Of a stretch of 64,000 nt of DNA, positions 1 through 64,000 are shown piece by piece. The DNA is from Pirellulales bacterium. GTDB taxonomy: Bacteria > Planctomycetota > Planctomycetia > Pirellulales > Thermoguttaceae. A model generated the notes under the pieces. It searched no databases and was not told the DNA's origin. It was given only the letters and a program-made list of their open reading frames with translations. Every line of letters begins with the position of its first letter. Positions within the stretch are counted from its first letter, which is position 1. The stretch is from the NCBI GenBank assembly GCA_016935315.1, contig JAFGRD010000119.1:1-64000 (forward strand), given 5' to 3'. The position numbers and the translations under genes were made by a program.

Positions 1-155
1 TAGTGCTCTGTCACGACTAAGAAATGGGGTTGAGTACCGAGGATAGTAACCCGAAGCGTGAGCGAGAGATGCGGCGGATTCCGCGTTTTTCCTCGCTTAC
101 GCTTCGGGTTGCGATGCCCGAAGCTACCCCAATTTCAAGGTTTGACAGAGCACTA
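1..155. repeat. MITE-like palindromic element
   Basis: The 13-base ends TAGTGCTCTGTCA (1-13) and TGACAGAGCACTA (143-155) are exact inverted copies. Further in, 48-66 and 92-110 form a second 19-base inverted pair (AACCCGAAGCGTGAGCGAG and its near-complement, one mismatch). The whole 155 bp could fold into one long cruciform. It contains no credible gene and ends 65 bp before the lipoprotein gene at 221. The size, terminal inverted repeats and lack of coding capacity fit a MITE or a REP-type element. The left flank is outside the window, so a target duplication cannot be checked, and the element might extend further left. Confidence 0.7.
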
Positions 156-220
156 GGCTGAACGTCGTCTGTATAGCCTGTACTTCGTTTTCCGGCCCCG
201 CTTCGACAGGGAGGCGTGAC

Positions 221-1195
221 ATGTCGGGCCTTCTGTTGCGCGTGCTTCACACGACGATGATTGCCGTGCTGGCAACTGTCATCGGTTGCGGCAAATCGGA
301 GGACGATTCGCCGCGCAGCCCGCTTCCGACCCCCGACGCCAAGGGATTCAGGATCGGTGTGAGCCAGGTGAACCTGGAGGAGCCCCCGTGGGTGCAACTC
401 AACGCCGACATAAAGGCGACCGCCGAGAAGCACGCCGACCTGGCACTGGTCATCAAGGACGCCCAAGACGATGCGATCAGGCAACGGGCCCACGTCGAGC
501 AGTTCGTCGACGCCGGCGTCGACCTGATCATCATCAGCCCCACTGAGATCCAGCCGCTGACCGAACCGGTGGCAAAGGCCTATCAGGCGGGCATCCCCGT
601 GATCGTGTTGGACCGGGCGGTGATCGGCAACCAATACACCTGCTTCATCGGCGCCGACAACAAGAGAATCGGCAAGGCCGCCGGGCTCTGGCTGGCCAAG
701 AAGCTAGGCGGCAAGGGAGGGGTCGTGGAACTGAAGGGCTTGATGACCTCCACGCCGGCGCAAGACCGCCACAGCGGGTTCCGCGAGGGGCTGAAGGAGT
801 ATCCGGACATCGACGTCCTTTCTGCGCCCGACATGCAGTGGCTGGAAGACAATGCCCGCAAACAAATGGAATCGGCCCTGGCCCGCTTCCACAATATCGA
901 CGCCGTCTTCGCCCACAGCGACCCTGCGGCCCACGGCGCGTACCAGGCCGCCCGGGCCGCCGGCCGGGAGAAAGAGATCCTCTTCGTCGGCATCGGCGGG
1001 TTGCCGCAGGAAGGCGTCGCCTACGTGGCGGAAGGCATTCTCGACGCTTCGTTCGAGTATCCCACCGGCGGCAGAGAGGCCATCGACGCGGCCTTGAGGG
1101 TCCTTCGCGGCGAGGAAGTGCCCAGGACGATCGTGCTTCCGTCAAAGTACTTCACCAAGGAGAACGTTGACCGCGGCGGGGAGCCGATTCAGTAG
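221..1195 (+). CDS. Sugar ABC-type substrate-binding lipoprotein (RbsB-like)
   Basis: 324 aa. A hydrophobic N-terminus ends in a lipobox V-I-G-C with Cys23, so the mature protein should be a membrane-anchored lipoprotein. Residues about 38-310 match the periplasmic-binding-protein type 1 fold of ribose/LacI-like receptors: an opening 'RIGVSQVN' strand, 'VDLIIISPTE' and 'IPVIVLDR' strands, a 'FIGADNKRIG' hinge segment and a late 'VFAHSDPAAHGAYQAAR' segment. Such proteins bind mono- or small oligosaccharides for an ABC importer or a sensor. The ATG is preceded by AGGGAGG. No permease or ATPase gene adjoins it. The DUF1593 gene follows after 30 bp in the same direction, so the two may be co-transcribed. 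Family is clear; ligand is unknown. Confidence 0.88.
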   Translation: MSGLLLRVLHTTMIAVLATVIGCGKSEDDSPRSPLPTPDAKGFRIGVSQVNLEEPPWVQLNADIKATAEKHADLALVIKDAQDDAIRQRAHVEQFVDAGVDLIIISPTEIQPLTEPVAKAYQAGIPVIVLDRAVIGNQYTCFIGADNKRIGKAAGLWLAKKLGGKGGVVELKGLMTSTPAQDRHSGFREGLKEYPDIDVLSAPDMQWLEDNARKQMESALARFHNIDAVFAHSDPAAHGAYQAARAAGREKEILFVGIGGLPQEGVAYVAEGILDASFEYPTGGREAIDAALRVLRGEEVPRTIVLPSKYFTKENVDRGGEPIQ

Positions 1196-1225
1196 GATGA
1201 AGCCTGTGCCCAGGGAGATCACCCC

Positions 1226-2257
1226 GTGATCGCCAGACCGTGCCATCTGACTCGCCGAATGCGACTTCCGCGGCTGCAACCGACGGCGTGGGCGGTGTGC
1301 CTTGCCGTCGCCGCGCTCGGCCAACCGGCTCGCGCCGCCGAGCCGGCCGGAGGCGCCCTGGCGGGCGCGCGCCTCCGCGTAATCGTCTCCACCGACATCG
1401 GCGGCTCCGATCCCGACGACTTCCAGTCGATGGTCCACCTGCTGGTCTACGCCGACGTGCTGGACCTCGAAGGCTTGATCTCCTCGCCGCCGGGCAGGGG
1501 CCGGCTGGAACACATCCTCGAGGTGATTGCCGCCTATGAAAAGGACTTTCCGCAATTGCGGCGGCACGCGCCGAGCTACCCGGCGCCGGCCGTGTTGCGG
1601 GCGATCTCCAAGCAAGGGGCCATCGACCCGGCGCCCCGGGCCGGGGTCGATCGGCCCACCGACGGCTCGCGCTGGATCGTCGAGCAGGTTAGGCAGCCCG
1701 ACCCGCGGCCGCTGTACGTGCTGGTCTGGGGCAGCATCACCGACGTGGCCCAGGCCGTCCACGACGCGCCGGAGATCAAGCGGAAGCTGCGAGTCTACTC
1801 GATCGGCTCGTGGAATACACGCAACGACCCGGCCGCACGCGATTATCTCTACCGGCAGCACGGCGACCTTTGGTGGATCGAGAGCGACACGACGTTCCGC
1901 GGCATGTACATCGGCGGACGGCAAGACGGCCCGTGGGGCAATCGCACCTTCCTGGCCGAACACGTCGCGCACCACGGTGCCCTGGGCGACTTGCTGGTGG
2001 CCAAGAAGGGCGACCTGAAGATGGGCGACACGCCCTCGGTGCTATACTTGCTGCGAGGCGATCCGAACGACCCCCTCGGGGAACACTGGGGCGGGGCATT
2101 CGTCAAGACCGAGCACGGCCCCCACTACTGGACCGACAATGGTTCCCCCGAGTGGCGGGAAGGGAACCGACCGGGGGCCACGAGCGTCAATAAGTGGCGA
2201 ATCGACTATCTGCGTGACTGGCAGTCGCACATGGATCGAACGCTGCCGCGGCGGTAG
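1226..2257 (+). CDS. Secreted DUF1593 (nucleoside hydrolase-like) protein
   Basis: 343 aa, GTG start with CAGGGAGA upstream. Residues 1-38 form a Sec signal peptide (basic start, Ala/Leu core, cleavage near 'ARA-AEP'). The mature part opens with 'VSTDIGGSDPDDFQS', resembling the Asp-rich calcium/ribose site of inosine-uridine nucleoside hydrolases, followed by 'GLISSPPGRGR', 'YVLVWGSITDVAQAV' and 'RVYSIGSWNTRNDP'. This is the pattern of DUF1593, a family often annotated as cellulose-binding and common in planctomycete and Bacteroidetes polysaccharide loci. The catalytic role is inferred from the fold only. It lies 30 bp after the sugar-binding lipoprotein gene, which suggests a shared role in carbohydrate use. 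Confidence 0.8.
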   Translation: MIARPCHLTRRMRLPRLQPTAWAVCLAVAALGQPARAAEPAGGALAGARLRVIVSTDIGGSDPDDFQSMVHLLVYADVLDLEGLISSPPGRGRLEHILEVIAAYEKDFPQLRRHAPSYPAPAVLRAISKQGAIDPAPRAGVDRPTDGSRWIVEQVRQPDPRPLYVLVWGSITDVAQAVHDAPEIKRKLRVYSIGSWNTRNDPAARDYLYRQHGDLWWIESDTTFRGMYIGGRQDGPWGNRTFLAEHVAHHGALGDLLVAKKGDLKMGDTPSVLYLLRGDPNDPLGEHWGGAFVKTEHGPHYWTDNGSPEWREGNRPGATSVNKWRIDYLRDWQSHMDRTLPRR

Positions 2258-2370
2258 TGGGAGCCCCTCGGGAGTTTCGCGAGCAATCGCCCGTACCGGC
2301 CAAGATTCGGGCCGCGGTGGCGAACCACGTAACGGGCAAGTCAACGACCTCGAAAACGCGAAGGGAGAGA

Positions 2371-4800
2371 ATGATGCACGCTTTCGGCCTTCCAGGCATT
2401 GTCGAACTCGTGGTGCTTCTGGGGTTCTCCGGCGGTGCGGGCTTCCCGCTGGGGATTCCGCCGGCGCCGGAAGATCCGCTGCTGGCCAAAGTGGCCCCCG
2501 AAGAGTGCCTCTTCTACACGACCTGGTCCGGCGTGGCCGAGCCCGATGCCGCCAGCGATAACCAAACCGAGCAGCTCCTGGCCGAGCCGGAAGTCCGGCA
2601 AATGATCGACCAGATCGTCAGTCGCGTCGAGTCGGGGCTCCGCGCCGCCGCGGCAAGGGAAGACCCCGGGGCGCTGCAATTGGTCGACGATGCCGTGCAT
2701 TGGGGCAAGACGCTGCTGACGCATCCGACGGTGGTGTTCGTCTCCAGCGTCGAGATCGACCATACCGGGCCCCAGGTCCAGGCCGGAGCCCTGGTCCGCG
2801 TCGGCGAAGACGTCGACAAGCTGAAGACGTCGTTGCAGATGTACCAGCAGATGTTCCTGGCCGGGGCCGCCCAGCCGGTCGATATCGGCGGCGAGACCTG
2901 GTACCGCATCAACCTCGATCCCAAAGCGCCGGAGATCACCTGGGGTGTGAAGGGTAACTACCTGATCGTGGGCATCGGGCAAGACGCGGTCGAGGGCATT
3001 CTGGACCGCGCCCGCACCGATCCGCCCAAGTGGCTGAGCGAACTGCGAGAGCAATTGGCCGTCGACCGCGTGGCCACGATAACCTACATCAACGTCGGCA
3101 CGGTCATCGATACGGTATCCCCGTTGGCAGGCCCGGAGGGTGGGATCCGGATCCAGGCGGCCCTGGCTGCCACCGGGCTGGGCGACGTTACGTCGCTGGC
3201 CTCGGTCACGGGCCTGGACAAGCAGGGATTCGTCAACCGCACGCTGTTGGGCCTGGGCGGCCAGCCGCAGGGGCTGCTGAGCTTTGCCGCCGCCGAGCCG
3301 CTGACGCCCGACGATCTGGCGCCGATCCCCCGCGATGCCACGATCGCCATGGCCGCGCGGATCGACGCCGCCACCGTTGTCGAGACGGTCTTAGCGGCGA
3401 TGGAGAAGATCGACCCGCGCGCCCGGCAAGAGGCCACCGAGGGCCTCGAGCAAATCAGGAAGACGCTCGGCTTCGACCTCCGCACGGAAGTCCTCGAAGC
3501 GTTGGGCGATTCGTGGTGCGTCTACAATTCGCCGGGCGAAGGCGGACTGGTGGTTACCGGGCTGACTGCCGTGGTCGAAGTCAAGAACCGCCAATCGCTG
3601 ACCGGCGTGCAGACGAAGCTCATGGCGGTGGCCGCCGCGCAGATGCTCCGGGGCGCCAATCCCCGCCGTGGACCGCGGATCGAGCAGTTCGAGTTTGCCG
3701 GCCAGCAGGTCTTCTTCTTCAACGCCCGGGACAACGATTTCCCGCTGGCACCCGCCTGGTGCCTGACCGACGACGCGCTGATCGTGGCCACCTTTCCACA
3801 GAACATCAAGGCGTATCTTTCCCGCGACAGCGATTTCGAGTCGCTGGCCACCTCGCCGGCGGTCGCGGAGCTGTTTGCGTCCGGTGCCGGCCCCGTGGCG
3901 CTGTCGTACGCCGACACGAACAAGCTGTTCGAGCTTGTCTATCCGTTCGCCCCGATGCTGGCGCAGGTCGCCATGAGCGAGCTGCAGCGCGAGGGAATCG
4001 ACGTGAACGTGTCGATTCTGCCGTCGGCTGGCGCGATCGGCAAGCACCTCCGCCCGACTGTCTCCGCGGTGCGACGCCACCCGGGCGGCATCGAGCTGAT
4101 TGCCCGGCAGACGCTCCCCGGCGGCAACGTCGGCACCACGGCCCCCGTGGCGGTGAGCCTGATGTTGCCGGCGGTCCAGTCGGCCCGCGATGCGGCCCGA
4201 CGCGCGCAGGGCATGAACAACCTGAAGCAGATCGCCCTGGCGATGCACAATTACCACGACCTGCACAAGAGCTTCCCGGCCGCCTACATCGCCGACGCCG
4301 ACGGTAAGCCGCTGTTGAGTTGGCGCGTGCTGATCCTGCCGTTTGTCGAAGAACAGGCTCTTTACAACCAGTTCCACCTGGACGAGCCGTGGGACAGCCC
4401 GCACAACAAGCAGTTCATCCAGGCCATGCCCGCGGTCTATCGGGCGCCGGCCAGTCGGGCGGCCCCCGGGCAGACCAACTATCTGACCGTCCGCGGCCCC
4501 GACACGGTGTTTCCCGGCGCCGAGAAGATCTCGATGGCCGACATTCGCGACGGCTCGTCGAACACGATCATGGTCGTGGAGGCCGGCGACGTCTTGGCCG
4601 TGCCCTGGACCAAGCCCGACGATTTCACCTACGACAAGGACAATCCGCTTAGCGGGCTGATCGGCCTGCACCACAACGGTTTCAGTGCCGCGTTCTCCGA
4701 CGGCTCCGTACGCTTGCTGCGCGGCGGGATCGATATCGAAACCCTGAACGCGCTGTTCACCCGCGGCGGCGGCGAAGTGGTCCGCCATGGCGAGTTTTGA
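2371..4800 (+). CDS. DUF3352-like / DUF1559 fusion protein
   Basis: About 809 aa from the ATG at 2371 (a second ATG follows at 2374); AAGGGAGAGA lies just upstream, and the open frame before it does not look coding. A short hydrophobic N-terminus (residues 4-24) may be a signal or anchor. Residues about 30-590 resemble the DUF3352-type domain, with alternating 'VAPEECLFYTTWSG', 'YLIVGIGQDAVEGIL' and 'TYINVGTVIDTV' blocks. From about residue 600 the C-terminal DUF1559 region appears: 'PAVQSARDAARRAQG', 'NLKQIALAMHNYHD', 'DIRDGSSNTIMVVEAG' and the H-x9-DG motif in 'HHNGFSAAFSDGSVR'. DUF1559 proteins normally start with a type IV prepilin helix, which is absent here, so the DUF1559 part is used as an appended domain. 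Function is unknown. Confidence 0.85.
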   Translation: MMHAFGLPGIVELVVLLGFSGGAGFPLGIPPAPEDPLLAKVAPEECLFYTTWSGVAEPDAASDNQTEQLLAEPEVRQMIDQIVSRVESGLRAAAAREDPGALQLVDDAVHWGKTLLTHPTVVFVSSVEIDHTGPQVQAGALVRVGEDVDKLKTSLQMYQQMFLAGAAQPVDIGGETWYRINLDPKAPEITWGVKGNYLIVGIGQDAVEGILDRARTDPPKWLSELREQLAVDRVATITYINVGTVIDTVSPLAGPEGGIRIQAALAATGLGDVTSLASVTGLDKQGFVNRTLLGLGGQPQGLLSFAAAEPLTPDDLAPIPRDATIAMAARIDAATVVETVLAAMEKIDPRARQEATEGLEQIRKTLGFDLRTEVLEALGDSWCVYNSPGEGGLVVTGLTAVVEVKNRQSLTGVQTKLMAVAAAQMLRGANPRRGPRIEQFEFAGQQVFFFNARDNDFPLAPAWCLTDDALIVATFPQNIKAYLSRDSDFESLATSPAVAELFASGAGPVALSYADTNKLFELVYPFAPMLAQVAMSELQREGIDVNVSILPSAGAIGKHLRPTVSAVRRHPGGIELIARQTLPGGNVGTTAPVAVSLMLPAVQSARDAARRAQGMNNLKQIALAMHNYHDLHKSFPAAYIADADGKPLLSWRVLILPFVEEQALYNQFHLDEPWDSPHNKQFIQAMPAVYRAPASRAAPGQTNYLTVRGPDTVFPGAEKISMADIRDGSSNTIMVVEAGDVLAVPWTKPDDFTYDKDNPLSGLIGLHHNGFSAAFSDGSVRLLRGGIDIETLNALFTRGGGEVVRHGEF

Positions 4801-4814
4801 GTGGACGGGCGAGT

Positions 4815-5411
4815 CTATTCGGCCAGGTACCCCTCGGCGACCGCGTCGCGGATCAGCTCGAGGACATGCTCCCAGAGCACGGGGGCCCCGTCAGCGATCG
4901 ACCGGGTACGGGCGACGACCCGATCGGATGTCACCCCGTGCTGGCGCCATGCCCTGCCCCGGGTAAGGTAGTTGTGCAACAACGGCTGAAAGCGGTCCAC
5001 CGCCGCGGCGAATCGCGCCTCGAGCGTGCGACCGGCCTCGAATTCGTCCCAGAGGCCGCGAAACTCGGCGGCCTGGTCCGGCGGCAAGAGTGCGAAGAGG
5101 CGATCGGCGGCCTGCTGTTCGCGATCGGCCTGGTCGGCCTTGGCGACTTCGTCGTAGGCATAGGTGTCGCCCGCATCGATCTCCACCAGGTCGTGCATCA
5201 GCACCATCTTCAGCACGCGCAGCAAGTCGAGGTTCTCGCCGGCCGCGTGCTCCGCCAGCAACACGGCAAACAGGCCCAGGTGCCAGGAGTGCTCGGCATC
5301 GTTCTCCAGCCGGCTCCCGTCGACCAGCCACGTGCGGCGCAGCACGCTCTTGAGCTTGTCGATTTCGACCAGGAACTGCAACTGTCGGGCGAGTCGGTCG
5401 CTTGGGCTCAT
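4815..5411 (-). CDS. HD-domain hydrolase, YfbR/5'-nucleotidase-like
   Basis: 198 aa. It has the metal-binding pattern of HD-domain phosphohydrolases: His41 in 'AEHSWHL', His73-Asp74 in 'LMHDLVEIDAGD' and Asp139 in 'AAAVDRFQPLLHN'. The spacing and the 'MHDLVEIDAGDTYAYD' block match the HD_3 group that includes 5'-deoxynucleotidase YfbR, so dephosphorylation of a nucleotide is the likely reaction, in the cytoplasm. The ATG overlaps the stop of the upstream GH16 gene by four bases (ATGA), so the two are translationally coupled, although their functions look unrelated. It converges with the DUF1559 gene, with 14 bp between the stops. Confidence 0.85.
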   Translation of the reverse strand: MSPSDRLARQLQFLVEIDKLKSVLRRTWLVDGSRLENDAEHSWHLGLFAVLLAEHAAGENLDLLRVLKMVLMHDLVEIDAGDTYAYDEVAKADQADREQQAADRLFALLPPDQAAEFRGLWDEFEAGRTLEARFAAAVDRFQPLLHNYLTRGRAWRQHGVTSDRVVARTRSIADGAPVLWEHVLELIRDAVAEGYLAE

Positions 5412-6193
5412 GGTTGTGGCTTCTCGACAAGATCGTAGACGCGAACGTAATCGACCAGGAACCGGTCGGGCAGCCCGGCCTGGCGAATGTCGCCGCCCCA
5501 CTTGCCCACCTCGTCGCTGAGCTTGATGTACAGCGGGGCCTGGCAGACGCCGCCCGCGTCGGTCCTCCAGGTTTCCTTGCCATCGACGTAGAAGACGTAC
5601 TCCCGCGGCGACCACCAGAGGCTGAACGTGTGGAAACCGTCCGTCACGCCCGGCACCCGCGTGACTTCCCCGACGGAACGGTGGTCCTTTCCGTAACCGT
5701 CCCAGTGCAGGGCGTGCTGCACCCGGTCGTCGAGCCACGGCTTCTCCATGATGTCGATCTCCGTGCCGTCGCGACCCTGATCGCCCACCTTGCCGACGCC
5801 TCGGCCCATCAGCCAGAAGGCCGACCAGTGGCCGGGCTGGTCTTGGAGCTTGATGCGGGCGACGTAGTAGCCGAACGTGTGTTCGAACGTTCCCAAGGTC
5901 CGCACGCAGCCGTCGATGTACCTTCCGTCCTCCTCCAGCGTGCTGATCACCAGATGGCCTTGGCCGTCGAGCCGCACGGCCTTGCGCATCCACCAGGCGT
6001 CGCGGCGGCGGCCGTCGGGCGGGACGTTCCATTTCGACTCGTCGAGTTTCTCGCCCTCGAACTCGTCGTGCCAGGCGAGTTCCCAGGTCTTGCCTTCCGG
6101 CGCCGCCGGCAAGGCGTCGCCCTGCTCGGCAGCCGGCGTCCGAACCGTAAGAGCCAGAACCAGCGGGGCCAAAAGCAGACCAGTGTACTTCAT
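5408..6193 (-). CDS. Secreted GH16 endo-glycanase
   Basis: 261 aa from the ATG at 6193, which begins a signal peptide (residues 1-22, cleavage near 'TPAA-EQG'). The body is a single GH16 jelly-roll: 'LAWHDEFEGEKLDESKW' at the N-terminus, 'GYYVARIKLQ' and 'GHWSAFWLMG', then the catalytic motif E145-I-D147-I-M-E150 (nucleophile and acid/base), and the closing 'FLVDYVRVYDL'. The family cleaves beta-1,3/1,4-glucans, agarose, carrageenan or porphyran; the subclass cannot be told from motifs alone. The protein has no carbohydrate-binding module. Three 23-bp tandem repeats sit 28-96 bp upstream of the start. It belongs with the sulfatases and other glycosidases in the window. Confidence 0.92.
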   Translation of the reverse strand: MKYTGLLLAPLVLALTVRTPAAEQGDALPAAPEGKTWELAWHDEFEGEKLDESKWNVPPDGRRRDAWWMRKAVRLDGQGHLVISTLEEDGRYIDGCVRTLGTFEHTFGYYVARIKLQDQPGHWSAFWLMGRGVGKVGDQGRDGTEIDIMEKPWLDDRVQHALHWDGYGKDHRSVGEVTRVPGVTDGFHTFSLWWSPREYVFYVDGKETWRTDAGGVCQAPLYIKLSDEVGKWGGDIRQAGLPDRFLVDYVRVYDLVEKPQP

Positions 6194-6220
6194 GCTTCGT
6201 TCCTCCGCAAAGCGATCGTG

Positions 6221-6289
6221 TTGCCCGGCCGAGCGCAAGCGGATTGCCCGGCCGAGCGCAAGCGAATTGCCTGGCCGAGCGCAAGCGGA
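6221..6289. repeat. Three 23-bp tandem repeats upstream of GH16 gene
   Basis: Three adjoining copies of a 23-base unit that begins TTGCCCGGCCGAGCGCAAGC lie at 6221-6243, 6244-6266 and 6267-6289, with one difference each in the second and third. They sit in the 180-bp space between the starts/ends of the GH16 gene (start 6193) and the giant LEPR-XLL gene (stop 6374). Such short direct repeats could bind a regulator or simply result from replication slippage. Confidence 0.9.
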
Positions 6290-6373
6290 CCGGCTGGGCC
6301 CAGTCTACCGGTTCGTGCCTCGGAGTGCAACACGCCGCCACCGCCGGCGGGGCACGGCAGCATGAGAAAACCG

Positions 6374-9300
6374 TCAGACGTCGAACACCGCGTCTACGGC
6401 GTCGCCCGTCGGAGGGTCCTTCTTATCCTGCCCACTTCGCATGCCCAACTGCTCAAACTCGTACATCCAGGCCGGCTTGGCCGTCGAGGTCCTGTCGTCG
6501 ACCGATTCGCCCGACGACGCCTCAGCCAACACGGTGTCGTGCAGCAGGCTCTTCTCCAGCAGAGCGCCGTCGCTGCCGGCGGCCTTGCCGGCCGGAACCG
6601 TGATCAGCTTCAGGGCGTTGAGAAAGTGCGTCTGGTTGTTCCGCGCGATCAGCATGTCGGTGGCGTTGACCCGCGCGTCGCGGTTGAAATCGCAGGCGAA
6701 ATCCACCGGCGCCGGGTTGAGGAAGTTGCGGGGATTGTTGCGGGCCAGGAGCATGTCGCTGGCGTTGACCTTTGCATCGGACGTCGCGTTGCCGGCCTCG
6801 CCGACGGCGTTGCCGAAATAGAAGACGTCCGGCTCGGCCAGCCCGGTGTCGGCCGTGGCCAGCACGGTGACCTCGAGCCACTGCTTCACGATCGCGTAGT
6901 GCTCCCAGACGATCGTCACCCGGTCGGAGCCCTCGGCGCCGGCTCCCGGGCGGACCGTAATCGAAACGGGGGCCGGCCCGGCGGACCACGCGCTCGGCGT
7001 GTTGCTGTTGCCCACGCGAAACTGGAAATCGCCGGCGTCCAGGACCCCTGCCGGCGGCAGGTCCTCGATGTCGACCATGATCCCATTCAGACCGCGGCTG
7101 TAGCTGGTGTAGTTGGCAAACGTGGCGGTCTCGCCGGGCAACAAGGCGTGCTTGTCGGAGGCGATCGCGTCGTCGTCCCGCGCGCCGGCCGACGCGCTGT
7201 TGCCGTCGAAGGCCGATGCGTTGTAGAAGACCCGGCGGCCGACCACCTCGGAGCTTACGGGAATGGATGGCGTGCCGGGCGTCGGCGGAGCGGCATACCA
7301 GCTCGCACTGTCGTTGCCCCAGGCGCCCGAGGCAACCCGGTTCAGCGATTGCCCGCCGCCGTCGGCCTCGACCGGCCACGGTGCCAGGTTGCCGTACCGC
7401 ACCTCGTCTTCCAGCAGGTGGGGGATGAAGTCGGGTTCATCGGCCGGCGGGGCATCGGGACGCTGCAGTTGCACCCGCTCGCCGACGTTCTCCAGGCGGC
7501 CGTCATAGCCGCCGAGGATCCGTACCGACGCGTCGATTCCGTAGGCATCGCGGAACGCCGAAAGCCTCGTCGCGTCGCCGGGGTCGAACCCCACGACGAC
7601 CACGGTCTCGCCGGAGGCCAACAACGTGCCGGGGTCGAAATCGAAATCGATCCCCTTGCGAATCCGCCAACCGGTCAGGTCGACCGTCTCGCCGGTGGGA
7701 TTGCAGATCTCGATGAACTCGTAATCGGCATCCACGTCGAACGCGCCGGGATTGTAGTGGACTTCGGTGATCAGAACGGGTCCGACGCGCGGACCGCTGT
7801 TCTGGCCGTCGGCCGGATCGAGCGTCGGCTCCGTCATGGGGTATGGATCACCGTTCCCGTTCGGCCAGCGACCGAACGATTCGCCGTTGACGGCCGCGCC
7901 GAACTCCAAATGGTCGACGAACCGCACCAGGTTGCCGGCCGCGTCGCCTTCGAGCAGCCACACGTCGTCGCCATGGGCCCCGTCCAACGCGAAATCGTTC
8001 GGTCCCGGGGTCAGCGGCGTGGGATTGAAGTCGTCCTCGTCGAAGACGACGTAGCCGCCGGCGGGAATGCTGGTGCCGCCGGGAATGCGAAACTTCGCGT
8101 AGTTGCCGTTGGTGTCGCTGAGGTACCAGCCACCGATGTCGATCGCGGCGCCCGTTGTATTGTGCAACTCGATGGTATCGGATTCGGGCCAGTCGGTGTG
8201 GCTGAGCACTTCGTTGATCACCACGTCATTCTGCGGACCCGCCCCTTCTGACCCCGGGCTGCCGCCGTATTCGCTGCTGCTGCGCCACTGGTCGCCGTCT
8301 TCAAGAAACAGGGCCCGTTCGGGCTCGGTGGCCGGAACCGCCGCCGGATCGATCAACTCCAGCGAGGCGCCGTTGCCGTCGGCGCGACCGGGCCAGTTGC
8401 CGCCGTCGTTGTAGCGGAAGGCGACGATTGGGGCTTCCTGCCAGTCGCGCAGCGTGATCCGGTCGCCGTCGTTGTCGAGCTGCCCGTCGTACTGGCCGGC
8501 CAGCGTGATCCCGGTGCCATAGCGAAGCTGAAAAGCGGCCGTGTTGCGGGCGATCACCGCGCGCTGCTGCGGGGCCAACGCGGTCACGGCGCTGCCGAAG
8601 AAGTCGAACACGACCCCCTCCGCGAAATGGACGCCGCTGAGATCGATCGTCTGGCCGCTCGTGTTGACCAGCTCGATGAACTCGAAATCGTCGTTGTCAT
8701 AGGCGTCGTCGCCGTCGGCCGGCGCGTAGGGATTGTAGTTCAGTTCGCTGATGACCAGACTGGCCGCCGTGGCCTGCGTGTCGACGAAATACTCCGCCTC
8801 GTTCAGCGCCGACCACTCGCCGCCCGAGAGGGCCCGCGCGCGGACCACCGCAGAGTGGCTCAGCGTGATCGGGGCACCGGTGGTCTGCTGGACGTGGGCC
8901 CAATTCACCCCGCCGCCGGGCAGCCGGGGGTCGGAGCCGTCGATCGTGTAGTAGACCGTCCCGGAAGCCGGCATGGTCAACTGGTCGGTCGAGGCAATCA
9001 GGCCGCCGTAGCGGTACGAACCGTTGACGTAGAAGACCGGCGCGGCCGTGTTCGGATAGAGCCCGTCGCTGCGGTAGCGGTTGATGATGTTCTGGGTGCG
9101 GTAGGGAAAGTAGGAATTGATCAGCCGGTCGCGCTCGGTGACCCATTCGGCATCGCGGGTGTAGGGTGGCTCGCGGCGGTCGTCGCCCCAGCGGGCCGAC
9201 TCGCCGATGATCGCCAGATCGATCTCGTCGGCGCGCTCCATCCAGCGGTCGATGTTCGCCTGGGGGGTCAACGCACCGTCGTTGAACAGGTGCATGTGCA

Positions 9301-12300
9301 GGCGATCGGCAAAGCGGATGCGGAACTCGAGCAGGTTGTCGAGGTTGGCGAACAGCGCCGGCGGATCGGACGCGGGCACCGGCAGACTGGTGTTGTTGAC
9401 GTCTTCGAGGATCCGCTCGGTGTCCCAGGAGTAGAAGTGCCATGGGGCGTCGTCCGGCCCGCCGCCGGCCGCCCGCCAGTTGCCGTCGTTCTTGAGATCC
9501 TGGTTGCCGCCGAACCGCTCGATAATCGTCCAGTCGATGTAGTTGTCGACGTCGAGCACCTGCTGGATGGCGTCCCAATCGCCGCCGGCCACGGTGGCCT
9601 TCATTTCGTTGTAGGCGGTCAGACTGCCGTCGATGGCCACGCCGCCGTTCAGTGCGTCGAGCCGCTCGTCGTCACCGCCGTTGTAGTCGGCGTAGTGGGT
9701 CGCCTCGGGCCGCTCGTGGAGGTTGTACACGCCCCAGAACAACCCGTTGACATACAGGTTCACGTAGCTGCCCCGGCCGGCGTCGTCCTGGCCCATCTCC
9801 AGCAGCGAGTCGCGGGCCCACTGGTCGCGGATCATCTGGGCCCGTTGTCGCTGGCCGGAGTCGCTGTGGATCCAGGAGTTGTTGTACATCGCGCGGAACT
9901 GGATCGAGTTGAAGCTCTCCACCGGCGAATCGTCGAACAGGGGGAAATCGAGCCGGCCGGCGCCGTAGAGGGCGCGAAACCGCAGGCTCATGGAGTGCTT
10001 GATTGCCTTGTACGCCTCGCGGCTGGCGCCGCCCTGGATCTTCAGCCCCGCGTCGATCTGGAAGCCCTGCGTGCCGTCGGGGAAGATCAGCTCGGCCGAC
10101 GCCTCCTTTTCCAGATAGCTGTTGGTCGTATTCGCGTACAGCCCGCTCGGGCCGAAAAAGTCCTGCATGGGAAGCACGAGCGAGACCGTGGGAATCGACA
10201 CCAACCCTTGCAGGAAGCGGTCGTGGTACTGCCCGCTCGCCGAGACGTTCTGGTCGACGTCGTAATCGGCGCTGGGTTCGGCGCCCCAGGAAGTCGGGTA
10301 GCCGGCCGGCCGCGTCTGCGTGGCCACGGCTTCGGGGAAGAGGTAGGTCTGGGTGTCGACGTTGGTGGAGAGATAGCCGGGCCGGAACGCTGCCGCCCGC
10401 AGCATCGTCGTCGTCTCGACGTGAATCGCCCCACTGTAAACCGTTCCCGTGGTGGCGGTGGGCTTGCTGCCGTCGAGCGTGTAGCGAATTTCCGCGCCCG
10501 GCGTGTCGCTGGTGATCTCCACGTCGATGGCCGCCGAATAGAATCCCCGGTCGTGGCTGAATCGTGTGTCGGCCACCAGCCCCAAGTAGCCGGCAATGTT
10601 CTCCGCTCCCGGGGTGGGCGAGGTCATGTATTGCGGATCGTCCAGATTGCTGGTGGCGACGAGTTCGGGCAGGATCAGGAAATCGCCGTCGGCGGCATCC
10701 ACGTTCAGACCGTGGATGGCCAGGACGTTGGCGCCCGTTCGCAGCAGATCGAACAAGTAGTCGGTGGCGTCGATCTCCTCGAACACCACGGCCTGGGCAT
10801 CGGGATGCGACACCGTAGCCGACGAGTCGTGGGCCAGCGGGTCGGGCGCGTTGCGCCGGGCGATCTCCGTGCCGTTGAGATAGGCCACAAAGCCGTCGTC
10901 GTATTTCATCCGCAGCGTCAGCTCGTCGAACATCGACGTATCGAGCACGTCGAACTCCAGCCGGGTCCATAGCGATGCGCTGGTGTCCTGCATGGACCCG
11001 GCGACGTCGGTTTGAATGAGCGTCTCGAACGCCGGCTGGTCTGCGCTGAAGCCCAGGCCGGTGGTCACGTCGAGCACCGTGCCGAAGGGGACCGTCAAGT
11101 CGGCGTTTTGCGCGCCCAACGACGGCTCGCTGCTGCGCACGAAGTCGCCGGCCACGCCGCGGTCGGCGTCGCCGATCCGCTTCAGCCAGGAGAACGGGCC
11201 GGAGGGGGCAACCTCTTCGAGCCGGACCCCGGCCAGCCCATAGCCTTTGGACCCGTCGGCCACCACCCCCGGGCGGATCTCGCCGGTGTATTGGGTCGAG
11301 ACGATCGCGAATGCCCCGTCCGCGCCCGGGTCGATCTGGGTCCAGGCCGCCACGAATCCCTGGTCGGCTTGATGGTTCTCGCCGGTGAGGATGGCGACCT
11401 CGGTCGAACTGACGACCACCACGCCGTCGCCGGTGCTGTGGGCGGCCGTTGCCGAGTCGGCGCCCACCAGCGTGACCAGCGTCCACCGGTTGTCGTAGCC
11501 GTCGCGGCCGCGGACCGTGGTGCCGGCGAAGCTGTAGGTCGTCCCCGCCTCGGTGCTCAGATCAGAAAACGTGTACGTGTAGTGGGCGGCGCCGCTGAGC
11601 GCAATGCTGGCGTTGGAGCCCGAAATACCCGAGAAATCGACGTAAGTATTGAAGATCTCGTAGGCGTCGGTGCCGGGGGCCGGATTGCCGTGCGTCCCCT
11701 CCCAACTGACGCCGTTTTGCGACGTGGTCAGCGTCACCGTGGTGCCCAGTCCGGTGTCGATGTCTTTCAGCAGTCCGGAAGGCGTGCCGATCGGCGTGTA
11801 GTCGGTGGCGTTGACGTGCGTTCCGTCGCCGCGGATATGGTCGTTGAAGGCCACGAACGACGAGTCGCCCGCGCCGCCGCCGGGGTCGGTGGTGCCCACT
11901 TCGGCACCGTCGCCGTTCCACTGGTCGCCGAGTGTGACGTTCGTGAAACCGCCGTAGTCAAAACTCAGTCCGGCCAACTGCGACTGGCTATAGCCCCAGG
12001 CGACGAAATCCATGACCTGGCCGACGTCGTCAAGGATCATCACCCAGCCGGGCCCCTCGGCCGCCCACGGAATCGCACTGCCCCAGTAGTGATCGGCGAC
12101 GTCGTCCGTCTTGTAGAGCACGGCGCCGGCCGCGATTGGGCCGGACAACGACCATGCGGCCCCGACGACGTCGTTGACGTTGCCCGCCGAGGCGTCGTTC
12201 ACCAGCACCGACCAGCCGGTCGCATCGATGGGCTGGGTCGAGACGTTTTGAATCTCCACGAACCGGGTGTCGCCGGTGGAGACCTCGGCAACCAGCAGCC

Positions 12301-12994
12301 CGGCCGGGTCGACGGTAAACGTGTCGGTCCAGGCCGAGTCGTCGTAGCCCACGGCGGTCCAGGCCAGCGGGTCGTCCCCGGACCCCGGCACGTGGTAGCT
12401 GGCCGTGGCCCCGGCCGCTACCAGCGTCTCCCACGAGGTCTCCATCGGGCTGATCCCGTAGGAAACGTCCTCAAGCTGCTGGGGATACTCCGGCGCGAAC
12501 TCGTGCGCGATCGCCGTGCCGCCGTCCTTGACCAGTGCCAGGTATTCGCCGTCGCCGTCGAGGCGAAAGTTCGTGTGTAGATAGCCTTGCGCATCGACGT
12601 GGTCGTCGACCTCTTGGCCCGAGGCAAAAACGACCCGGTACTGCCCCGGATCGAGCGAGACGTCGGGAAACGGCCATTTGGTCAGATCGCTCTGCTCGTC
12701 GGTGAGATACCAGCCGCCGAGACTGACGGTCTGCTGCGTCGGATTGTGGATCTCGATCCAATCGGAGTAGTTGCCGTCGCCGTCCAGCAGCGTACCGTCG
12801 TTGACCGCCATGAACTCGTTGATCAGCAGCGGTCCGGCCTGCAACACCAGTCGCGGCTCAAGCGGCTCGAGCGCGAGCCGATCCTTCGATCGGGGTCTTG
12901 GCCTGCCGGCCGCCGACTCACATGGCCATGGCGTCCGCGATGCGTCCGGACTGCTCGACGCGCCTGACAATCGCCTGCGGAGTCTACGTATCAC
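6374..12994 (-). CDS. LEPR-XLL secreted giant: lamin-tail, CotH and dockerin-like
   Basis: 2206 aa, GTG start at 12994 preceded by GGAGAAGGAGAGG. A basic N-terminus leads into 'LALEPLEPRLVL' (about 41-52), the planctomycete LEPR-XLL signature of very large exported proteins. Then come a lamin-tail domain (about 53-130, 'INEFMAVNDG', 'SDWIEIHNPTQQTVSLGGW'), a second one near 235, a chitobiase-type beta-sandwich (about 811-875, 'IRYTLDGSKPTATTG'), a CotH-kinase-like region (about 930-1290, 'YVNLYVNGLFWGVYNLHERP', 'DLKNDGNW'), three more lamin-tail domains (about 1411, 1590, 1740) and a dockerin-like pair at about 2055-2130 ('DAKVNASDMLLARNN', 'DARVNATDMLIARNN'). CotH proteins phosphorylate spore-coat or surface proteins; activity here is inferred. 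A paralogue lies at 56631. Confidence 0.88.
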   Translation of the reverse strand: MIRRLRRRLSGASSSPDASRTPWPCESAAGRPRPRSKDRLALEPLEPRLVLQAGPLLINEFMAVNDGTLLDGDGNYSDWIEIHNPTQQTVSLGGWYLTDEQSDLTKWPFPDVSLDPGQYRVVFASGQEVDDHVDAQGYLHTNFRLDGDGEYLALVKDGGTAIAHEFAPEYPQQLEDVSYGISPMETSWETLVAAGATASYHVPGSGDDPLAWTAVGYDDSAWTDTFTVDPAGLLVAEVSTGDTRFVEIQNVSTQPIDATGWSVLVNDASAGNVNDVVGAAWSLSGPIAAGAVLYKTDDVADHYWGSAIPWAAEGPGWVMILDDVGQVMDFVAWGYSQSQLAGLSFDYGGFTNVTLGDQWNGDGAEVGTTDPGGGAGDSSFVAFNDHIRGDGTHVNATDYTPIGTPSGLLKDIDTGLGTTVTLTTSQNGVSWEGTHGNPAPGTDAYEIFNTYVDFSGISGSNASIALSGAAHYTYTFSDLSTEAGTTYSFAGTTVRGRDGYDNRWTLVTLVGADSATAAHSTGDGVVVVSSTEVAILTGENHQADQGFVAAWTQIDPGADGAFAIVSTQYTGEIRPGVVADGSKGYGLAGVRLEEVAPSGPFSWLKRIGDADRGVAGDFVRSSEPSLGAQNADLTVPFGTVLDVTTGLGFSADQPAFETLIQTDVAGSMQDTSASLWTRLEFDVLDTSMFDELTLRMKYDDGFVAYLNGTEIARRNAPDPLAHDSSATVSHPDAQAVVFEEIDATDYLFDLLRTGANVLAIHGLNVDAADGDFLILPELVATSNLDDPQYMTSPTPGAENIAGYLGLVADTRFSHDRGFYSAAIDVEITSDTPGAEIRYTLDGSKPTATTGTVYSGAIHVETTTMLRAAAFRPGYLSTNVDTQTYLFPEAVATQTRPAGYPTSWGAEPSADYDVDQNVSASGQYHDRFLQGLVSIPTVSLVLPMQDFFGPSGLYANTTNSYLEKEASAELIFPDGTQGFQIDAGLKIQGGASREAYKAIKHSMSLRFRALYGAGRLDFPLFDDSPVESFNSIQFRAMYNNSWIHSDSGQRQRAQMIRDQWARDSLLEMGQDDAGRGSYVNLYVNGLFWGVYNLHERPEATHYADYNGGDDERLDALNGGVAIDGSLTAYNEMKATVAGGDWDAIQQVLDVDNYIDWTIIERFGGNQDLKNDGNWRAAGGGPDDAPWHFYSWDTERILEDVNNTSLPVPASDPPALFANLDNLLEFRIRFADRLHMHLFNDGALTPQANIDRWMERADEIDLAIIGESARWGDDRREPPYTRDAEWVTERDRLINSYFPYRTQNIINRYRSDGLYPNTAAPVFYVNGSYRYGGLIASTDQLTMPASGTVYYTIDGSDPRLPGGGVNWAHVQQTTGAPITLSHSAVVRARALSGGEWSALNEAEYFVDTQATAASLVISELNYNPYAPADGDDAYDNDDFEFIELVNTSGQTIDLSGVHFAEGVVFDFFGSAVTALAPQQRAVIARNTAAFQLRYGTGITLAGQYDGQLDNDGDRITLRDWQEAPIVAFRYNDGGNWPGRADGNGASLELIDPAAVPATEPERALFLEDGDQWRSSSEYGGSPGSEGAGPQNDVVINEVLSHTDWPESDTIELHNTTGAAIDIGGWYLSDTNGNYAKFRIPGGTSIPAGGYVVFDEDDFNPTPLTPGPNDFALDGAHGDDVWLLEGDAAGNLVRFVDHLEFGAAVNGESFGRWPNGNGDPYPMTEPTLDPADGQNSGPRVGPVLITEVHYNPGAFDVDADYEFIEICNPTGETVDLTGWRIRKGIDFDFDPGTLLASGETVVVVGFDPGDATRLSAFRDAYGIDASVRILGGYDGRLENVGERVQLQRPDAPPADEPDFIPHLLEDEVRYGNLAPWPVEADGGGQSLNRVASGAWGNDSASWYAAPPTPGTPSIPVSSEVVGRRVFYNASAFDGNSASAGARDDDAIASDKHALLPGETATFANYTSYSRGLNGIMVDIEDLPPAGVLDAGDFQFRVGNSNTPSAWSAGPAPVSITVRPGAGAEGSDRVTIVWEHYAIVKQWLEVTVLATADTGLAEPDVFYFGNAVGEAGNATSDAKVNASDMLLARNNPRNFLNPAPVDFACDFNRDARVNATDMLIARNNQTHFLNALKLITVPAGKAAGSDGALLEKSLLHDTVLAEASSGESVDDRTSTAKPAWMYEFEQLGMRSGQDKKDPPTGDAVDAVFDV

Positions 12995-13020
12995 GGCCCT
13001 CTCCTTCTCCCGGTCGCTTC

Positions 13021-13086
13021 ACCGACTGCCTGGTCACCGGCTGTCTGGTCACCGACTGCTTGGTCACCCACGGTGGCTCAGCCACC
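13021..13086. repeat. 15-bp triplicate plus hairpin in LEPR leader
   Basis: Three 15-base units (ACCGACTGCCTGGTC, ACCGGCTGTCTGGTC, ACCGACTGCTTGGTC) occupy 13021-13065. They are followed at 13072-13086 by a 7-bp hairpin GGTGGCTCAGCCACC. All lie within the first 95 bp upstream of the GTG start of the giant LEPR-XLL gene on the minus strand, so they would be in its 5' leader or promoter. The rest of the 290-bp gap up to 13285 shows no gene; the hairpin could end transcription from the glycosidase operon upstream. Confidence 0.75.
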
Positions 13087-13285
13087 AACAAATGCATGGC
13101 GGCAGACCACACGCCGGTTGACCCCCGGCGCAAAAATGAGGACAGCCCAGAGACATCATGGCAGGGTGCTGTTCCGCCTATCGCTACAATCGCCATTATG
13201 ACGAATACCGCGCCGAAATGCAACTTATTGGGGGGCAGCGGGCGGTTTCCGTGCCGGAGGTTTCCCGCGGCCGTCCGGCAGCCGT

Positions 13286-14740
13286 CTACTGCCCCCGCAG
13301 CAGCAGAACTGCATCGCCGGGAAACGGCGCGGTGAGGCGGCGTGGGTGACCGCCGGCGACCGGACTGCCCCTGCTGGGCGCCCCGTTGGCCGGGCGGATC
13401 CACTCAACCGACAGCTCGCCGGCGGTGGCCGAAAGATCCACGGTGACTTCCCCGCCCTGGGGCAGGTAGACCAGGTACTCGGCCCCGCGCCTGGCCGCGT
13501 TGGCCAGGCAATAGCCGCTGGAGGCCAACGCGTCGCGGGGCTGCAGCGAGGCCAGCTTCAGGCGGTCGGCCAGCCGTCGGGTGTGGCCGAGCGCTTCGCG
13601 GATCGGCTGCCATTGAGGGTCGAACCGTTTGCCGAGCACCACGCCGTCGTAGGGGTCCATGAACAGCGGGTTGAGCCCCCGCAGAAAGCTCTTCCAGACC
13701 CAGGCGGCGTTGCCGCCGATTCCCCAAAGGTGATCCGTGTCGGTGAGGATCACTTTCCGCCCGTCGGCCGCCGGCGGATTGTCGCGATAGCCGCCTTCGT
13801 GATTCGGCGAGATCCAATCGGCCGGGCTGTCGAACAGGGTCTGGTTGCTGCCGCCGCGATACTGGAAAGTCATGCCGACCGGGTGCTGCTTGGCCTTGCC
13901 GCGCTCGTACTGCTGAATGTGGCGGATCATGTGATACTGCCACTCGGTCGACGGTGGATGATTCTCGTTGGAGATTTCGTACAGCACGTTGTCCAGGTCG
14001 TTGAGCGTGTCGAGGACCTTTCGGACATAGGCCTCCTGCACTTTGGTGACGGCGGGCACGGCCAGCGCGTGGATTTCCAGGCCGTTGCCGTCGCCGTCGG
14101 CGTCGCCGTTGATCCCGTTGACGTTGTTCTCCGGGTGCATCGGATGCGCCCGCCAGGCACCCGGGGCGAACTGCATGCCCCAGCCCTCGAAGAGCATGAG
14201 CGACAGGTAGATTCCCTGGCGCCCGGCGGCCATGGTGCGCTGGCGCAGCCGCTGGAAGTAATCGGGATCGAATTGGGTCAGATCGAATTTGGGCCTCCCA
14301 TCGAGCGCTTGGCCGGGGCCCGTTCGTGCCCAGGGATGTGGCGCGACCGTAAACACCGTGTTCTGATCCGTGTTCCGGTTCTCTCGCACGTCCCAGTTGA
14401 ACGTTTCCCAAGTCCAGCCGCGGATGAAGTTGTGGCCCAGCCGCCGCGTCCACTCCAGGCAAGCGGCAAAATCAAACGGCTCCGGCGGGTCGGTCGGCCC
14501 CATGTCGACCAGGTTCGACCACGTGTGCGAGCCGGTCAGATAGACGGCCTTTCCGGTGCCGTCGGTGAAGTAGCGGCGATTGTCGGGATGCACCCGCAAG
14601 GGACCGGCGGCGGGCGCCGGTCGTTCACCTTCCGCCCGGTCGGATTCGGCCGCGCCGACGGCCCGGCACCACGGCCCGGCGACCAAAGAGGCCCCGGCGG
14701 CCAGTCGACCGCAGTCGTAGAGGAAGTCGCGTCGGTTCAT
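13286..14740 (-). CDS. Tat-exported glycosidase-like TIM-barrel protein
   Basis: 484 aa from the ATG at 14740. The N-terminus 'NRRDFLYDCGRLAAGASLVAG' style (twin Arg at 3-4) is a Tat signal. Residues about 50-400 resemble a clan GH-A barrel of the DUF4038-like glycosidase/collagen-binding group: 'RYFTDGTGKAVYLTGSH', 'FIRGWTWETFNW', 'IYLSLMLFEGWGMQF' and the acid/base segment 'LYEISNENHPPS' with Glu259. At the second catalytic position the sequence reads 'ILTDTDHLWG', with Asp where Glu is usual. A loop 'GDADGDGNG' may bind calcium. The C-terminal 80 residues form a beta-sandwich, as in these proteins. The start overlaps the preceding gene's stop by 4 bp. Substrate unknown; hydrolase assignment is inferred. 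Confidence 0.75.
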   Translation of the reverse strand: MNRRDFLYDCGRLAAGASLVAGPWCRAVGAAESDRAEGERPAPAAGPLRVHPDNRRYFTDGTGKAVYLTGSHTWSNLVDMGPTDPPEPFDFAACLEWTRRLGHNFIRGWTWETFNWDVRENRNTDQNTVFTVAPHPWARTGPGQALDGRPKFDLTQFDPDYFQRLRQRTMAAGRQGIYLSLMLFEGWGMQFAPGAWRAHPMHPENNVNGINGDADGDGNGLEIHALAVPAVTKVQEAYVRKVLDTLNDLDNVLYEISNENHPPSTEWQYHMIRHIQQYERGKAKQHPVGMTFQYRGGSNQTLFDSPADWISPNHEGGYRDNPPAADGRKVILTDTDHLWGIGGNAAWVWKSFLRGLNPLFMDPYDGVVLGKRFDPQWQPIREALGHTRRLADRLKLASLQPRDALASSGYCLANAARRGAEYLVYLPQGGEVTVDLSATAGELSVEWIRPANGAPSRGSPVAGGHPRRLTAPFPGDAVLLLRGQ

Positions 14741-15795
14741 GGTTTGGGCTCCTCGTCGGTGGTGAGCGTGCGTTGCAGGCTGTCGACCACGTGTCGTTCC
14801 ACCTTGTCGAGCTGATCGAACAGCCGCCGCTTCCGCATATCGAACGAACGGCATGGCTGGCCGCCGGGCTGGTGGCGCTGATCGCCGTTGTGAAGGCACC
14901 AGCCCGCCGCGCCCCCGCGGCGGGCGCCCTCGACATCGGTCAGGAAGTCGTAGACTTTCGGCTCCCATCCCTGGCTGAACCCACGCCGAAAGGGTTCCTG
15001 ATAGTGCAGCGGAATCGACCGGCCAAGCTGCTGCAGTTGTGCGAGGTATTGCCGAGTCCGACTTTCGGTCTCGTTGGCCGAGCGGCTGTTGCGCGGGCGG
15101 TGGGGGCTGACGAAGTCGACGCCAACCGCAAGCAGGTAGCGCCGCAGGTCGTCCAAGGCGATGTCTCCGGCGTGCGAGGCAGTCACCAGTCGGCGAGGAT
15201 CAAGCTTTCGCACGGCCTCGCGCAGCCGTTTGAGTTCCTCGAACGGCACGAAGCGCTTGTCACCGATATTCCGCTCGTTGCCCAGGTCCAGGTACCAGTT
15301 GCGGTGAGGCTGCAAGGTGGATACGATCGTCTCAGCGGCTCGGCGATGCACCGACAGCGACTGCAGCCGGGGCGCGCCCACCACGCCGTTGCCGCGGCTG
15401 AGCGTGATGTCGACGATCATTCCGCGGCGGTCGCACTCGGCCACCAGCCACCGCAGCCTGGACATGTAAGGCTCTCGGGCGTCGCCCTTTTCGTCCACGG
15501 CGGTCACGTCGTTGCCGAAGGCCCCCCACGTGGCCCAAACGCGAATCCAGTTGATGCCCCGCTGCCGCATGTCGTCCAGATCGCTGCGGATGAACTCCTC
15601 GGACGCCCCGAGAGCCCCGTAGTAGCTGATGCCCAACAGAAACGTCGGCTTGCCGTCGATCGTGAATCGCGTCCCTTCGACCGCCAATTCCGTCGCCACG
15701 GTGGGGCCGGCGGCGCCGAGGATCAGAAACCATGCCAGGAGAATCGATGCCAGGGCAAGCGAGCAGCGAACCGACAGTCTACTTGGGTGGCTCAT
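14737..15795 (-). CDS. Secreted GH5-like clan-A glycoside hydrolase
   Basis: 352 aa with a signal peptide (residues 1-35, hydrophobic core 'ALASILLAWFLILGAAG'). The mature protein starts 'EGTRFTIDGKPTFLLGISYYG', a typical opening for GH5-type barrels, then 'RGINWIRVWATWG' and 'RRGMIVDITLSRGNG'. The acid/base is probably Glu174 in 'YLDLGNERN' and the nucleophile Glu267 in 'PLHYQEPF'. The ATG has GAGG 8 bp upstream. It is the first gene of a minus-strand operon, overlapping the Tat-exported glycosidase by ATGA. A copy of the 100-bp interspersed repeat starts 26 bp upstream of its start. The precise family and substrate cannot be fixed from sequence motifs. Confidence 0.75.
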   Translation of the reverse strand: MSHPSRLSVRCSLALASILLAWFLILGAAGPTVATELAVEGTRFTIDGKPTFLLGISYYGALGASEEFIRSDLDDMRQRGINWIRVWATWGAFGNDVTAVDEKGDAREPYMSRLRWLVAECDRRGMIVDITLSRGNGVVGAPRLQSLSVHRRAAETIVSTLQPHRNWYLDLGNERNIGDKRFVPFEELKRLREAVRKLDPRRLVTASHAGDIALDDLRRYLLAVGVDFVSPHRPRNSRSANETESRTRQYLAQLQQLGRSIPLHYQEPFRRGFSQGWEPKVYDFLTDVEGARRGGAAGWCLHNGDQRHQPGGQPCRSFDMRKRRLFDQLDKVERHVVDSLQRTLTTDEEPKP

Positions 15796-15820
15796 GACGA
15801 AGACCTCGCAACAAGACGAC

Positions 15821-15925
15821 CTATTGATATTTGCATTGTGAACGATCCAGGCCGACCCATGGGAGGCCGGACAAGTCGGGCTCCCGGTGGTCGCCCTCGC
15901 GCATTGAGTGTGCAGGCGTCAACAA
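15821..15925 (+). repeat. 100-bp palindromic interspersed repeat, copy A
   Basis: Copy A runs from TTGATATTTGCATTGTGAA near 15824 to GTGTGCAGGCGTCAAC near 15921. The inner arms GGCCGACCCATGGGAG and CTCCCGGTGGTCGCCC pair around a loop that contains GCCGGACAAGTCGGG. It lies in the 314-bp divergent space between the GH5-like gene start (15795) and the helicase start (16110). The rest of that space (15926-16109) shows no gene. Confidence 0.8.
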
Positions 15926-16109
15926 ACTGTTTCGGCTTACGCCCCCGCGCCGCCCCCCAGGTCCGACGGACGCACACACGGGCACCTCGTGTAACCGATT
16001 GTCGCCGAACGTTTCCTCGTGTCAAGCGTACGCCGCCAGCGCCCTCGACTCCCGGGCCGAGATCGGATACGTTGAACATGCTTCCAGTCAAAAAAGCGGC
16101 GGCCGCCCC

Positions 16110-18212
16110 ATGAGCACCCCTTCGGCAATCGATGATGTCCTGGCGAAGCTGAACCCGCAACAGCGGCAAGCGGCCACGCACGGGGAAGGCCCGCTGCTGA
16201 TCGTGGCCGGCGCCGGAACGGGAAAGACCGCCACGCTGGTGCATCGCGTCGCCTGGCTGATCGCCGGAGGTGTCGATCCGAGCCGCATCCTGCTGCTGAC
16301 ATTCACGCGCCGGGCGGCCGCCGAAATGCTCCGCCGCGTCGACGCCATCCTGCGGCAGCTCGCCCGTGCGGAGCAGGCCACCGCCGAAGAGTCGACGACC
16401 ACACCGGCCGCCAACCTGGGCCGTCTGCAAAGTGCCCGCGTCTGGGGGGGCACCTTCCACGCAATCGCCACGCGCCTGCTGCGACGCCATGGCAAGGCGA
16501 TCGGGCTGCCCGTCGAATTCACCATCCACGACCGGGGCGACTCCGAAGATCTGGTCAACGTCGTGCGAACCGAACTTCACCTGGCCAAGACCGACAAGCG
16601 GTTTCCCAAAAAGGGGACCTGCATGGCCATCTACAGCCGTTGCGTCAACGCGCGGCAGAAACTCGAGCCGGTGCTTGCGAACCACTTTCCCTGGTGCCGG
16701 GAGTGGAGCGACGAGTTGAAGCGGCTGTTCAACGGCTACCTCGACCACAAGGAAGCCGCCGCCATCCTCGACTACGACGACCTGCTGCTTTACTGGCACG
16801 CCCTGCTGACCGATCCCAAAACCGCCGACGTTGTCCGCCGGCAGTTCGACTGCGTGCTCGTCGACGAGTACCAGGACACCAACGTGCTCCAGGCCGAAAT
16901 CCTCTACGCGCTGGTCCCGGACGGCAAGGGCCTGACGGTGGTCGGCGACGACGCCCAATCGATCTATTCGTTCCGGGCGGCCACCGTGCGAAACATCCTC
17001 GACTTCCCCAAGCACTACCGCGGCACCACGGTCGTTGCGCTCGAGCAGAACTACCGCAGCACAGAGCCCATCCTGGCGGCGACCAACCAGGTGATCGGGC
17101 TGGCGCCCGAGCGGTACACGAAAAACCTCTGGTCCGAGCAGACCGACGGCCAACGGCCGTCGCTGGTCCACTGCGAGGACGAAGACGATCAGACCGACTT
17201 TGTCCTCGAGCAGGTCCTTGCGCATCGCGAGTCGGGCATCGACCTGCGGCGCCAGGCGGTGCTGTTTCGAGCGTCGCACCACAGCATGGTCCTGGAAGCG
17301 GAGCTGGCGCGGCGGAACATTCCCTTCCACAAGTACGGTGGGCTGAAATTCGTGGAGACGGCCCACGTGAAAGACCTGATGGCCTTTCTGCGACTGGCCG
17401 AAAACCCGCGCGACGTGGTGGCCGGCGGTCGGCTGCTGCCGTTGCTGCCCGGCATCGGGCCCGGCAAGGCCCGGCAACTGATGCAACAGCTTCTCGAATC
17501 GGGCGGCGACTTCGGCGTCTGGATGCCGTGGAAGCCGCCGGCCGGTTCCGCCACCCTGTGGCCAGCGCTGGTGAAGCTGCTGGAGGGTTTGGCCAGACCG
17601 TCCGAAGATCTTCCGGCCCAGGTACACCGCGTGCGGAAGTTCTACACGCCGCTGCTCGAACAGCGCTACGACCATGCCCCGGCCCGGCTGCGCGACCTGG
17701 AGCAGCTCGAACTGATCGCCTCGCGCTACCGCAGCCGGCGGACGATGCTGACCGAAATCACGCTCGATCCGCCCTCCTCGACCCAGGACCTGGCCGGCCC
17801 GCCGCACCTGGACGACGACTACCTGGTGCTCAGCACCATCCATTCGGCCAAGGGGCTCGAATGGGACGCCGTCTACGTGATCCACGCGGCCGACGGGAAC
17901 ATCCCTTCCGACATGGCCACCCGGAACCCGGAAGAAATCGAGGAAGAGCGCCGGCTGTTCTACGTCGCGCTCACGCGGGCCAAGAGCTGGCTCTACGTTT
18001 GTTGCCCGCTGCGATACTACTATTACCAGCGGCCCGGCGTCAGCGACCGACACGGCTTCGCCCAGCGAACGCGATTTCTTCCGCAGCCGCTGCTGGAATT
18101 CTTCGAGCAGCGCGTGACCTCGGCCGGCGAGGCGTCGCAGAACGACGAGGACGACGCCGAAGCCGACGTCACCAGCCGGGCGGTCCGTCAGCGAACGAAG
18201 GATCTCTGGTAG
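16110..18212 (+). CDS. UvrD/PcrA/Rep-type superfamily I DNA helicase
   Basis: 700 aa from the ATG at 16110; the longer open frame upstream runs through repeat copy A and is not used. All SF1A motifs are visible: Walker A GAGTGKT (34-40), Ia 'LLTFTRRAAAEML', II 'LVDEYQDTN', III 'VVGDDAQSIYSFRAA', IV 'ALEQNYRST', V 'STIHSAKGLEWDAVYV' and VI 'ERRLFYVALTRAK'. A 3'-5' ATP-dependent DNA helicase of repair or replication restart is expected. The protein is complete and of usual size. The Shine-Dalgarno region is weak. Whether it is the cell's UvrD, Rep or an extra paralogue cannot be decided here. It converges with galE 15 bp downstream. Confidence 0.93.
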   Translation: MSTPSAIDDVLAKLNPQQRQAATHGEGPLLIVAGAGTGKTATLVHRVAWLIAGGVDPSRILLLTFTRRAAAEMLRRVDAILRQLARAEQATAEESTTTPAANLGRLQSARVWGGTFHAIATRLLRRHGKAIGLPVEFTIHDRGDSEDLVNVVRTELHLAKTDKRFPKKGTCMAIYSRCVNARQKLEPVLANHFPWCREWSDELKRLFNGYLDHKEAAAILDYDDLLLYWHALLTDPKTADVVRRQFDCVLVDEYQDTNVLQAEILYALVPDGKGLTVVGDDAQSIYSFRAATVRNILDFPKHYRGTTVVALEQNYRSTEPILAATNQVIGLAPERYTKNLWSEQTDGQRPSLVHCEDEDDQTDFVLEQVLAHRESGIDLRRQAVLFRASHHSMVLEAELARRNIPFHKYGGLKFVETAHVKDLMAFLRLAENPRDVVAGGRLLPLLPGIGPGKARQLMQQLLESGGDFGVWMPWKPPAGSATLWPALVKLLEGLARPSEDLPAQVHRVRKFYTPLLEQRYDHAPARLRDLEQLELIASRYRSRRTMLTEITLDPPSSTQDLAGPPHLDDDYLVLSTIHSAKGLEWDAVYVIHAADGNIPSDMATRNPEEIEEERRLFYVALTRAKSWLYVCCPLRYYYYQRPGVSDRHGFAQRTRFLPQPLLEFFEQRVTSAGEASQNDEDDAEADVTSRAVRQRTKDLW

Positions 18213-18227
18213 CAGCCGCTGGCGTCT

Positions 18228-19217
18228 TCACCCCCCGTAGCCGTCCGGGTGGTCCTTCAGCCAGTTCCAGGCGGTGGCCACGATCTCGGAGATCTCGGTA
18301 TAGCGAGCCGTCCAGCCCAGTTCGTTGCGAATCTTCTCGGCGTTGGCAAACAGAATCGCCGGATCCCCCGGACGACGCGGCCCGTAGGCAACCGGGATCT
18401 TGACGTCCGTGACGCCGGCGGCCGCCTCGAGTACCTCCCGGACCGAATACCCCTTGCCGATGCCCAGGTTGTAGAATCGCCCGTCGCCCGGCTGCAAGGC
18501 ATTCATGGCCACGATGTGGGCGGCGCACAGGTCCTCGACGTGGATGTAGTCGCGAATGCACGTGCCGTCGGGTGTGGGATAGTCGGTGCCGAAGATGGTC
18601 AGCTTGTCGACCTTCTCCAGCGCGGCCAGCAACAGGCGGGGAATCAAGTGCGTCTCCGGGTCGTGGTCCTCGCCCAGCGATCCGTCGGCCGCACAGCCAG
18701 CCACGTTGAAATAACGCAGCGCGACATAGGCGAACTGCCGATCGGCCGCCCCGTAATCCTTCAATACTCGCTCCACGCACCATTTCGACCAGCCGTAGGG
18801 GTTGATCGGCTCCTGGCGCATGGTTTCCACGATGGGCGTCGCCTCGGGCTCGCCATAGGTGGCGCAAGTCGAACTGAACACGAGCCGCTTCACGCCCGCG
18901 GCGTCCATCGCCTGCAACAGGCTCACCGTGCCCGCCGTGTTGTTCTCGTAGTAGCTCAGCGGATCGGTGACCGACTCGCCCACGTAGGCCAGGGCCGCGA
19001 AGTGCATCACGCAGTCGATTTCCTGCTCGCGGAGCACGCGGGTCAGCGACGGCGTGTCGGCCAGCGCGATCTCGCAAAACACGGCCTCGGGGTGGACGGC
19101 CTCGACGTGACCGCGGTAGAGGTTGTCGACCGCCACGACGCGATGTCCCGCTTCGATCAACTGTTTCACGGCGTGCGAGCCGATATAGCCCGCCCCGCCG
19201 GCCACCATGACATTCAT
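18228..19217 (-). CDS. galE: UDP-glucose 4-epimerase
   Basis: 329 aa from the ATG at 19217, which has GAGGAGAA just upstream. The N-terminal Rossmann motif is GGAGYIG (7-13), followed by 'VVAVDNLYRGH'. The catalytic dyad of extended short-chain dehydrogenases is present: 'FSSTCATYG' (Ser near 116) and Y141-GWS-K145. It also has the epimerase signatures 'LRYFNVAGCAADGSLGEDH' and 'DGTCIRDYIHVEDL'. It interconverts UDP-glucose and UDP-galactose for surface polysaccharide and galactose metabolism. It faces rfbD across a 261-bp divergent region, so the two nucleotide-sugar genes may share control. Confidence 0.95.
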   Translation of the reverse strand: MNVMVAGGAGYIGSHAVKQLIEAGHRVVAVDNLYRGHVEAVHPEAVFCEIALADTPSLTRVLREQEIDCVMHFAALAYVGESVTDPLSYYENNTAGTVSLLQAMDAAGVKRLVFSSTCATYGEPEATPIVETMRQEPINPYGWSKWCVERVLKDYGAADRQFAYVALRYFNVAGCAADGSLGEDHDPETHLIPRLLLAALEKVDKLTIFGTDYPTPDGTCIRDYIHVEDLCAAHIVAMNALQPGDGRFYNLGIGKGYSVREVLEAAAGVTDVKIPVAYGPRRPGDPAILFANAEKIRNELGWTARYTEISEIVATAWNWLKDHPDGYGG

Positions 19218-19478
19218 GCGTTCTCCTCGTCCTTTCTTCGCCATTGCCCCTCAGTGTAGTACGCTCCGCGTGGCGCCGGGCCCAGTGAATCCTGAATTGA
19301 ACGGCAAAGCCCCCCGTTCTGTCAACCCCGCGGCAACGTGCGGCCTCTGAGAAGACGCGTGGGCATACGTGAAATCCGACGGCCCCTTGGGGTAGGCGGC
19401 CGCGGGCAGAATCATTAGGATACTCTGCCGATTCGTCGCGTCAACATCGACCGGGAACCTGCTTCGACCACATCCGCC

Positions 19479-20363
19479 ATGAAGATCGCCGTCACCGGGG
19501 CCTACGGCCAATTGGGCGGGGAATTGTGCCGCCAGCTCGGCGACGGCGCCGTCCCGCTGGACATCGACACCCTGGATCTTACCGACGGGCCGGGCATCGC
19601 CAAACGCTTTCGCGACTTGAAGCCGCAGGCGGTCATCAACTGCGCCGCCTATACCCAGGTCGACCAGGCCGAAAAAGAGCCCGGGGTATGTCGGGCTGTC
19701 AACGTCACGGCCGTCGAGCATCTGGCCCGGGCGTGCCGGCAGTTGGACTGTCCGCTGGTCCAGATCAGCACCGACTACGTCTTCCACGGCGAGGCGGACC
19801 GCCGCGCGCCGTACCGCGAGTCGGATTCGCCCTCGCCGCAAAGCGTTTACGCCCAAACCAAGCTGGCGGGCGAACGGTCGGCCGCCCAAAACGCGAAGCA
19901 CCTGATCGTGCGGACCTGCGGCCTCTATGCGCGGCCGGCCGACGAGCGGGCGAGCCATTTCGTCAAGACGATGCTCCGCCTGGGAAGCACCCGAAGCGAG
20001 CTTCGGATCGTCGCCGACCAGCATTGCACGCCCAGCTACGTTCCGCACGTCGCCCGGGCCGTGCTGTTCCTTGCGGGCGTGACGAGTCGCGGCCCGGCCC
20101 CGTGGGGTGTTTACCATGTCGTCAACGACGGGGCCACGACCTGGTTCGATTTCGCGAGGGAGATCTTCCGGCAAGCGGACATGGAGCTTTCGCTGCAGCC
20201 GATCACCACGGTCGAATACGGGGCCCCGGCGGCCCGTCCGCCGTACAGCGTGCTGGACACCACCAAGTATCATGCACTCGGCGGTCCGCCCATGCCCGAC
20301 TGGAAGGCGGCGCTGGCCGAGTACATCCAGCAATGGAAACGCCCCCGTCATGGCGGACCGTAG
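19479..20363 (+). CDS. rfbD: dTDP-4-dehydrorhamnose reductase
   Basis: 294 aa. The Rossmann motif GAYGQLG (7-13) and the SDR active site 'ISTDYVF' plus Y124-AQT-K128 are intact. The blocks 'PQAVINCAAYTQVDQAE', 'LIVRTCGLYA' and 'GVYHVVNDGATTWFDFAREIF' are characteristic of RmlD/RfbD. It reduces dTDP-4-dehydro-beta-L-rhamnose to dTDP-L-rhamnose with NAD(P)H, the last step of the rhamnose donor pathway. The rmlA, B and C genes are not nearby. It is monocistronic as far as the window shows, with galE divergent upstream. Confidence 0.92.
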   Translation: MKIAVTGAYGQLGGELCRQLGDGAVPLDIDTLDLTDGPGIAKRFRDLKPQAVINCAAYTQVDQAEKEPGVCRAVNVTAVEHLARACRQLDCPLVQISTDYVFHGEADRRAPYRESDSPSPQSVYAQTKLAGERSAAQNAKHLIVRTCGLYARPADERASHFVKTMLRLGSTRSELRIVADQHCTPSYVPHVARAVLFLAGVTSRGPAPWGVYHVVNDGATTWFDFAREIFRQADMELSLQPITTVEYGAPAARPPYSVLDTTKYHALGGPPMPDWKAALAEYIQQWKRPRHGGP

Positions 20364-20662
20364 ACGGGTCGTCTGGGGATTCGCGCCTCCCTCAACTTGC
20401 GGTCGCGACAAGTCCAGTAGCGGCAGGGCTCGGCCGCACCACGCTGTGCTGGCGATCCGGACTCCCGTCGGGCAGAATTGAGGGCGTCGCCCTAGGGATG
20501 TTCCCTTTCTGCGCAGCGTCGTCCAAGATTCTCGCGCCGGTGGCGGCAGTAACTGGAAAACGTCGGTATCACAGATAGAAGAGGGTAGCGGCACATCTAC
20601 ACCAAGGGCCAGCGGCGTTCAACTGTCGGCCGGGAATTGACTGCACTGGAGGGTCTGTCGCC
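20364..20662. other. Intergenic stretch, nothing recognised
   Basis: The 299 bp between rfbD and the PEP-CTERM gene hold no supported gene. The only clear signal is the ribosome binding site GGAGGG at 20648-20653 for the ATG at 20663. Confidence 0.6.
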
Positions 20663-23600
20663 ATGTCTCGCCGGAACATTATCGGCTTCGTCGTCGTTTT
20701 CGTCTTTTTCTCGGGCACACCGAATCCGGGGCCGGCAACGGCCTCGACCTACTGGCAGCACGACCCGGCCACGCCGGGAGACTGGCTCGATCCCGGCAAT
20801 TGGACCGCCGGGGTGCCCCAGGCCGACCAGAGTCTCGCACGTATCGACAACGGCGGAACCGCCCGGATCGATGACGGCCTCGCCTTCGGCGGCCAGAGGC
20901 TCCTGCTGGGCACTGAGCGGGACACCAGCGGCTCGGTGGAACTCGATGGGGCCGGGCAACTGTCGGCGGTGCTGGAGTACATCGGCTACTCCGGGTCGGG
21001 ACGCCTCGTCCAGACAGGCGGTGTCCATCTGGTCAGTGGAGGCCTGGTCCTCGGCCGTAACGACCAGAGCCAGGGCACCTACCAGCTCGCCGGTACCGGC
21101 CAGCTCACCGCCGAAGTGGAGTACGTCGGCGTCCACGAGGGCCAGGGGCAGTTTGAACAGACCGGCGGCGTCAACACGGCGGGGTTCCTGTCGATTGGCG
21201 CAAGCGGCCAGTACGCGTTGGAGGGCGCCACGCTCGAAATCGGCCATGGGCTCTACGTGCAAGGAATCCTGCGACTGGCGGGAAGCCCGGCCACGATCCG
21301 CGCCGGCGACCATACGCTGGTTCACCTGGGCGGCGCCGATCTGCGCGACGCCGGCCAGGCATCGCTCGAGGTCGGCGCCAATTCGCTGACGATTTTCGCG
21401 GCCGGGTTTGATCCCGATGTGGTCTTCGGCGCGTTCAGCACCGGCGGCCTGATCCACACGGCGGGTACCGAACTGGTCGTGGCGCCCGGCGAGGGTTTCG
21501 CCGGAAGCGGGCTGATCGACGACCATGTGCGCTGCGAAGGAACCATCGCGGCCGGCGCCGGCGGGGGGCTCGATCTGCGTGGCGGCGTTACCGTCGTGGA
21601 CGGGGGCAGCGTCGACCTGGGCAGTGCGCTGTCGGACGCTTGGGACAACCTGGGGCATCCCTTCCGCCCGGTGCCGGTCGGTGGCGTGCTCGTGGTCAAC
21701 GACCCAGTCTCCGGAATCAGCGGAGGAGAGCTATTCGCCGACGAGGCCCGAGTGGGCTACTACGGCACGGGCCGATTCACCCAGGCCGGCGGCACGCACA
21801 CGGTTCGCGGCTGGCTGGCTATCGGCTATGCGTTGCGCGTCGGAGAGGCCGACGGAACCTATGAGCTGCAAAGCGGACAGCTTACGGCAAACAAGCTCAC
21901 GGTCGGGGACGCCGACGGGACCGGCCGATTCGTGCAGTCGGGCGGCGTGAATACGGTCGTAGGCGAGGCGCGCATTGGCACGAACCTCGCCAGCTCGCTG
22001 GGGACGTACGAGCTCAGCGGCGATGGCCAACTCCATGCGGGCGATCTCTTCGTGGGCCACTCCCGGGCCACCGGCGAGTTCGTCCAGAGCGGCGGGGCCA
22101 ACGCGATCACGCGGAACCTCTACGTCGGTGAAGACGAGGGCCACGGGACCTATCGGCTTAGTGGCGGAGAGCTCTCGTCCGTGAATCAGTACGTCGGATA
22201 CCACCGGGGCACGGGGCTGTTTGTCCACACCGGCGGAGCCAACACGATCGACCGTGTGTTGAGCGTTGCGGGCGGTTATGAGCTCGGCGACACGGCCGCC
22301 CTGTCGGCCGGCGCCGAGTACATCGGCGGCTCGTTCGGCCAGTCAGGCGGCCAGCACGACGTCGGCTACCTGTCGATCGAACAACACGGCGAGTACTCGC
22401 TCACGGGAGGTACTTTGGCGATCGGCGCTGGTCTGAATCTGCTGGGAAGGCTCGACTTCGGCGGCAGCCCGGCCACCATGGACGTCGGCGACGGCCGCAT
22501 CGTCAACTTCTCCGGCGCGGTCGCCGGCGGCTCGCAGGTGTCGTTCCAGGTGGGCGTCAATTCCTTGACGATTCTCGCGCCCGGCTTCGATCCCCATGCG
22601 GCTTTTGCCAGTTTTACCGCGGCCGGCATGGTCCACACGGCGGGCACGGAGCTGGTGGTTCCTTCGGGCGAGGGCTTCGCCGGGGCCGGTGTGATTGCCG
22701 ACCACGTGCGATGCGAGGGGACCATCGGCGCGCCCGCCGCCGCCGGGATTACGCTTGCCGGCGGCCTGACCCTTTCCGGGCAAGGCGACGTGGACCTGGG
22801 CGTGGACATGGGGGAGAAGTGGCCTTACGCGGGCGGGACATTGATCGTTTGCGACGTCGACTCGCAGATGAGCTCCGGTCGGCTCGTGGCCACCGATGAG
22901 CTGATTGGCTTTCGTTGCGCCGACGGCCGCTTCGTCCAGGTCGGCGGCAGCAACACGATCGGCAACGCGCTTTACGTGGCCCACGGCGAATACGGCGAAA
23001 GCGAACGGCCGTCGCATGGTCGATACGAGCTGGGCGGCTCCGCCGAGCTGCTGGCCGCCAACCAGCACATCGGCTACGACGAAAGCTCCGGCGAGTTCGA
23101 CCAGACGGGCGGCAGCAACACGATCACGGAAGGTCTCTACGTCGGCGACCACGATGCCCAGGGAACCTACCGTCTGACGGCCGGAGTGGTCTCGGCCGCC
23201 CACGAGCACGTCGGTCACCGCGACGGTTCCGGGACGTTCATCCAATCGGACGGCACCAACAGCATCGGTGGCGACCTTTACGTCGGGGACAACGACGGCG
23301 AAGGCATCTACTATCTGCACGGCGGGCAACTGGCGGCCGCCAACGAGTCCGTCAGCCACGACGGCGGCGATGGGGTCTTCGTGCAAACCGGCGGCCTCAA
23401 CGCCACCGGGGTGCTGACCGTGGGCGGGAGCTATTCGATCTCGGCGGGCACGTTGGCGGCCAACGAGCTGCGGCTGGAAGGCGGGACGCTCGACGTCGCC
23501 GATGCGGCGGCGGAGATCCTCGTGGCCGACCGCCTGTCGTTGGGGCCGGGGAGCATTCTCAACGCCGCGGCGGGGGCCAGCATCCACATGACCGGCTCGG

Positions 23601-24052
23601 CGTTTGAGAACGAGAGCACCGACCCGGCCGCGTTGGCCGGATTGAGCAACCTGGCGCTGCTGTTCGAGGGAGGTCCGACGGACGTCGACCCGCTGGAGGT
23701 CGCCGGATCGGATCTGGGGGCCGTGCTGGCGGGTTTTGAGGAGAACTTCGCCCTGGCGACGCTGCGGCTGGGCGGCAGCGACGTCGGTATGGTGCGGCTG
23801 GTCGACAGCTTCGACAACCTGCCTGGCGTAGAAGCCCTTTACGTGCGCAACCTGGACGTCGGTCCCGGCTGCTACCTCGATCTCAACGGGCTGAATCTCT
23901 ACTACCTGTACGGCGGCATCGACCCGGCGGCCACGGTGGCCGGCGGCCGTCCCACGTTGGTTCCCGAGCCGTGCACGTGGGCCCTGCTGCTGGCGGCTGC
24001 CCTGTGCGTCGCCGCCGGCACCTGGCGACGGCGAGGGCAGCCGCTCGGCTAA
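20663..24052 (+). CDS. PEP-CTERM surface protein with repeated beta motifs
   Basis: 1129 aa. A signal peptide (about 1-29) is followed by 'YWQHDPATPGDWLDPGNWTAG', a common opening of planctomycete beta-helix-like proteins. The body consists of many copies of a roughly 40-residue motif of the form 'xYVGxxxGxGxFxQTGGxNT', suggesting a right-handed beta-solenoid. A larger duplication is visible: the block with 'NSLTIFAAGFDP' and 'HTAGTELVVAPGEGFAG' recurs about 393 residues later as 'NSLTILAPGFDP' and 'HTAGTELVVPSGEGFAG'. The C-terminus has 'VPEPCTWALLLAAALCVAAG' then 'TWRRRG', a PEP-CTERM sorting signal (PEP motif, transmembrane helix, Arg cluster) cleaved by an exosortase. Role: probable exported matrix or surface protein. 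Confidence 0.88.
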   Translation: MSRRNIIGFVVVFVFFSGTPNPGPATASTYWQHDPATPGDWLDPGNWTAGVPQADQSLARIDNGGTARIDDGLAFGGQRLLLGTERDTSGSVELDGAGQLSAVLEYIGYSGSGRLVQTGGVHLVSGGLVLGRNDQSQGTYQLAGTGQLTAEVEYVGVHEGQGQFEQTGGVNTAGFLSIGASGQYALEGATLEIGHGLYVQGILRLAGSPATIRAGDHTLVHLGGADLRDAGQASLEVGANSLTIFAAGFDPDVVFGAFSTGGLIHTAGTELVVAPGEGFAGSGLIDDHVRCEGTIAAGAGGGLDLRGGVTVVDGGSVDLGSALSDAWDNLGHPFRPVPVGGVLVVNDPVSGISGGELFADEARVGYYGTGRFTQAGGTHTVRGWLAIGYALRVGEADGTYELQSGQLTANKLTVGDADGTGRFVQSGGVNTVVGEARIGTNLASSLGTYELSGDGQLHAGDLFVGHSRATGEFVQSGGANAITRNLYVGEDEGHGTYRLSGGELSSVNQYVGYHRGTGLFVHTGGANTIDRVLSVAGGYELGDTAALSAGAEYIGGSFGQSGGQHDVGYLSIEQHGEYSLTGGTLAIGAGLNLLGRLDFGGSPATMDVGDGRIVNFSGAVAGGSQVSFQVGVNSLTILAPGFDPHAAFASFTAAGMVHTAGTELVVPSGEGFAGAGVIADHVRCEGTIGAPAAAGITLAGGLTLSGQGDVDLGVDMGEKWPYAGGTLIVCDVDSQMSSGRLVATDELIGFRCADGRFVQVGGSNTIGNALYVAHGEYGESERPSHGRYELGGSAELLAANQHIGYDESSGEFDQTGGSNTITEGLYVGDHDAQGTYRLTAGVVSAAHEHVGHRDGSGTFIQSDGTNSIGGDLYVGDNDGEGIYYLHGGQLAAANESVSHDGGDGVFVQTGGLNATGVLTVGGSYSISAGTLAANELRLEGGTLDVADAAAEILVADRLSLGPGSILNAAAGASIHMTGSAFENESTDPAALAGLSNLALLFEGGPTDVDPLEVAGSDLGAVLAGFEENFALATLRLGGSDVGMVRLVDSFDNLPGVEALYVRNLDVGPGCYLDLNGLNLYYLYGGIDPAATVAGGRPTLVPEPCTWALLLAAALCVAAGTWRRRGQPLG

Positions 24053-24110
24053 ACGGGCGTGGACTGGGGATGCCCTTTCTCCGCCCGCAATGGCCCAGTA
24101 CAATCGGGGC

Positions 24111-25328
24111 ATGAATGCGATTTGCCTGGTCATCGATCGACTGCACGTGGGGTACGTTGGGGCGTACGGGAATTCGTGGATCGAAACGCCGCAGTTGGAC
24201 CGTTTGGCCAGCCGCGCGTTTACATTCGATCAGATGCTGATCGATTCGCCTTGGCCAGAGCGGCTTTATCGCTCGTATTGGCAGGGATGGCACGCGATGT
24301 GTCGGCAGCCGCCGCCGGCGGACCGCCCCTCGCTGGCCGTTTTGCTGCGCGAGGCCGGAATGCACACGGCACTGCTGACCGACGACCGCACCGTGGCCGA
24401 GCATCCGCTGGCGGTCGACTTCGACGAGTTGGTGCAGATCGACCCGCCCTGGGAGCCGAAAGGCGCCGAAGAAATCGAGCAGACCCATTTGGCCAAGTGC
24501 TTCGTGCAGGCGATCGATTGGCTCGAATCGGCCCGCCCGCCGTTCGTGTTGTGGATCCACCTGGCGGGGCTGAGCACAACCTGGGACGCGCCTCAGGAGT
24601 TTCGCCACGCCTATTGGGAGCAGGGTGATCCCACGCCACCCGATTCGGCCGAAGTGCCGGATCGCACGCTTCCAAAGGACCACGATCCGGACGAGCTGCT
24701 GGGTGTCTGCCAGGCCTACTGCGGACAGGTCTCGTTGCTCGATGCGTGTTTCGGCGCCCTGCACGAGGCCGTCGTCGACAGCCGGTTCGGCCGTGAGACA
24801 CTCTTGGCATTGACCTCCGCTCGGGGATTTCCCTTGGGCGAACACGGCCGAATCGGGCTCTGCGACGAGGCCCTCTACGGCGAGATGACGCACGTGCCCC
24901 TGATCCTGCAATTGCCCGACCCGGAGGTCGCGGGTGGCCGAAGCCAGGCCCTGGTCGAGCCGGCCGATCTCTGGGCGACGCTGCTGGACTGTTGCGGCGT
25001 GGCCCAGCGGCCGCCTTCGCCGACGGGCTTCAGCCTGATTCCCGTCGTGCGGCAAGAGGCAGCCGCCGTCCGTGATCGGCTCTGCATCGTGGGCGAAGGC
25101 CCCGATCGGGCGATCCGCACGCCGGCGTGGTACTTGCGCGACGCTATCCGACCAGAGCTGTTCGTCAAGCCCGACGACCGTTGGGAGATCAACGACGTTT
25201 CGGACCGTTGCCGGGAAGTGGTTGAGCAGCTCCAGGAGAGCCTTCGCCAGTACGAGGAGGCCGTTCAGTTGGGCTCGCCGGTCGAATTGGCGCCGCTGGA
25301 CGAAGTGCTGCAGAGCGGGTTTGAATAG
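24111..25328 (+). CDS. Sulfatase-superfamily protein lacking formylglycine site
   Basis: 405 aa from the ATG at 24111; no signal peptide. The fold of the alkaline phosphatase/sulfatase superfamily is recognisable: 'ICLVIDRLHVGYVGAYGNSW', 'TPQLDRLASRAF', 'PPFVLWIHLAGLST', 'SRGFPLGEHGRIGLCDEA' (with Arg in 'TSARGF') and 'THVPLILQLPD'. However, the usual metal pair D-D is D9-R10, and where the C-x-P-x-R sulfatase motif should be the sequence reads S46-P-W-P-E-R-L-Y-R54, so no formylglycine precursor exists. It cannot be an ordinary sulfatase; it could be a phosphodiesterase-like member or a non-catalytic protein. It lies 58 bp after the PEP-CTERM gene and 134 bp before the enolase-superfamily gene. 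Confidence 0.8.
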   Translation: MNAICLVIDRLHVGYVGAYGNSWIETPQLDRLASRAFTFDQMLIDSPWPERLYRSYWQGWHAMCRQPPPADRPSLAVLLREAGMHTALLTDDRTVAEHPLAVDFDELVQIDPPWEPKGAEEIEQTHLAKCFVQAIDWLESARPPFVLWIHLAGLSTTWDAPQEFRHAYWEQGDPTPPDSAEVPDRTLPKDHDPDELLGVCQAYCGQVSLLDACFGALHEAVVDSRFGRETLLALTSARGFPLGEHGRIGLCDEALYGEMTHVPLILQLPDPEVAGGRSQALVEPADLWATLLDCCGVAQRPPSPTGFSLIPVVRQEAAAVRDRLCIVGEGPDRAIRTPAWYLRDAIRPELFVKPDDRWEINDVSDRCREVVEQLQESLRQYEEAVQLGSPVELAPLDEVLQSGFE

Positions 25329-25462
25329 GCCGCCACGGCGGTTGCGGAGCTTGTCGCGCTGCCCGGGTGCTGTTACGCTGGATTGCCGCGGCCGGGATCC
25401 GGTTACCCGGTCTGCTCCAGTTCGACGCTGAAGCCGAGTGCCCGTGGCAGGATGTTGATCCG

Positions 25463-26581
25463 ATGCAAATTGACTCGATCGAAGTATTTCACGTAGCCCT
25501 GCCGAGGAAGCAGCCCCAGGAGACGGTGGCCAGGCCGCTGGACACGTTGGAAACCGTATTGGTGCGGATGCAGAGCGGCCAGACGGTCGGCTGGGGAGAG
25601 GCCGGTCCCGGCAACGCGCCGGTGGCGTCGGCCGAATGGGCCGCCGGCGTGTTCGGCTGCCTGCGCGACTGGCTGGTCCCGGCCATCAGCGGCACGGTGG
25701 TCGATTCGGGCGACGATTTGCAGCAACGGCTGGCCCCGTTCCGCGGCAATCGCTTCGCCAAAGCCGCGCTCGACACGGCCTGGTGGGATCTGCAAGCCCG
25801 ACTCCAAGGCCAACCGCTGCACCAGCTTCTCGGCCCGGAACGCCAGGCCGTCGAGGTCGGCGTAACGTTTGACCAGATGGACTCGGTCGACGATTTTCTC
25901 TCGGGCATCGGCCGGGCCTTGGACGCCGGGTTCAGCCGGGTGGGGTTGAAGCTCCGGCCCGGCTGGGACGTTTTCATGGTCGACGCGGTTCGCAAAGAGT
26001 ACCCGATCGGGACGCTCCATGCCGACGCCGAAGGGGCACTGGGGCTGGAGCACATGGAGATGCTCTGCCGTTTCGACGATTTCACCCTGGCCATGATCGA
26101 ACAGCCACTGCCGGCGGACGACCTGGTGGGCCACGCCATGGTCCAGGAAGCCGTCCGCACACCGATCTGCCTCGATGAAAGCATCACCGATTTGGCGCAG
26201 GCCGAGATGGCGTTGGAGCTAAAGAGCTGCCAGTTCGTCAACCTCAAGCCGGGCCGCGTTGGAGGACTGACCACGGCGCTGGCGATTCACAACGCCTGTC
26301 ACGAGAACTGCGTGCCCTGCTGGGTGGGAGCCACTCCGCAAAGCGCCATCGGCCAGCGGTTCGGCCTCGCCCTGGCCGCGAAGGCCAACTGTACGTATCC
26401 GGCCGATTTCTTCCCCTCCGAAGACCTGCTGCGACAGGACCTGGCCCGGCCGCTGGTGCCCGCCCGCGACCAGTCCGACGGGAAGATGCGGATCCAACTC
26501 TGGTCCGAGCCGGGCATCGGCACGGAGCCGGATCAGGAGTTGCTCGACAAGTACTGCCTGGCCCGCGCAAAAGCTGATTGA
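25463..26581 (+). CDS. Enolase-superfamily OSBS/N-acylamino-acid racemase-like enzyme
   Basis: 372 aa from the ATG at 25463 ('MQIDSIEVFHVALP'). It has the lid domain of the muconate lactonizing enzyme subgroup and then a TIM barrel with the catalytic residues in place: Lys163 in 'VGLKLRPGWD', Asp in 'HADAEGAL', Glu in 'MIEQPLPADD', Asp in 'CLDESIT' and Lys262 in 'VNLKPGRVGG'. The pattern is that of o-succinylbenzoate synthase (menaquinone synthesis) and N-succinylamino-acid racemase, which cannot be separated by motif. The first Lys of the usual K-x-K is Gly, but the catalytic second Lys is kept. No other men genes adjoin it. It converges with the PfkB gene. Confidence 0.85.
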   Translation: MQIDSIEVFHVALPRKQPQETVARPLDTLETVLVRMQSGQTVGWGEAGPGNAPVASAEWAAGVFGCLRDWLVPAISGTVVDSGDDLQQRLAPFRGNRFAKAALDTAWWDLQARLQGQPLHQLLGPERQAVEVGVTFDQMDSVDDFLSGIGRALDAGFSRVGLKLRPGWDVFMVDAVRKEYPIGTLHADAEGALGLEHMEMLCRFDDFTLAMIEQPLPADDLVGHAMVQEAVRTPICLDESITDLAQAEMALELKSCQFVNLKPGRVGGLTTALAIHNACHENCVPCWVGATPQSAIGQRFGLALAAKANCTYPADFFPSEDLLRQDLARPLVPARDQSDGKMRIQLWSEPGIGTEPDQELLDKYCLARAKAD

Positions 26582-26616
26582 GCTTCGCACAGTCAAGACG
26601 CGAAGGCGACGTGGCA

Positions 26617-27549
26617 TCAGACGCGGAATCCGCGTGCTCGAAGAAAGGCGTTGACCGCCCCGGTTGCGGGGCACCCGGCCTGGCCCCCGGGCCTTGTCGC
26701 CTTCAGCGCCGCGGCCGCCGAGGCAACGGCGATCCGCTCGTACAAGTCCTTGGCCCCGGCCAAGGCTGACGCATAGGCCCCGTGAAACACGTCGCCACAG
26801 CCGGTCGTGTCCACAACCTCGACCGAGAACGCCGGGAAGTGGCGGGTTTGCGCCGCGTCCGGGCCGACGTACCAGCAGCCGCGCGAGCCGCCGGTTACCA
26901 CGACGGCTCGGCGGTCCGGTCTCCAAAGCTGCTCGGCAGCTCGGGCCGGATCTTGCACGCCGGTCAATCGTCGGGCGAACTGCTCAGAGAGAATCAGGTG
27001 ATCGGTCAAGGCCAGCACTTCGTCGAACGGCGGGCCGGGATCCCGCTCGAAATCGGCGACGACGCCGACACCGCTCTGTCGGGCGATCTGGACGGCACGC
27101 AGCGTCCCCTCCAGCCCGTGGTGGTCGATCAGTAGCACACCGGCGGCACGGATCAACTCCGCTTCAGGCCGCGAGGGGTCGGCGGCCACGGCCCCATCAA
27201 GGCTGGAGAAGACGGTGCGCGTCTTGTGCCGTTGATCGACGATGATCGTCGAGTGGCCCGGCCACGCTTCGTCGCACCGCACGCGATACGTCAGATCGAT
27301 CCCCTCCTCGCGGAAGCGATCCATGACGAAGCAGGAAAGCTCGTCGTCGCCCAACCTCCCCGCATAGGAGCATCGGGATCCCAGCCGCGCCGCCGCCACC
27401 AAGGCGGTGCCGGTCAAGCCGCCACATTGCCGCTCTCGCCGGCGGACTCTGACCTTGCCGTCGGCCGGCGGATACTCGTCGACATAGAGCAGATCGTCGA
27501 CGGCCACCACACCCAGGCCGAGAACGTCGAAGCGGGGGGAAACAGGCAT
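26617..27549 (-). CDS. PfkB-family carbohydrate kinase
   Basis: 310 aa from the ATG at 27549 ('MPVSPRFDVLGLGVVAVDD'). PfkB signatures are present: 'QCGGLTGTALVAAARLG' near the N-terminus with the G-G sugar-binding pair, 'YAGRLGDDELS', and the C-terminal ATP/anion-hole motif 'VDTTGCGDVFHGAYASAL' with catalytic Asp. The family phosphorylates ribose, fructose, other sugars, or nucleosides; the specificity cannot be told. It is transcribed away from the GT4 gene at 27749, with a 199-bp divergent region between them. Confidence 0.92.
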   Translation of the reverse strand: MPVSPRFDVLGLGVVAVDDLLYVDEYPPADGKVRVRRRERQCGGLTGTALVAAARLGSRCSYAGRLGDDELSCFVMDRFREEGIDLTYRVRCDEAWPGHSTIIVDQRHKTRTVFSSLDGAVAADPSRPEAELIRAAGVLLIDHHGLEGTLRAVQIARQSGVGVVADFERDPGPPFDEVLALTDHLILSEQFARRLTGVQDPARAAEQLWRPDRRAVVVTGGSRGCWYVGPDAAQTRHFPAFSVEVVDTTGCGDVFHGAYASALAGAKDLYERIAVASAAAALKATRPGGQAGCPATGAVNAFLRARGFRV

Positions 27550-27748
27550 TGCTGTGGAAATGGGCAAGTGCTGCAAACGGCTCAATCCAGCCCAGCAGCC
27601 TATCCTCTCAGCAGGGTGGTTTCAACCGTCCGCCTTCTCGACCGACCGGAAGGCCGCCTCCTTGATCGACCGGAAGAACATCGTTACGCTGTCTGTCACG
27701 GGGACAGGCCCCTTCTTCCGGGGTTAACCGAACAGGCGCACCGCTTAC

Positions 27749-29290
27749 ATGAACGTTGCCATTGTCCACTACCACCTGAATCGCGGCGGCGTGACGCGCG
27801 TGATCGAGAACCAACTCGCGGCGCTCGATGCGGTGCTCGATCCGGGGCGGCGGCTACGGGTGGCACTGATCTTCGGGGGAAGGCGGAAGGGCTGGAATGA
27901 GGATCTGCCTCGGCGATTGCAGTCAATCGAGCTGAGCCTGCACCCCGTACCCTCGTTGGATTACGAGACTCAGGGGAGGGCAGGCAATCTGTGCGAAGAC
28001 CTCTGCGGCCTGTTGGACGGCCTGGGCTTCGCCGCCGCGGAGACCGTGCTTCACGTCCACAACCACGCCTTAGGCAAGAACGTGGTGCTGCCGTCGAGCC
28101 TGCTGCGACTGGCCGAATCGGGGTTCGCCCTGTTGCTGCAAATCCACGACTTTCCGGAAGACTTTCGCCCGAACAACTACCGGCGGTTGCTTGAATCGGG
28201 GCTGGCGATTCAAACGGGGCCCACGGCGGCGCTCTATCCGCAGGCCCGGCAAGTCCACTACGCGGTGCTAAACGGCCGCGACCAGTCCATCCTCGCTGCC
28301 GCCGGCGTGGATTCCCGGCAGCTCCATCTGTTGCCGAATCCGGTGCCCGACATGGCCGGGTTGCCGCCCAGAGACCTGGCCCGGCAGCGTCTGGCCGAGC
28401 AGTTCGGCGTCGGCACAGGCCAACCATTCGTGCTCTACCCGGTCCGGGGCATTCGGCGGAAGAACCTTGGCGAGGCCCTGCTCTGCACGGCCCTGGCGCC
28501 GGAGGATGCGGCGTTGGGACTCACGCTGCCGCCGTTGAATCCGGCCGCACTGCCCGTCTATCGGCAGTGGAAACGAACGGCCGTCGAGTTGGACCTGCCG
28601 TTCTGTTTCGAGGTGGGCGCCCCGGAGCGGCTTACGTTCGCCGAAAACCTGGCAGCCGCCGATCTGATCCTCACCACCAGCCTGGCCGAAGGGTTCGGCA
28701 TGGTCTTTCTGGAATCCTGGTTGGCCGATCGGCCCCTGGCCGGCCGCGACCTGCCCGAGATCACCCGCGACTTCACCGAGTTGGGCGTTCGACTCGACCG
28801 CCTTCAACCGCGGCTCCGTGTTCCGCTGGCGTGGGTAGGCAGCGACGCCTTCCGGGAAATGCTGCTGGCCGCCTATCGCAAGACGCTCGATACCTACCGG
28901 CGCCAGGCACCCGCCGACATCCGCCAGCAGTGCGAGGCAAGGACCGACGAAGGCACGGTGGATTTCGGCGACCTGGACGAGACCTTGCAGCAGCAGGTGC
29001 TGCGGCTGGTGTGCGGCCACAGCGACCGGCGCCGAGAACTCAGGCGGCACAACCCGGAGGCCATCGAGGCCCTGTCCCTCGGCAGCAAAGACGTCGCCGC
29101 GTTGGTCCGCGAAAACGTCCAAGCCGTACAGGCCCACTACGGCCTCGCACCCAGCGGGCGGCGGCTGTGGCAGCTCTATCGGCGGGCGGCCGGCAGCGTC
29201 CGAGACGACCGCTGTGAACCGCTGCCTCGCCCGACGCGGATCATCGAGGCATTCCTCGAATTGAGGCGGTTCCACCCGATCTGCACCTAG
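27749..29290 (+). CDS. GT4-family glycosyltransferase
   Basis: 513 aa, starting 'MNVAIVHYHLNRGGVTRVIENQ', a GT-B opening with the glycine-rich nucleotide-sugar loop. The C-terminal half has 'FVLYPVRGIRRKNLGEAL' and the retaining GT4 E-x7-E motif, Glu314 and Glu322 in 'LAEGFGMVFLESW'. It transfers sugar from a nucleotide donor, probably in the cytoplasm; acceptor is unknown. Residues about 350-480 are an extra helical section after the catalytic domain. It may belong functionally with the HAD-GT4-GH13 operon 1.8 kb downstream, although a minus-strand gene lies between them. The Shine-Dalgarno signal is weak. Confidence 0.82.
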   Translation: MNVAIVHYHLNRGGVTRVIENQLAALDAVLDPGRRLRVALIFGGRRKGWNEDLPRRLQSIELSLHPVPSLDYETQGRAGNLCEDLCGLLDGLGFAAAETVLHVHNHALGKNVVLPSSLLRLAESGFALLLQIHDFPEDFRPNNYRRLLESGLAIQTGPTAALYPQARQVHYAVLNGRDQSILAAAGVDSRQLHLLPNPVPDMAGLPPRDLARQRLAEQFGVGTGQPFVLYPVRGIRRKNLGEALLCTALAPEDAALGLTLPPLNPAALPVYRQWKRTAVELDLPFCFEVGAPERLTFAENLAAADLILTTSLAEGFGMVFLESWLADRPLAGRDLPEITRDFTELGVRLDRLQPRLRVPLAWVGSDAFREMLLAAYRKTLDTYRRQAPADIRQQCEARTDEGTVDFGDLDETLQQQVLRLVCGHSDRRRELRRHNPEAIEALSLGSKDVAALVRENVQAVQAHYGLAPSGRRLWQLYRRAAGSVRDDRCEPLPRPTRIIEAFLELRRFHPICT

Positions 29291-29319
29291 AACTCGTAGA
29301 GAAACAAGCAGGACTCGAC

Positions 29320-30873
29320 TCAGTCGGCCCCCAGGCACAAGGGAGCCGCGGATGACGACGCCCCAGCGTTTGCGGCCATCTGCCTGGGGCACATGACCGG
29401 CACCGGCCGGTTCGTTTCCTTGTCGAGAAACTCCACCAGGCTGCCTCGGCCCAGATTGTCGCCGAAAACGACCCACTGCACCGCGTGATCACCTTGGCTG
29501 AGCTCGGTCTCGTAGATGGCCGATCGATCGTTGCCGACCGAACCGAAATCCTTGCCGTCGACCAGCAACCGCAGACTGCTGTTGGCGCCGGAGCCTCCCT
29601 TATGCCGGATCACCACCGTCGTCGGCTTGGAAACCTGGAGCGTTCCCCACAGAGTCAACTCGACGCGGTCGCCGGCCACGCGCCGCTTGGCAAACAACGA
29701 TCGGAGGGTCTCATCGTGCAGCGAAGAGCCGGGCTCATACTGTAAGGCGAACCCCGCGTCGGCAAACGAGTTCTCGCCCTCGCGACGCACCGATACACGC
29801 CCGACCAGCCCGGGGAACGAGCCGTCGGCGCGGCTGCGCACCGGGGTTCCCGGCTTTCTGCGGGGCCGCGTCTCCGGGGGCTTCGAGGGAGGATCAACAG
29901 GGGGCGAAGGCGTTTCCGGGGGCTCCGTCGGCGTTTCCGGGGAGTCCGTCGGCGTTTCGGACGGTTCGGCCGGCGGATCGGGCGGCTCCGTCGCCGGCTC
30001 GGACGGTTCCACAGATGGCTGCGGCGGTTCCACCGGAGGCTCCGATGGCGCTGCCATGGGACTTACCGGCGTCTCGGGCGGCAAACCGGGAACCTCGGCC
30101 GGCGAACCGGGCGCTTCGGCAGGTGGGCCAGGTATCTCGCCAGGATCGGTCGTTGGCGGCGAGGGATTGGTGGGCTGCTCGGGTGTCTGAGCAGGCTCCT
30201 CCGCAGGCTTGGGACGAATCGGGGGCGTTCCCGGCAGGTCACCGGGTAGCTCGGACACCGGCCCTGCTCGGCTGACCAGCCGCGGGCCTCCACCCGGACT
30301 GAGGAAATAGGCCAAAGCACCCAACACGACCAGGCCCGCCACAGCAGATCCGACCCATGCCGGCCGTCGCCAGGCCGGTCTTTTCCGGTGCGTCCGCCGG
30401 GCGACCTGCTCGGCGGCAGCGATCTGAGGTATCTCGATGCCTCCGAGGCCTGCGACCCGCGACGGCCGCGAGGTGGGCGGCTTGCGCTGGGCCTGCGGCA
30501 GGGGAATGACCCGCACCTGCGGTTGCTGCGGCGGCTCCGGCTCCGCTAGTGGCGACTCCGACGGCAGCGACTCCGATGGCGATAGTTCGGGCTGCAACTC
30601 GGCCCTCAGCGCCCGGTCGTACTCGGCCTTTCTCTTCTCGTGCAGCAGGACCAGCTTGGCTTGGGCCAATTCGTTGAGGATTCGCTGCGTCAGCTCGGAG
30701 TGTTTGCCTGTCTGGAACGTACGAACGTGGGCCATCTGCCGATCGGCCGCCGATTCGATGACGTTCGGGTCATCCTCGAACGTATCGACGCCCAACAGCC
30801 GATAATGGTTCGGTGGCTGGTCTTTCGGCGAGATTCCGAGCCAGCGGTGATAAGGATCGAAGGAATCGGACAT
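29320..30873 (-). CDS. J-like membrane protein with Pro-rich stalk
   Basis: 517 aa. The first 90 residues ('FDPYHRWLGISPKDQPPNHY', 'LLGVDTFEDDPNVIESAADR', 'KAEYDRALRAE') form a degenerate J-domain typical of planctomycetes; the HPD tripeptide needed for Hsp70 stimulation is absent. A single transmembrane helix (about 172-192, 'WVGSAVAGLVVLGALAYFL') follows a basic stretch. Residues about 195-345 are a Pro/Glu/Ser/Thr-rich stalk of repeated 'EPPxP' units. The last 170 residues form a globular beta-rich domain ('VELTLWGTLQVSKPTTVVIR', 'YETELSQGDHAVQWVVFGDN') on the far side of the membrane. This topology suggests a cytoplasm-to-periplasm linker. Function unknown. Confidence 0.78.
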   Translation of the reverse strand: MSDSFDPYHRWLGISPKDQPPNHYRLLGVDTFEDDPNVIESAADRQMAHVRTFQTGKHSELTQRILNELAQAKLVLLHEKRKAEYDRALRAELQPELSPSESLPSESPLAEPEPPQQPQVRVIPLPQAQRKPPTSRPSRVAGLGGIEIPQIAAAEQVARRTHRKRPAWRRPAWVGSAVAGLVVLGALAYFLSPGGGPRLVSRAGPVSELPGDLPGTPPIRPKPAEEPAQTPEQPTNPSPPTTDPGEIPGPPAEAPGSPAEVPGLPPETPVSPMAAPSEPPVEPPQPSVEPSEPATEPPDPPAEPSETPTDSPETPTEPPETPSPPVDPPSKPPETRPRRKPGTPVRSRADGSFPGLVGRVSVRREGENSFADAGFALQYEPGSSLHDETLRSLFAKRRVAGDRVELTLWGTLQVSKPTTVVIRHKGGSGANSSLRLLVDGKDFGSVGNDRSAIYETELSQGDHAVQWVVFGDNLGRGSLVEFLDKETNRPVPVMCPRQMAANAGASSSAAPLCLGAD

Positions 30874-30905
30874 TCAGGTTGCCGTGGTACGGAAAGGCCC
30901 CCCGC

Positions 30906-30925
30906 CTGAAGTCTTGCGACTTCGG
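30906..30925 (+). repeat. GCAA/TTGC hairpin element, copy 1
   Basis: CTGAAGTCTTGCGACTTCGG: an 8-bp stem (one mismatch at the end) around the tetraloop TTGC, reading GCAA on the other strand. It is followed by CTACCATTTGGCTGAA, shared with copy 2. It lies between the J-like gene (start 30873) and the HAD gene. Confidence 0.75.
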
Positions 30926-31127
30926 CTACCATTTGGCTGAACTGCTACTCAGTATTATCGGGAAAACCGGCCGCCCCAACAAGGCAATGCCGGCCCTGCA
31001 CCCCAACGCAGGGGTTCCGTTTGTCAAGACTCATTCCTATAGTGATTGTATTGTGACCGGTCGCTACCGTAACATCTTTTCCCGGCTTTCCCGCCCGCTG
31101 AAGCCTATCGCCACCGGAGCAGCACCC

Positions 31128-31967
31128 GTGCTGAGACCGCTGGACGGGATCCGAGCCGTCCTGTTCGACCTCTACGGCACCCTGCTGGTCAGCGGCAGCG
31201 GCGAGGTGGGAACGGCCCGGCAGCAAGCCGCGGTGCCCGGGCAGCCACAAGCCCGGGCCCTCGACGACGCCTTGGCCGCGATGGAGATCTCCACTTCGCG
31301 GCCGGTCGGCCCTGATATCGAGGTGTTCTTCCAGGCGATCGAGGCATCGCACGCCCGGGGGCGGAGTCGGGGCATCGACTACCCGGAAGTCGATATTGTC
31401 GAGATCTGGCGGGAGGTGTTGAGCGAGTTCGTCCGTCGCGGCTTGTGCGACGCCGCGGTTTGCCGCCGCGTGGATCTCCAACGGCTGGCCGTGGAGTATG
31501 AAGCCCGGGCGAATCCGTGTTGGCCGATGCCGGGAGCGAAGGCGTGTCTTAGCCAGCTTCGTCAGGGCGGCCTGATATTGGGGATTATCAGCAACGCCCA
31601 GTTCTTCACGGCCGAGTTGCTCGCGGCCCTGTTGGGCGAAGCGACCGAAGACTGGGGATTTAACGGGGGTCTGCAGTACTATTCCTATCGTCATGGGCGT
31701 GCCAAACCCGGGTTGGCGCTGTTTGAGTTGGCCGCCGAAGACTTGCGGGGGCGCGGCCTTGGCCCGGCCGAAGTTCTCTACGTCGGAAACGACGTCCTGA
31801 ATGACGTCTGTCCGGCTCATGAGGTAGGGTTTTATACTGCTTTGTTTGCCGGCGACGCCCGCAGTCTGCGGCGTCGAGAGGGCGAGCCGCGCGTGCAAGC
31901 AGTCGCGGCGGATCTGGTGGTGACGGAACTGGAACAGCTCATCGAGTGTATTACGGCCCAAGACTGA
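31128..31967 (+). CDS. HAD-superfamily hydrolase (phosphatase/phosphomutase-like)
   Basis: 279 aa from the GTG at 31128, eight bases after GGAG; frames further upstream pass through a repeat and look non-coding. Motifs of HAD enzymes are visible: I '[11 protein letters not shown]' (nucleophile Asp, second Asp replaced by Tyr), II 'GIISNAQF', III 'RAKPGLALF' (Lys), IV '[12 protein letters not shown]'. The cap (about 40-110) is helical, as in subclass I. It starts a probable operon with the GT4 (35 bp) and GH13 (15 bp) genes. In glucosylglycerate-type pathways a HAD phosphatase follows a sugar-phosphate-forming transferase, which fits this position, but the substrate is inferred. Confidence 0.85.
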
Positions 31968-32002
31968 CGTCTGCGGCCAGCGCGGCAATTGGCGGTGGAA
32001 TC

Positions 32003-33268
32003 GTGCCACAGAACATCGGCTTCATCTCGACTCGGTTTTCCGGTACCGACGGCGTCTCGTTGGAGAGCGCCAAGTGGGCACAGGTCCTCTGGGACTACGA
32101 GCACGTGAGCCACTGGTACGCCGGCAAGCTCGACCGCGATCCGGGCGCCAGCATGTTGGTGCCGGAGGCGTACTTTTACGACCGGGACAACGTCTGGATC
32201 AACGAGCGGGCGTTCGGCACCCGCCAGCGGCCCCCGGAGTTGACCCGCAAGGTCTACGAAATCGCCGAGCACCTGAAGAATACGCTCTACGAATTCCGCA
32301 AGCAGTACGAGATCGACATCTTCATCGTCGAAAACGCGCTGTGTCTGCCGATGCACATCCCGTTGGGCGTGGCGCTGACCCACTTCATGGCCGAGACGGC
32401 GATGCCGACGGTTGCCCACCACCACGATTTCTACTGGGAGCGGCCGCGGTTTTCGGTCAATTCGGTGGAAGACTTCCTGGCGATGGCTTTTCCACCGAAG
32501 TCGGCGTCATTGCAGCATGTCACGATCAACTCGTTCGCCCAGGAAGACCTCTCCTGGCGCAAAGGGGCCTCCTCGATCATGGTTCCCAACGTGCTCGACT
32601 TCGAGCACCCCCCCGCAGAGGAGGAATTGAAGAGCACCGACTTCCGCCGCGAGATCGGCCTGGAGGAGGACGACATCATCCTCTTGCAGCCGACCCGGGT
32701 CGTGCCGCGCAAAGGCATCGAGCATTCGATCGCGCTGGTGTCTCAGTTGAGGAACCCCAAGTGCAAGCTGGTTGTCTCGCACGAGTCGGGCGACGAAGGG
32801 TTGGAATACCGCGACGCCTTGATCGAGCTGGCCGAACAGTCGGGCGTGGACCTGCGTTTCGTCCACGCCCAGACCCCGCTGGTCAACCCCTACGGGACGC
32901 ACCAGGCCGTGGGGACTTCGCTGGAAGAAGTCTACGCCCACGCCGATCTGATCACGTATCCCAGCCTGTACGAGGGTTTCGGCAACGCCCTGCTGGAGGC
33001 CTTCTACTATCGCAAGCCGGTGCTGGTCAACCGCTATGCGATCTTTATCTCCGACATCGAGCCGAAGGGATTCCAGGTGGTCACCATGAACGGCTTCCTC
33101 ACGCGAAACGTGCTCGAACACGTTCGCCGCGTGATATCCGACGACCAGTACCGCCAGGAAATGGTCGACTACAACTTCGAGTTGGGCAAGAAGTTCTTCA
33201 GCTACACCGTGCTCCGCCGCAAGCTCCGCTCGTTGATCACGGCCTTTACCGGACTGGACGACCTGTAG
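32003..33268 (+). CDS. GT4 glycosyltransferase beside GH13_18
   Basis: 421 aa from the GTG at 32003 after GGCGGTGGA. The start '[20 protein letters not shown]' is the donor loop of a GT-B fold; the C-terminal half has '[19 protein letters not shown]' and the retaining GT4 motif E324-x7-E332 in '[16 protein letters not shown]'. The HHHDF segment ('[14 protein letters not shown]') is unusual and well conserved in appearance. Its position directly before a GH13_18 phosphorylase-like gene suggests it makes the same alpha-glucoside that the partner breaks down, but this is an inference from context. The predicted site is the cytoplasm; no signal or membrane helix is present. Confidence 0.85.
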
Positions 33269-33283
33269 CCGCGGAAGCGCGTC

Positions 33284-35005
33284 ATGGACGATCGTCTCAA
33301 GCAGCGTTTGGACAGGCGACTGAAGCCGCTCTACGGGGATCGGGCCGCCTGGTGCCTCGATCAGATCGCCGCCCGGCTCGTACACTACCTGCCCAAGATA
33401 CCGCCGCTTCGAAAAACGGCCTGGGACCAGCGCGACGTGATGCTGATCACCTACGGCGACCAGGTCCGCGGCGAGGCTGAGCCGCCGTTGGCCACCCTGG
33501 GGCGGTTCCTCGCCATGGCCGGCTTGCAGGAGCTGCTGGGCACGGTCCACGTCCTGCCCTTCTTTCCCTATTCCTCCGACGACGGGTTCTCCGTCATCGA
33601 CTACCGCACCGTTGATCCGGCGCTGGGTGGATGGGCGGACGTCCAGGCCTTGGGGGAACGTTTCGATCTGATGTTCGATCTGGTGGTCAACCACGTCTCG
33701 CGCCGCAGCCGATGGTTCCAGGACTATGCCGCCGGGCGGGAGCCCTACACCGGCTACTTCATCGAAATGGACCCGCAAACGGATCTCTCCACCGTCACCC
33801 GACCCCGAAGCTTGCCGCTGCTGACGCCCGTGGAAACGGCCCGGGGCACGCGGCACCTGTGGACCACTTTCAGCGACGACCAACTCGACCTGAACTTCGC
33901 CGAGCCGGCGGTCCTCGTGGAAATGATCGACGTGCTGCTGTTCTACCTTCAGCAGGGCGCGCGGTTCATCCGGCTCGACGCGATCGCCTATCTTTGGAAG
34001 CAGCCGGGCACCTCGTGTATCCACCTACCGCAAACCCACGCCGTCGTGAAGCTTCTGCGCGATTTGGTCGACGCGGTGGCCCCGGGAGCGATCCTCCTGA
34101 CCGAAACCAACGTGCCGCACCAGGAGAATGCGAGCTACCTCGGCGAGGGGGATGAGGCCCAGATGATCTACCAGTTCAGCCTCGCGCCGCTGTTGCTCGA
34201 AGCCCTGCTTTCGGGTGACGCCACGCTGCTGGGAGGCTGGCTGGCCGAGTTGCCGCCCGCGCCGCCGCAGACGACCGTCCTGAATTTCACCGCTTCGCAC
34301 GACGGGATCGGCGTACGGCCTTTGGAGGGAATCATGCCGACGCCGCGGTTCGACCGGTTGCTCAAGGCCGTCGAGGCTCGGGGTGGATACATCAGCACCA
34401 AGCGGAACCCCGACGGAAGCGATAGCCCCTACGAGCTGAACATCACCTATTTCGACGCCCTGGCCGAGCCCGGCGACGCCAATCCGGCCATCCAGGTGCG
34501 GCGGTTCCTGGCCAGCCAGGCTTTGATGCTCTCGGTGCGGGGGATCCCGGCCGTCTACTTCCATAGCCTGGTCGGCACGCCCAACAACACGGCGGGCGTC
34601 GCCCGGACGGGACGCCCGCGATCGATCAACCGCAGGAAGTTCGAGTTGGCCGAGCTTCAAACGGTGCTCGGCGCGGCGGATTCCCCGCCGGCGATGGTGC
34701 TGGACGGATACCGCCGGCTGCTTCAGGTCCGCGTTGCCCAGCCGGCGTTCCATCCCGATGCGGCCCAAGTGGTCGTCCCACTCGGGCATCCGTCGCTGGT
34801 GGCGTTGGTGCGAAAGAGCATCGACGGTCGGCAAACGATCCTCGTCGTGGGCAACCTGGGACCGCAGCCGCAGTCGGTCGACGTTCGCAAGGCGACCGGG
34901 GCGGTTCCCGAGGCGGATTTGCTCGGCGGGCATCCGGTGGGCGACCCTGTGACGCTGTCGCCCTATCAGGTAGCCTGGATCACGCTGAAGGCGCCTGCGG
35001 CCTGA
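33284..35005 (+). CDS. GH13_18 sucrose/glucosylglycerate phosphorylase-like enzyme
   Basis: 573 aa. It is a GH13 barrel with 'VHVLPFFPYSSDDGFSVIDY' and 'DLMFDLVVNHVSRRSRW', catalytic nucleophile Asp232 ('FIRLDAIAYLW'), acid/base Glu274 ('LLTETNVPH') and transition-state Asp340 ('TASHDGIGVRP'). The 'SSDDGFSV', 'TSCIHLPQTH' and 'SHDGIGVRPLEG' stretches point to subfamily GH13_18, which holds sucrose and glucosylglycerate phosphorylases. The reaction would be reversible phosphorolysis of an alpha-glucoside to glucose 1-phosphate. There is no signal peptide, so it acts in the cytoplasm. The ATG is 15 bp after the GT4 stop; a strong hairpin follows the stop by 24 bp. Confidence 0.88.
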   Translation: MDDRLKQRLDRRLKPLYGDRAAWCLDQIAARLVHYLPKIPPLRKTAWDQRDVMLITYGDQVRGEAEPPLATLGRFLAMAGLQELLGTVHVLPFFPYSSDDGFSVIDYRTVDPALGGWADVQALGERFDLMFDLVVNHVSRRSRWFQDYAAGREPYTGYFIEMDPQTDLSTVTRPRSLPLLTPVETARGTRHLWTTFSDDQLDLNFAEPAVLVEMIDVLLFYLQQGARFIRLDAIAYLWKQPGTSCIHLPQTHAVVKLLRDLVDAVAPGAILLTETNVPHQENASYLGEGDEAQMIYQFSLAPLLLEALLSGDATLLGGWLAELPPAPPQTTVLNFTASHDGIGVRPLEGIMPTPRFDRLLKAVEARGGYISTKRNPDGSDSPYELNITYFDALAEPGDANPAIQVRRFLASQALMLSVRGIPAVYFHSLVGTPNNTAGVARTGRPRSINRRKFELAELQTVLGAADSPPAMVLDGYRRLLQVRVAQPAFHPDAAQVVVPLGHPSLVALVRKSIDGRQTILVVGNLGPQPQSVDVRKATGAVPEADLLGGHPVGDPVTLSPYQVAWITLKAPAA

Positions 35006-35028
35006 GTGCGGCTGGAACCACGACGCGC

Positions 35029-35053
35029 GGCATTGCCGGGCCCCGGCAATGCC
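35029..35053 (+). terminator. Perfect 12-bp hairpin after the GH13 gene
   Basis: GGCATTGCCGGG (35029-35040) and CCCGGCAATGCC (35042-35053) form a perfect 12-bp stem with one base between the arms. It lies 24 bp past the GH13_18 stop and 100 bp before the next start, as expected for a transcription terminator of the HAD-GT4-GH13 operon. It has no T-run, so intrinsic termination is uncertain. Confidence 0.55.
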
Positions 35054-35152
35054 GGCGACTGTCCGGATTCTTGCGCAGTAAGAATGGGTGTCCTCCGGCC
35101 GCACTGTGCAAACATCTCCCGTTCCGCCCTGGACACGCACGAGGACAACACC

Positions 35153-35518
35153 ATGCGCGATTTGGAGGACCTGTTCGCCGCCTTGACTCGAAGCGAGTTT
35201 CGCAGCCGCTTTTGCCTCGGGCCAAAGGAGCGCGCGTATCTCGACGCGAAGACGCTGCCGGTGGTCCTCGAACATGCGAGAAAGTTCCTCGAAGACCGTC
35301 TAGCCCCGGCGGAACCGCGCAACGACGGACGCCAGACGCCCATGCGGGGCCATCCGGTTTTCATTGCCCAGCACGCCACGGCGACCTGCTGTCGCGGGTG
35401 TCTGGCCAAATGGCACTCCATTGCCAAGGCGAAAAGGCTCTCGGACGAGCAGATCAAGTACCTGCTGGAGGTGATCGAGCGTTGGCTGAGAGGGCAACAG
35501 CCGCCGGCAGCGACGTGA
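35153..35518 (+). CDS. DUF4186 family protein
   Basis: 121 aa from the ATG at 35153 preceded by GAGGAC. The whole chain matches DUF4186: 'RSEFRSRFCLGPKERAYL', 'RKFLEDRLAPAEPRNDGRQT', 'PMRGHPVFIAQHATATCCRG' and 'CLAKWHSIAKAKRLSDEQI'. The conserved HPVF, HATATCCRGC and KWH residues suggest a metal or nucleic-acid site. It is a small cytoplasmic protein with no known function. A longer open frame upstream has no start signal. The following gene, pntB, is on the other strand. Confidence 0.9.
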   Translation: MRDLEDLFAALTRSEFRSRFCLGPKERAYLDAKTLPVVLEHARKFLEDRLAPAEPRNDGRQTPMRGHPVFIAQHATATCCRGCLAKWHSIAKAKRLSDEQIKYLLEVIERWLRGQQPPAAT

Positions 35519-35585
35519 CCGCTACACGGTGCGCGCCTCGGTGTCTGCCCGCCCGAAACGACAGCGAGCCGCGGGTTGGCCGGGT

Positions 35586-36989
35586 CTACTCCTTCAACGC
35601 CGCCACCAGGTCCATAATCGCCTTCTTTCCGTCGCCGAAGTACATCAACGTGTTGTCGGCGGCGAACAGGGGATTGGGGATTCCGGCGAAACCGGGGCTG
35701 AGGCTCCGCTTGACCACGATCACCGTGCGGGCTCTGTCGACTTCGATGATCGGCATGCCGGCGATGGGGCTTTGGGGATTGTCGCGGGCCTCGGGGTTGA
35801 CCACGTCGTTGGCCCCGATTACCAGCGCCACGTCCGTCTGGGCCATGCCCGGATTGACGTCGCCAGGCTCCTTGAGCTGCTCGTAGGGCACCTCGGCCTC
35901 GGCCAGGAGGACGTTCATGTGGCCGGGCATCCGGCCGGCGACCGGGTGGATCGCATACTCGACCTCGATGCCGCGCGACTCGAGCACCTGCGCCAGCTCG
36001 CGAACCGCGTGCTGGGCCTGGGCCACCGCCATGCCGTAGCCGGGCACGATCACCGCCCGGCGGGCCGTGTCGTAGAGCATCGCCACCTCGTCGGCCGTGG
36101 TCGACTTCACCTTGCCGGCATAGACGTCGTCGGCCGAGGCCATGTCCGCGCTCGGCTCCAGTACGCCGAACAGCACGTGGGCCAGGGAGCGGTTCATCGC
36201 CTTGCACATGATCGACGTGAGAATCAGCCCGGATGCACCGACCAGCGAGCCGGCAATGATCAGCACGGTGTTGCCCAGCACGAATCCCGTGGCACAGGCG
36301 GCCAGCCCGCTATAGGAGTTCAACAGAGCGATGACCACGGGCATATCGGCCCCGCCGATCGGGTTGACCAGCGTTACGCCCAGCACGGAGGCCACCAGGA
36401 CCAGCAGAAAGTAGATCCACCAGGCGTGCGCCGGATAGACGGCGCCGAGGACCAACAGGCCGACGACGATCAGGCCCAACAAGGCGTTGAGGGGCTGCCG
36501 CGCCGGATACTCGAAGGGCTTCTTAAAGGACTTGTATTCCTGCAGCTTGGCAAAGGCCACCAGGCTCCCCCAAAACGTGACCGCGCCGATCAGGCCGGCC
36601 AACAGCCCCGAGGTGATCGTGGCGTCGACGCCCTCCTTGGCCGGATTGTGGGTGATCAACTCGGCGCCGGCCACCAGCACGGAAGCCCCGCCGCCGAACC
36701 CGTTGAACAGGGCGACCAACTGGGGCATCGCGGTCATCTGGATTCTCACGGCCAGCACGACGCCGATCCCCGCGCCGATGATCAGCCCGATCGCAATCAG
36801 CCAGTAGCCGACAGCGTGCTGGAGCAGTTGCTGGTCGACCAGCGTGGCCAAGACGGCCACCAGCATTCCCAGCGCCCCGAGCAGGTTTCCACGGACGGCC
36901 GTGCGGGGATGGGTCAGACCCTTCAGCCCGAAAATGAACAGGACCGCCGCCACAAGGTAGGCCAGTTTGATAATCGTATCTTGTTCCAC
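35586..36989 (-). CDS. pntB: NAD(P) transhydrogenase subunit beta
   Basis: 467 aa. The N-terminal 270 residues contain about eight to nine transmembrane helices ('LAYLVAAVLFIFGL', 'GYWLIAIGLIIGAGIGVVLA'), and the C-terminal domain III binds NADP(H): 'IVPGYGMAVAQAQHAVREL', 'YAIHPVAGRMPGHMNVLLAE', 'ALVIGANDVVNPEA' and 'PGFAGIPNPLF'. The subunit forms the proton channel with the alpha subunit and drives NADPH formation with the proton gradient. It is the last gene of a three-gene minus-strand operon; its ATG is two bases after the stop of the middle gene. It is full-length and intact. Confidence 0.96.
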   Translation of the reverse strand: MEQDTIIKLAYLVAAVLFIFGLKGLTHPRTAVRGNLLGALGMLVAVLATLVDQQLLQHAVGYWLIAIGLIIGAGIGVVLAVRIQMTAMPQLVALFNGFGGGASVLVAGAELITHNPAKEGVDATITSGLLAGLIGAVTFWGSLVAFAKLQEYKSFKKPFEYPARQPLNALLGLIVVGLLVLGAVYPAHAWWIYFLLVLVASVLGVTLVNPIGGADMPVVIALLNSYSGLAACATGFVLGNTVLIIAGSLVGASGLILTSIMCKAMNRSLAHVLFGVLEPSADMASADDVYAGKVKSTTADEVAMLYDTARRAVIVPGYGMAVAQAQHAVRELAQVLESRGIEVEYAIHPVAGRMPGHMNVLLAEAEVPYEQLKEPGDVNPGMAQTDVALVIGANDVVNPEARDNPQSPIAGMPIIEVDRARTVIVVKRSLSPGFAGIPNPLFAADNTLMYFGDGKKAIMDLVAALKE

Positions 36990-36991
36990 GG

Positions 36992-37348
36992 CTATTTCTT
37001 CCTGCGAAACATCTCGAGCATGCGGTTAGTCACAAGGAACCCGCCCACCACGTTGACGGTGGCCAGGATCACGGCAAAGAATCCGAGCGAGGCGGCCAGA
37101 AAGGGCCACGTGTCGTGCAGCCGTCCGGCCATCAGCAAGGCCCCGACCACCGTGATGCCCGAGATGGCGTTCGAGCCGGACATCAAGGGCGTGTGCAGCG
37201 TGGGCGGGATCTTCGTGATGATTTCAAACCCCACGAAAATCGCCAGCACGAAGACCGTCAAGCCCAGGATCAGCGGCAGGTTTGCCGCCGCGGCCGCCTC
37301 CGCCGCCGCGGTCGGGTCGACCGCCGATAGCAGCAATTCGGTTCCCAT
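36992..37348 (-). CDS. pntA2: NAD(P) transhydrogenase alpha-2 (membrane domain)
   Basis: 118 aa corresponding to the C-terminal membrane part of a fused PntA. It has three to four helices: 'LPLILGLTVFVLAIFVGFEI', 'TLHTPLMSGSNAISGITVVG' (conserved loop-helix) and 'PFLAASLGFFAVILATVNVVGG'. Many bacteria split PntA this way. Its ATG shares one base with the stop of the upstream alpha-1 gene, and GGAGGCGACAAC supplies the ribosome site. It makes domain II together with PntB. Confidence 0.94.
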   Translation of the reverse strand: MGTELLLSAVDPTAAAEAAAAANLPLILGLTVFVLAIFVGFEIITKIPPTLHTPLMSGSNAISGITVVGALLMAGRLHDTWPFLAASLGFFAVILATVNVVGGFLVTNRMLEMFRRKK

Positions 37349-38610
37349 CAGTTGTCGCCTCCTTCAGAAACCTTGTATTCGTTCTCGCCCGCCGCGGCCG
37401 AGTCCCCCGCCGGGGCGGCCCGGGGCGGCTCGTGCGGCTTCTGCCCGGCGTCCGTCGGCGGCGCGATCCCCAGCAATTCGCAAACGCGGGGATGGACCAC
37501 CTTGCCGCCGTGGGCTATCGCAGTGTCGCGGACGATTTCGTCTTCCCAATCGAGCTTGATCCGGCCTTCCTCGACCAGGTGCAACAGGAACGTCGTGATG
37601 TTCTTCGCGTACATCTGACTGGCGTGATACGGCACGTCCGAGGACAGGTTGGTCGGCCCGAGGATCGTGACGCCGTTGTGGACCACCGTCTGGCCGGGCG
37701 AAGTCAACTCGCAGTTGCCGCCCCGCTCGGCTGCCAGGTCGACGATCACCGAGCCGGGGGCCATGCCGCCGACCATCTCGGCCGTCACCAATGTGGGGGC
37801 CTTTTTGCCGGGAACGGCCGCGGTGGTGATCACCACGTCGCTCTCGGCCACCACGCGGGCGATCATCTCGCGCTGTTTTCGTAAAAACTCGTCGTCCATC
37901 TCCTTGGCATATCCGCCTTTGTCTTCGGCCGCGGCCGTGTCGAGCTGAAGTTGGACAAACTTCGCCCCCAGACTCTGGACCTGCTCGCTGACCGCCGGAC
38001 GGATGTCGTTGGCAGAGACAACGCCGCCGAGCCGTCGGGCCGTGGCGATGGCCTGGAGCCCCGCTACGCCCACGCCCATGATGAACACTTTGGCCGGGGC
38101 GATCGTGCCGGCGGCGGTCATCATCATCGGAAACATCTTCGGCAGCGTCTCGGCGGCCAGCAGCACGGCCCGATAACCGGCAATCGTTGCCATCGACGAG
38201 AGCACATCCATGCTCTGGGCCCGGGTGATCCGCGGGAGCAACTCCAGGGCGAATAGCGTCACGCCGCGCTGGGCCAATTCGGCGGCCGGCTGCGGCGATC
38301 CCAACGGATCGCACATGCCGATGAGCGTCTGGCCTTGGCGAAACTGGCCGAAATCGGCCCGGCCGGCCTCGGGGTTGGCCCCGGCGGCGCGGACCTGGAG
38401 GATGACGTCGGCTTGGAACACCTCGGCGCGATTTTGGGCAATCTTAGCCCCCTTTTCGGCGAATGCCTGGTCGGGGAACCCGGCCGCCTCGCCCGCCGAA
38501 GCCTCGACCATCACTTCCATTCCCGCCTTGATCAGCCCCGATACCGCGGCGGGAATCAGCGCCACACGCTTCTCGCCGGGAAAGGTCTCTTTTGCAACTG
38601 CAACTAACAT
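37348..38610 (-). CDS. pntA1: NAD(P) transhydrogenase alpha-1 (NAD-binding)
   Basis: 420 aa from the ATG at 38610 ('MLVAVAKETFPGEKRVALIP'); the longer frame upstream runs into the hairpin repeat. It is the soluble NAD(H)-binding domain I, related to alanine dehydrogenase, with 'RVALIPAAV', the NAD fold 'PAKVFIMGVGVAGLQAIATA', 'SANDIRPAVSEQVQSLGAKF', the mobile loop segment 'GGYAKEMDDEF' and 'GKKAPTLVTAEMVGGM'. The C-terminus has a short Pro-rich tail ('PHEPPRAAPAGDSAAAGE') before the domain II gene. It is the promoter-proximal gene of the pnt operon; hairpin copy 2 is 31 bp upstream of its ATG. Confidence 0.95.
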   Translation of the reverse strand: MLVAVAKETFPGEKRVALIPAAVSGLIKAGMEVMVEASAGEAAGFPDQAFAEKGAKIAQNRAEVFQADVILQVRAAGANPEAGRADFGQFRQGQTLIGMCDPLGSPQPAAELAQRGVTLFALELLPRITRAQSMDVLSSMATIAGYRAVLLAAETLPKMFPMMMTAAGTIAPAKVFIMGVGVAGLQAIATARRLGGVVSANDIRPAVSEQVQSLGAKFVQLQLDTAAAEDKGGYAKEMDDEFLRKQREMIARVVAESDVVITTAAVPGKKAPTLVTAEMVGGMAPGSVIVDLAAERGGNCELTSPGQTVVHNGVTILGPTNLSSDVPYHASQMYAKNITTFLLHLVEEGRIKLDWEDEIVRDTAIAHGGKVVHPRVCELLGIAPPTDAGQKPHEPPRAAPAGDSAAAGENEYKVSEGGDN

Positions 38611-38640
38611 AATCGTTGTGCTAATAGTAAGGTCCCGAAT

Positions 38641-38660
38641 CTGAAGTCTTGCGACTTCAG
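38641..38660 (+). repeat. GCAA/TTGC hairpin element, copy 2
   Basis: CTGAAGTCTTGCGACTTCAG is a perfect 8-bp stem around TTGC (GCAA on the minus strand). CTACCATATGGCTGAAGTAC follows, similar to copy 1. It lies 31 bp upstream of pntA1, so it may be in the 5' leader of the pnt operon, where the transcript would carry a GNRA-loop hairpin. Confidence 0.8.
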
Positions 38661-38732
38661 CTACCATATGGCTGAAGTACTACGGTATTCTTAGCTTACT
38701 GTTGTCCACCCGGTCCGGGCACGAACCCATTA

Positions 38733-38832
38733 TGGACGCTTGCACATTCAATGCGCGAGGGTGGCCAACGGGAGCCCGATTGTGCCGGCCTCCCGTTGGT
38801 CGGCCTGGATCGTTCACAATGCAGGCATCAAC
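38733..38832 (-). repeat. 100-bp palindromic interspersed repeat, copy B
   Basis: Copy B, inverted relative to copy A, begins TGGACGCTTGCACATTC and ends CAATGCAGGCATCAAC. Its arms GGCCAACGGGAG and CTCCCGTTGGTCGGCC (the first with one change) are the hairpin. It lies between pntA1 and rplM, 123 bp upstream of the pntA1 ATG. Confidence 0.85.
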
Positions 38833-38896
38833 AGGGGCCATTATCGGGCAACGGATCGGCCCGTAAACCCCCCCCGCTAGGGACTGCCGAGAAACC

Positions 38897-38905
38897 TGCT
38901 ATGCT
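38897..38905 (+). promoter_or_regulatory. Possible extended -10 promoter for rplM
   Basis: TGCTATGCT at 38897-38905 is an extended -10 match (TGn plus TATGCT), 149 bp upstream of rplM. No good -35 is visible. A GGCGTC/GACGCC hairpin follows at about 38914-38934 in the leader. The rest of the leader to 39053 shows nothing recognised; a ribosomal-protein binding leader is possible but not supported by a known motif. Confidence 0.3.
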
Positions 38906-39053
38906 TTTAGGGGCGTCTGGGGGGCGGACGCCTTGTCGGGTTACCCACAAACCGGTAAACTTCAAGTTTCCCGTAGACGGGTGCGGGGGTCGTAACAGGC
39001 GCCAGTCCGGCAGATAACGCCGCCTGGCAAGGGAAATCTATTGGGCGAACGAG

Positions 39054-39500
39054 ATGACCGTAGTCAGAACCTATATGGCCAAGCCGGGCGAAGTCGAACA
39101 AAAATGGTGGGTGGTCGATGCCACCGACAAAGTCGTCGGGCGGTTGGCGAGCGACATCGCGGTGCTTCTGATGGGCAAGCACAAGCCCACCTACACTCCG
39201 CACGTAGACACCGGCGATTTTGTCGTGGTGATTAACGCCGAAAAGGTGGTCTTCACCGGCAATAAGTGGGAGAAGAAGGTGTACACTTGGTACACCGGTT
39301 ATCCGGGCCTGAGAAGCGAAACGGCCGCCCGACGCAAGGATCGCAAGCCGGAGATGATCCTCCGCGAGTCCGTCCGTCGGATGCTGCCGAAGAACAAGCT
39401 CGCCACCAAGATGCTCGCCAAGCTAAAAATCTACGTCGGCGGCCAACATCCCCACCAGGCCCAACAGCCCGAACCGAGAGAGCTCGGGATCAAGAAATAG
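39054..39500 (+). CDS. rplM: 50S ribosomal protein L13
   Basis: 148 aa, full length. It shows the L13 signatures: '[19 protein letters not shown]', '[20 protein letters not shown]', '[17 protein letters not shown]' and '[20 protein letters not shown]' with 'RMLPKNKLA' and the final '[13 protein letters not shown]'. It is an early-assembly protein of the large subunit. rpsI follows after 41 bp, the conserved L13-S9 pair. Confidence 0.97.
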
Positions 39501-39541
39501 CCCCCGACTTCAAGGCACGATCAGGAAATCAGAGGATACCC

Positions 39542-39940
39542 ATGGCAACAGCCACCAGCGACAGTTTGGGTACCGGGCGAAGGAAGAGTTCGGTTGCCCG
39601 GGTAAGGATTCGCGAGGGCCAGGGCAATATTACCATCAACAAGCGACCCCTGGACGAGTATTTCGATAACCTACAGCACCGCAACGCCGTGCTGGCTCCG
39701 TTGGTGCACACCGGCGTACGCGAGCGGGTCGACGTCGTCATCCGGGTCGGTGGAGGCGGCATCACCGGGCAGGCCGACGCCTGCAAGCTGGGGATTGCCC
39801 GGGCGCTGAAGAAGCACGACGCCGAATTGGAAGACGTGCTGCGCGACTCGGGCCTGCTCACCCGGGACGGCCGCATGAAGGAACGCAAGAAGCCTGGACT
39901 CCGCGGCGCACGACGCGGCACGCAGTTCTCGAAGCGTTAG
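39542..39940 (+). CDS. rpsI: 30S ribosomal protein S9
   Basis: 132 aa from the ATG at 39542 with AGAGGA upstream. It has the S9 core 'TGRRKSSVARVRIREGQGNI', 'TINKRPLDEYF', 'DVVIRVGGGGITGQADACKL' and the conserved tail 'RDGRMKERKKPGLRGARRGT' ending 'QFSKR', whose C-terminal Arg reaches the P-site tRNA. The short Ala/Thr-rich N-terminus (MATATSDSLG) is not unusual. Its stop overlaps the stop of the convergent sulfatase by four bases. Confidence 0.97.
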   Translation: MATATSDSLGTGRRKSSVARVRIREGQGNITINKRPLDEYFDNLQHRNAVLAPLVHTGVRERVDVVIRVGGGGITGQADACKLGIARALKKHDAELEDVLRDSGLLTRDGRMKERKKPGLRGARRGTQFSKR

Positions 39941-41493
39941 GCTCCCGGCGAGCCGGGGGGTTTCGGCTTGTATTTGGCCGCGACGCCCGTCTGTTTGCCC
40001 CAGACGGTCCACCGCTGGCTCATTTGCTTCACTCGCTCGGGATACTGCTCGGCCAGATCGTTGGTTTCGGTACGATCGGCCGCCAGGTCGTAGAGTTCCC
40101 AGCGGCGGACGGTCTTGTCCCAGACCAGCTTCCAGTTGCCCTGGCGGATCGCCCGATTCCCCGTGAACTCCCAGCAGAGCGTTTCGTGGCCTTGCCGGGT
40201 TCGGCCCTGGAAGATCGGCACCAGGGTCTTGCCTTCCACCGGCAGGATCTCGCGGCCGTTGTGGATCTTGGGGTATTCGGCCTCGGCCAATTCGGCGCAG
40301 GTCGGCAGGAAGTCGATGATGTGACCGACTTGGGCGGTGATCGTGCCCGGCTCGATCACCTTGGGCCAGCGGGCGATCATCGGCGTGGCGATACCGCCCT
40401 CGTGCATCCAGGTCTTGTAGCGTCGGAAGGGCGTGTTTTGGGCATAGGCCCAGGGCCGGCCGACGGCCACGTAGAACTGCTTCGGCCCCGGGACTCGGCT
40501 GAGGACCGTCCCGCCGGGATTCTCGGAACAGCCGCCGTTGTCGGAGAGGAACATCACCAGCGTGTTCTCCGCGCGACCGGTTTCTTCCAGGGCCCGGAGA
40601 ATCCGCCCGATCCCCTGGTCCATGCAGTCGATCATCGCCGCGTAGACCGCCATGCGGAGATCCTCGTACGGCTGGTTCTTTTCTTCCTGCCACGGCCCGG
40701 TGGCCTCGTCGCGGCCGGGCAGCCTCCAATTTGGATCGACCAGTCCCATCTCGATTTGTCGCCGGTGCCGCCGCCGGCGCAACTCGTCCCACCCCATCAT
40801 GTATTTGCCCTGGTACTTGGCAATGTCTCCGGGCTTGGCATGGAGCGGATAGTGCGGGGCCGTGTAGCAGACGTGCAGGAAGAACGGCTTGTCGGCCTTT
40901 GCGAACCGCCGAATCGTTTCGGCCGCGTGGTCGGAGAAGGCGTCGGTCGTGTAGTAATCGTCGGGAAACTCCGTGATCGGCTCGTCGTTGTGGCCGAAGG
41001 TGCGCACGCGGCCGCCCTTGTACGGCGGGTCGGGCTGCACGGGGTTGAAGAAGTTGCAGCAACCGTCCAGCAGGCCGTAGTATTCGTCGAACCCGCGCCG
41101 GAAAGGGTGCGTGTCACCGTGGCCCAGGTGCCACTTGCCGCTTAAGGCCGTCTGATAGCCCGCCGGACGCAACGCCTCGGCGATGGTCACCATGTTGTCG
41201 CGCAACAGGCCGCCTTTGCCCTGTCGCGGGTGCAGGCCGGTAATCAGGGCCGCGCGGGTGGTCGTGCACTTCGCACAGTTGTAGAACTGCGTGAACCGCA
41301 GGCCCTCGGCGGCCAAACGGTCGAGGTTGGGCGTTTGCACCTCGCCGCCGTAACAGCCGATATCGCTGTAGCCCATGTCGTCACACATGATCAGCACGAT
41401 GTTGGGTCGCTCGTCGGCCGCGGGGGCAGGAGCATCGAGAACCGCCCATACGGCCCATGCGGCCAGAGGGGCCAGCCAGGTTGGTCTTTTCAT
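39937..41493 (-). CDS. Secreted arylsulfatase (family S1)
   Basis: 518 aa with a signal peptide (residues 1-26). Metal ligands D38-D39 are in 'IVLIMCDDMGYSDIGCYG'. The catalytic Cys76, which would become formylglycine, lies in C76-T-T-T-R80, the CxTxR variant in which Pro-Ser is replaced by Thr-Thr, often seen in planctomycete sulfatases. 'YQTALSGKWHLGHGD' (Lys and His), 'PFFLHVCYTAPHYPLHAKPG' and 'FLSDNGGCSENPGG' complete the active site. It removes sulfate esters from a sulfated glycan outside the cytoplasm. It converges with rpsI and is followed upstream by a divergent-order glycosidase gene 28 bp away on the same strand. Confidence 0.93.
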   Translation of the reverse strand: MKRPTWLAPLAAWAVWAVLDAPAPAADERPNIVLIMCDDMGYSDIGCYGGEVQTPNLDRLAAEGLRFTQFYNCAKCTTTRAALITGLHPRQGKGGLLRDNMVTIAEALRPAGYQTALSGKWHLGHGDTHPFRRGFDEYYGLLDGCCNFFNPVQPDPPYKGGRVRTFGHNDEPITEFPDDYYTTDAFSDHAAETIRRFAKADKPFFLHVCYTAPHYPLHAKPGDIAKYQGKYMMGWDELRRRRHRRQIEMGLVDPNWRLPGRDEATGPWQEEKNQPYEDLRMAVYAAMIDCMDQGIGRILRALEETGRAENTLVMFLSDNGGCSENPGGTVLSRVPGPKQFYVAVGRPWAYAQNTPFRRYKTWMHEGGIATPMIARWPKVIEPGTITAQVGHIIDFLPTCAELAEAEYPKIHNGREILPVEGKTLVPIFQGRTRQGHETLCWEFTGNRAIRQGNWKLVWDKTVRRWELYDLAADRTETNDLAEQYPERVKQMSQRWTVWGKQTGVAAKYKPKPPGSPGA

Positions 41494-41521
41494 CTCGGCA
41501 CCTCGGTTTGGGAGTCTGGTG

Positions 41522-42793
41522 TTACTTGGCCGCCTGCCCGATCGTCAACTCGGCCGGCCCAATCAGGTAAATCGGCCCCTCGCCCAGCGTCAGTCGCACG
41601 GAGCCCGTCGTCGCGTCGAGATCCACCGGCTGGCCGAGGTGATCGAACGCCTCGGCGACTGCACCTTCGATCTGCACCGCGTAACCGTGATCGTCGCCGA
41701 CTCGCCACAGGGCCCATGCCGTTTCACCATCCGGGCGCTGCCAGGCGGGATGGTAGACGTCACCGGTGCGCCACGGTCGCTCGACGGCCTTCGATCCACT
41801 CGGCCGCGCGCGGGTCAGCGCGGCCATCGCCGCGTAGGCGGGTTTGGGCGAGATGTCGCGATGCACGATGCCGAAGTGGTGCTCGTTGTAATCCGCTCTT
41901 TCCTCCGGAGCCTGGAACTCGTACCAGAACACGACTTCCACGCCGGCCTGCAGCGAGAGGAGATAGCAGCGGGCGAGCATCTGTGCCTGCCGCGGCAGGC
42001 TGACGCCGCGCGGCCCTTCGTGCGTGGGCCAGCCCACCTCCGTAGCCCAAATCGGCTTGTCCCCGTCGCCGTACTTCTCCATCAGCCGGCGCAAACGCAG
42101 CAGGTCTTCGTAGAGCGGACGTTGCTCGGGAGCGGCCGGGTAGCGGTAGGGATGTACGTTCATGACGTTGAACGTTTCGGCGCCTCCAGACTGGTAAACG
42201 CCCTCGATAAACGACCAGGGAATCTCGGCGGTCCCGCCGAACAACACGACCAGCTCCGGATCGATCTGCTTGATCGCGTCGTACGTGGCCCGCAGCATTT
42301 TGGCATAAGCCTTCGGATCCGGTTTGTCGTGCCAGAACTGTTGCAGGTTGGGCTCGTTCCACACTTCCCAATAGCGCAGACGGTCCTTGTAACGCTTGAC
42401 GATACGCCGGACGTAGACCAGCCACTTGTCGAGATGCTCGTGGGCCGGTCGTGCCCAGGGGACGTCGTAGTCGAGAATCGGCAGGATCTCGACGCCGGCG
42501 GCCTCGGCCCAATCGACCGTCTCGTCGAGTTGGGCGAAGTCCCAATCGCCTGGCCGCCGCTCCACGCCCGACCAGGAGAAATCAGTGCGGACCCAAGCGA
42601 TGCCGGCCGCGCGCATCGCTTGCAGCTCGCGGCGGGCGACGGGATGCTCGTCGCCGCGCGAGATGTGGGCGCAGACACCGTAAGGCGAGAGATGCGCTGT
42701 CGCACCGCGCTCGGTTGTCTCGTCAGCACGCGCCGACGGGGCCGCCAACATGGCGGCCGCCGCGCAAATCGAGATGGCGTATCGTCCAAGCAT
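41522..42793 (-). CDS. Secreted clan GH-A glycosidase (GH39-like)
   Basis: 423 aa from the ATG at 42793 with AAGGAGTAG upstream. The first 23 residues are a signal peptide (cleavage near 'SARA-DET'). A TIM barrel follows: 'IAWVRTDFSWSGVERRPGDW', 'VEILPILDYDVPWA', acid/base Glu147 in 'YWEVWNEPN', 'NVMNVHPYRY' and the nucleophile Glu252 in 'PIWATEVGWP'. The WNEPN and EVGWP motifs fit GH39 or a related GH-A family. A small beta-domain closes the chain. Together with the sulfatases on either side it probably acts on a sulfated polysaccharide. The exact substrate is unknown. Confidence 0.82.
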   Translation of the reverse strand: MLGRYAISICAAAAMLAAPSARADETTERGATAHLSPYGVCAHISRGDEHPVARRELQAMRAAGIAWVRTDFSWSGVERRPGDWDFAQLDETVDWAEAAGVEILPILDYDVPWARPAHEHLDKWLVYVRRIVKRYKDRLRYWEVWNEPNLQQFWHDKPDPKAYAKMLRATYDAIKQIDPELVVLFGGTAEIPWSFIEGVYQSGGAETFNVMNVHPYRYPAAPEQRPLYEDLLRLRRLMEKYGDGDKPIWATEVGWPTHEGPRGVSLPRQAQMLARCYLLSLQAGVEVVFWYEFQAPEERADYNEHHFGIVHRDISPKPAYAAMAALTRARPSGSKAVERPWRTGDVYHPAWQRPDGETAWALWRVGDDHGYAVQIEGAVAEAFDHLGQPVDLDATTGSVRLTLGEGPIYLIGPAELTIGQAAK

Positions 42794-42984
42794 CGCAGCT
42801 ACTCCTTCCGGTTCGAGGCTGATCTTTGCCGGCCCATCTTGAGACTGGCGCATTATAGCCTGGACAGCTCGTGCCGTCACGGGAAGGCCGGATACCGAAT
42901 CCAGCCTGCACGGGTTGGTTTCCCATAGCTTTCGACAAGCGCCTCGGTCAAAGACGCCGCCCACGGGCCGTTGTCCCGGGCGCT

Positions 42985-43013
42985 TTGCCCGGCGATTTCT
43001 GAAGTGCTATACT
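42985..43013 (+). promoter_or_regulatory. Sigma-70-like promoter for the sulfatase gene
   Basis: TTGCCC (42985-42990), a 17-bp spacer and TATACT (43008-43013) make a good sigma-70 match, 113 bp upstream of the sulfatase GTG at 43127. The hairpin copy 3 would lie in the transcribed leader. Between 42794 and 42984 nothing else was recognised. Confidence 0.45.
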
Positions 43014-43045
43014 GGGCGTTCGGTGGTATTCGCGCCAAACCGCAG

Positions 43046-43065
43046 CTGAAGTCGCAAGACTTCAG
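43046..43065 (-). repeat. GCAA/TTGC hairpin element, copy 3
   Basis: CTGAAGTCGCAAGACTTCAG, the reverse complement of copy 2, is a perfect 8-bp stem with a GCAA tetraloop on the plus strand. It sits in the 5' leader of the sulfatase gene, 62 bp before the GTG. Confidence 0.85.
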
Positions 43066-43126
43066 ATTTGAGTGGTCTCAGCATTACTGTAGCAGGACTT
43101 CCGATTTGGAGGCAAGGAGACTGACC

Positions 43127-44530
43127 GTGAGATGGCCCCCAACGCGATTCTGGTTTCTGTCCGCCGTGGCGATTGTCACGATCGTTTTCCCGGTGGCCGG
43201 GCCGGCCGTCGCCGCGCCGAAGCCGAATTTTGTGGTGATCTTTGCCGACGACCTGGGCTACGGCGACCTTGGCTGCTACGGCCATCCGACGATCGCCACG
43301 CCGCATCTCGACCGGATGGCGGCCGAAGGGCAAAGGTGGACCAGCTTCTATTCGGCGGCGCCGGTTTGTACGCCCAGCCGGGCCGCCTTGCTGACCGGCC
43401 GGTTGCCGATCCGCAGCGGCATGTGCGACGACCGGCGACGCGTGCTCTTCCCCGATTCGGCCGGCGGGCTGCCGCAGCGCGAGATCACCATGGCCGAAGC
43501 GCTCAAGCAGGTCGGCTACGCCACGGCTTGCATCGGCAAGTGGCACCTGGGCCACCTGCCGCAGTACCTGCCCACCAGCCAGGGTTTTGACTCCTACTTC
43601 GGCATCCCCTACTCCAACGACATGGACCGCGTGGCCGATTCACCCGGCGGCCGGGAAGCATTCTGGAAGCCCAAGACCGAATACTGGAACGTGCCGCTGA
43701 TGCGCAACCAAGAGATCGTCGAGCGACCGGCCGACCAGACGACGATTACCCGGCGATACACCGACGAAGCGATTGCCTTTATCCAGGCCAGCCGGGACGG
43801 CCCGTTCTACTGCTACCTGGCCCACAATCTGCCGCACGTGCCGCTGTTCGCCTCTACGGAATTCCTCGGCGCCAGTGCCCGAGGCCTCTACGGCGACGTG
43901 GTCCAGGAGATCGATGCGGGCGTCGGGCGGATCTTGCAGACGCTGCGCGATCTGAAACTCGACCGCCGCACGCTGGTGGTCTTTACCTCGGACAACGGCC
44001 CCTGGCTGGTGTTCAACCAGCACGGCGGCTCCGCCGGGCTGTTGCGCGATGGCAAAGGGAGCACTTGGGAGGGCGGCATGCGCGAGCCGGCGCTGTTCTG
44101 GTGGCCCGGCATCGTCAAGCCCGGCGTCGTCCGGGAGATGGGCTCGACGATGGACGTCTTCGCCACGTGCATCGCCCTGGCCGGCGCCAAGCTGCCCGAC
44201 GATCGCGTGATCGACGGTCTGGACGTCTCGCCCGTGCTGTTGGGTACCGGCAAGAGCCCTCGGCAGACGATGTTCTTCTATCGCGGCACCAGGCTGTACG
44301 CGGTGCGCCACGGCCAGTACAAGGCCCATTTCATCACCAGGTCGGCCTACGGCAGCGACAAAGCCCAGGAGCACGATCCGCCGCTGCTGTTCCACCTGGG
44401 CCACGATCCATCGGAGCGATTCAACGTGGCGTCCGAACATCCGCAGGTGGTTGCCGAGATTCGCACCATCGCCGGGGACCACCAGAAGGCGATGGTCCCT
44501 GGCGAGCCGCAGTTGCAGAAGAAACTGTGA
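43127..44530 (+). CDS. Secreted sulfatase with canonical CTPSR site
   Basis: 467 aa from the GTG at 43127, preceded by GGAGGCAAGGAG. A signal peptide covers residues 1-30. The active site is complete: D41-D42 in 'FADDLGYGDLGCYG', formylglycine motif C81-T-P-S-R85 in 'PVCTPSRAALLTG', 'TACIGKWHLGHL' and 'VVFTSDNGPWLVFNQHGGS' with the C-terminal 'KGSTWEGGMREPALFWWPG'. The pattern matches arylsulfatase A / N-acetylgalactosamine-6-sulfatase-like enzymes. It needs a formylglycine-generating enzyme, not seen in this window. The upstream open frame contains the hairpin repeat and is not part of the gene. It converges with the kinase gene, 21 bp apart. Confidence 0.94.
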   Translation: MRWPPTRFWFLSAVAIVTIVFPVAGPAVAAPKPNFVVIFADDLGYGDLGCYGHPTIATPHLDRMAAEGQRWTSFYSAAPVCTPSRAALLTGRLPIRSGMCDDRRRVLFPDSAGGLPQREITMAEALKQVGYATACIGKWHLGHLPQYLPTSQGFDSYFGIPYSNDMDRVADSPGGREAFWKPKTEYWNVPLMRNQEIVERPADQTTITRRYTDEAIAFIQASRDGPFYCYLAHNLPHVPLFASTEFLGASARGLYGDVVQEIDAGVGRILQTLRDLKLDRRTLVVFTSDNGPWLVFNQHGGSAGLLRDGKGSTWEGGMREPALFWWPGIVKPGVVREMGSTMDVFATCIALAGAKLPDDRVIDGLDVSPVLLGTGKSPRQTMFFYRGTRLYAVRHGQYKAHFITRSAYGSDKAQEHDPPLLFHLGHDPSERFNVASEHPQVVAEIRTIAGDHQKAMVPGEPQLQKKL

Positions 44531-44551
44531 TCACCCGGGCTGCGTCGCGTT

Positions 44552-46162
44552 CTACCGACTCGCCCAAAGCGTGAGCAGCAGGATCAGACAGACGACGGCG
44601 CCGGCAACCAGCGTGGCCCAGATCCAGACCGGCGTGCGGCCGCGGCGGGTCCGGTAGGCTTCGATCTGCTCCTCGCTGAGCGGGTGGCGGGCCCGCAACC
44701 GGGCAAGGGCCGGCGAGGTGTCGGTTTGGATCTTGATCGCCGGCGCCGGGTTTCTCTCCGCCGGCACGGCCGCCGAGAGCGGCCTCTTGCCGCCGATGTG
44801 CGAATCGGGCCCGCCGGAGTCGAAACCTCGGGCCGGAATGCTCCCTGATCCTTGGACCGACGTCGGACGATCCATGTTCAGCGCCGTATCGCGACTGGCC
44901 TGGCTCTCGCCGGAGCGGGCCGGTGCATCTTGCGGCGGTTGATGTTCGTCGGGTCCACGGCGCGGCGGCCGGTTGCCTGCGGGAATCCGCCGCAGCGGCT
45001 GGTTGCCCGGCGGGGTCCGTCGCGGCGGTGGGCCCGTGCGACGCACACCGCCTCGTGCCCCACCGGAGGCCGCTGCCGCCAAACGCACCGACGACGACTC
45101 GCTGGCGTCTGGCTCTGCAAGGTGGCCGTGCGTCGCCAGCCAGGCGGCCAGCACGTCGGCCACCTCGTGGGCAGTCTGGTAGCGATTCTCGGGGTTCTTG
45201 GCCATCATGCGGGCGCAGATTCGCATCAAGTCGTCGGGAGCGTCGGGGCGATCGTCGCGGATGCTCGGGGGCCGCTGCTTCTGGTGCATCATCAGTCGTT
45301 GCGGCAGCGTTCCGGCCGAAAACGGGGCATGCCCGGTCAGCAGGAAGTACAACGCACAGCCGAGACTGTAGATGTCTGCCCGCGCGTCCACCCCATGGCT
45401 GTCCAACGCCTGTTCCGGCGCCAGGTAATCGGCCGTTCCCAGCACGTTCTCGTCGTAGGTCACGGTCAGCGAGGCCTGATCGTCGCCGGTGAATCGGGCC
45501 AGTCCCAAGTCGAGCACCTTGACGACATTCCTGCGATCGACCAGCAAGTTGGCGGGCTTGATATCGCGGTGGATCAGCCCGGCGTCGTGGGCGTGGGCCA
45601 GGCCCTCGGCCGCCTGCCGGGTGTATTCGGCGGCGACGGGATAGTCGAGTGGACCATCCTGCTTGACGATCAGTTGCAGGTCGCGGCCTTCGACGTACTC
45701 CATCACCAGGTAGTGAATCGTTCCGTCGTTGTCCACGTCGTACGCCCGCACGATGTTGCGGTGGTCCAAAGCGGCGGCGGCCTGGGCCTCGCGATGGAAG
45801 CGGGCCAGGTAGGAGGTATCCTGCACCCGATTCTTGGGTAAGACCTTGATCGCCACCCGGCGCTGCATCAACACGTGTTCGGCCAGGTAGACGCTGCTCA
45901 TGCCGCCGGTTCCCAGGTGGTCCAGCAGCTTGTACTTGCCAAGGAAGAATCCCTTGTGGCGACCTTCCAGCAGCTTGTCGGCCTGCCACCGGGTCAGCAG
46001 CGCGGCATCGACCAGCCGGCTGGCGACGGTGTCGGTGTCGGCGATCGGTTGGCCGTCGGCCTGGCGCTTCAGTTGCAGCAGGCACTCCTGGAGCTGGCCC
46101 TTTTCGACCAACCCGCTGCGACGCACCAGATCGAGAAACGTGTCAACTTTCGGTTTCGCCAT
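44552..46162 (-). CDS. Membrane Ser/Thr protein kinase (PknB-like)
   Basis: 536 aa from the ATG at 46162. Residues 1-70 are a planctomycete-type N-terminal helical region ('[20 protein letters not shown]'). The kinase domain (about 77-350) has the glycine loop G84-TGG, Lys106 in 'RVAIKVL', '[10 protein letters not shown]' (Asp200) and DLG218-220 in place of DFG, a common variant; '[10 protein letters not shown]' is the activation-loop end. A Pro/Arg-rich disordered linker (about 365-480) leads to a C-terminal transmembrane helix (about 512-532, '[20 protein letters not shown]'), so the kinase faces the cytoplasm with nothing outside. It is transcribed away from repeat copy C and downstream of the MoxR gene. 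Confidence 0.92.
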
Positions 46163-46197
46163 GCCCGCGCCGACCACCCGTCTCGGGATTCTCCACG

Positions 46198-46300
46198 ATT
46201 GATGCTTGCAGTATGAATGATCCAGGCCGACCAACGAGAGGCCGGAAAAATCGGGCTCCCGTTGGTCGGCCTCGCGCATTGACTATGCAAACCTCAGTAA
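46198..46300 (+). repeat. 100-bp palindromic interspersed repeat, copy C
   Basis: Copy C, same orientation as copy A: TTGATGCTTGCAGTATGAA at the left, then GGCCGACCAACGAGAG and CTCCCGTTGGTCGGCC as the hairpin arms, and ATTGACTATGCAAACCTCAG at the right. It lies 36 bp upstream of the kinase ATG and within the 251-bp gap to the MoxR stop. Confidence 0.85.
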
Positions 46301-46413
46301 CACCATTATTTTAACACCGATGTCAGGATCGTACCAGCCGGTGCCCTCGCCGCCGACCAGGTTTGCTTTCCGCAAGTGGTGTGTGAGCAGCGAGTTAAGC
46401 CAACAGCCGACCG

Positions 46414-47619
46414 CTACCTTGCCGGCGGCGGCGTGGGACCCGGCGGTCGCGTCGGAGCCGGCGGCGGAGTCGGGCTCGGCGGGGGCATCGGACCCGTGCG
46501 GGGCGGCGCCGACGGCTGGGGCGGTGCAACCGGCTGGTGTGCCGGCTGCGGTGCCGGCTGCGGTGCCGGCTGCTGAGCAACGCGGGCTCTTGGGGTCACG
46601 GCCTCGCCATACGTCGGCTCGGGCACCGTATCGAGGATCTTCTCGATCACCTGTTCCACGTCGATTCCTTCGGCGTCGGCGTTGAAGTTGGTGAAGATGC
46701 GGTGTCGCAGCACCGGAAACGCCATCGCGCGAACGTCCTCCGCCGTCACGGCCAGGCGGCCGTGCAGGATGACCCGAGCCTTGGCGCTGAGGATCAGGTT
46801 TTGGGCCGCCCGGGGTCCGGCGCCCCACGCCAGCCAGTTTTTGATGAAGTCGGGGCTGGGCGGCTCTTTCGGCCGGGTCGCCCGCACCAGATCGACCGCG
46901 TAGTCGATCATGTGCTGGCTGGCCGGCACCTGGCGGACAAGCTGCTGGATCCAGAGAATGTCCTGTCCCCGCAAGACCGGTTTCACGTCATGCGAGCCGG
47001 TTTGCGTGGTGGCCATGACGATTTCGCGCTCTTCGCTGCGGGTGGGATACCCGATGTTGATCGACAGCATGAAGCGGTCCAACTGAGCCTCGGGCAGCGG
47101 ATAGGTTCCTTCCTGCTCAATGGGGTTCTGCGTGGCCATCACGAAGAAAGGCTGTTCGAGCTTGTAGGTGTTGCCCGCCGCCGTGACTTCGTTCTCCTGC
47201 ATCGCCTGCAACAAGGCGGCCTGGGTCTTCGGCGGCGTCCGATTGATTTCGTCGGCCAGCACGATGTTGGAGAAGACCGGCCCGTGGACGAAGCGGAACG
47301 TCCGCTGCCCCGTGGCCGCGTCCTGGTCGATGATCTCCGTGCCGGTAATGTCGCTGGGCATCAGGTCCGGCGTGAACTGGATCCGGCTGAACCTCATCGC
47401 CAGGGCCTTGGCAATGGTCGAGACGGTGAGGGTTTTGGCCAGTCCGGGCACGCCGATGGTCAGACAGTTTCCGCGGGCGAACAAGCAGATCAGCATCTGT
47501 TCGATCATCTCGTCCTGGCCGATGATGACCTTGTGGACTTCGCCCAAGAGCATCTCCCGGGCCTGGGCGACGCGGTGGACGGCTTCTTCGGGGCTCATTT
47601 GGGGGGGGGATGCCGCCAT
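46414..47619 (-). CDS. MoxR-type AAA+ ATPase with Pro-rich tail
   Basis: 401 aa from the ATG at 47619. AAA_3 motifs: Walker A GVPGLAKT (56-63), 'FTPDLMPSDITGTEI', Walker B 'IVLADEINR' (119-127), sensor 'FFVMATQNPIEQEGTYPLP' with the Arg finger 'EAQLDRF'. The last 50 residues are an Ala/Pro/Gln repeat ('QPAPQPAPQPAHQPVAPPQ') not typical of MoxR. MoxR proteins act as chaperone ATPases with a DUF58 or von Willebrand protein encoded next to them; no such gene is in the window, so this one is an orphan as seen here. It diverges from the aldo/keto reductase gene across 157 bp. Confidence 0.92.
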   Translation of the reverse strand: MAASPPQMSPEEAVHRVAQAREMLLGEVHKVIIGQDEMIEQMLICLFARGNCLTIGVPGLAKTLTVSTIAKALAMRFSRIQFTPDLMPSDITGTEIIDQDAATGQRTFRFVHGPVFSNIVLADEINRTPPKTQAALLQAMQENEVTAAGNTYKLEQPFFVMATQNPIEQEGTYPLPEAQLDRFMLSINIGYPTRSEEREIVMATTQTGSHDVKPVLRGQDILWIQQLVRQVPASQHMIDYAVDLVRATRPKEPPSPDFIKNWLAWGAGPRAAQNLILSAKARVILHGRLAVTAEDVRAMAFPVLRHRIFTNFNADAEGIDVEQVIEKILDTVPEPTYGEAVTPRARVAQQPAPQPAPQPAHQPVAPPQPSAPPRTGPMPPPSPTPPPAPTRPPGPTPPPAR

Positions 47620-47646
47620 GACACTGCTCCCGCTTGCTGCTACAAT
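47618..47646 (+). promoter_or_regulatory. Sigma-70-like promoter for the aldo/keto reductase gene
   Basis: ATGACA (47618-47623), a 17-bp spacer and TACAAT (47641-47646) match the sigma-70 consensus 5/6 and 5/6. Transcription would start near 47653, giving a leader of about 124 bases to the ATG at 47777. It overlaps the MoxR start codon. Confidence 0.4.
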
Positions 47647-47776
47647 CATCCAATACCCGTGCCCACTTCGGCAGGTGGCAGAATTCCATTCTAACACGCC
47701 GCCGACAAGGGTCCCAGCCGGAAAGACACCAGGCCTGACCGGAATCCCATCGAACGTGACCGAAATGGAGGTACTC

Positions 47777-48826
47777 ATGAACAGCGACCTTGCCGTCACC
47801 GCCGACGAGACACGCGCCAAGACACGCGCGACAGCTCGATGCGAAGCCCCGCATGCGGACATCAACCGGCGGGAGTTTCTACGCCAATCGGCCAGCGTGG
47901 GCGCCGGGCTGGCGCTGACGGCCGCTTCCGCGTCGGCCGTTGCCTCCTCCGACGATCCGCTGCCGATGCGGGTCCTCGGCAAGACCAACGAAAAGGTCAC
48001 AATCCTGGGCCTCGGCACGGCGCCGGTCGGCGAAGGGCCGGTGGGTGTGCAAGAGGCGATCAAGATCTTCGGCGAAGTGATCGATCGCGGCGTGAACTAC
48101 GTCGACACGGCCCGCGGCTACGGCAACGCCGAAGAGGCCCTCGGCTATCTGCTCCCCAAGCGCCGCGATCGGCTGTTCGTGGTCACCAAGACGTGGACCG
48201 ACTCGGCGGCCGAGGCCGAGAAGTCGCTAAGCGAGTCGCTCCGCCGACTGAAGATCGACCACGTCGATCTCTGCCACATCCACCATATCGGCGGCAAAGA
48301 CATCAACAAGGTCTTGGCCAAGGACGGCGTCTTCGACTATCTGCTCAAACAGAAGGAGGTCGGCAAGATCCGTTTCCTGGGCCTTTCCGGACACGCCCGG
48401 CCGCCGCGGTTCGTGCAGATGCTCGAGACCGATCAGATCGACGTGGTGATGTGCGTGATGAACTACGCCGATCGGAACATCTACGGCTTCGAGCACAAGG
48501 TCCTGCCCGAGTGCCGCAAACGGAACGTCGGCGTGGCCGCGATGAAGGTCTACGCGGGCATCAAGGGCGGCTTCCCGAACCACCGCCGCGGTCACGTCGG
48601 CTGTGCGACCGAGCCGTCACGTTTGCCCCAGGCGCTGGCCTACGCGCTCGATCTGGAGGGCGTCAGCGTCGCCGTGGTCGGTCCCTATACGCTGGAACAG
48701 GCCGTGCAGAACGTCGAATTCGCCCGCGCATATTCGCCGCTCTCGACCGAGGACCGGGCGTCGCTGCTGGCCTATGGCCAGCAGCTTGCTCCGAAACTGG
48801 GGCCGCGCTACGGACCGCTAAGTTGA
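47777..48826 (+). CDS. Tat-exported aldo/keto reductase
   Basis: 349 aa from the ATG at 47777, four bases after GGAGGT. A Tat signal (R31-R32-EFL then 'RQSASVGAGLALTAASASAV') directs it across the membrane. The reductase barrel follows: 'ILGLGTAPVGEG', 'GVNYVDTARGYGNAEEALG' with catalytic Asp and Tyr, 'LFVVTKTW' with Lys, and 'HVDLCHIHHIGG' with His. The enzyme uses NAD(P)H to reduce carbonyls; export of such enzymes by Tat is common in planctomycetes and acidobacteria. The C-terminus 'YSPLSTEDRASLLAYGQQL' is normal. Substrate is unknown. It converges with the TPR gene, 7 bp apart. Confidence 0.9.
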   Translation: MNSDLAVTADETRAKTRATARCEAPHADINRREFLRQSASVGAGLALTAASASAVASSDDPLPMRVLGKTNEKVTILGLGTAPVGEGPVGVQEAIKIFGEVIDRGVNYVDTARGYGNAEEALGYLLPKRRDRLFVVTKTWTDSAAEAEKSLSESLRRLKIDHVDLCHIHHIGGKDINKVLAKDGVFDYLLKQKEVGKIRFLGLSGHARPPRFVQMLETDQIDVVMCVMNYADRNIYGFEHKVLPECRKRNVGVAAMKVYAGIKGGFPNHRRGHVGCATEPSRLPQALAYALDLEGVSVAVVGPYTLEQAVQNVEFARAYSPLSTEDRASLLAYGQQLAPKLGPRYGPLS

Positions 48827-48833
48827 GCCCCGG

Positions 48834-51560
48834 TTACAGCTTTCGGCGGACCTCGCGCAACTCCGCCTCGACGCGCGTCCTGTGGGGCCAGTCGGGCGCG
48901 GCCGCCCCCAGGCACTCGCCGAGATCGGCAGCCGCGGCCTGCCAATCCTCTTGAGCCTTGCGCACCGCGGCGCGACCGTACCACGCCTCGGCGTGTCGCG
49001 GATCGTGCTGAAGAGCGGCATTGAAGTCTTCCAGAGCGCCGCTCGGGTCGCCGTTTTGCATCCGCAGCGTGCCGCGGTTGCACCGGGCCACCACAAAACC
49101 CGGCACCAGCTCGATCGCCTGATTGAAGTCCTCCATGGCCCCCTGGGCGTCTCCCTTGCTCACACGGAGGTTCCCGCGATTGCACCAGGCCAAGGCGAGC
49201 GTGGGGTCCGCTTCGAGCGTCGCGGTATAGTCTTCCAGTGCACCGTCGAAGTCGCGCCGGGCCAGGCGCAAGTTCGCGCGCCCGCACCACGCCCTGGCCA
49301 ACCCCGCATCCAGCCGGATGGCCTCGGAGAAATCCTCTTCGGCGCCGGCCGGATCTCCCGCCTGCATGCGCAGGTTGCCCCGATTACACCAGGCGAGGGC
49401 CAGTTCCGGGCTCAAGTGGATGGCAGCATTGAGGTGCTGCAAGGCATCGGAGTGCTGCTTGGTCTGGATCAACGCCAACGCCATCTTGTTGTGAAGCATG
49501 GGCCTGCCGGGATTGCGCAGCAGCGCCTTGCGGAAGTGCTCTTGGGCGGACACCACGCGCCCCAACTCCAGCAGCGACTCGGCCAGTTTGGCATTGATCC
49601 GCCAGTCGTCCGGCTCGCCGGCCAGGGCCTTCTGAAATTCGGCGACCGCTTCGAGATGCTGCCCCGACTTGGCCAGCTCGCGCCCGCTGTTGAAATGCCG
49701 AAAATACTCGACGGCCGGAGCCGCCATCTCGACCAGGTCGTCATACGGCACGTTGACGAACTCCGGGATGTTGACCGCCCGATTGGCCGCCGTGGCCCGG
49801 GGAACCAGAATGGCCGGGCTGTCGTTGCCGTGCTCGTCCAGGTGGGTGAGGAACATCTGCGTATAGGGCGTGTCCGCCTTCGACGAGAAGACCATCCACC
49901 GGCCGTTAGGTGAGAAGCTGTGCCAGGAGTTCATGCGCCGCGTGTTGCAGCGCATGGGCCGGGCCTCGCCGCCGGAGGCCGGCACGATCCAGAGCTTGCC
50001 GTCGGGCCGCATGAGCTGGCCGTTGCGGCACTTGACGAACACGATGTACTTGCCGTCGGGCGACACCTTCGGAAACGTGTTGCTCATGCCGTTGTTCGAG
50101 GCGCCGGCGATCGGCTCGCAGCGGCCGCCGTGGCCGCCGGTGAAGGGGATCCGATACAGGTCGTACTGGATCGGCAGTTCCGCCGAATCGCCGGCGTACT
50201 CGGCGGCCGCGCGACCCGGCGGATAAGGGTCGATCGCCTTGGCGCGGCAAAAAACGATGTATTGGCCGTCGGGACTCCAGGCCGACGAGCAGTGGACGTA
50301 GTCCGGATCGTCGGCCCCCGGCAGCGGCTTCATCTCCTCGGTCGCGCAATCGTAGTATGCCAGGATGCCCGCCGTGGGGTAGAACACCTGAAGAAACTCG
50401 TATTGCAGGAAGTTCGCTACGTAGATCTGCTCGTTGACGGTGGTCACGACGTGCTGGCCGTCGGGCGAAACCTGGGACATGAAACCGATCGTCTTGCCGC
50501 CGGCCGGTTTGCCGGGAAAGGAGTTCCACGTGATCACGGTTTCGGGCGTGATCGCCATCCGCCTGCTCACCGGGACGATCGTGTAGGCTCCCTTGTCGCC
50601 TTCCGGTCCGTCGACGTCCATGCCCAACGTGCGGCCGTCGGCCGAGAAGGAGTGGCAGTTGGCGCAGGTGGGCATGTCGCGAAGCACGACGCGGCTCTGC
50701 TGACGCGCTACGTCGCGCAGCCGCCAAGTGATCAACGGGATGGCTTGCTTGGCCAGGGGCTGGATAATGCCCTTCTCGCCCTTCGAAGGCATCAGCGGCA
50801 CGTCGCGGTAGAAGATCGGAGCCCCGACCGGATCTTTCGAGGTCGTCATCGTCGTCTGACCGCGTGACAGGACCCGGTCGGGCCGGCCGCTTTGGAATCC
50901 GCAAATGGTGACCACGGCGGGCTGCTCGCAGCAGCCGTTCTTGATCGCCCGCCAAACGTCGGCCCCGGGCGTCCAGCCGTGGGCCCCGGCCTGATAGGGC
51001 GTCGGCTGATAGACCTCGTTGTTTTCCCCCAAACACTCGGGGTCGATTTCGCCGTCCGGCGGCGGTCTGCCTGGCGAAAGCACGCAGATCGCGGTCGACC
51101 GGCCGGCGAAGGCAACCTCGATCAGCCAGGTGTCGGCTTCGGCGGCCGATTCATGCCACAGAAACGTCGGCGCCACGATTTCCGGGGGGAAGATCGATTC
51201 GTTCAGCGGATAGTCGATCTTCAGCGGAGCCGTCCGTCCGCCGCTCGGTTGGTCTTTGCGAAGTGCGCGGATCAACCCGCCGAGCTTTGGGTCGACCGTC
51301 GAACGAACCCGGCCCTCGGACGCCCAGACGACTTGCTCCGCGTTTCCGAGCAACGGATGCGGCCCCGGCTTGGCCGCCGGCTGCCAGGAGACCGAGCCGG
51401 CGGGAGGATCGCCGCTGGACGGAGTGTCGGCCGCCGGGAGTTCCGTGACCTGATCCCGGTCGAACGAAAGCAGTCCCCACCGCCAAGCCAGCACCGTCCC
51501 CCATGCGACCATGCCAGCCAGGGCGGCTGCTGTCGCAAACTGCCACGATCGCTTGCTCAA
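48834..51560 (-). CDS. Exported TPR plus beta-propeller protein with CxxCH
   Basis: 908 aa. A hydrophobic segment (about 7-30) is a signal or anchor. Residues about 110-290 form a folded domain ('NESIFPPEIVAPTFLWHESA'); then C299-A-N-C302-H303 is a heme-attachment motif in 'MPTCANCHSFSADG'. Residues about 300-610 contain TolB-like propeller blades ('QVSPDGQHVVTTV', 'AWSPDGQYIVFC', 'KVSPDGKYIVFVK', 'SFSPNGRWMVFSSK'). From about 625 there are seven to eight TPR units ('ALAWCNRGNLRMQAGDPAGA', 'ARAWCGRANLRLARRDFDGA'). It is probably a periplasmic protein of unknown role; heme binding is inferred from the motif only. It lies 78 bp downstream of nadE on the same strand. Confidence 0.8.
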   Translation of the reverse strand: MSKRSWQFATAAALAGMVAWGTVLAWRWGLLSFDRDQVTELPAADTPSSGDPPAGSVSWQPAAKPGPHPLLGNAEQVVWASEGRVRSTVDPKLGGLIRALRKDQPSGGRTAPLKIDYPLNESIFPPEIVAPTFLWHESAAEADTWLIEVAFAGRSTAICVLSPGRPPPDGEIDPECLGENNEVYQPTPYQAGAHGWTPGADVWRAIKNGCCEQPAVVTICGFQSGRPDRVLSRGQTTMTTSKDPVGAPIFYRDVPLMPSKGEKGIIQPLAKQAIPLITWRLRDVARQQSRVVLRDMPTCANCHSFSADGRTLGMDVDGPEGDKGAYTIVPVSRRMAITPETVITWNSFPGKPAGGKTIGFMSQVSPDGQHVVTTVNEQIYVANFLQYEFLQVFYPTAGILAYYDCATEEMKPLPGADDPDYVHCSSAWSPDGQYIVFCRAKAIDPYPPGRAAAEYAGDSAELPIQYDLYRIPFTGGHGGRCEPIAGASNNGMSNTFPKVSPDGKYIVFVKCRNGQLMRPDGKLWIVPASGGEARPMRCNTRRMNSWHSFSPNGRWMVFSSKADTPYTQMFLTHLDEHGNDSPAILVPRATAANRAVNIPEFVNVPYDDLVEMAAPAVEYFRHFNSGRELAKSGQHLEAVAEFQKALAGEPDDWRINAKLAESLLELGRVVSAQEHFRKALLRNPGRPMLHNKMALALIQTKQHSDALQHLNAAIHLSPELALAWCNRGNLRMQAGDPAGAEEDFSEAIRLDAGLARAWCGRANLRLARRDFDGALEDYTATLEADPTLALAWCNRGNLRVSKGDAQGAMEDFNQAIELVPGFVVARCNRGTLRMQNGDPSGALEDFNAALQHDPRHAEAWYGRAAVRKAQEDWQAAAADLGECLGAAAPDWPHRTRVEAELREVRRKL

Positions 51561-51638
51561 AACGAGTCTCCCAACGAATCTCCTCTCCGCGATTGCAGCC
51601 CGCGGGCAAGCGATGAGGAACCTGCGGGCGGCGAGTCC

Positions 51639-52478
51639 TTACGTTCCCCAATCTCGCGCGTAGCGGAAATCGCGGTCCATTGTCCGGTGCGATAGCTTGG
51701 CGATCACCGGCATCCGGCGTTTGTAGTGGTTGCGGCGGATCATGACGGCGACGCGATCGACGAACTTCGGATCGAATCCCGCGCGTATCAACTCGGCCCG
51801 ACGCCAGCGGCGATCGACCATCAGCACCAGCATGCGATCGACCTCGTCGTAGGAGAATCCCAACTCGTCCTCGTCGGTTTGGCCGATCCAGAGGTCGCCG
51901 GTAGGCGTTTTGCCCAGGATCTGCTCGGGCACGCCGAGATGGGCGGCCAACTGGTAAAGCTGCGTCTTGTAGAGGTCGCCGATCGGATTGACCGCCGAGG
52001 CCATGTCGCCGAATTGGGTGCCGTAGCCCAACAGCAGCTCGCTCTTGTTGCTGGTTCCGGCGACCAGGGCCTTAAACGCCGCGCTCTGGTCGTACAGCAC
52101 GGTCATCCGTTCCCGGGCGCACTTGTTGGCCAGACGCATCTGGGAGGCGTCGGAAAACCGGGCGAAATAGGCGTCGATCTGTTCGGTGATCGGGATTTCG
52201 ACCGTCTGCACGCCCAGCTCGTCGACCACGGCCTGGCTGTCGCGTTGCGTGGCCTCGCTGGAGGTCTTGTACGGCATGGTCACCGCCAGCACGTTCTCGG
52301 CTCCCAGCGAGCGGGTCGCCAGGTAGGTGACCACGCTGGAGTCGATTCCCCCGGAGAGCCCCACCACGGCCCGCTCGAACCCCGCGCGGTGGATCTCATT
52401 GCGGATGAACCGGCAGAGGATTTCCGCGACCAGCTCGGGGTGGATCTTCAGATCGACTCGGCCGATGTCAGGTGCCAT
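51639..52478 (-). CDS. nadE: NAD+ synthetase (ammonia-dependent domain)
   Basis: 279 aa. The ATP pyrophosphatase loop 'VVGLSGGIDSSVV' and 'TMPYKTSSEATQRDSQAV' are typical, as are 'LVAGTSNKSELLLGYGTQFG', 'NPIGDLYKTQLYQLAAHLG' and 'PTGDLWIGQTDEDELGFSYD'. It amidates deamido-NAD to NAD+. The 11-bp overlap with the upstream nitrilase-domain gene (52468) means the two gene products together probably make a glutamine-dependent NAD synthetase, usually one fused chain. It is the last gene of that operon. Confidence 0.95.
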   Translation of the reverse strand: MAPDIGRVDLKIHPELVAEILCRFIRNEIHRAGFERAVVGLSGGIDSSVVTYLATRSLGAENVLAVTMPYKTSSEATQRDSQAVVDELGVQTVEIPITEQIDAYFARFSDASQMRLANKCARERMTVLYDQSAAFKALVAGTSNKSELLLGYGTQFGDMASAVNPIGDLYKTQLYQLAAHLGVPEQILGKTPTGDLWIGQTDEDELGFSYDEVDRMLVLMVDRRWRRAELIRAGFDPKFVDRVAVMIRRNHYKRRMPVIAKLSHRTMDRDFRYARDWGT

Positions 52479-53403
52479 AGCGTCGCCGCTTGATACGGTT
52501 GAGTTCTTCGATCGTCACCAGCAGCCGTTCGTCGCGCGATAGCGGCGTAATCAACCGCTGGCGTCGCAGATCGGCGGCGTCGAACGCGGCCACGGTCAAC
52601 GCTTCGTCCAACATGGGGGCTTGGGCGATGGTATGGCCGTCGGGCCCCACCACCATGCTTCCACCCCAAAAGCAGAGACCGTCCTCGAATCCCACGCGAT
52701 TGACCAGCACGACCACCGCTCCCAACAGTTGGGCAAACACCTTGGCGATCTGCTCGTAGGTTTCGGCGGTCCGCACCTTGGGGCCGTTCACGCCGCGGGA
52801 AGGCGAATTGGCCGCGCAGATCAACAGGTCCACCTCCTCGGCCTGCATGATCGCTGCCGCCGAGATATGCCAGAAATCCTCGCAGATCAGGATACCCACC
52901 CGGCCGAATCGTGCCGTGTCGAAGGCCTCGATCCGCTCGCCGGGTGCGAAGTAGCGCTGCTCGTCGAACAGGCCGTACGTGGGCAAATACACCTTGCGGT
53001 GCAGGTGGATGATCCGACCGCCCTCGGCGTAAAAGGCCGCATTGAAGAACCGGTGCTGGGGCGATTCCTCGACCAGACCGGCCACCAGCGAGGTGGCGCC
53101 CGCCGCCTCGATCAACCGGCCGATCTCCGGCCCGGCGGGGTCCAACGCCAGGTCGGGTACCATGTCGCGAACGAAATAGCCGGTCAGCGACAGCTCGGGG
53201 AAGACGATCAAATCGGCCTGCCGCCGCCGGGCCGCCTCGATTTGCTGCTCGTGCAACGCCAGGTTCCGCTCCCGATCGCCCAGCACCGGCGAGATCTGCG
53301 CCATGGCCACGCGGAGCACGTTGCCGCCCTCGCCGCGGCTGACCGCAGAGTCGTCCGGCGATTCGGCAGATTGAGAGTCGGCAGCCACCGGCGGGGTCCT
53401 CAC
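52468..53403 (-). CDS. Nitrilase-family glutaminase, partner of NadE
   Basis: 311 aa from the GTG at 53403, which overlaps the stop of the thioredoxin-like gene by four bases. The nitrilase triad is complete: Glu70 ('LIVFPELSLTGY'), Lys137 ('LHRKVYLPTYGLFDE') and Cys174 ('GILICEDFWH'). The E-K-C triad with 'GYFVRDMV' and 'YLPTYGLFDE' resembles the glutaminase half of fused NadE enzymes, so this enzyme should release ammonia from glutamine for the adjacent NadE. The first 28 residues are low-complexity, and the downstream Met at 34 ('MAQISPV') is an alternative start. Other amidase functions are possible but the gene context argues for NAD synthesis. Confidence 0.85.
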   Translation of the reverse strand: MRTPPVAADSQSAESPDDSAVSRGEGGNVLRVAMAQISPVLGDRERNLALHEQQIEAARRRQADLIVFPELSLTGYFVRDMVPDLALDPAGPEIGRLIEAAGATSLVAGLVEESPQHRFFNAAFYAEGGRIIHLHRKVYLPTYGLFDEQRYFAPGERIEAFDTARFGRVGILICEDFWHISAAAIMQAEEVDLLICAANSPSRGVNGPKVRTAETYEQIAKVFAQLLGAVVVLVNRVGFEDGLCFWGGSMVVGPDGHTIAQAPMLDEALTVAAFDAADLRRQRLITPLSRDERLLVTIEELNRIKRRRYGT

Positions 53404-54104
53404 TTCTCCTGCATCGCCACTTCGACCGCCTGGCGGAGCTTGTCCCGAGTGATCTCGGAATACTCGATGTCGAACCAGAGAATCTTGCCCTGTGCATCAA
53501 GGACGTAGAGCCGCGGCAGCTTCTCCGTGGCAATGCCGGCGAAGTAGGCGCCGAGCGGATCCAGCAAGACCGGAAACGTTACCCCGGCGGCCTGGATCTG
53601 TTGCTGCGCCGCGTCCGCGGCATCACCCTGGTTGACGCCGATGACGCGAAGCCCCTTCTCGGCGTAAGGCTGGGCGTAGTCCTTTTGCAGGTCTTCCAGC
53701 AAGCCGGCCGCCCTCAAAGGACCGTAGGGCGGCTTGCCGCCGGCCCAGAAGCAGATCACCGTCAATCGCTCGCCGCGCAGATCGGTCAGCTTGTGCAATT
53801 GGCCGCTGGTGTCGGGCAGCGTGCCTTCCGGCAACGGATCGCCCACGCGGACCAGGCACGTCGCGTAGTCTTGCTCGGCCAACTCGACTTTCGGGATCGT
53901 GCGGGCAGGCTCCGCGGCCGGAGGCTGGTCCACGGCAGGAGCGGCTTCGCTGTCAGGAACGTCGTCGGTGGTACCGCTCTGCACCTCGGACGGTGACGGC
54001 TGGCGGTTGTCGGCGCCCGCGTCGTTGGAACCGCCGCACCCCGGACACACGGCGAGTAGACCGATCGCCGCCGCAACGACCCACCCCTGGCTGCAAATAC
54101 GCAT
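53400..54104 (-). CDS. Thioredoxin-fold lipoprotein lacking CxxC
   Basis: 234 aa from the ATG at 54104 with AAAGGAAG upstream. A lipoprotein-like signal (Cys20 or Cys23 in 'LLAVCPGCGG') is followed by a disordered Pro/Ala linker (25-70). The C-terminal domain is an AhpC/TlpA-type thioredoxin fold: 'LPDTSGQLHKLTDLRGERLT', 'VICFWAGGKPPYGPL' (117-130), 'VIGVNQGDAADAAQQQIQAA' and 'VLLDPLGAYFAGIATEKLPR'. Where the active-site CxxC should stand, at 'FWATWCPPC' in relatives, this protein has Gly-Gly-Lys-Pro-Pro, with no cysteine. It therefore cannot do ordinary thiol chemistry. It is the first gene of the operon with the NAD synthetase genes. Confidence 0.83.
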   Translation of the reverse strand: MRICSQGWVVAAAIGLLAVCPGCGGSNDAGADNRQPSPSEVQSGTTDDVPDSEAAPAVDQPPAAEPARTIPKVELAEQDYATCLVRVGDPLPEGTLPDTSGQLHKLTDLRGERLTVICFWAGGKPPYGPLRAAGLLEDLQKDYAQPYAEKGLRVIGVNQGDAADAAQQQIQAAGVTFPVLLDPLGAYFAGIATEKLPRLYVLDAQGKILWFDIEYSEITRDKLRQAVEVAMQEK

Positions 54105-54151
54105 AGGCTTGCTTCCTTTACATTCGGTTCGATGCCATCCTTTGCCCCCAT

Positions 54152-54250
54152 AGACGTCCGCATTACCTACGACCAAGGCCGACCAGCGGGAGGCCGCAGA
54201 AATCGGGCTACCGTCGGTTGCCCTCTCGCATCGGCCGCGCAAACGTCACT
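54152..54250 (+). repeat. 100-bp palindromic interspersed repeat, copy D
   Basis: Copy D is the most diverged: AAGGCCGACCAGCGGGAGGC pairs imperfectly with GGGCTACCGTCGGTTGCCC, while the outer parts (AGACGTCCGCATTACC and CGCGCAAACGTCACT) keep only part of the terminal pattern. It lies 48 bp upstream of the thioredoxin-like gene start and 31 bp from the aspS stop. Confidence 0.65.
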
Positions 54251-54280
54251 AGTGAATTCTCGCTGTCAGCCGTCGGTTCG

Positions 54281-56047
54281 TCAACGGGCGGCCTTGATCC
54301 CCAGCTCCCGCAACTGTTTCGCGTCGACCTGGCCGGGCGCGCCGGTCATCAGATCGGTTCCCCGTTGGGTCTTGGGAAAGGCGATCACCTCGCGGATGCT
54401 CTCCAAACCACCAAAGAGCATCACCAGACGATCGATCCCCAGCGCGATCCCGCCATGCGGGGGGGCACCGTACTGCAGCGCGTCGAGCAGGAATCCGAAC
54501 CGGTCTTTGGCGGTCGCCTCGTCGATACCCAGCAGCCCGAACACCTGCCGCTGCAACTGTTGGTCGTGAATTCGCACGGTGCCGCCGCCGGCCTCCGAGC
54601 CGTTGACCACCAGGTCATAGGCTTGGGCCCGGCACGCCTCCGGGTCCGAGGTCAAGCGCTCGCGGTCTTGCCGTCGAGGCGCCGTGAAGGGATGGTGCAT
54701 GGCGGTCCAGCCTCCCTCTTCTTCATCGTGGGCGAACATGGGAAACTCGACGACCCACGAGAAGTGCATCTGCTTGGGATCGTAGAGTTTCAATTCCGCG
54801 CCCAGCCGCTTGCGCAGGCCATAGAGGGCTTTGCAGGTGACCTCGAACTTGTCGGCCACAAACAGCAACAGGTCGCCCGACTCGGCGTCCATCCGCTGGG
54901 CGATTTTTTCGAGCAGTCCGGCCTCGAAGTTCTTGGCGATCGGCGAGGCCAGCTTGCCCGCCTCGTCCACTTTGAACCAAGCCAGCCCTTGGGCTCCGAA
55001 GTCTTCCTGGATATAGTTGGTCAGTTCGTCGATCCCCTTGCGCGAGTATTTGCCGGCAGCCCCCTTGGCGTTGATCCCCCGGATCCGGCCCCCCGATTCG
55101 GCAACTCCGCGGAACACGCGAAAATCGCTCTGTTGGGCCAGATCGGTCAGGTCGGTCAGCTCCATGCCGAATCGCAGATCGGGGGCGTCGTGGCCGAATC
55201 GCTCCATCGCTTCGTCGTAGGTCATCCGCTTCAGCGGCAAGGAGAGCTCCAGCCCCAGAATCTCCTTGGCCAGACGTGCCATCAGGCCGTCGATCACGCC
55301 GATTACGTCGTCCGCGTCGACGAACGCCATCTCCAGGTCCAACTGCGTAAACTCCGGCTGGCGGTCGGCCCGAAGGTCCTCGTCGCGAAAACAACGGGCA
55401 ATTTGCACGTACCGGTCGTAGCCGGCGATCATCAGGATCTGCTTGTACAACTGCGGCGATTGCGGCAAGGCGTAGAACGCCGACTGCTGCACGCGGCTGG
55501 GGACAAGATAGTCGCGGGCGCCCTCGGGGGTGCTCCGGCCGAGGATCGGTGTCTCGACGTCGATGAAGGCCAACTCGTCGAGATAATCACGCATGATCTT
55601 GATCATCCGGTGCCGCAGCATCATGGCCCGCTGCATCCGCGGCCGACGCAGATCGATGTAACGGTGTTTCAGCCGCAGGTCCTCGCCCGGCAGGTCTTGC
55701 GCGGTGGGATGAAACGGCGGCGTGAGGCATCGGTTGAGAACCTCCAGCCTGTCTACCCGAAGCTCGATTTCCCCGGTAGCCAGCTTGGCGTTAACGGTAC
55801 CCTCCGGGCGAGCGGCTACCTTCCCGGTCGCCGAGATGACGTACTCCGATCGCAGCGACTTGGCCACCTTGAGGTTCTCTTCCCCTCCTTCGGGGGCAAA
55901 CACGACCTGCGTCCTGCCATAGCGATCCCGCAAATCGACAAACAGAACGCCGCTGTGGTCGCGGTAGGTATCGACCCAGCCACAAAGCGTGACTTCCCGG
56001 CCGATGTGCTCGGCCCGCAATTCTCCGCACGTATGAGTTCGCAACAA
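54281..56047 (-). CDS. aspS: Aspartyl-tRNA synthetase
   Basis: 588 aa, TTG start at 56047 preceded by AAGGGGATC. The N-terminal OB-fold anticodon domain (about 1-110, 'VTLCGWVDTYRDHSGVLFVD') is followed by the class II core: motif 1 region 'YLDELAFIDVETPIL', motif 2 'QIARCFRDEDLRADRQPEFT' and motif 3 'GIALGIDRLVMLFGG'. The insertion domain between 280 and 430 is the bacterial GAD type. The protein is a full-length bacterial AspRS; whether it is discriminating or charges tRNA-Asn too cannot be told. Copy E of the interspersed repeat is 48 bp upstream of the start. Confidence 0.97.
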   Translation of the reverse strand: MLRTHTCGELRAEHIGREVTLCGWVDTYRDHSGVLFVDLRDRYGRTQVVFAPEGGEENLKVAKSLRSEYVISATGKVAARPEGTVNAKLATGEIELRVDRLEVLNRCLTPPFHPTAQDLPGEDLRLKHRYIDLRRPRMQRAMMLRHRMIKIMRDYLDELAFIDVETPILGRSTPEGARDYLVPSRVQQSAFYALPQSPQLYKQILMIAGYDRYVQIARCFRDEDLRADRQPEFTQLDLEMAFVDADDVIGVIDGLMARLAKEILGLELSLPLKRMTYDEAMERFGHDAPDLRFGMELTDLTDLAQQSDFRVFRGVAESGGRIRGINAKGAAGKYSRKGIDELTNYIQEDFGAQGLAWFKVDEAGKLASPIAKNFEAGLLEKIAQRMDAESGDLLLFVADKFEVTCKALYGLRKRLGAELKLYDPKQMHFSWVVEFPMFAHDEEEGGWTAMHHPFTAPRRQDRERLTSDPEACRAQAYDLVVNGSEAGGGTVRIHDQQLQRQVFGLLGIDEATAKDRFGFLLDALQYGAPPHGGIALGIDRLVMLFGGLESIREVIAFPKTQRGTDLMTGAPGQVDAKQLRELGIKAAR

Positions 56048-56094
56048 CTTCAGATCCCCTTAAGGTGAGGTCGTTTCCGCAGCCACACAATCAC

Positions 56095-56200
56095 TATTGA
56101 CGCTTGCACACTCCATGCACAAGGGCGACCAACGGCAAGCCCGACTTGTCCGGCTTGCTGTTGGTCGGCCTGGATCATCCACAATGCAAACATCCCTAAT
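56095..56200 (-). repeat. 100-bp palindromic interspersed repeat, copy E
   Basis: Copy E, same orientation as copy B: TTGACGCTTGCACACTCC at the left, hairpin arms GGGCGACCAACGGCAAGC and GCTTGCTGTTGGTCGGCC, then CATCCACAATGCAAACATC at the right. The loop sequences differ from A and C. It lies 48 bp upstream of the aspS start. 56201-56485 shows no gene. Confidence 0.85.
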
Positions 56201-56485
56201 AGTATGGGTCACAGAGAACCAACTATTGTAGGGTGCGATCGTCGGCGCGCAAAGGTTCCGGCAGAGGACGGTCCCACGCGGACGGGGTCTCCTCAGACCC
56301 AGCGGCAGCTTCCAGCGCCTTCCGCCAACGTGCCAGTGCAACCGCCGCTTGATATCGGTGCCCCGACGGCATCCAGAAACCGCGCAGAAAGCTTGCATAT
56401 ACCCCCAAGGTCTGTCATAATGAGCGTGTAGAGGTGTAACGGTCCGGGTGGGGCTATCGGCGAGTGGAGGAACCCTGCCGACAGC

Positions 56486-56545
56486 GCACTCTGGCCGACG
56501 GTGTACCCGGGCAGAGCACTCTGGCCGACGGTGTACCCGGGCAGA
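56486..56545. repeat. Two 30-bp tandem repeats before second LEPR gene
   Basis: Two identical copies of a 30-base unit (56486-56515 and 56516-56545) that begins GCACTCTGGCCGACGGTGTA. A diverged third unit follows to about 56590. The repeats end 40-85 bp upstream of the second LEPR-XLL gene start. Confidence 0.85.
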
Positions 56546-56630
56546 CAGTGTGTCCCCGCCTACGGTGCATCCCGGTCAACGGCGCACCCTGCTGGAAAAC
56601 CTGTGGAGCAGAGAATCGACGGAGGTTACC

Positions 56631-59600
56631 GTGTTGCGGAATCTTGTGCGGAAGACGGCAAGCGTGGTTCGCCCCCGCCGGGAGACGAAATCGGCGACAA
56701 GTCGTTCTTGGGAGGGCGGTACCGGAGGGTCCCGCTTCGAGCCGCTGGAACCCCGCCTGGTGCTCGCCGCCGGGCCACTGGTGATCAGTGAACTGATGGC
56801 CGTCAACCAAGGAGTCTACACTGACGGCGACGGCAACTCGCCGGACTGGATCGAGATCCATAACCCCACCGGCAGCACGGTCAATCTCGAGGGCTGGTAT
56901 CTCAGCGACGATCCGGATGATCTGACGCGATGGTCGTTTCCGAACGTCTCGCTGGGCCCCAACGCCTACCGCATCGTCTTTGCGTCGGGCCAACTGATCG
57001 ACGATTACGTGGATGCCCAGGGCAACCTGCACACGAACTTCCAGCTTGACGGCGCCGGCGAATACCTTGCCCTGGTGCAACCGGACGGCATGACCGTGTC
57101 CGACGAGTATACCCCCGGCTTTCCCGAGCAATTCTCCAATATCTCCTACGGCAGGTCGCAGAACAGCTCGGCTTACGAGTTGGCCGCCAGCGGCTGGAGA
57201 TATCGGGTCCCCGACAGTTTCGACGCCACGCTCGGATCGGACTGGACCGCCGTCGGATATGACGACTCCGCCTGGGCAAGTGCCGAGCGGACGCCGCAAG
57301 TTTTGGTTACCGAAATCGGCACGACCAACCCTGACTTTGTGGAGATTCAGAACCTTTCCGGGCAGGTGATGGACACCTCGGGCTGGGTGGTCGCGGTGAA
57401 CAACGCCCAAGGGACCCCGCCGAGCATCGACAGCATGCACGCCACCCTCTGGGAGCTTCCCGACTCGATGAGCGTCGGCGAGGTGCTTTATCAGAGCGAC
57501 CAGACCTGGGGCGAGAACATTTACTGGTCGACCAACGGCTCCGGCTGGGCCATGATCGTCGACGACCACGGAAGTGTCGTGGATTTCGTCGTCTGGGGCT
57601 ACAGCGAGGAGGAGATCGGCGCGCTGGTGCTGGAGGACGTCAACGGTTTTGTCGTCACCGCGGCCGGCGCCTGGAGCGGCCCGGCGACCGCCGCCGTCGG
57701 CTCCACCGATTTCTCCATCCAGCGCGGCGGCAGCGCCGACCACAACGACGCGACGGATTGGGCGTCGGTTTCTCCGCCGTCCGCACAAGTCCAGAATCCC
57801 GGGCTGACGAGCCCCTTCTCGGCAACCCAGGCGCCGGGCATGGGCTTCGAACTCAATCCGCCGGGCCTCGGCGGCGAGGTGGGCTTCGATCTGGCGGGGG
57901 CCATGCACGGCACGAACGCCTCGCTTTGGACGCGGGTCGCCTTCGATATCGAGGATCCCGCGGCGTTCGACACGATGCAGCTTCGCATGCAATACAACGA
58001 CGGGTTTGTCGCGTATCTCAACGGCCGGGAAGTCGCCCGCCGCAACGCCCCGACTTCGCTTTCGTGGAATTCCGCCGCCACGGCGTCGCGCAGCGTGGAC
58101 GACTCGTTGCAGGCCGAGGAGATCGACCTCAGCGAGTTTCTGAATGAACTCGTGGTGGGAACCAACGTGCTGGCGGTTCACGGCCTGAACGTCAGCGCCA
58201 ACGACGGGAACTTTCTGATTCTACCGGAGCTGGCCGCCATACGAAGCGGAGCCCAGTATTTCCATCCGCCCACGCCTGGCGAGGCGAACGGCGACGGCTA
58301 CCTGGGCGTCGTGCGAGACACCCAGTTCAGCGTCGACCGCGGTTTCTTTGAGGACACATTCGCTGTAGAGATTACCACCGACACGCCGGCGACCACGATC
58401 CGCTACACGGCCGACGGGAGCACGCCCACCGCGACCCACGGCAGCGACTACTCCGGACCGCTGACCATTAGCTCCACCACCACGCTTCGCGCCGTGGCGC
58501 TCAAACCGGGCTACATCCCGACCAACGTCGACACGCAGACCTATCTGTTCCTGGACGACGTGTTGACGCAGGACGGCGCCGGGTTCCCGACCAACTGGGC
58601 CCACACCGGCACGGGCGACTACGCAATGGATCCGGGCGTGGTCTACGGGCCATCGGAAGTCGACCGCAGCGGCCAGACCTTTGGCGTCAAGGACGCGCTG
58701 CAGGCCATTCCCACGCTCTCGCTGGTGATGGACCAGGACGACTGGTTCGGCGGCGGAGGCCAGGGGATTTACATCCTGGGCGAGAACTCCCCGCGGGCGG
58801 TTTCCGCCGAGTTGCTCTATCCCGACGGCTCCAACGGCTTTCAAGTCGACGGCTCGGTCGAAATCGTCGGGGGCACCAGCCCCAATCGCTGGAAGATGGA
58901 CAAGCTCTCGATGCGGTTGAAGTTCCAGCGCGACGTAGGCGATCCGGGCAGCCCCTATTACGTGGAGAATTGGGGCGACCCGAAGCTCGAATTCCCGGTG
59001 TTCGGCGCGGAGGCGACCGACCGCTTCGACACGCTGGTCGTCGATGCCCGGATGAACATGTCCTGGCCCTACGGCGGTGGCGTCGACCCCGACTTCCAGC
59101 GCACCCACGCCCAATACACTCGCGACCAATTCGCGGCGGACTTGCAGAACGCAATGGGGGGCTACGCCCCGCATGGAATCTCCACGCATTTGTACGTCAA
59201 CGGGCTTTACTGGGGGCTGTACCGCCTGCACGAGCGCCCCGACGAGCATTTCGCGGCGGCATACCTCGGCGGCCAGGACGAAGACTACGACGTAATCAAG
59301 CACAACGAGAACGAGGTCGTCCAGGGAACGAACCAGAACTACCTCGAGATGCACTCGATCGCCGCCGCGGGCCTGTCGAGCAATGCCCAGTATCAGGTCA
59401 TCCAGCAGTACCTGGACGTTCCCGCTTTCATCGACTACATGCTCACCAACTTCTTCATTGGCAACACCGACTGGGCCCACCAGAACTGGTACGCCACCCG
59501 AAATCGGGTCGATCCGGACGGGCGTTGGCGCTTTCACAGTTGGGATGCCGAGCACTCGATGGAAGGACTCTACGACAACGTCACCGCGAAGAACGACGGC

Positions 59601-62600
59601 TACGGCAGCCCGACTTTCCTCCACCAGCAACTCAGCGCAAACGCCGAGTACCGGCTGTTGTTCGCCGACCATATCCAGCGACACTTCTTCAACGACGGCG
59701 TGCTCACGACCGAAGCGGCGCAAGCCCTCTACCAGATCCGGCTCAACGAGGTGGATCGCGCGGTGATGGCGGAATCGGCCCGCTGGGGCGACAATCGAGA
59801 AGACGTCTCCGGCACGACCTACCGGCGGTCGTCGCATTGGATTCCCGAGCGCAGCCGGATACTCTATACGTACCTGCAGCAACGGCCCGGCCTCGTCTTC
59901 AGCCAACTCCGCACCCGGGGCCTCTACCCGAACGTCGTTGCCCCCGCCTACAACCAGCACGGCGGCCTGGTGCCCGACGGTTTTGGAGTCTCCATCACGG
60001 GGGCTTCGGGAACGGTTTACTACACGCTCGACGGCTCCGATCCGCGGCTGCCCGGGGGGGCGACGACGCCCGGCGCCCTGGTCTACGACGACAGCCCGAT
60101 CGTGCTGAGCCATTCGGTCCGGATCAAGGCCCGGGCGCATTCGGGTGGAGAGTGGTCGGCGCTGAGCGAGGCGGACTTCTTCGTCGGCTCCATGGCGGCG
60201 GCCGGCAATCTGGCGATCACGGAGCTGAATTACAACCCGGCCCCGCCCACGGCGGAAGAGATGACCGCGGGCTGGCTGGACAACGACGTTTTCGAGTTTG
60301 TCGAGCTGTGCAACGTCGGGCCCCAGGCGATCGATCTCGGCGGCGTTCAGCTTGGCGGCGGTGTCGATTTCACCTTGGGCTCGGCGGCGTTCGAGCTGGC
60401 TCCGGGCGAGCGCGTGGTGGTGGTCGCCAACCAGGATGCCTTTACCGCGCGCTACGGCGCGGGGGTGCCGGTCGCCGGCCGATACGACCGCCAGTTGGAC
60501 AACAATGGCGAGCAGATCACGCTGGTCGACCGCTTCGGCCAGCCGATCCTCAGCTTCACGTACGATGACGGCAACGGCTGGCCGGGCCGCGCCGACGGCA
60601 AGGGGGCCACATTGGAGTTGATCGATCCGCTGGCCATCCCCGCCACCGAGCCAGAGCGAACGGCCTTTCTCGAAGACGCCGACAACTGGCGATCCAGCAG
60701 CGAGTATGGCGGCACGCCCGGTGCCGCCGGCGCAGGTCCCTTGGGCGACGTGGTGGTCAACGAGGTGCTCACGCACACCGATTGGCCCAGTTGCGACGCG
60801 ATCGAGCTGCACAACACCACGGACATGCCGATCGAGGTCGGCGGATGGTACCTCAGCGATTCCTGGGGCTGGGGCGAAAACGCTGGTCGTGACAACTACC
60901 GGAAGTTCCGCATCCCCGACGGGACGACGATTCCCGGCCACGGCTATCTGGTCTTCGACGAGGACGACTTCAATCCGATGCCGCTTGACCCCGGCCCCGA
61001 CGATTTCGCCCTGGACGGCGCCTATGGCGACGACGTTTGGCTGATGGAGGCCGACGCCCAAGGCGAGCTGACCCGATTCGTCGATCACGTGGAGTTCGGC
61101 GCCGCGGCCAACGGCGAGACGTTCGGCCGCTGGCCGAACGGCACGGGCGAACTCTACCCGATGCTCACAGCCACGCTCGATCCGGTCGCCGGCCAGAACA
61201 GCGGGCCGCGCGTCGGCCCGATGGTCGTCAGCGAGGTGATGTACAACCCGGGCAGTTTCGAGGGCGCCGACGAGTTGGAGTTCATCGAAATCTACAATCC
61301 TACCGCCGCAACGGTCGATCTGACCAACTGGCGGATTCGCGGCGGCGTGGACTTCAACTTCGCACCCGGCACGTTGCTGGCGGCCCATGCGACGCTGGTG
61401 GTCGTACCGTTCGACCCCAGCGACTCCCAGAAGCTGTCGGCTTTCCACGACGACTACGGGATCGGCGGCGAAGTGCAGATTGTCGGTGGATACAGCGGGC
61501 GCCTGGACAACGGCGGCGAGCGGATCGAACTGCAGTCGCCCGACTTCCCGCCGGCCGACGATCCCACGTTCATCCCCCGCTTGCTCGAAGACCAGGTGCG
61601 CTACTACGACCAGATGCCTTGGCCGCTGGAGGCCGACGGCACCGGCCAATCGCTTAACCGCCTGGCCGACAGCGCCTGGGGCAACGACGGGGCAAGCTGG
61701 CTGGCCGCCGGACCCACCCCGGGCGAAGTCCCCTTGCTCGGCTCGGCGGAAGTCGCCGGACGCTACGTCTTCTACAACTACTCTTCTTTCGATGGCAACA
61801 GTCCGGCCGCCAACGCCCAGGACGATAACGCCATCGCCACCGACAAGCAGGCCCTGTTGCCCGGCCAGACGGCAACGTTTGCCAACTACACGAGCTTCAG
61901 CCGCGGCATCAACGGGATCATGATCGACTTCCGCGGCCTGCCCGACGGAGCCTCGCTTGCCGCGGACGACTTCGTGTTTCGCGTGGGCAACGACAACGCC
62001 CCGGGCGCGTGGGGTGCCGCCCCGAGCCCCGCGTTGATCACCGTTCGACCGACTCAGGGTGCGGGGGGCTCCGATCGCGTGACGATCGTCTTCGGCGACT
62101 ACGGGATCACCAAGCAGTGGCTGCAGGTCACGGTGTTGGCCACTGCCGATACGGGCCTCTCGGCGCCCGACGTGTTCTACTTCGGAAACGCCGTCGGCGA
62201 GGCCGGCAATTCGACGGCCGACGCCAAGGTGAACGCCTCGGACATGCTGCTGGCCCGCAACAACCCCCGCAACTTCCTCAACCCCGCGCCGGTCGATTTC
62301 CCCTTCGATTTCAACCGCGACGCCCGCGTCAACGCCACCGACATGCTCTTGGCCCGCAACAACCAGACCCACTTCCTCAATGCGCTGAAGCTGATTGCCG
62401 TGCCCGAGAGCCTGCTGAAATCGGCCTTGGCCGAAGAGAAGTTGGTCGGCGGGAAGACGCTCTCTCGCGAGGCGGTCCTGGCAACGGCCGGGGCCGAGGA
62501 ATGGGGCGCGACGGTGGCCTTGCCCGGTAAGATGGCCTGGCTCTACGAGTTCGAGCGTTCCCATGCGAACCCGGCGACGACCGATAAGGACAAGGTGGTC

Positions 62601-62642
62601 GACGACCCTGAAGGCCTGTTCGGGCCAGGCGGCGAGGGATAG
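56631..62642 (+). CDS. LEPR-XLL secreted giant, second copy
   Basis: 2003 aa from the GTG at 56631, four bases after GGAGGT; an upstream open frame through the tandem repeats is not used. Layout as in the paralogue at 6374-12994: basic N-terminus, 'FEPLEPRLVLAAG' (about 36-48), lamin-tail domains ('SELMAVNQG', 'SPDWIEIHNPTGSTVNLEGW'), chitobiase-like sandwich (about 557-640, 'TIRYTADGSTPTATHG'), CotH-kinase-like region (about 786-980, 'THLYVNGLYWGLYRLHERPD'), further lamin-tail domains and a C-terminal dockerin-like pair (about 1850-1920). The last 600 residues are very similar to the paralogue, the first 700 less so. It is about 200 residues shorter, mainly in the N-terminal third. Role: exported surface or matrix protein; kinase activity unproven. 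Confidence 0.88.
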   Translation: MLRNLVRKTASVVRPRRETKSATSRSWEGGTGGSRFEPLEPRLVLAAGPLVISELMAVNQGVYTDGDGNSPDWIEIHNPTGSTVNLEGWYLSDDPDDLTRWSFPNVSLGPNAYRIVFASGQLIDDYVDAQGNLHTNFQLDGAGEYLALVQPDGMTVSDEYTPGFPEQFSNISYGRSQNSSAYELAASGWRYRVPDSFDATLGSDWTAVGYDDSAWASAERTPQVLVTEIGTTNPDFVEIQNLSGQVMDTSGWVVAVNNAQGTPPSIDSMHATLWELPDSMSVGEVLYQSDQTWGENIYWSTNGSGWAMIVDDHGSVVDFVVWGYSEEEIGALVLEDVNGFVVTAAGAWSGPATAAVGSTDFSIQRGGSADHNDATDWASVSPPSAQVQNPGLTSPFSATQAPGMGFELNPPGLGGEVGFDLAGAMHGTNASLWTRVAFDIEDPAAFDTMQLRMQYNDGFVAYLNGREVARRNAPTSLSWNSAATASRSVDDSLQAEEIDLSEFLNELVVGTNVLAVHGLNVSANDGNFLILPELAAIRSGAQYFHPPTPGEANGDGYLGVVRDTQFSVDRGFFEDTFAVEITTDTPATTIRYTADGSTPTATHGSDYSGPLTISSTTTLRAVALKPGYIPTNVDTQTYLFLDDVLTQDGAGFPTNWAHTGTGDYAMDPGVVYGPSEVDRSGQTFGVKDALQAIPTLSLVMDQDDWFGGGGQGIYILGENSPRAVSAELLYPDGSNGFQVDGSVEIVGGTSPNRWKMDKLSMRLKFQRDVGDPGSPYYVENWGDPKLEFPVFGAEATDRFDTLVVDARMNMSWPYGGGVDPDFQRTHAQYTRDQFAADLQNAMGGYAPHGISTHLYVNGLYWGLYRLHERPDEHFAAAYLGGQDEDYDVIKHNENEVVQGTNQNYLEMHSIAAAGLSSNAQYQVIQQYLDVPAFIDYMLTNFFIGNTDWAHQNWYATRNRVDPDGRWRFHSWDAEHSMEGLYDNVTAKNDGYGSPTFLHQQLSANAEYRLLFADHIQRHFFNDGVLTTEAAQALYQIRLNEVDRAVMAESARWGDNREDVSGTTYRRSSHWIPERSRILYTYLQQRPGLVFSQLRTRGLYPNVVAPAYNQHGGLVPDGFGVSITGASGTVYYTLDGSDPRLPGGATTPGALVYDDSPIVLSHSVRIKARAHSGGEWSALSEADFFVGSMAAAGNLAITELNYNPAPPTAEEMTAGWLDNDVFEFVELCNVGPQAIDLGGVQLGGGVDFTLGSAAFELAPGERVVVVANQDAFTARYGAGVPVAGRYDRQLDNNGEQITLVDRFGQPILSFTYDDGNGWPGRADGKGATLELIDPLAIPATEPERTAFLEDADNWRSSSEYGGTPGAAGAGPLGDVVVNEVLTHTDWPSCDAIELHNTTDMPIEVGGWYLSDSWGWGENAGRDNYRKFRIPDGTTIPGHGYLVFDEDDFNPMPLDPGPDDFALDGAYGDDVWLMEADAQGELTRFVDHVEFGAAANGETFGRWPNGTGELYPMLTATLDPVAGQNSGPRVGPMVVSEVMYNPGSFEGADELEFIEIYNPTAATVDLTNWRIRGGVDFNFAPGTLLAAHATLVVVPFDPSDSQKLSAFHDDYGIGGEVQIVGGYSGRLDNGGERIELQSPDFPPADDPTFIPRLLEDQVRYYDQMPWPLEADGTGQSLNRLADSAWGNDGASWLAAGPTPGEVPLLGSAEVAGRYVFYNYSSFDGNSPAANAQDDNAIATDKQALLPGQTATFANYTSFSRGINGIMIDFRGLPDGASLAADDFVFRVGNDNAPGAWGAAPSPALITVRPTQGAGGSDRVTIVFGDYGITKQWLQVTVLATADTGLSAPDVFYFGNAVGEAGNSTADAKVNASDMLLARNNPRNFLNPAPVDFPFDFNRDARVNATDMLLARNNQTHFLNALKLIAVPESLLKSALAEEKLVGGKTLSREAVLATAGAEEWGATVALPGKMAWLYEFERSHANPATTDKDKVVDDPEGLFGPGGEG

Positions 62643-62646
62643 CCTC

Positions 62647-63045
62647 TCACTGCAAGACCTCGACGGCTGTTTGCACCGGGAGATGCAGCGCCACCGCCGT
62701 GAAGACCGCGCAGATCAGCAGGGCGATCAAGACCACGAAAAACCACATAAGCCGGACCCAACTGAATTCGGGGGGGAGCCGGATCAGACCAATGAACACG
62801 ACGGCGTCGAGGCCGAAAACCAGCGATAGCAGAGGATACCAGTAGTGCGCGACGGTCGCCGACGCAGTGACCGTCCATTGGGTCAGCAGGGGCAACTCCA
62901 TATCGAAATCGGCATAGACCTTCACGTAGCTCGGCACCACCCTCAGCAGCAGCATCAGCATGGCCAACATCACCACGTAATGGACGAGCAACATTCCGGC
63001 CGACCAGAGGGCGGTTTTCAGAGAGCGAGCGGACGTGTGATTCAT
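62647..63045 (-). CDS. Small membrane protein, GspF-like
   Basis: 132 aa from the ATG at 63045. Three hydrophobic helices are predictable at about 15-38, 66-88 and 98-122. The segment 'RVVPSYVKVYADFDMELPLL' followed by 'TQWTVTASATVAHYWYPLLS' resembles the cytoplasmic end of GspF/PilC proteins, though the protein is far too short for a full family member (about 400 aa). It could be a truncated or independent small protein of the inner membrane. It ends 4 bp before the stop of the convergent LEPR-XLL gene. Confidence 0.6.
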   Translation of the reverse strand: MNHTSARSLKTALWSAGMLLVHYVVMLAMLMLLLRVVPSYVKVYADFDMELPLLTQWTVTASATVAHYWYPLLSLVFGLDAVVFIGLIRLPPEFSWVRLMWFFVVLIALLICAVFTAVALHLPVQTAVEVLQ

Positions 63046-63293
63046 CGGTATGTGTCCGGTGGCTGCGCGAAATGGAAACAGGCTACTACATCGTATTCCA
63101 CACCACGGGCTCGAATCTTGGGTGTTTTCGCGACTATTTGTCGGGCCGCCCGTTGCAGAGCCTTCCGACAACCATAGCAGGATTCCGGGGCAGATGGAAC
63201 TGACTGGCTCGGGGCGGGGCCGGGCCTCATTCGCCCTCTTGCCCCCTCCATCGACGGAGAGGCAGGTGGACGTGGTCGACCGCCGGCTCACCC
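63046..63293. other. Intergenic stretch, nothing recognised
   Basis: Upstream of the small membrane protein, up to repeat copy F, no gene, RNA or clear regulatory site is visible. The stretch 63397-63596 between copy F and the amylase start also shows nothing except the ribosome site GAAGGAGAAG. Confidence 0.5.
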
Positions 63294-63396
63294 TATTGAC
63301 GCTTGCACACTCCATGCGCGAGGGCGACCGACGGGAGCCCGGCATTTTCGGTCTCCCGTCGGTCGGCCCGGATCATTCACAATGCAAATATCAATA
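63294..63396 (-). repeat. 100-bp palindromic interspersed repeat, copy F
   Basis: Copy F, same orientation as B and E: ATTGACGCTTGCACACTCC at the left and CAATGCAAATATCAAT at the right, with hairpin arms GGGCGACCGACGGGAG and CTCCCGTCGGTCGGCC. Here the outer ends ATTGA and TCAAT are exact inverted copies. It is 200 bp upstream of the amylase and 248 bp upstream of the membrane protein start. Confidence 0.87.
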
Positions 63397-63596
63397 AAGA
63401 CCCTTCCGTAGAGGTTCTGGTCTGGTGTCTGGTCCTTGCATTGGCCATACGCTCTGCTATGTTTCATCGTCAGATGAGTATCACAACCGCCTGAGATCAG
63501 CCACAAAGGAGGGCCCCGAGCACGCACCGTATGACAAGACCCGCGGCACGACAACGTCCGGACAATCGTTTCGTCCTTTCGGTCACGAAGGAGAAG

Positions 63597-64000
63597 ATGA
63601 TGTTGAGAAACGTGTTTCTAGCGGTTCTAGCTGCGGTTGCCGTCGCGTTAAGCCCATCGGGTATGCTGGCCGGGCTGCCCGACAAGGTCGAAGACGGCGT
63701 CATGCTGCACTGTCACGGCTGGCCGTTGAGGGCGATCGAAGCCAACCTGGATCGAATCGCCGCGGCCGGCTTCAACGCGGTGCAAGTCTCCCCGGTCCAT
63801 CCGATCCGACGGCCCAAGCCGGAAGAGAAACCGCCGCAGCAGCCTTCCGGACCGTGGTGGCTTCTCTATCAGCCGGTCAGCTTCCAGAACATCGGCAACT
63901 ACAAGGTCGGCACGGAAGCGGAGCTGCGAAGTCTTGCCGAAAAGGCGGAGCAAAAGGGCATCAAGATTATCGTCGACGCCGTGCTGAACCACGTGGCCGA
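63597..64000 (+). CDS. Secreted GH13 alpha-amylase family protein (5' part)
   Basis: The first about 134 residues only; the gene continues beyond the window. The start is ATG at 63597 or 63600, after GAAGGAGAAG. Residues 1-25 form a signal peptide ('FLAVLAAVAVALSPSGMLAG'). The mature part has 'AANLDRIAAAGFNAVQVSPV' style strand-helix and 'YQPVSFQNIGNYKVGTEAEL' then 'IKIIVDAVLNHVA', the first conserved region (DxxxNH) of GH13. An extracellular starch- or glucan-degrading enzyme is expected. Confidence 0.85.
   Translation, partial: MMLRNVFLAVLAAVAVALSPSGMLAGLPDKVEDGVMLHCHGWPLRAIEANLDRIAAAGFNAVQVSPVHPIRRPKPEEKPPQQPSGPWWLLYQPVSFQNIGNYKVGTEAELRSLAEKAEQKGIKIIVDAVLNHVA

Follow-up and report, generated by a model that had tools for sequence, protein, structure and literature searches.

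Organization of the locus

The locus lies in a 64-kb stretch of DNA from a Pirellulales bacterium, the whole of which we refer to as the window. It comprises the following features:

27749..29290, plus strand: GTup, 513 aa; GT-B (GT4-like) glycosyltransferase of the retaining type, extended by helices at its C-terminus; opens the conserved block
29320..30873, minus strand: intervening opposite-strand gene, 517 aa, J-domain-like N-terminus by eye; outside the conserved block
31128..31967, plus strand: HAD, GTG start, 279 aa; C1-cap type HAD hydrolase, putative phosphatase or atypical HAD
32003..33268, plus strand: GT4, GTG start, 421 aa; MggS-like family, with an AHHHDF segment
33284..35005, plus strand: GH13, 573 aa; GH13_18 glucosylglycerate phosphorylase (GGaP), predicted from sequence
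35028..35054, no strand: perfect inverted repeat with 13-nt arms, between GH13 and a DUF4186 gene

The initial annotation had described HAD, GT4 and GH13 as a trio with 35- and 15-bp spacing, and the three genes are present exactly so, with intergenic gaps of 35 nt (HAD–GT4) and 15 nt (GT4–GH13). Sequence comparison with relatives indicates that this trio is only part of a conserved unit, to which GTup, encoded on the same strand 1837 nt upstream of HAD, also belongs. The opposite-strand gene between them has no tblastn match across the relatives' loci, and at E 0.001 Pfam holds no family for its product (best E 0.47). Two genes further upstream were rejected as pathway members: a PfkB kinase (26617-27585) has no match in 80 loci, and an enolase-superfamily gene (25367-26581) has a single weak match in these loci (26%, L083).

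The inverted repeat starts 22 nt past the GH13 stop and is the sole copy in the window. Its arms lie 1 nt apart and fold into a stem of 12 bp closed by a loop of 3 nt, so the perfect 12-bp hairpin previously said to end the operon does exist, but a terminator role is not supported because no T-run follows and the repeat is absent from the terminator-scan list. We therefore rejected it as a plain terminator.

GH13 resembles glucosylglycerate phosphorylases

The GH13 protein is 43.2% identical over residues 4–572 (E 1.7e-155) to Escherichia coli YcjM, which stands in the list of characterised GGaPs in PMC8950772. Its catalytic residues, the nucleophile D232, the acid/base E274 (in TETN) and D340, are each retained in 35/35 cluster members. 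The fingerprints of GGaPs given in a review are a (T/S)ETN motif and a loop-A Glu (PMC7178133). The first, at the tip of β-strand 5, reads TETN in the window protein, and ETN occurs in all 35 cluster members, preceded by T in 33 and by S in 2. The second is Glu384 in the window protein; PYE is found in all 35 members and in YcjM, whereas two sucrose phosphorylases carry Gln. In a 21-row quick tree, GH13 is intermixed with YcjM, and the two sucrose phosphorylases are separated by a branch of 6.2; this tree was built without the own-genome amylase, the L. plantarum sequence and 20 of the 34 GH13 rows from the cluster, and with TreS trimmed to 600 residues. In a 43-row quick tree, the own-genome amylase, on a branch of 10, fell among the cluster rows as a long-branch artefact; in these trees the outgroup branches are long and the inner order is unsure. 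By identity, fingerprints and the 21-row tree, GH13 sits with the GGaPs, as opposed to hydrolases or sucrose phosphorylases, and we conclude that it is very probably a GGaP.

An ordinary sucrose or glucosylglycerol phosphorylase operon would fit the best library matches, as the top NCBIfam model is TIGR03852 sucrose phosphorylase (187.5 bits, below the cut-off of 334.4) and, in the PDB, sucrose and glucosylglycerol phosphorylases match best. We regard such an operon as highly improbable, given that both GGaP fingerprints are present, with Glu replacing the Gln of other clades, that YcjM is far closer and that the sucrose phosphorylases fall outside in the tree. Another GH13 gene, at position 63729 of the window, was considered as a paralogue and set aside, being a secreted-type amylase of a different kind.

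Two glycosyltransferases, one related to MggS

GT4 matches NF041101, the model of mannosylglucosylglycerate synthase (MggS), with 248.6 bits (residues 4–411 on model positions 2–430), far short of the cut-off of 640 bits. The seven other members of the GT4 family that were scanned are likewise far below this cut-off, and a paralogue on contig C137 of the same genome scores 229.5 bits. The EX7E residues, E324 and E332, are invariant in 15 sequences. Judged by these matches, GT4 is related to MggS and not to a glucosylglycerate synthase. Its HHHDF segment, earlier singled out as unusual, turns out to be standard for the family, occurring in 48/48 cluster GT4 relatives of 380–520 aa. A PDB sequence search returned no close relative of GT4 or of GTup.

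Neither Pfam nor NCBIfam yields a match to the window copy of GTup at E 0.001. Its structural model (pLDDT 93.8) finds HepE (4xsr) as the best VIA match (Z 26.2, rmsd 2.9, 345 aligned), and E314-x7-E322 and K238 are invariant in 40 sequences; GTup thus combines the predicted GT-B fold with the E-x7-E signature of GT4-type glycosyltransferases. Relatives are encoded at 303 loci in the genome collection searched; the family is widespread, yet no curated name covers it. GTup is fused to HAD in two Botrimarina isolates, and stands alone, without cluster partners, in two complete genomes (L161 and L163) from an additional sample, 3 of whose 20 loci repeat genomes of the 303-locus listing.

A HAD hydrolase with atypical motifs

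HAD matches PF00702 (49.7 bits over 26.4), and the matches of its model (pLDDT 94.8) support the HAD superfamily with a C1 cap; a PDB sequence search found no close relative. Motif I reads D-x-Y-G-T (Tyr at residue 16), not the canonical D-x-D(-x-T), and is invariant in 11 sequences and present in 62/63 relatives, while motif IV reads G-N-D-x3-D, with Asn at the first Asp position and Asp directly after. The pairing of D-x-Y (for D-x-D) with G-N-D (for G-D) resembles dehalogenase-type HADs. On these motifs, the phosphatase label is doubtful; if HAD is a phosphatase at all, it is one that lacks the usual second Asp. L-2-haloacid dehalogenases match best in Foldseek; in VIA-align, dehalogenases and phosphatases tie (Z 17.7–20.9 over the list), and fold search does not separate the two.

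HAD might accordingly be dehalogenase-type or otherwise atypical and have another task, with a phosphatase encoded elsewhere serving glucosyl-3-phosphoglycerate (GPG) formation by GpgS. Both the motifs and the Foldseek ranking speak for this reading, which we nevertheless consider rather unlikely: VIA-align gives the tie described above, GpgS is expected to yield a phosphorylated intermediate, and solved HADs such as LHPP likewise lack the second Asp in the alignment.

Conservation of the gene set

In the genome to which the window belongs, the glucosyl-3-phosphoglycerate synthase GpgS is unlinked from the trio, on contig C111 (G000:C111:2071-3012; NF010496, 391.1 bits, cut-off 262), where an M20/M28-like hydrolase gene adjoins it. 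A profile search of this genome for class-2 glycerate kinase (PF13660) gave 0 matches.

Linkage was counted by tblastn at the best 80 of the 303 GTup loci, with testable loci as denominators. Among these, HAD follows GTup in 61/69, GT4 is present in 39/57, and GH13 lies near GTup in 28/51 and is absent within reach in 23/51. One of two GpgS types is found in 53/75, and both together in 0/80; the GT81-type accounts for 30 loci by ORF and 32 by tblastn, and the NF040724-like type scores 355 and 364 bits, below the cut-off of 700. The GTup–HAD linkage spans at least three phyla, going by record titles, and cultured carriers include Botrimarina colliarenosi, Adhaeretor mobilis and Alienimonas chondri. 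In Desulfobulbaceae the gene order is GT4-GH13-PMI-M20-GpgS-GTup-HAD, indicating that the linkage has outlived rearrangement, and Verrucomicrobia have the same gene set, likewise in changed order. A mannose-6-phosphate isomerase-type cupin, present in four loci, is consistent with the use of GDP-mannose. Where GT4 is at least 67% identical, HAD is adjacent in 19/19 loci of the family sample, window included; several loci of another family listing recur in the 303-locus GTup listing. The trio is kept in other planctomycetes, a point that the initial annotation had proposed to check. That annotation had staked its reading on this conservation and on GH13 not clustering with plain hydrolases, and neither point tells against it, since GH13 sits with GGaPs and the trio is conserved elsewhere.

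The genes also co-occur when unlinked. Full-length MggS-like GT4 is encoded in 22 of the 24 GTup genomes (a piece in one, none in one), and GTup in 18 of the 20 GT4 genomes, in one as a piece. Strong GH13 matches occur in 17/23 GT4 genomes versus 2/27 others (Fisher p 1.3e-6), with G027, whose copy is in pieces interrupted by stops, and any match of E 1e-8 to 1e-30 scored as absent, and GpgS over the cut-off in 15/20 versus 1/16 genomes (Fisher p 3.8e-5); these p-values are not true probabilities, because the genomes are related and were hand-picked from the family listing. GH13 is the loosest cluster member, not found in 6/23 GT4 genomes, some of them incomplete.

The genes might be together by chance or shared phylogeny, with no common pathway. 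In favour of this are the relatedness of the genomes compared, which makes the Fisher values too optimistic, and the frequent lack of linkage of GH13 and GpgS. We give this explanation very little credence, since the same gene set is found reordered in Desulfobulbaceae and Verrucomicrobia, the GpgS types are mutually exclusive, GTup and HAD can be fused, and GTup and GH13 are both broken in genome G027.

Proposed pathway

We propose that the cluster probably makes and recycles a protective compatible solute based on glucosylglycerate (GG). This reading draws on the GGaP-type GH13, a GpgS that exceeds the curated threshold of its model, the MggS-like GT4, and GTup and HAD as constant partners. 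Mannosylglucosylglycerate (MGG) or an oligoside close to it is the most likely solute, with about an even chance of MGG itself. GpgS would join NDP-glucose and 3-phosphoglycerate to GPG. GTup would then place a sugar on the phosphorylated acceptor, in the simplest case mannose on GPG, and HAD would take the phosphate off the product. GT4 would glycosylate free GG or the product, probably from GDP-mannose. Once the solute is unneeded, or to balance phosphate and carbon, GH13 would convert GG and phosphate to glucose 1-phosphate and D-glycerate; the direction in which it works in vivo and what becomes of the glycerate are our inference. Several observations run counter to a GG/MGG reading: the GT4 score far under the MggS cut-off, the D-x-Y and G-N-D motifs of HAD, the loose attachment of GH13, the occasional solitary GTup and the absence of PF13660.

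The initial annotation had the trio both build and dismantle an α-glucoside such as glucosylglycerate. The breakdown half gains from the GGaP-type GH13, but the trio does not appear to be the sole builder: the likely GPG maker, GpgS, is on another contig, GT4 is MggS-related, GTup had not been linked to the trio and the phosphatase label of HAD is doubtful.

The roles of the middle genes could be distributed differently. HAD might act as the MGG-3-phosphate phosphatase (a functional MggB) and GT4 as the corresponding synthase (a functional MggA), with GTup a third glycosyltransferase extending the solute to an undescribed GG-primed oligosaccharide. MggA and MggS are reportedly homologous, according to Fernandes et al. 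in 2010, and a distant MggS relative such as GT4 may therefore be MggA; moreover, HAD directly precedes GT4, and the co-occurrence of GTup and GT4 in 22/24 genomes would be needless for two alternative routes to one product. On the other side, the steadier partner of HAD is GTup (61/69 versus 39/57 for GT4), to which it is fused in the two isolates, and we know of no oligosaccharide beyond MGG from Rhodopirellula baltica. We hold this assignment to be possible, on the tentative side. To be put forward with similar reserve is the idea that GTup and its D-x-Y HAD partner are an undescribed glycosyltransferase–hydrolase pair, fused in some organisms, that catalyses a new reaction on GPG and, with GpgS and the MggS-like GT4, makes an undescribed GG-primed oligosaccharide in planctomycetes, Verrucomicrobia and Desulfobulbaceae, recycled by GGaP.

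Comparison with known systems

The nearest counterpart to the proposed GG-based solute cycle is the MGG pathway of the planctomycete R. baltica, which Cunha et al. in 2013 reportedly ascribed to GpgS, MggA and MggB. Compared by description, the two share the bacterial order, the logic of GpgS plus glycosyltransferase plus phosphatase, and the expected solute, MGG being a known solute of R. baltica (PMC3694870). A literature search, covering few subscription papers, found no published description of the cluster. The putative glycosyltransferase GT4 has full-length homology to MggS (NF041101) and differs in its score far under the cut-off. GpgS (NF010496 and NF040724 types) is present in relatives as one type beside GTup or GH13, and here lies off-cluster.

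GH13 shares with the known GGaPs (EC 2.4.1.352; YcjM of E. coli, MsGGaP of Meiothermus silvanus and Spith_0877) the GH13_18 fold family, the catalytic residues, the (T/S)ETN motif and the loop-A Glu. According to the review, what GGaP does in vivo has yet to be proven, and for many carriers of the gene glucosylglycerate production is not assumed (PMC7178133). Here, GGaP lies beside GG/MGG-type glycosyltransferases in organisms that also have GpgS, a combination that allows synthesis and recycling to be tested directly within a single cell. The gene neighbours of GGaP named in the same review are glycerate kinase, GpgS or GpgP (PMC7178133), and E. coli YcjM is accompanied by an ABC importer and a kojibiose phosphorylase; in contrast, the window GH13 is found with GTup, a D-x-Y HAD and an MggS-like GT4.

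A conserved block around the trio

The genes analysed here most likely encode the synthesis and recycling of a glucosylglycerate (GG)-based solute, with mannosylglucosylglycerate (MGG) favoured:

27749–29290 (+), predicted GT-B glycosyltransferase (GTup), first gene of the conserved block
31128–31967 (+), HAD-family protein
32003–33268 (+), GT4 glycosyltransferase
33284–35005 (+), GH13 enzyme

The last three are open frames separated by 35 and 15 nt, as initially annotated, on contig C165 of a planctomycete-type genome of 7.1 Mb in 172 contigs. The inverted repeat reported 3′ of GH13 is likewise present, as one copy within the window, and folds into a 12-bp stem (z −1.98); no T-run follows it, and it is not among the terminators listed by a terminator scan. 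A DUF4186 gene (160.8 bits) lies 3′ of GH13 at 35153–35518, and the same gene also follows GH13 in locus L086.

Searching named genomes with GTup as the query yielded 303 loci encoding relatives, and linkage was counted in the best 80 of these, with loci long enough to tell as denominators. After GTup comes HAD in 61 of 69 (the eight without it being L073, L078, L082, L084, L102, L103, L107 and L118) and GT4 in 39 of 57; GH13 is near by in 28 of 51, as is a glucosyl-3-phosphoglycerate synthase (GpgS) of some type in 53 of 75. Within the same best 80, 32 loci have a GT81-type GpgS upstream of GTup, together with an M20/M28-like hydrolase in all but three (29), while 23 other loci have a GpgS_Meth-like protein close to GH13; no locus holds both types. 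The hydrolase consistently sits next to the GT81-type GpgS on its upstream side, and the window's own genome has a copy on contig C111 (L157:3026–4246, −). Two Desulfobulbaceae loci (L146, L147) show the order GT4–GH13–cupin–M20–GpgS–GTup–HAD, the cupin matching mannose-6-phosphate isomerase. Among 20 additional loci from the window's order, three of which duplicate genomes of the 303-locus set, GTup–HAD occurs in 17, GT4 in 16 and GH13 in 13. In two complete genomes (L161, L163), GTup has no other cluster genes near by. The linkage of HAD, GT4 and GH13 proposed in the initial annotation extends to relatives, but the trio is not the whole unit: the conserved block also includes GTup.

The GH13 enzyme

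Judged by its sequence, GH13 is very probably a glucosylglycerate phosphorylase (GGaP). It carries the Pfam alpha-amylase catalytic domain (73.4 bits); its top NCBIfam model, sucrose phosphorylase, scores under cut-off (187.5 versus 334.4 bits), and the best-matching solved structures are GH13_18 phosphorylases. Over residues 4–572 it is 43.2% identical to YcjM, taken from the E. coli K-12 record, where it is annotated as glucosylglycerate phosphorylase, and listed among characterised enzymes in an excerpt of PMC8950772. The GGaP marks given in an excerpt of PMC7178133 are (T/S)ETN and a loop A Glu in place of the Gln of other clades; in the window protein they take the form of TETN at 273 and PYE at 382–384, and both marks occur in 35 of 35 sequences, the window's included. 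A quick 21-row tree, which has long outgroup branches and leaves the inner order unsettled, intermingles the cluster GH13s with YcjM and two plasmid-borne relatives and separates two sucrose phosphorylases (branch 6.2, support 99). Identity, marks and this grouping with YcjM, apart from the sucrose phosphorylases, all agree with the GH13_18 phosphorylase-like enzyme first proposed. On a Pseudoalteromonas plasmid (L179), consecutive genes for a HAD-IIB hydrolase, a glycosyl transferase and a sugar phosphorylase form another GGaP trio.

The glycosyltransferases and the HAD protein

The full GT4 protein scores 248.6 bits against NF041101 (mannosylglucosylglycerate synthase, MggS; cut-off 640), and seven further relatives score 214–250 bits; among 14 control genomes the model matches in three, including Thermotoga maritima, and exceeds its cut-off in one. 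As its score lies below cut-off, we call GT4 MggS-like and do not file it as MggS. Its HHHDF segment, earlier considered unusual, is a family hallmark found in 48 of 48 relatives. The window's own genome has a second MggS-like GT4, 47% identical, away from the other pathway genes on contig C137 (L059:7384–8691, −); a comparable paralogue sits within the cluster in L079 and L085.

No Pfam or NCBIfam family model matches the window's GTup. From its predicted structure (pLDDT 93.8, pTM 0.92) it is a GT-B enzyme, with fold matches to HepE (Z 26.2, r.m.s.d. 2.9, 345 residues), BshA (Z 24.9), MshA (Z 23.2), sucrose-phosphate synthase (Z 22.8) and methylmannose polysaccharide mannosyltransferase (Z 22.7); E314-x7-E322, R237-K238 and the H133-D134 pair show no variation among 40 sequences. 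Several of these fold relatives act on hydroxy-acid or phosphorylated acceptors, which would fit, rather than prove, glucosyl-3-phosphoglycerate or GG as acceptor for GTup. In relatives GTup directly precedes HAD, whereas in the window an opposite-strand gene intervenes. In the closest relative (L068:6209–7839) other small open frames lie between the two, so the junction takes up unrelated inserts. Two Botrimarina loci (L135:8962–11280, 773 aa; L137:8992–11280) carry GTup and HAD in a single frame, a natural fusion.

By fold and Pfam, HAD is a C1-cap member of its superfamily. Motif I reads D-x-Y-G-T in 62 of 63 sequences and motif IV G-N-D-x3-D; it lacks the second Asp that normally acts as acid-base in HAD phosphatases, a feature shared with 2-haloacid dehalogenases. 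These dehalogenases are the best Foldseek matches, and in a second structure aligner dehalogenases and phosphatases tie. Its conserved position next to glycosyltransferases favours a phosphatase role, but the motif speaks against an ordinary phosphatase.

Co-occurrence across genomes

The own-genome GpgS (391.1 bits, cut-off 262) lies on contig C111 directly after the M20-like gene, so the relatives' M20–GpgS order is kept despite the split block. A full-length MggS-like GT4 occurs in 22 of 24 genomes that carry GTup; of the other two, one has a piece of it and one has none. Conversely, 20 family genomes with the cluster-type GT4 comprise 17 with complete or nearly complete GTup, one with a piece and two without; GpgS exceeds its cut-off in 15 of the 20, and two more have the other GpgS type in the cluster. 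Among 16 family genomes without this GT4, GpgS exceeds the cut-off in one, which has GTup and HAD. Of 23 genomes that have any MggS-like GT4, 17 show a strong GH13 match, versus 2 of 27 genomes that lack one. Family-level gene identities, linkage and co-occurrence are established. The GTup profile, at E 0.001, hits 82 of the 296 genomes in the window's order (67 of the 82 at E < 1e-100), so the system is common, yet far from universal. In genome G027 (contigs C152, C281), both GTup and GH13 occur as stop-containing fragments, as though the whole pathway were being lost together.

Comparison with known systems

Within the proposed pathway, we infer which substrates GTup, GT4 and HAD would use, in which direction GGaP would run in the cell and what would become of the glycerate; the own genome has no PF13660 kinase. 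The literature searched, which did not take in key R. baltica and GGaP papers, held no description of the four-to-seven-gene cluster, of GTup or of the D-x-Y HAD; the R. baltica and GGaP literature may already cover GTup, HAD or GT4 under the names MggA or MggB, the synthase and phosphatase of the R. baltica MGG pathway. GGaP, GpgS, MggS and the presence of MGG in planctomycetes are already known, and MGG builds up with salt and under nitrogen limitation in R. baltica, a member of the same phylum, according to an excerpt of PMC3694870.
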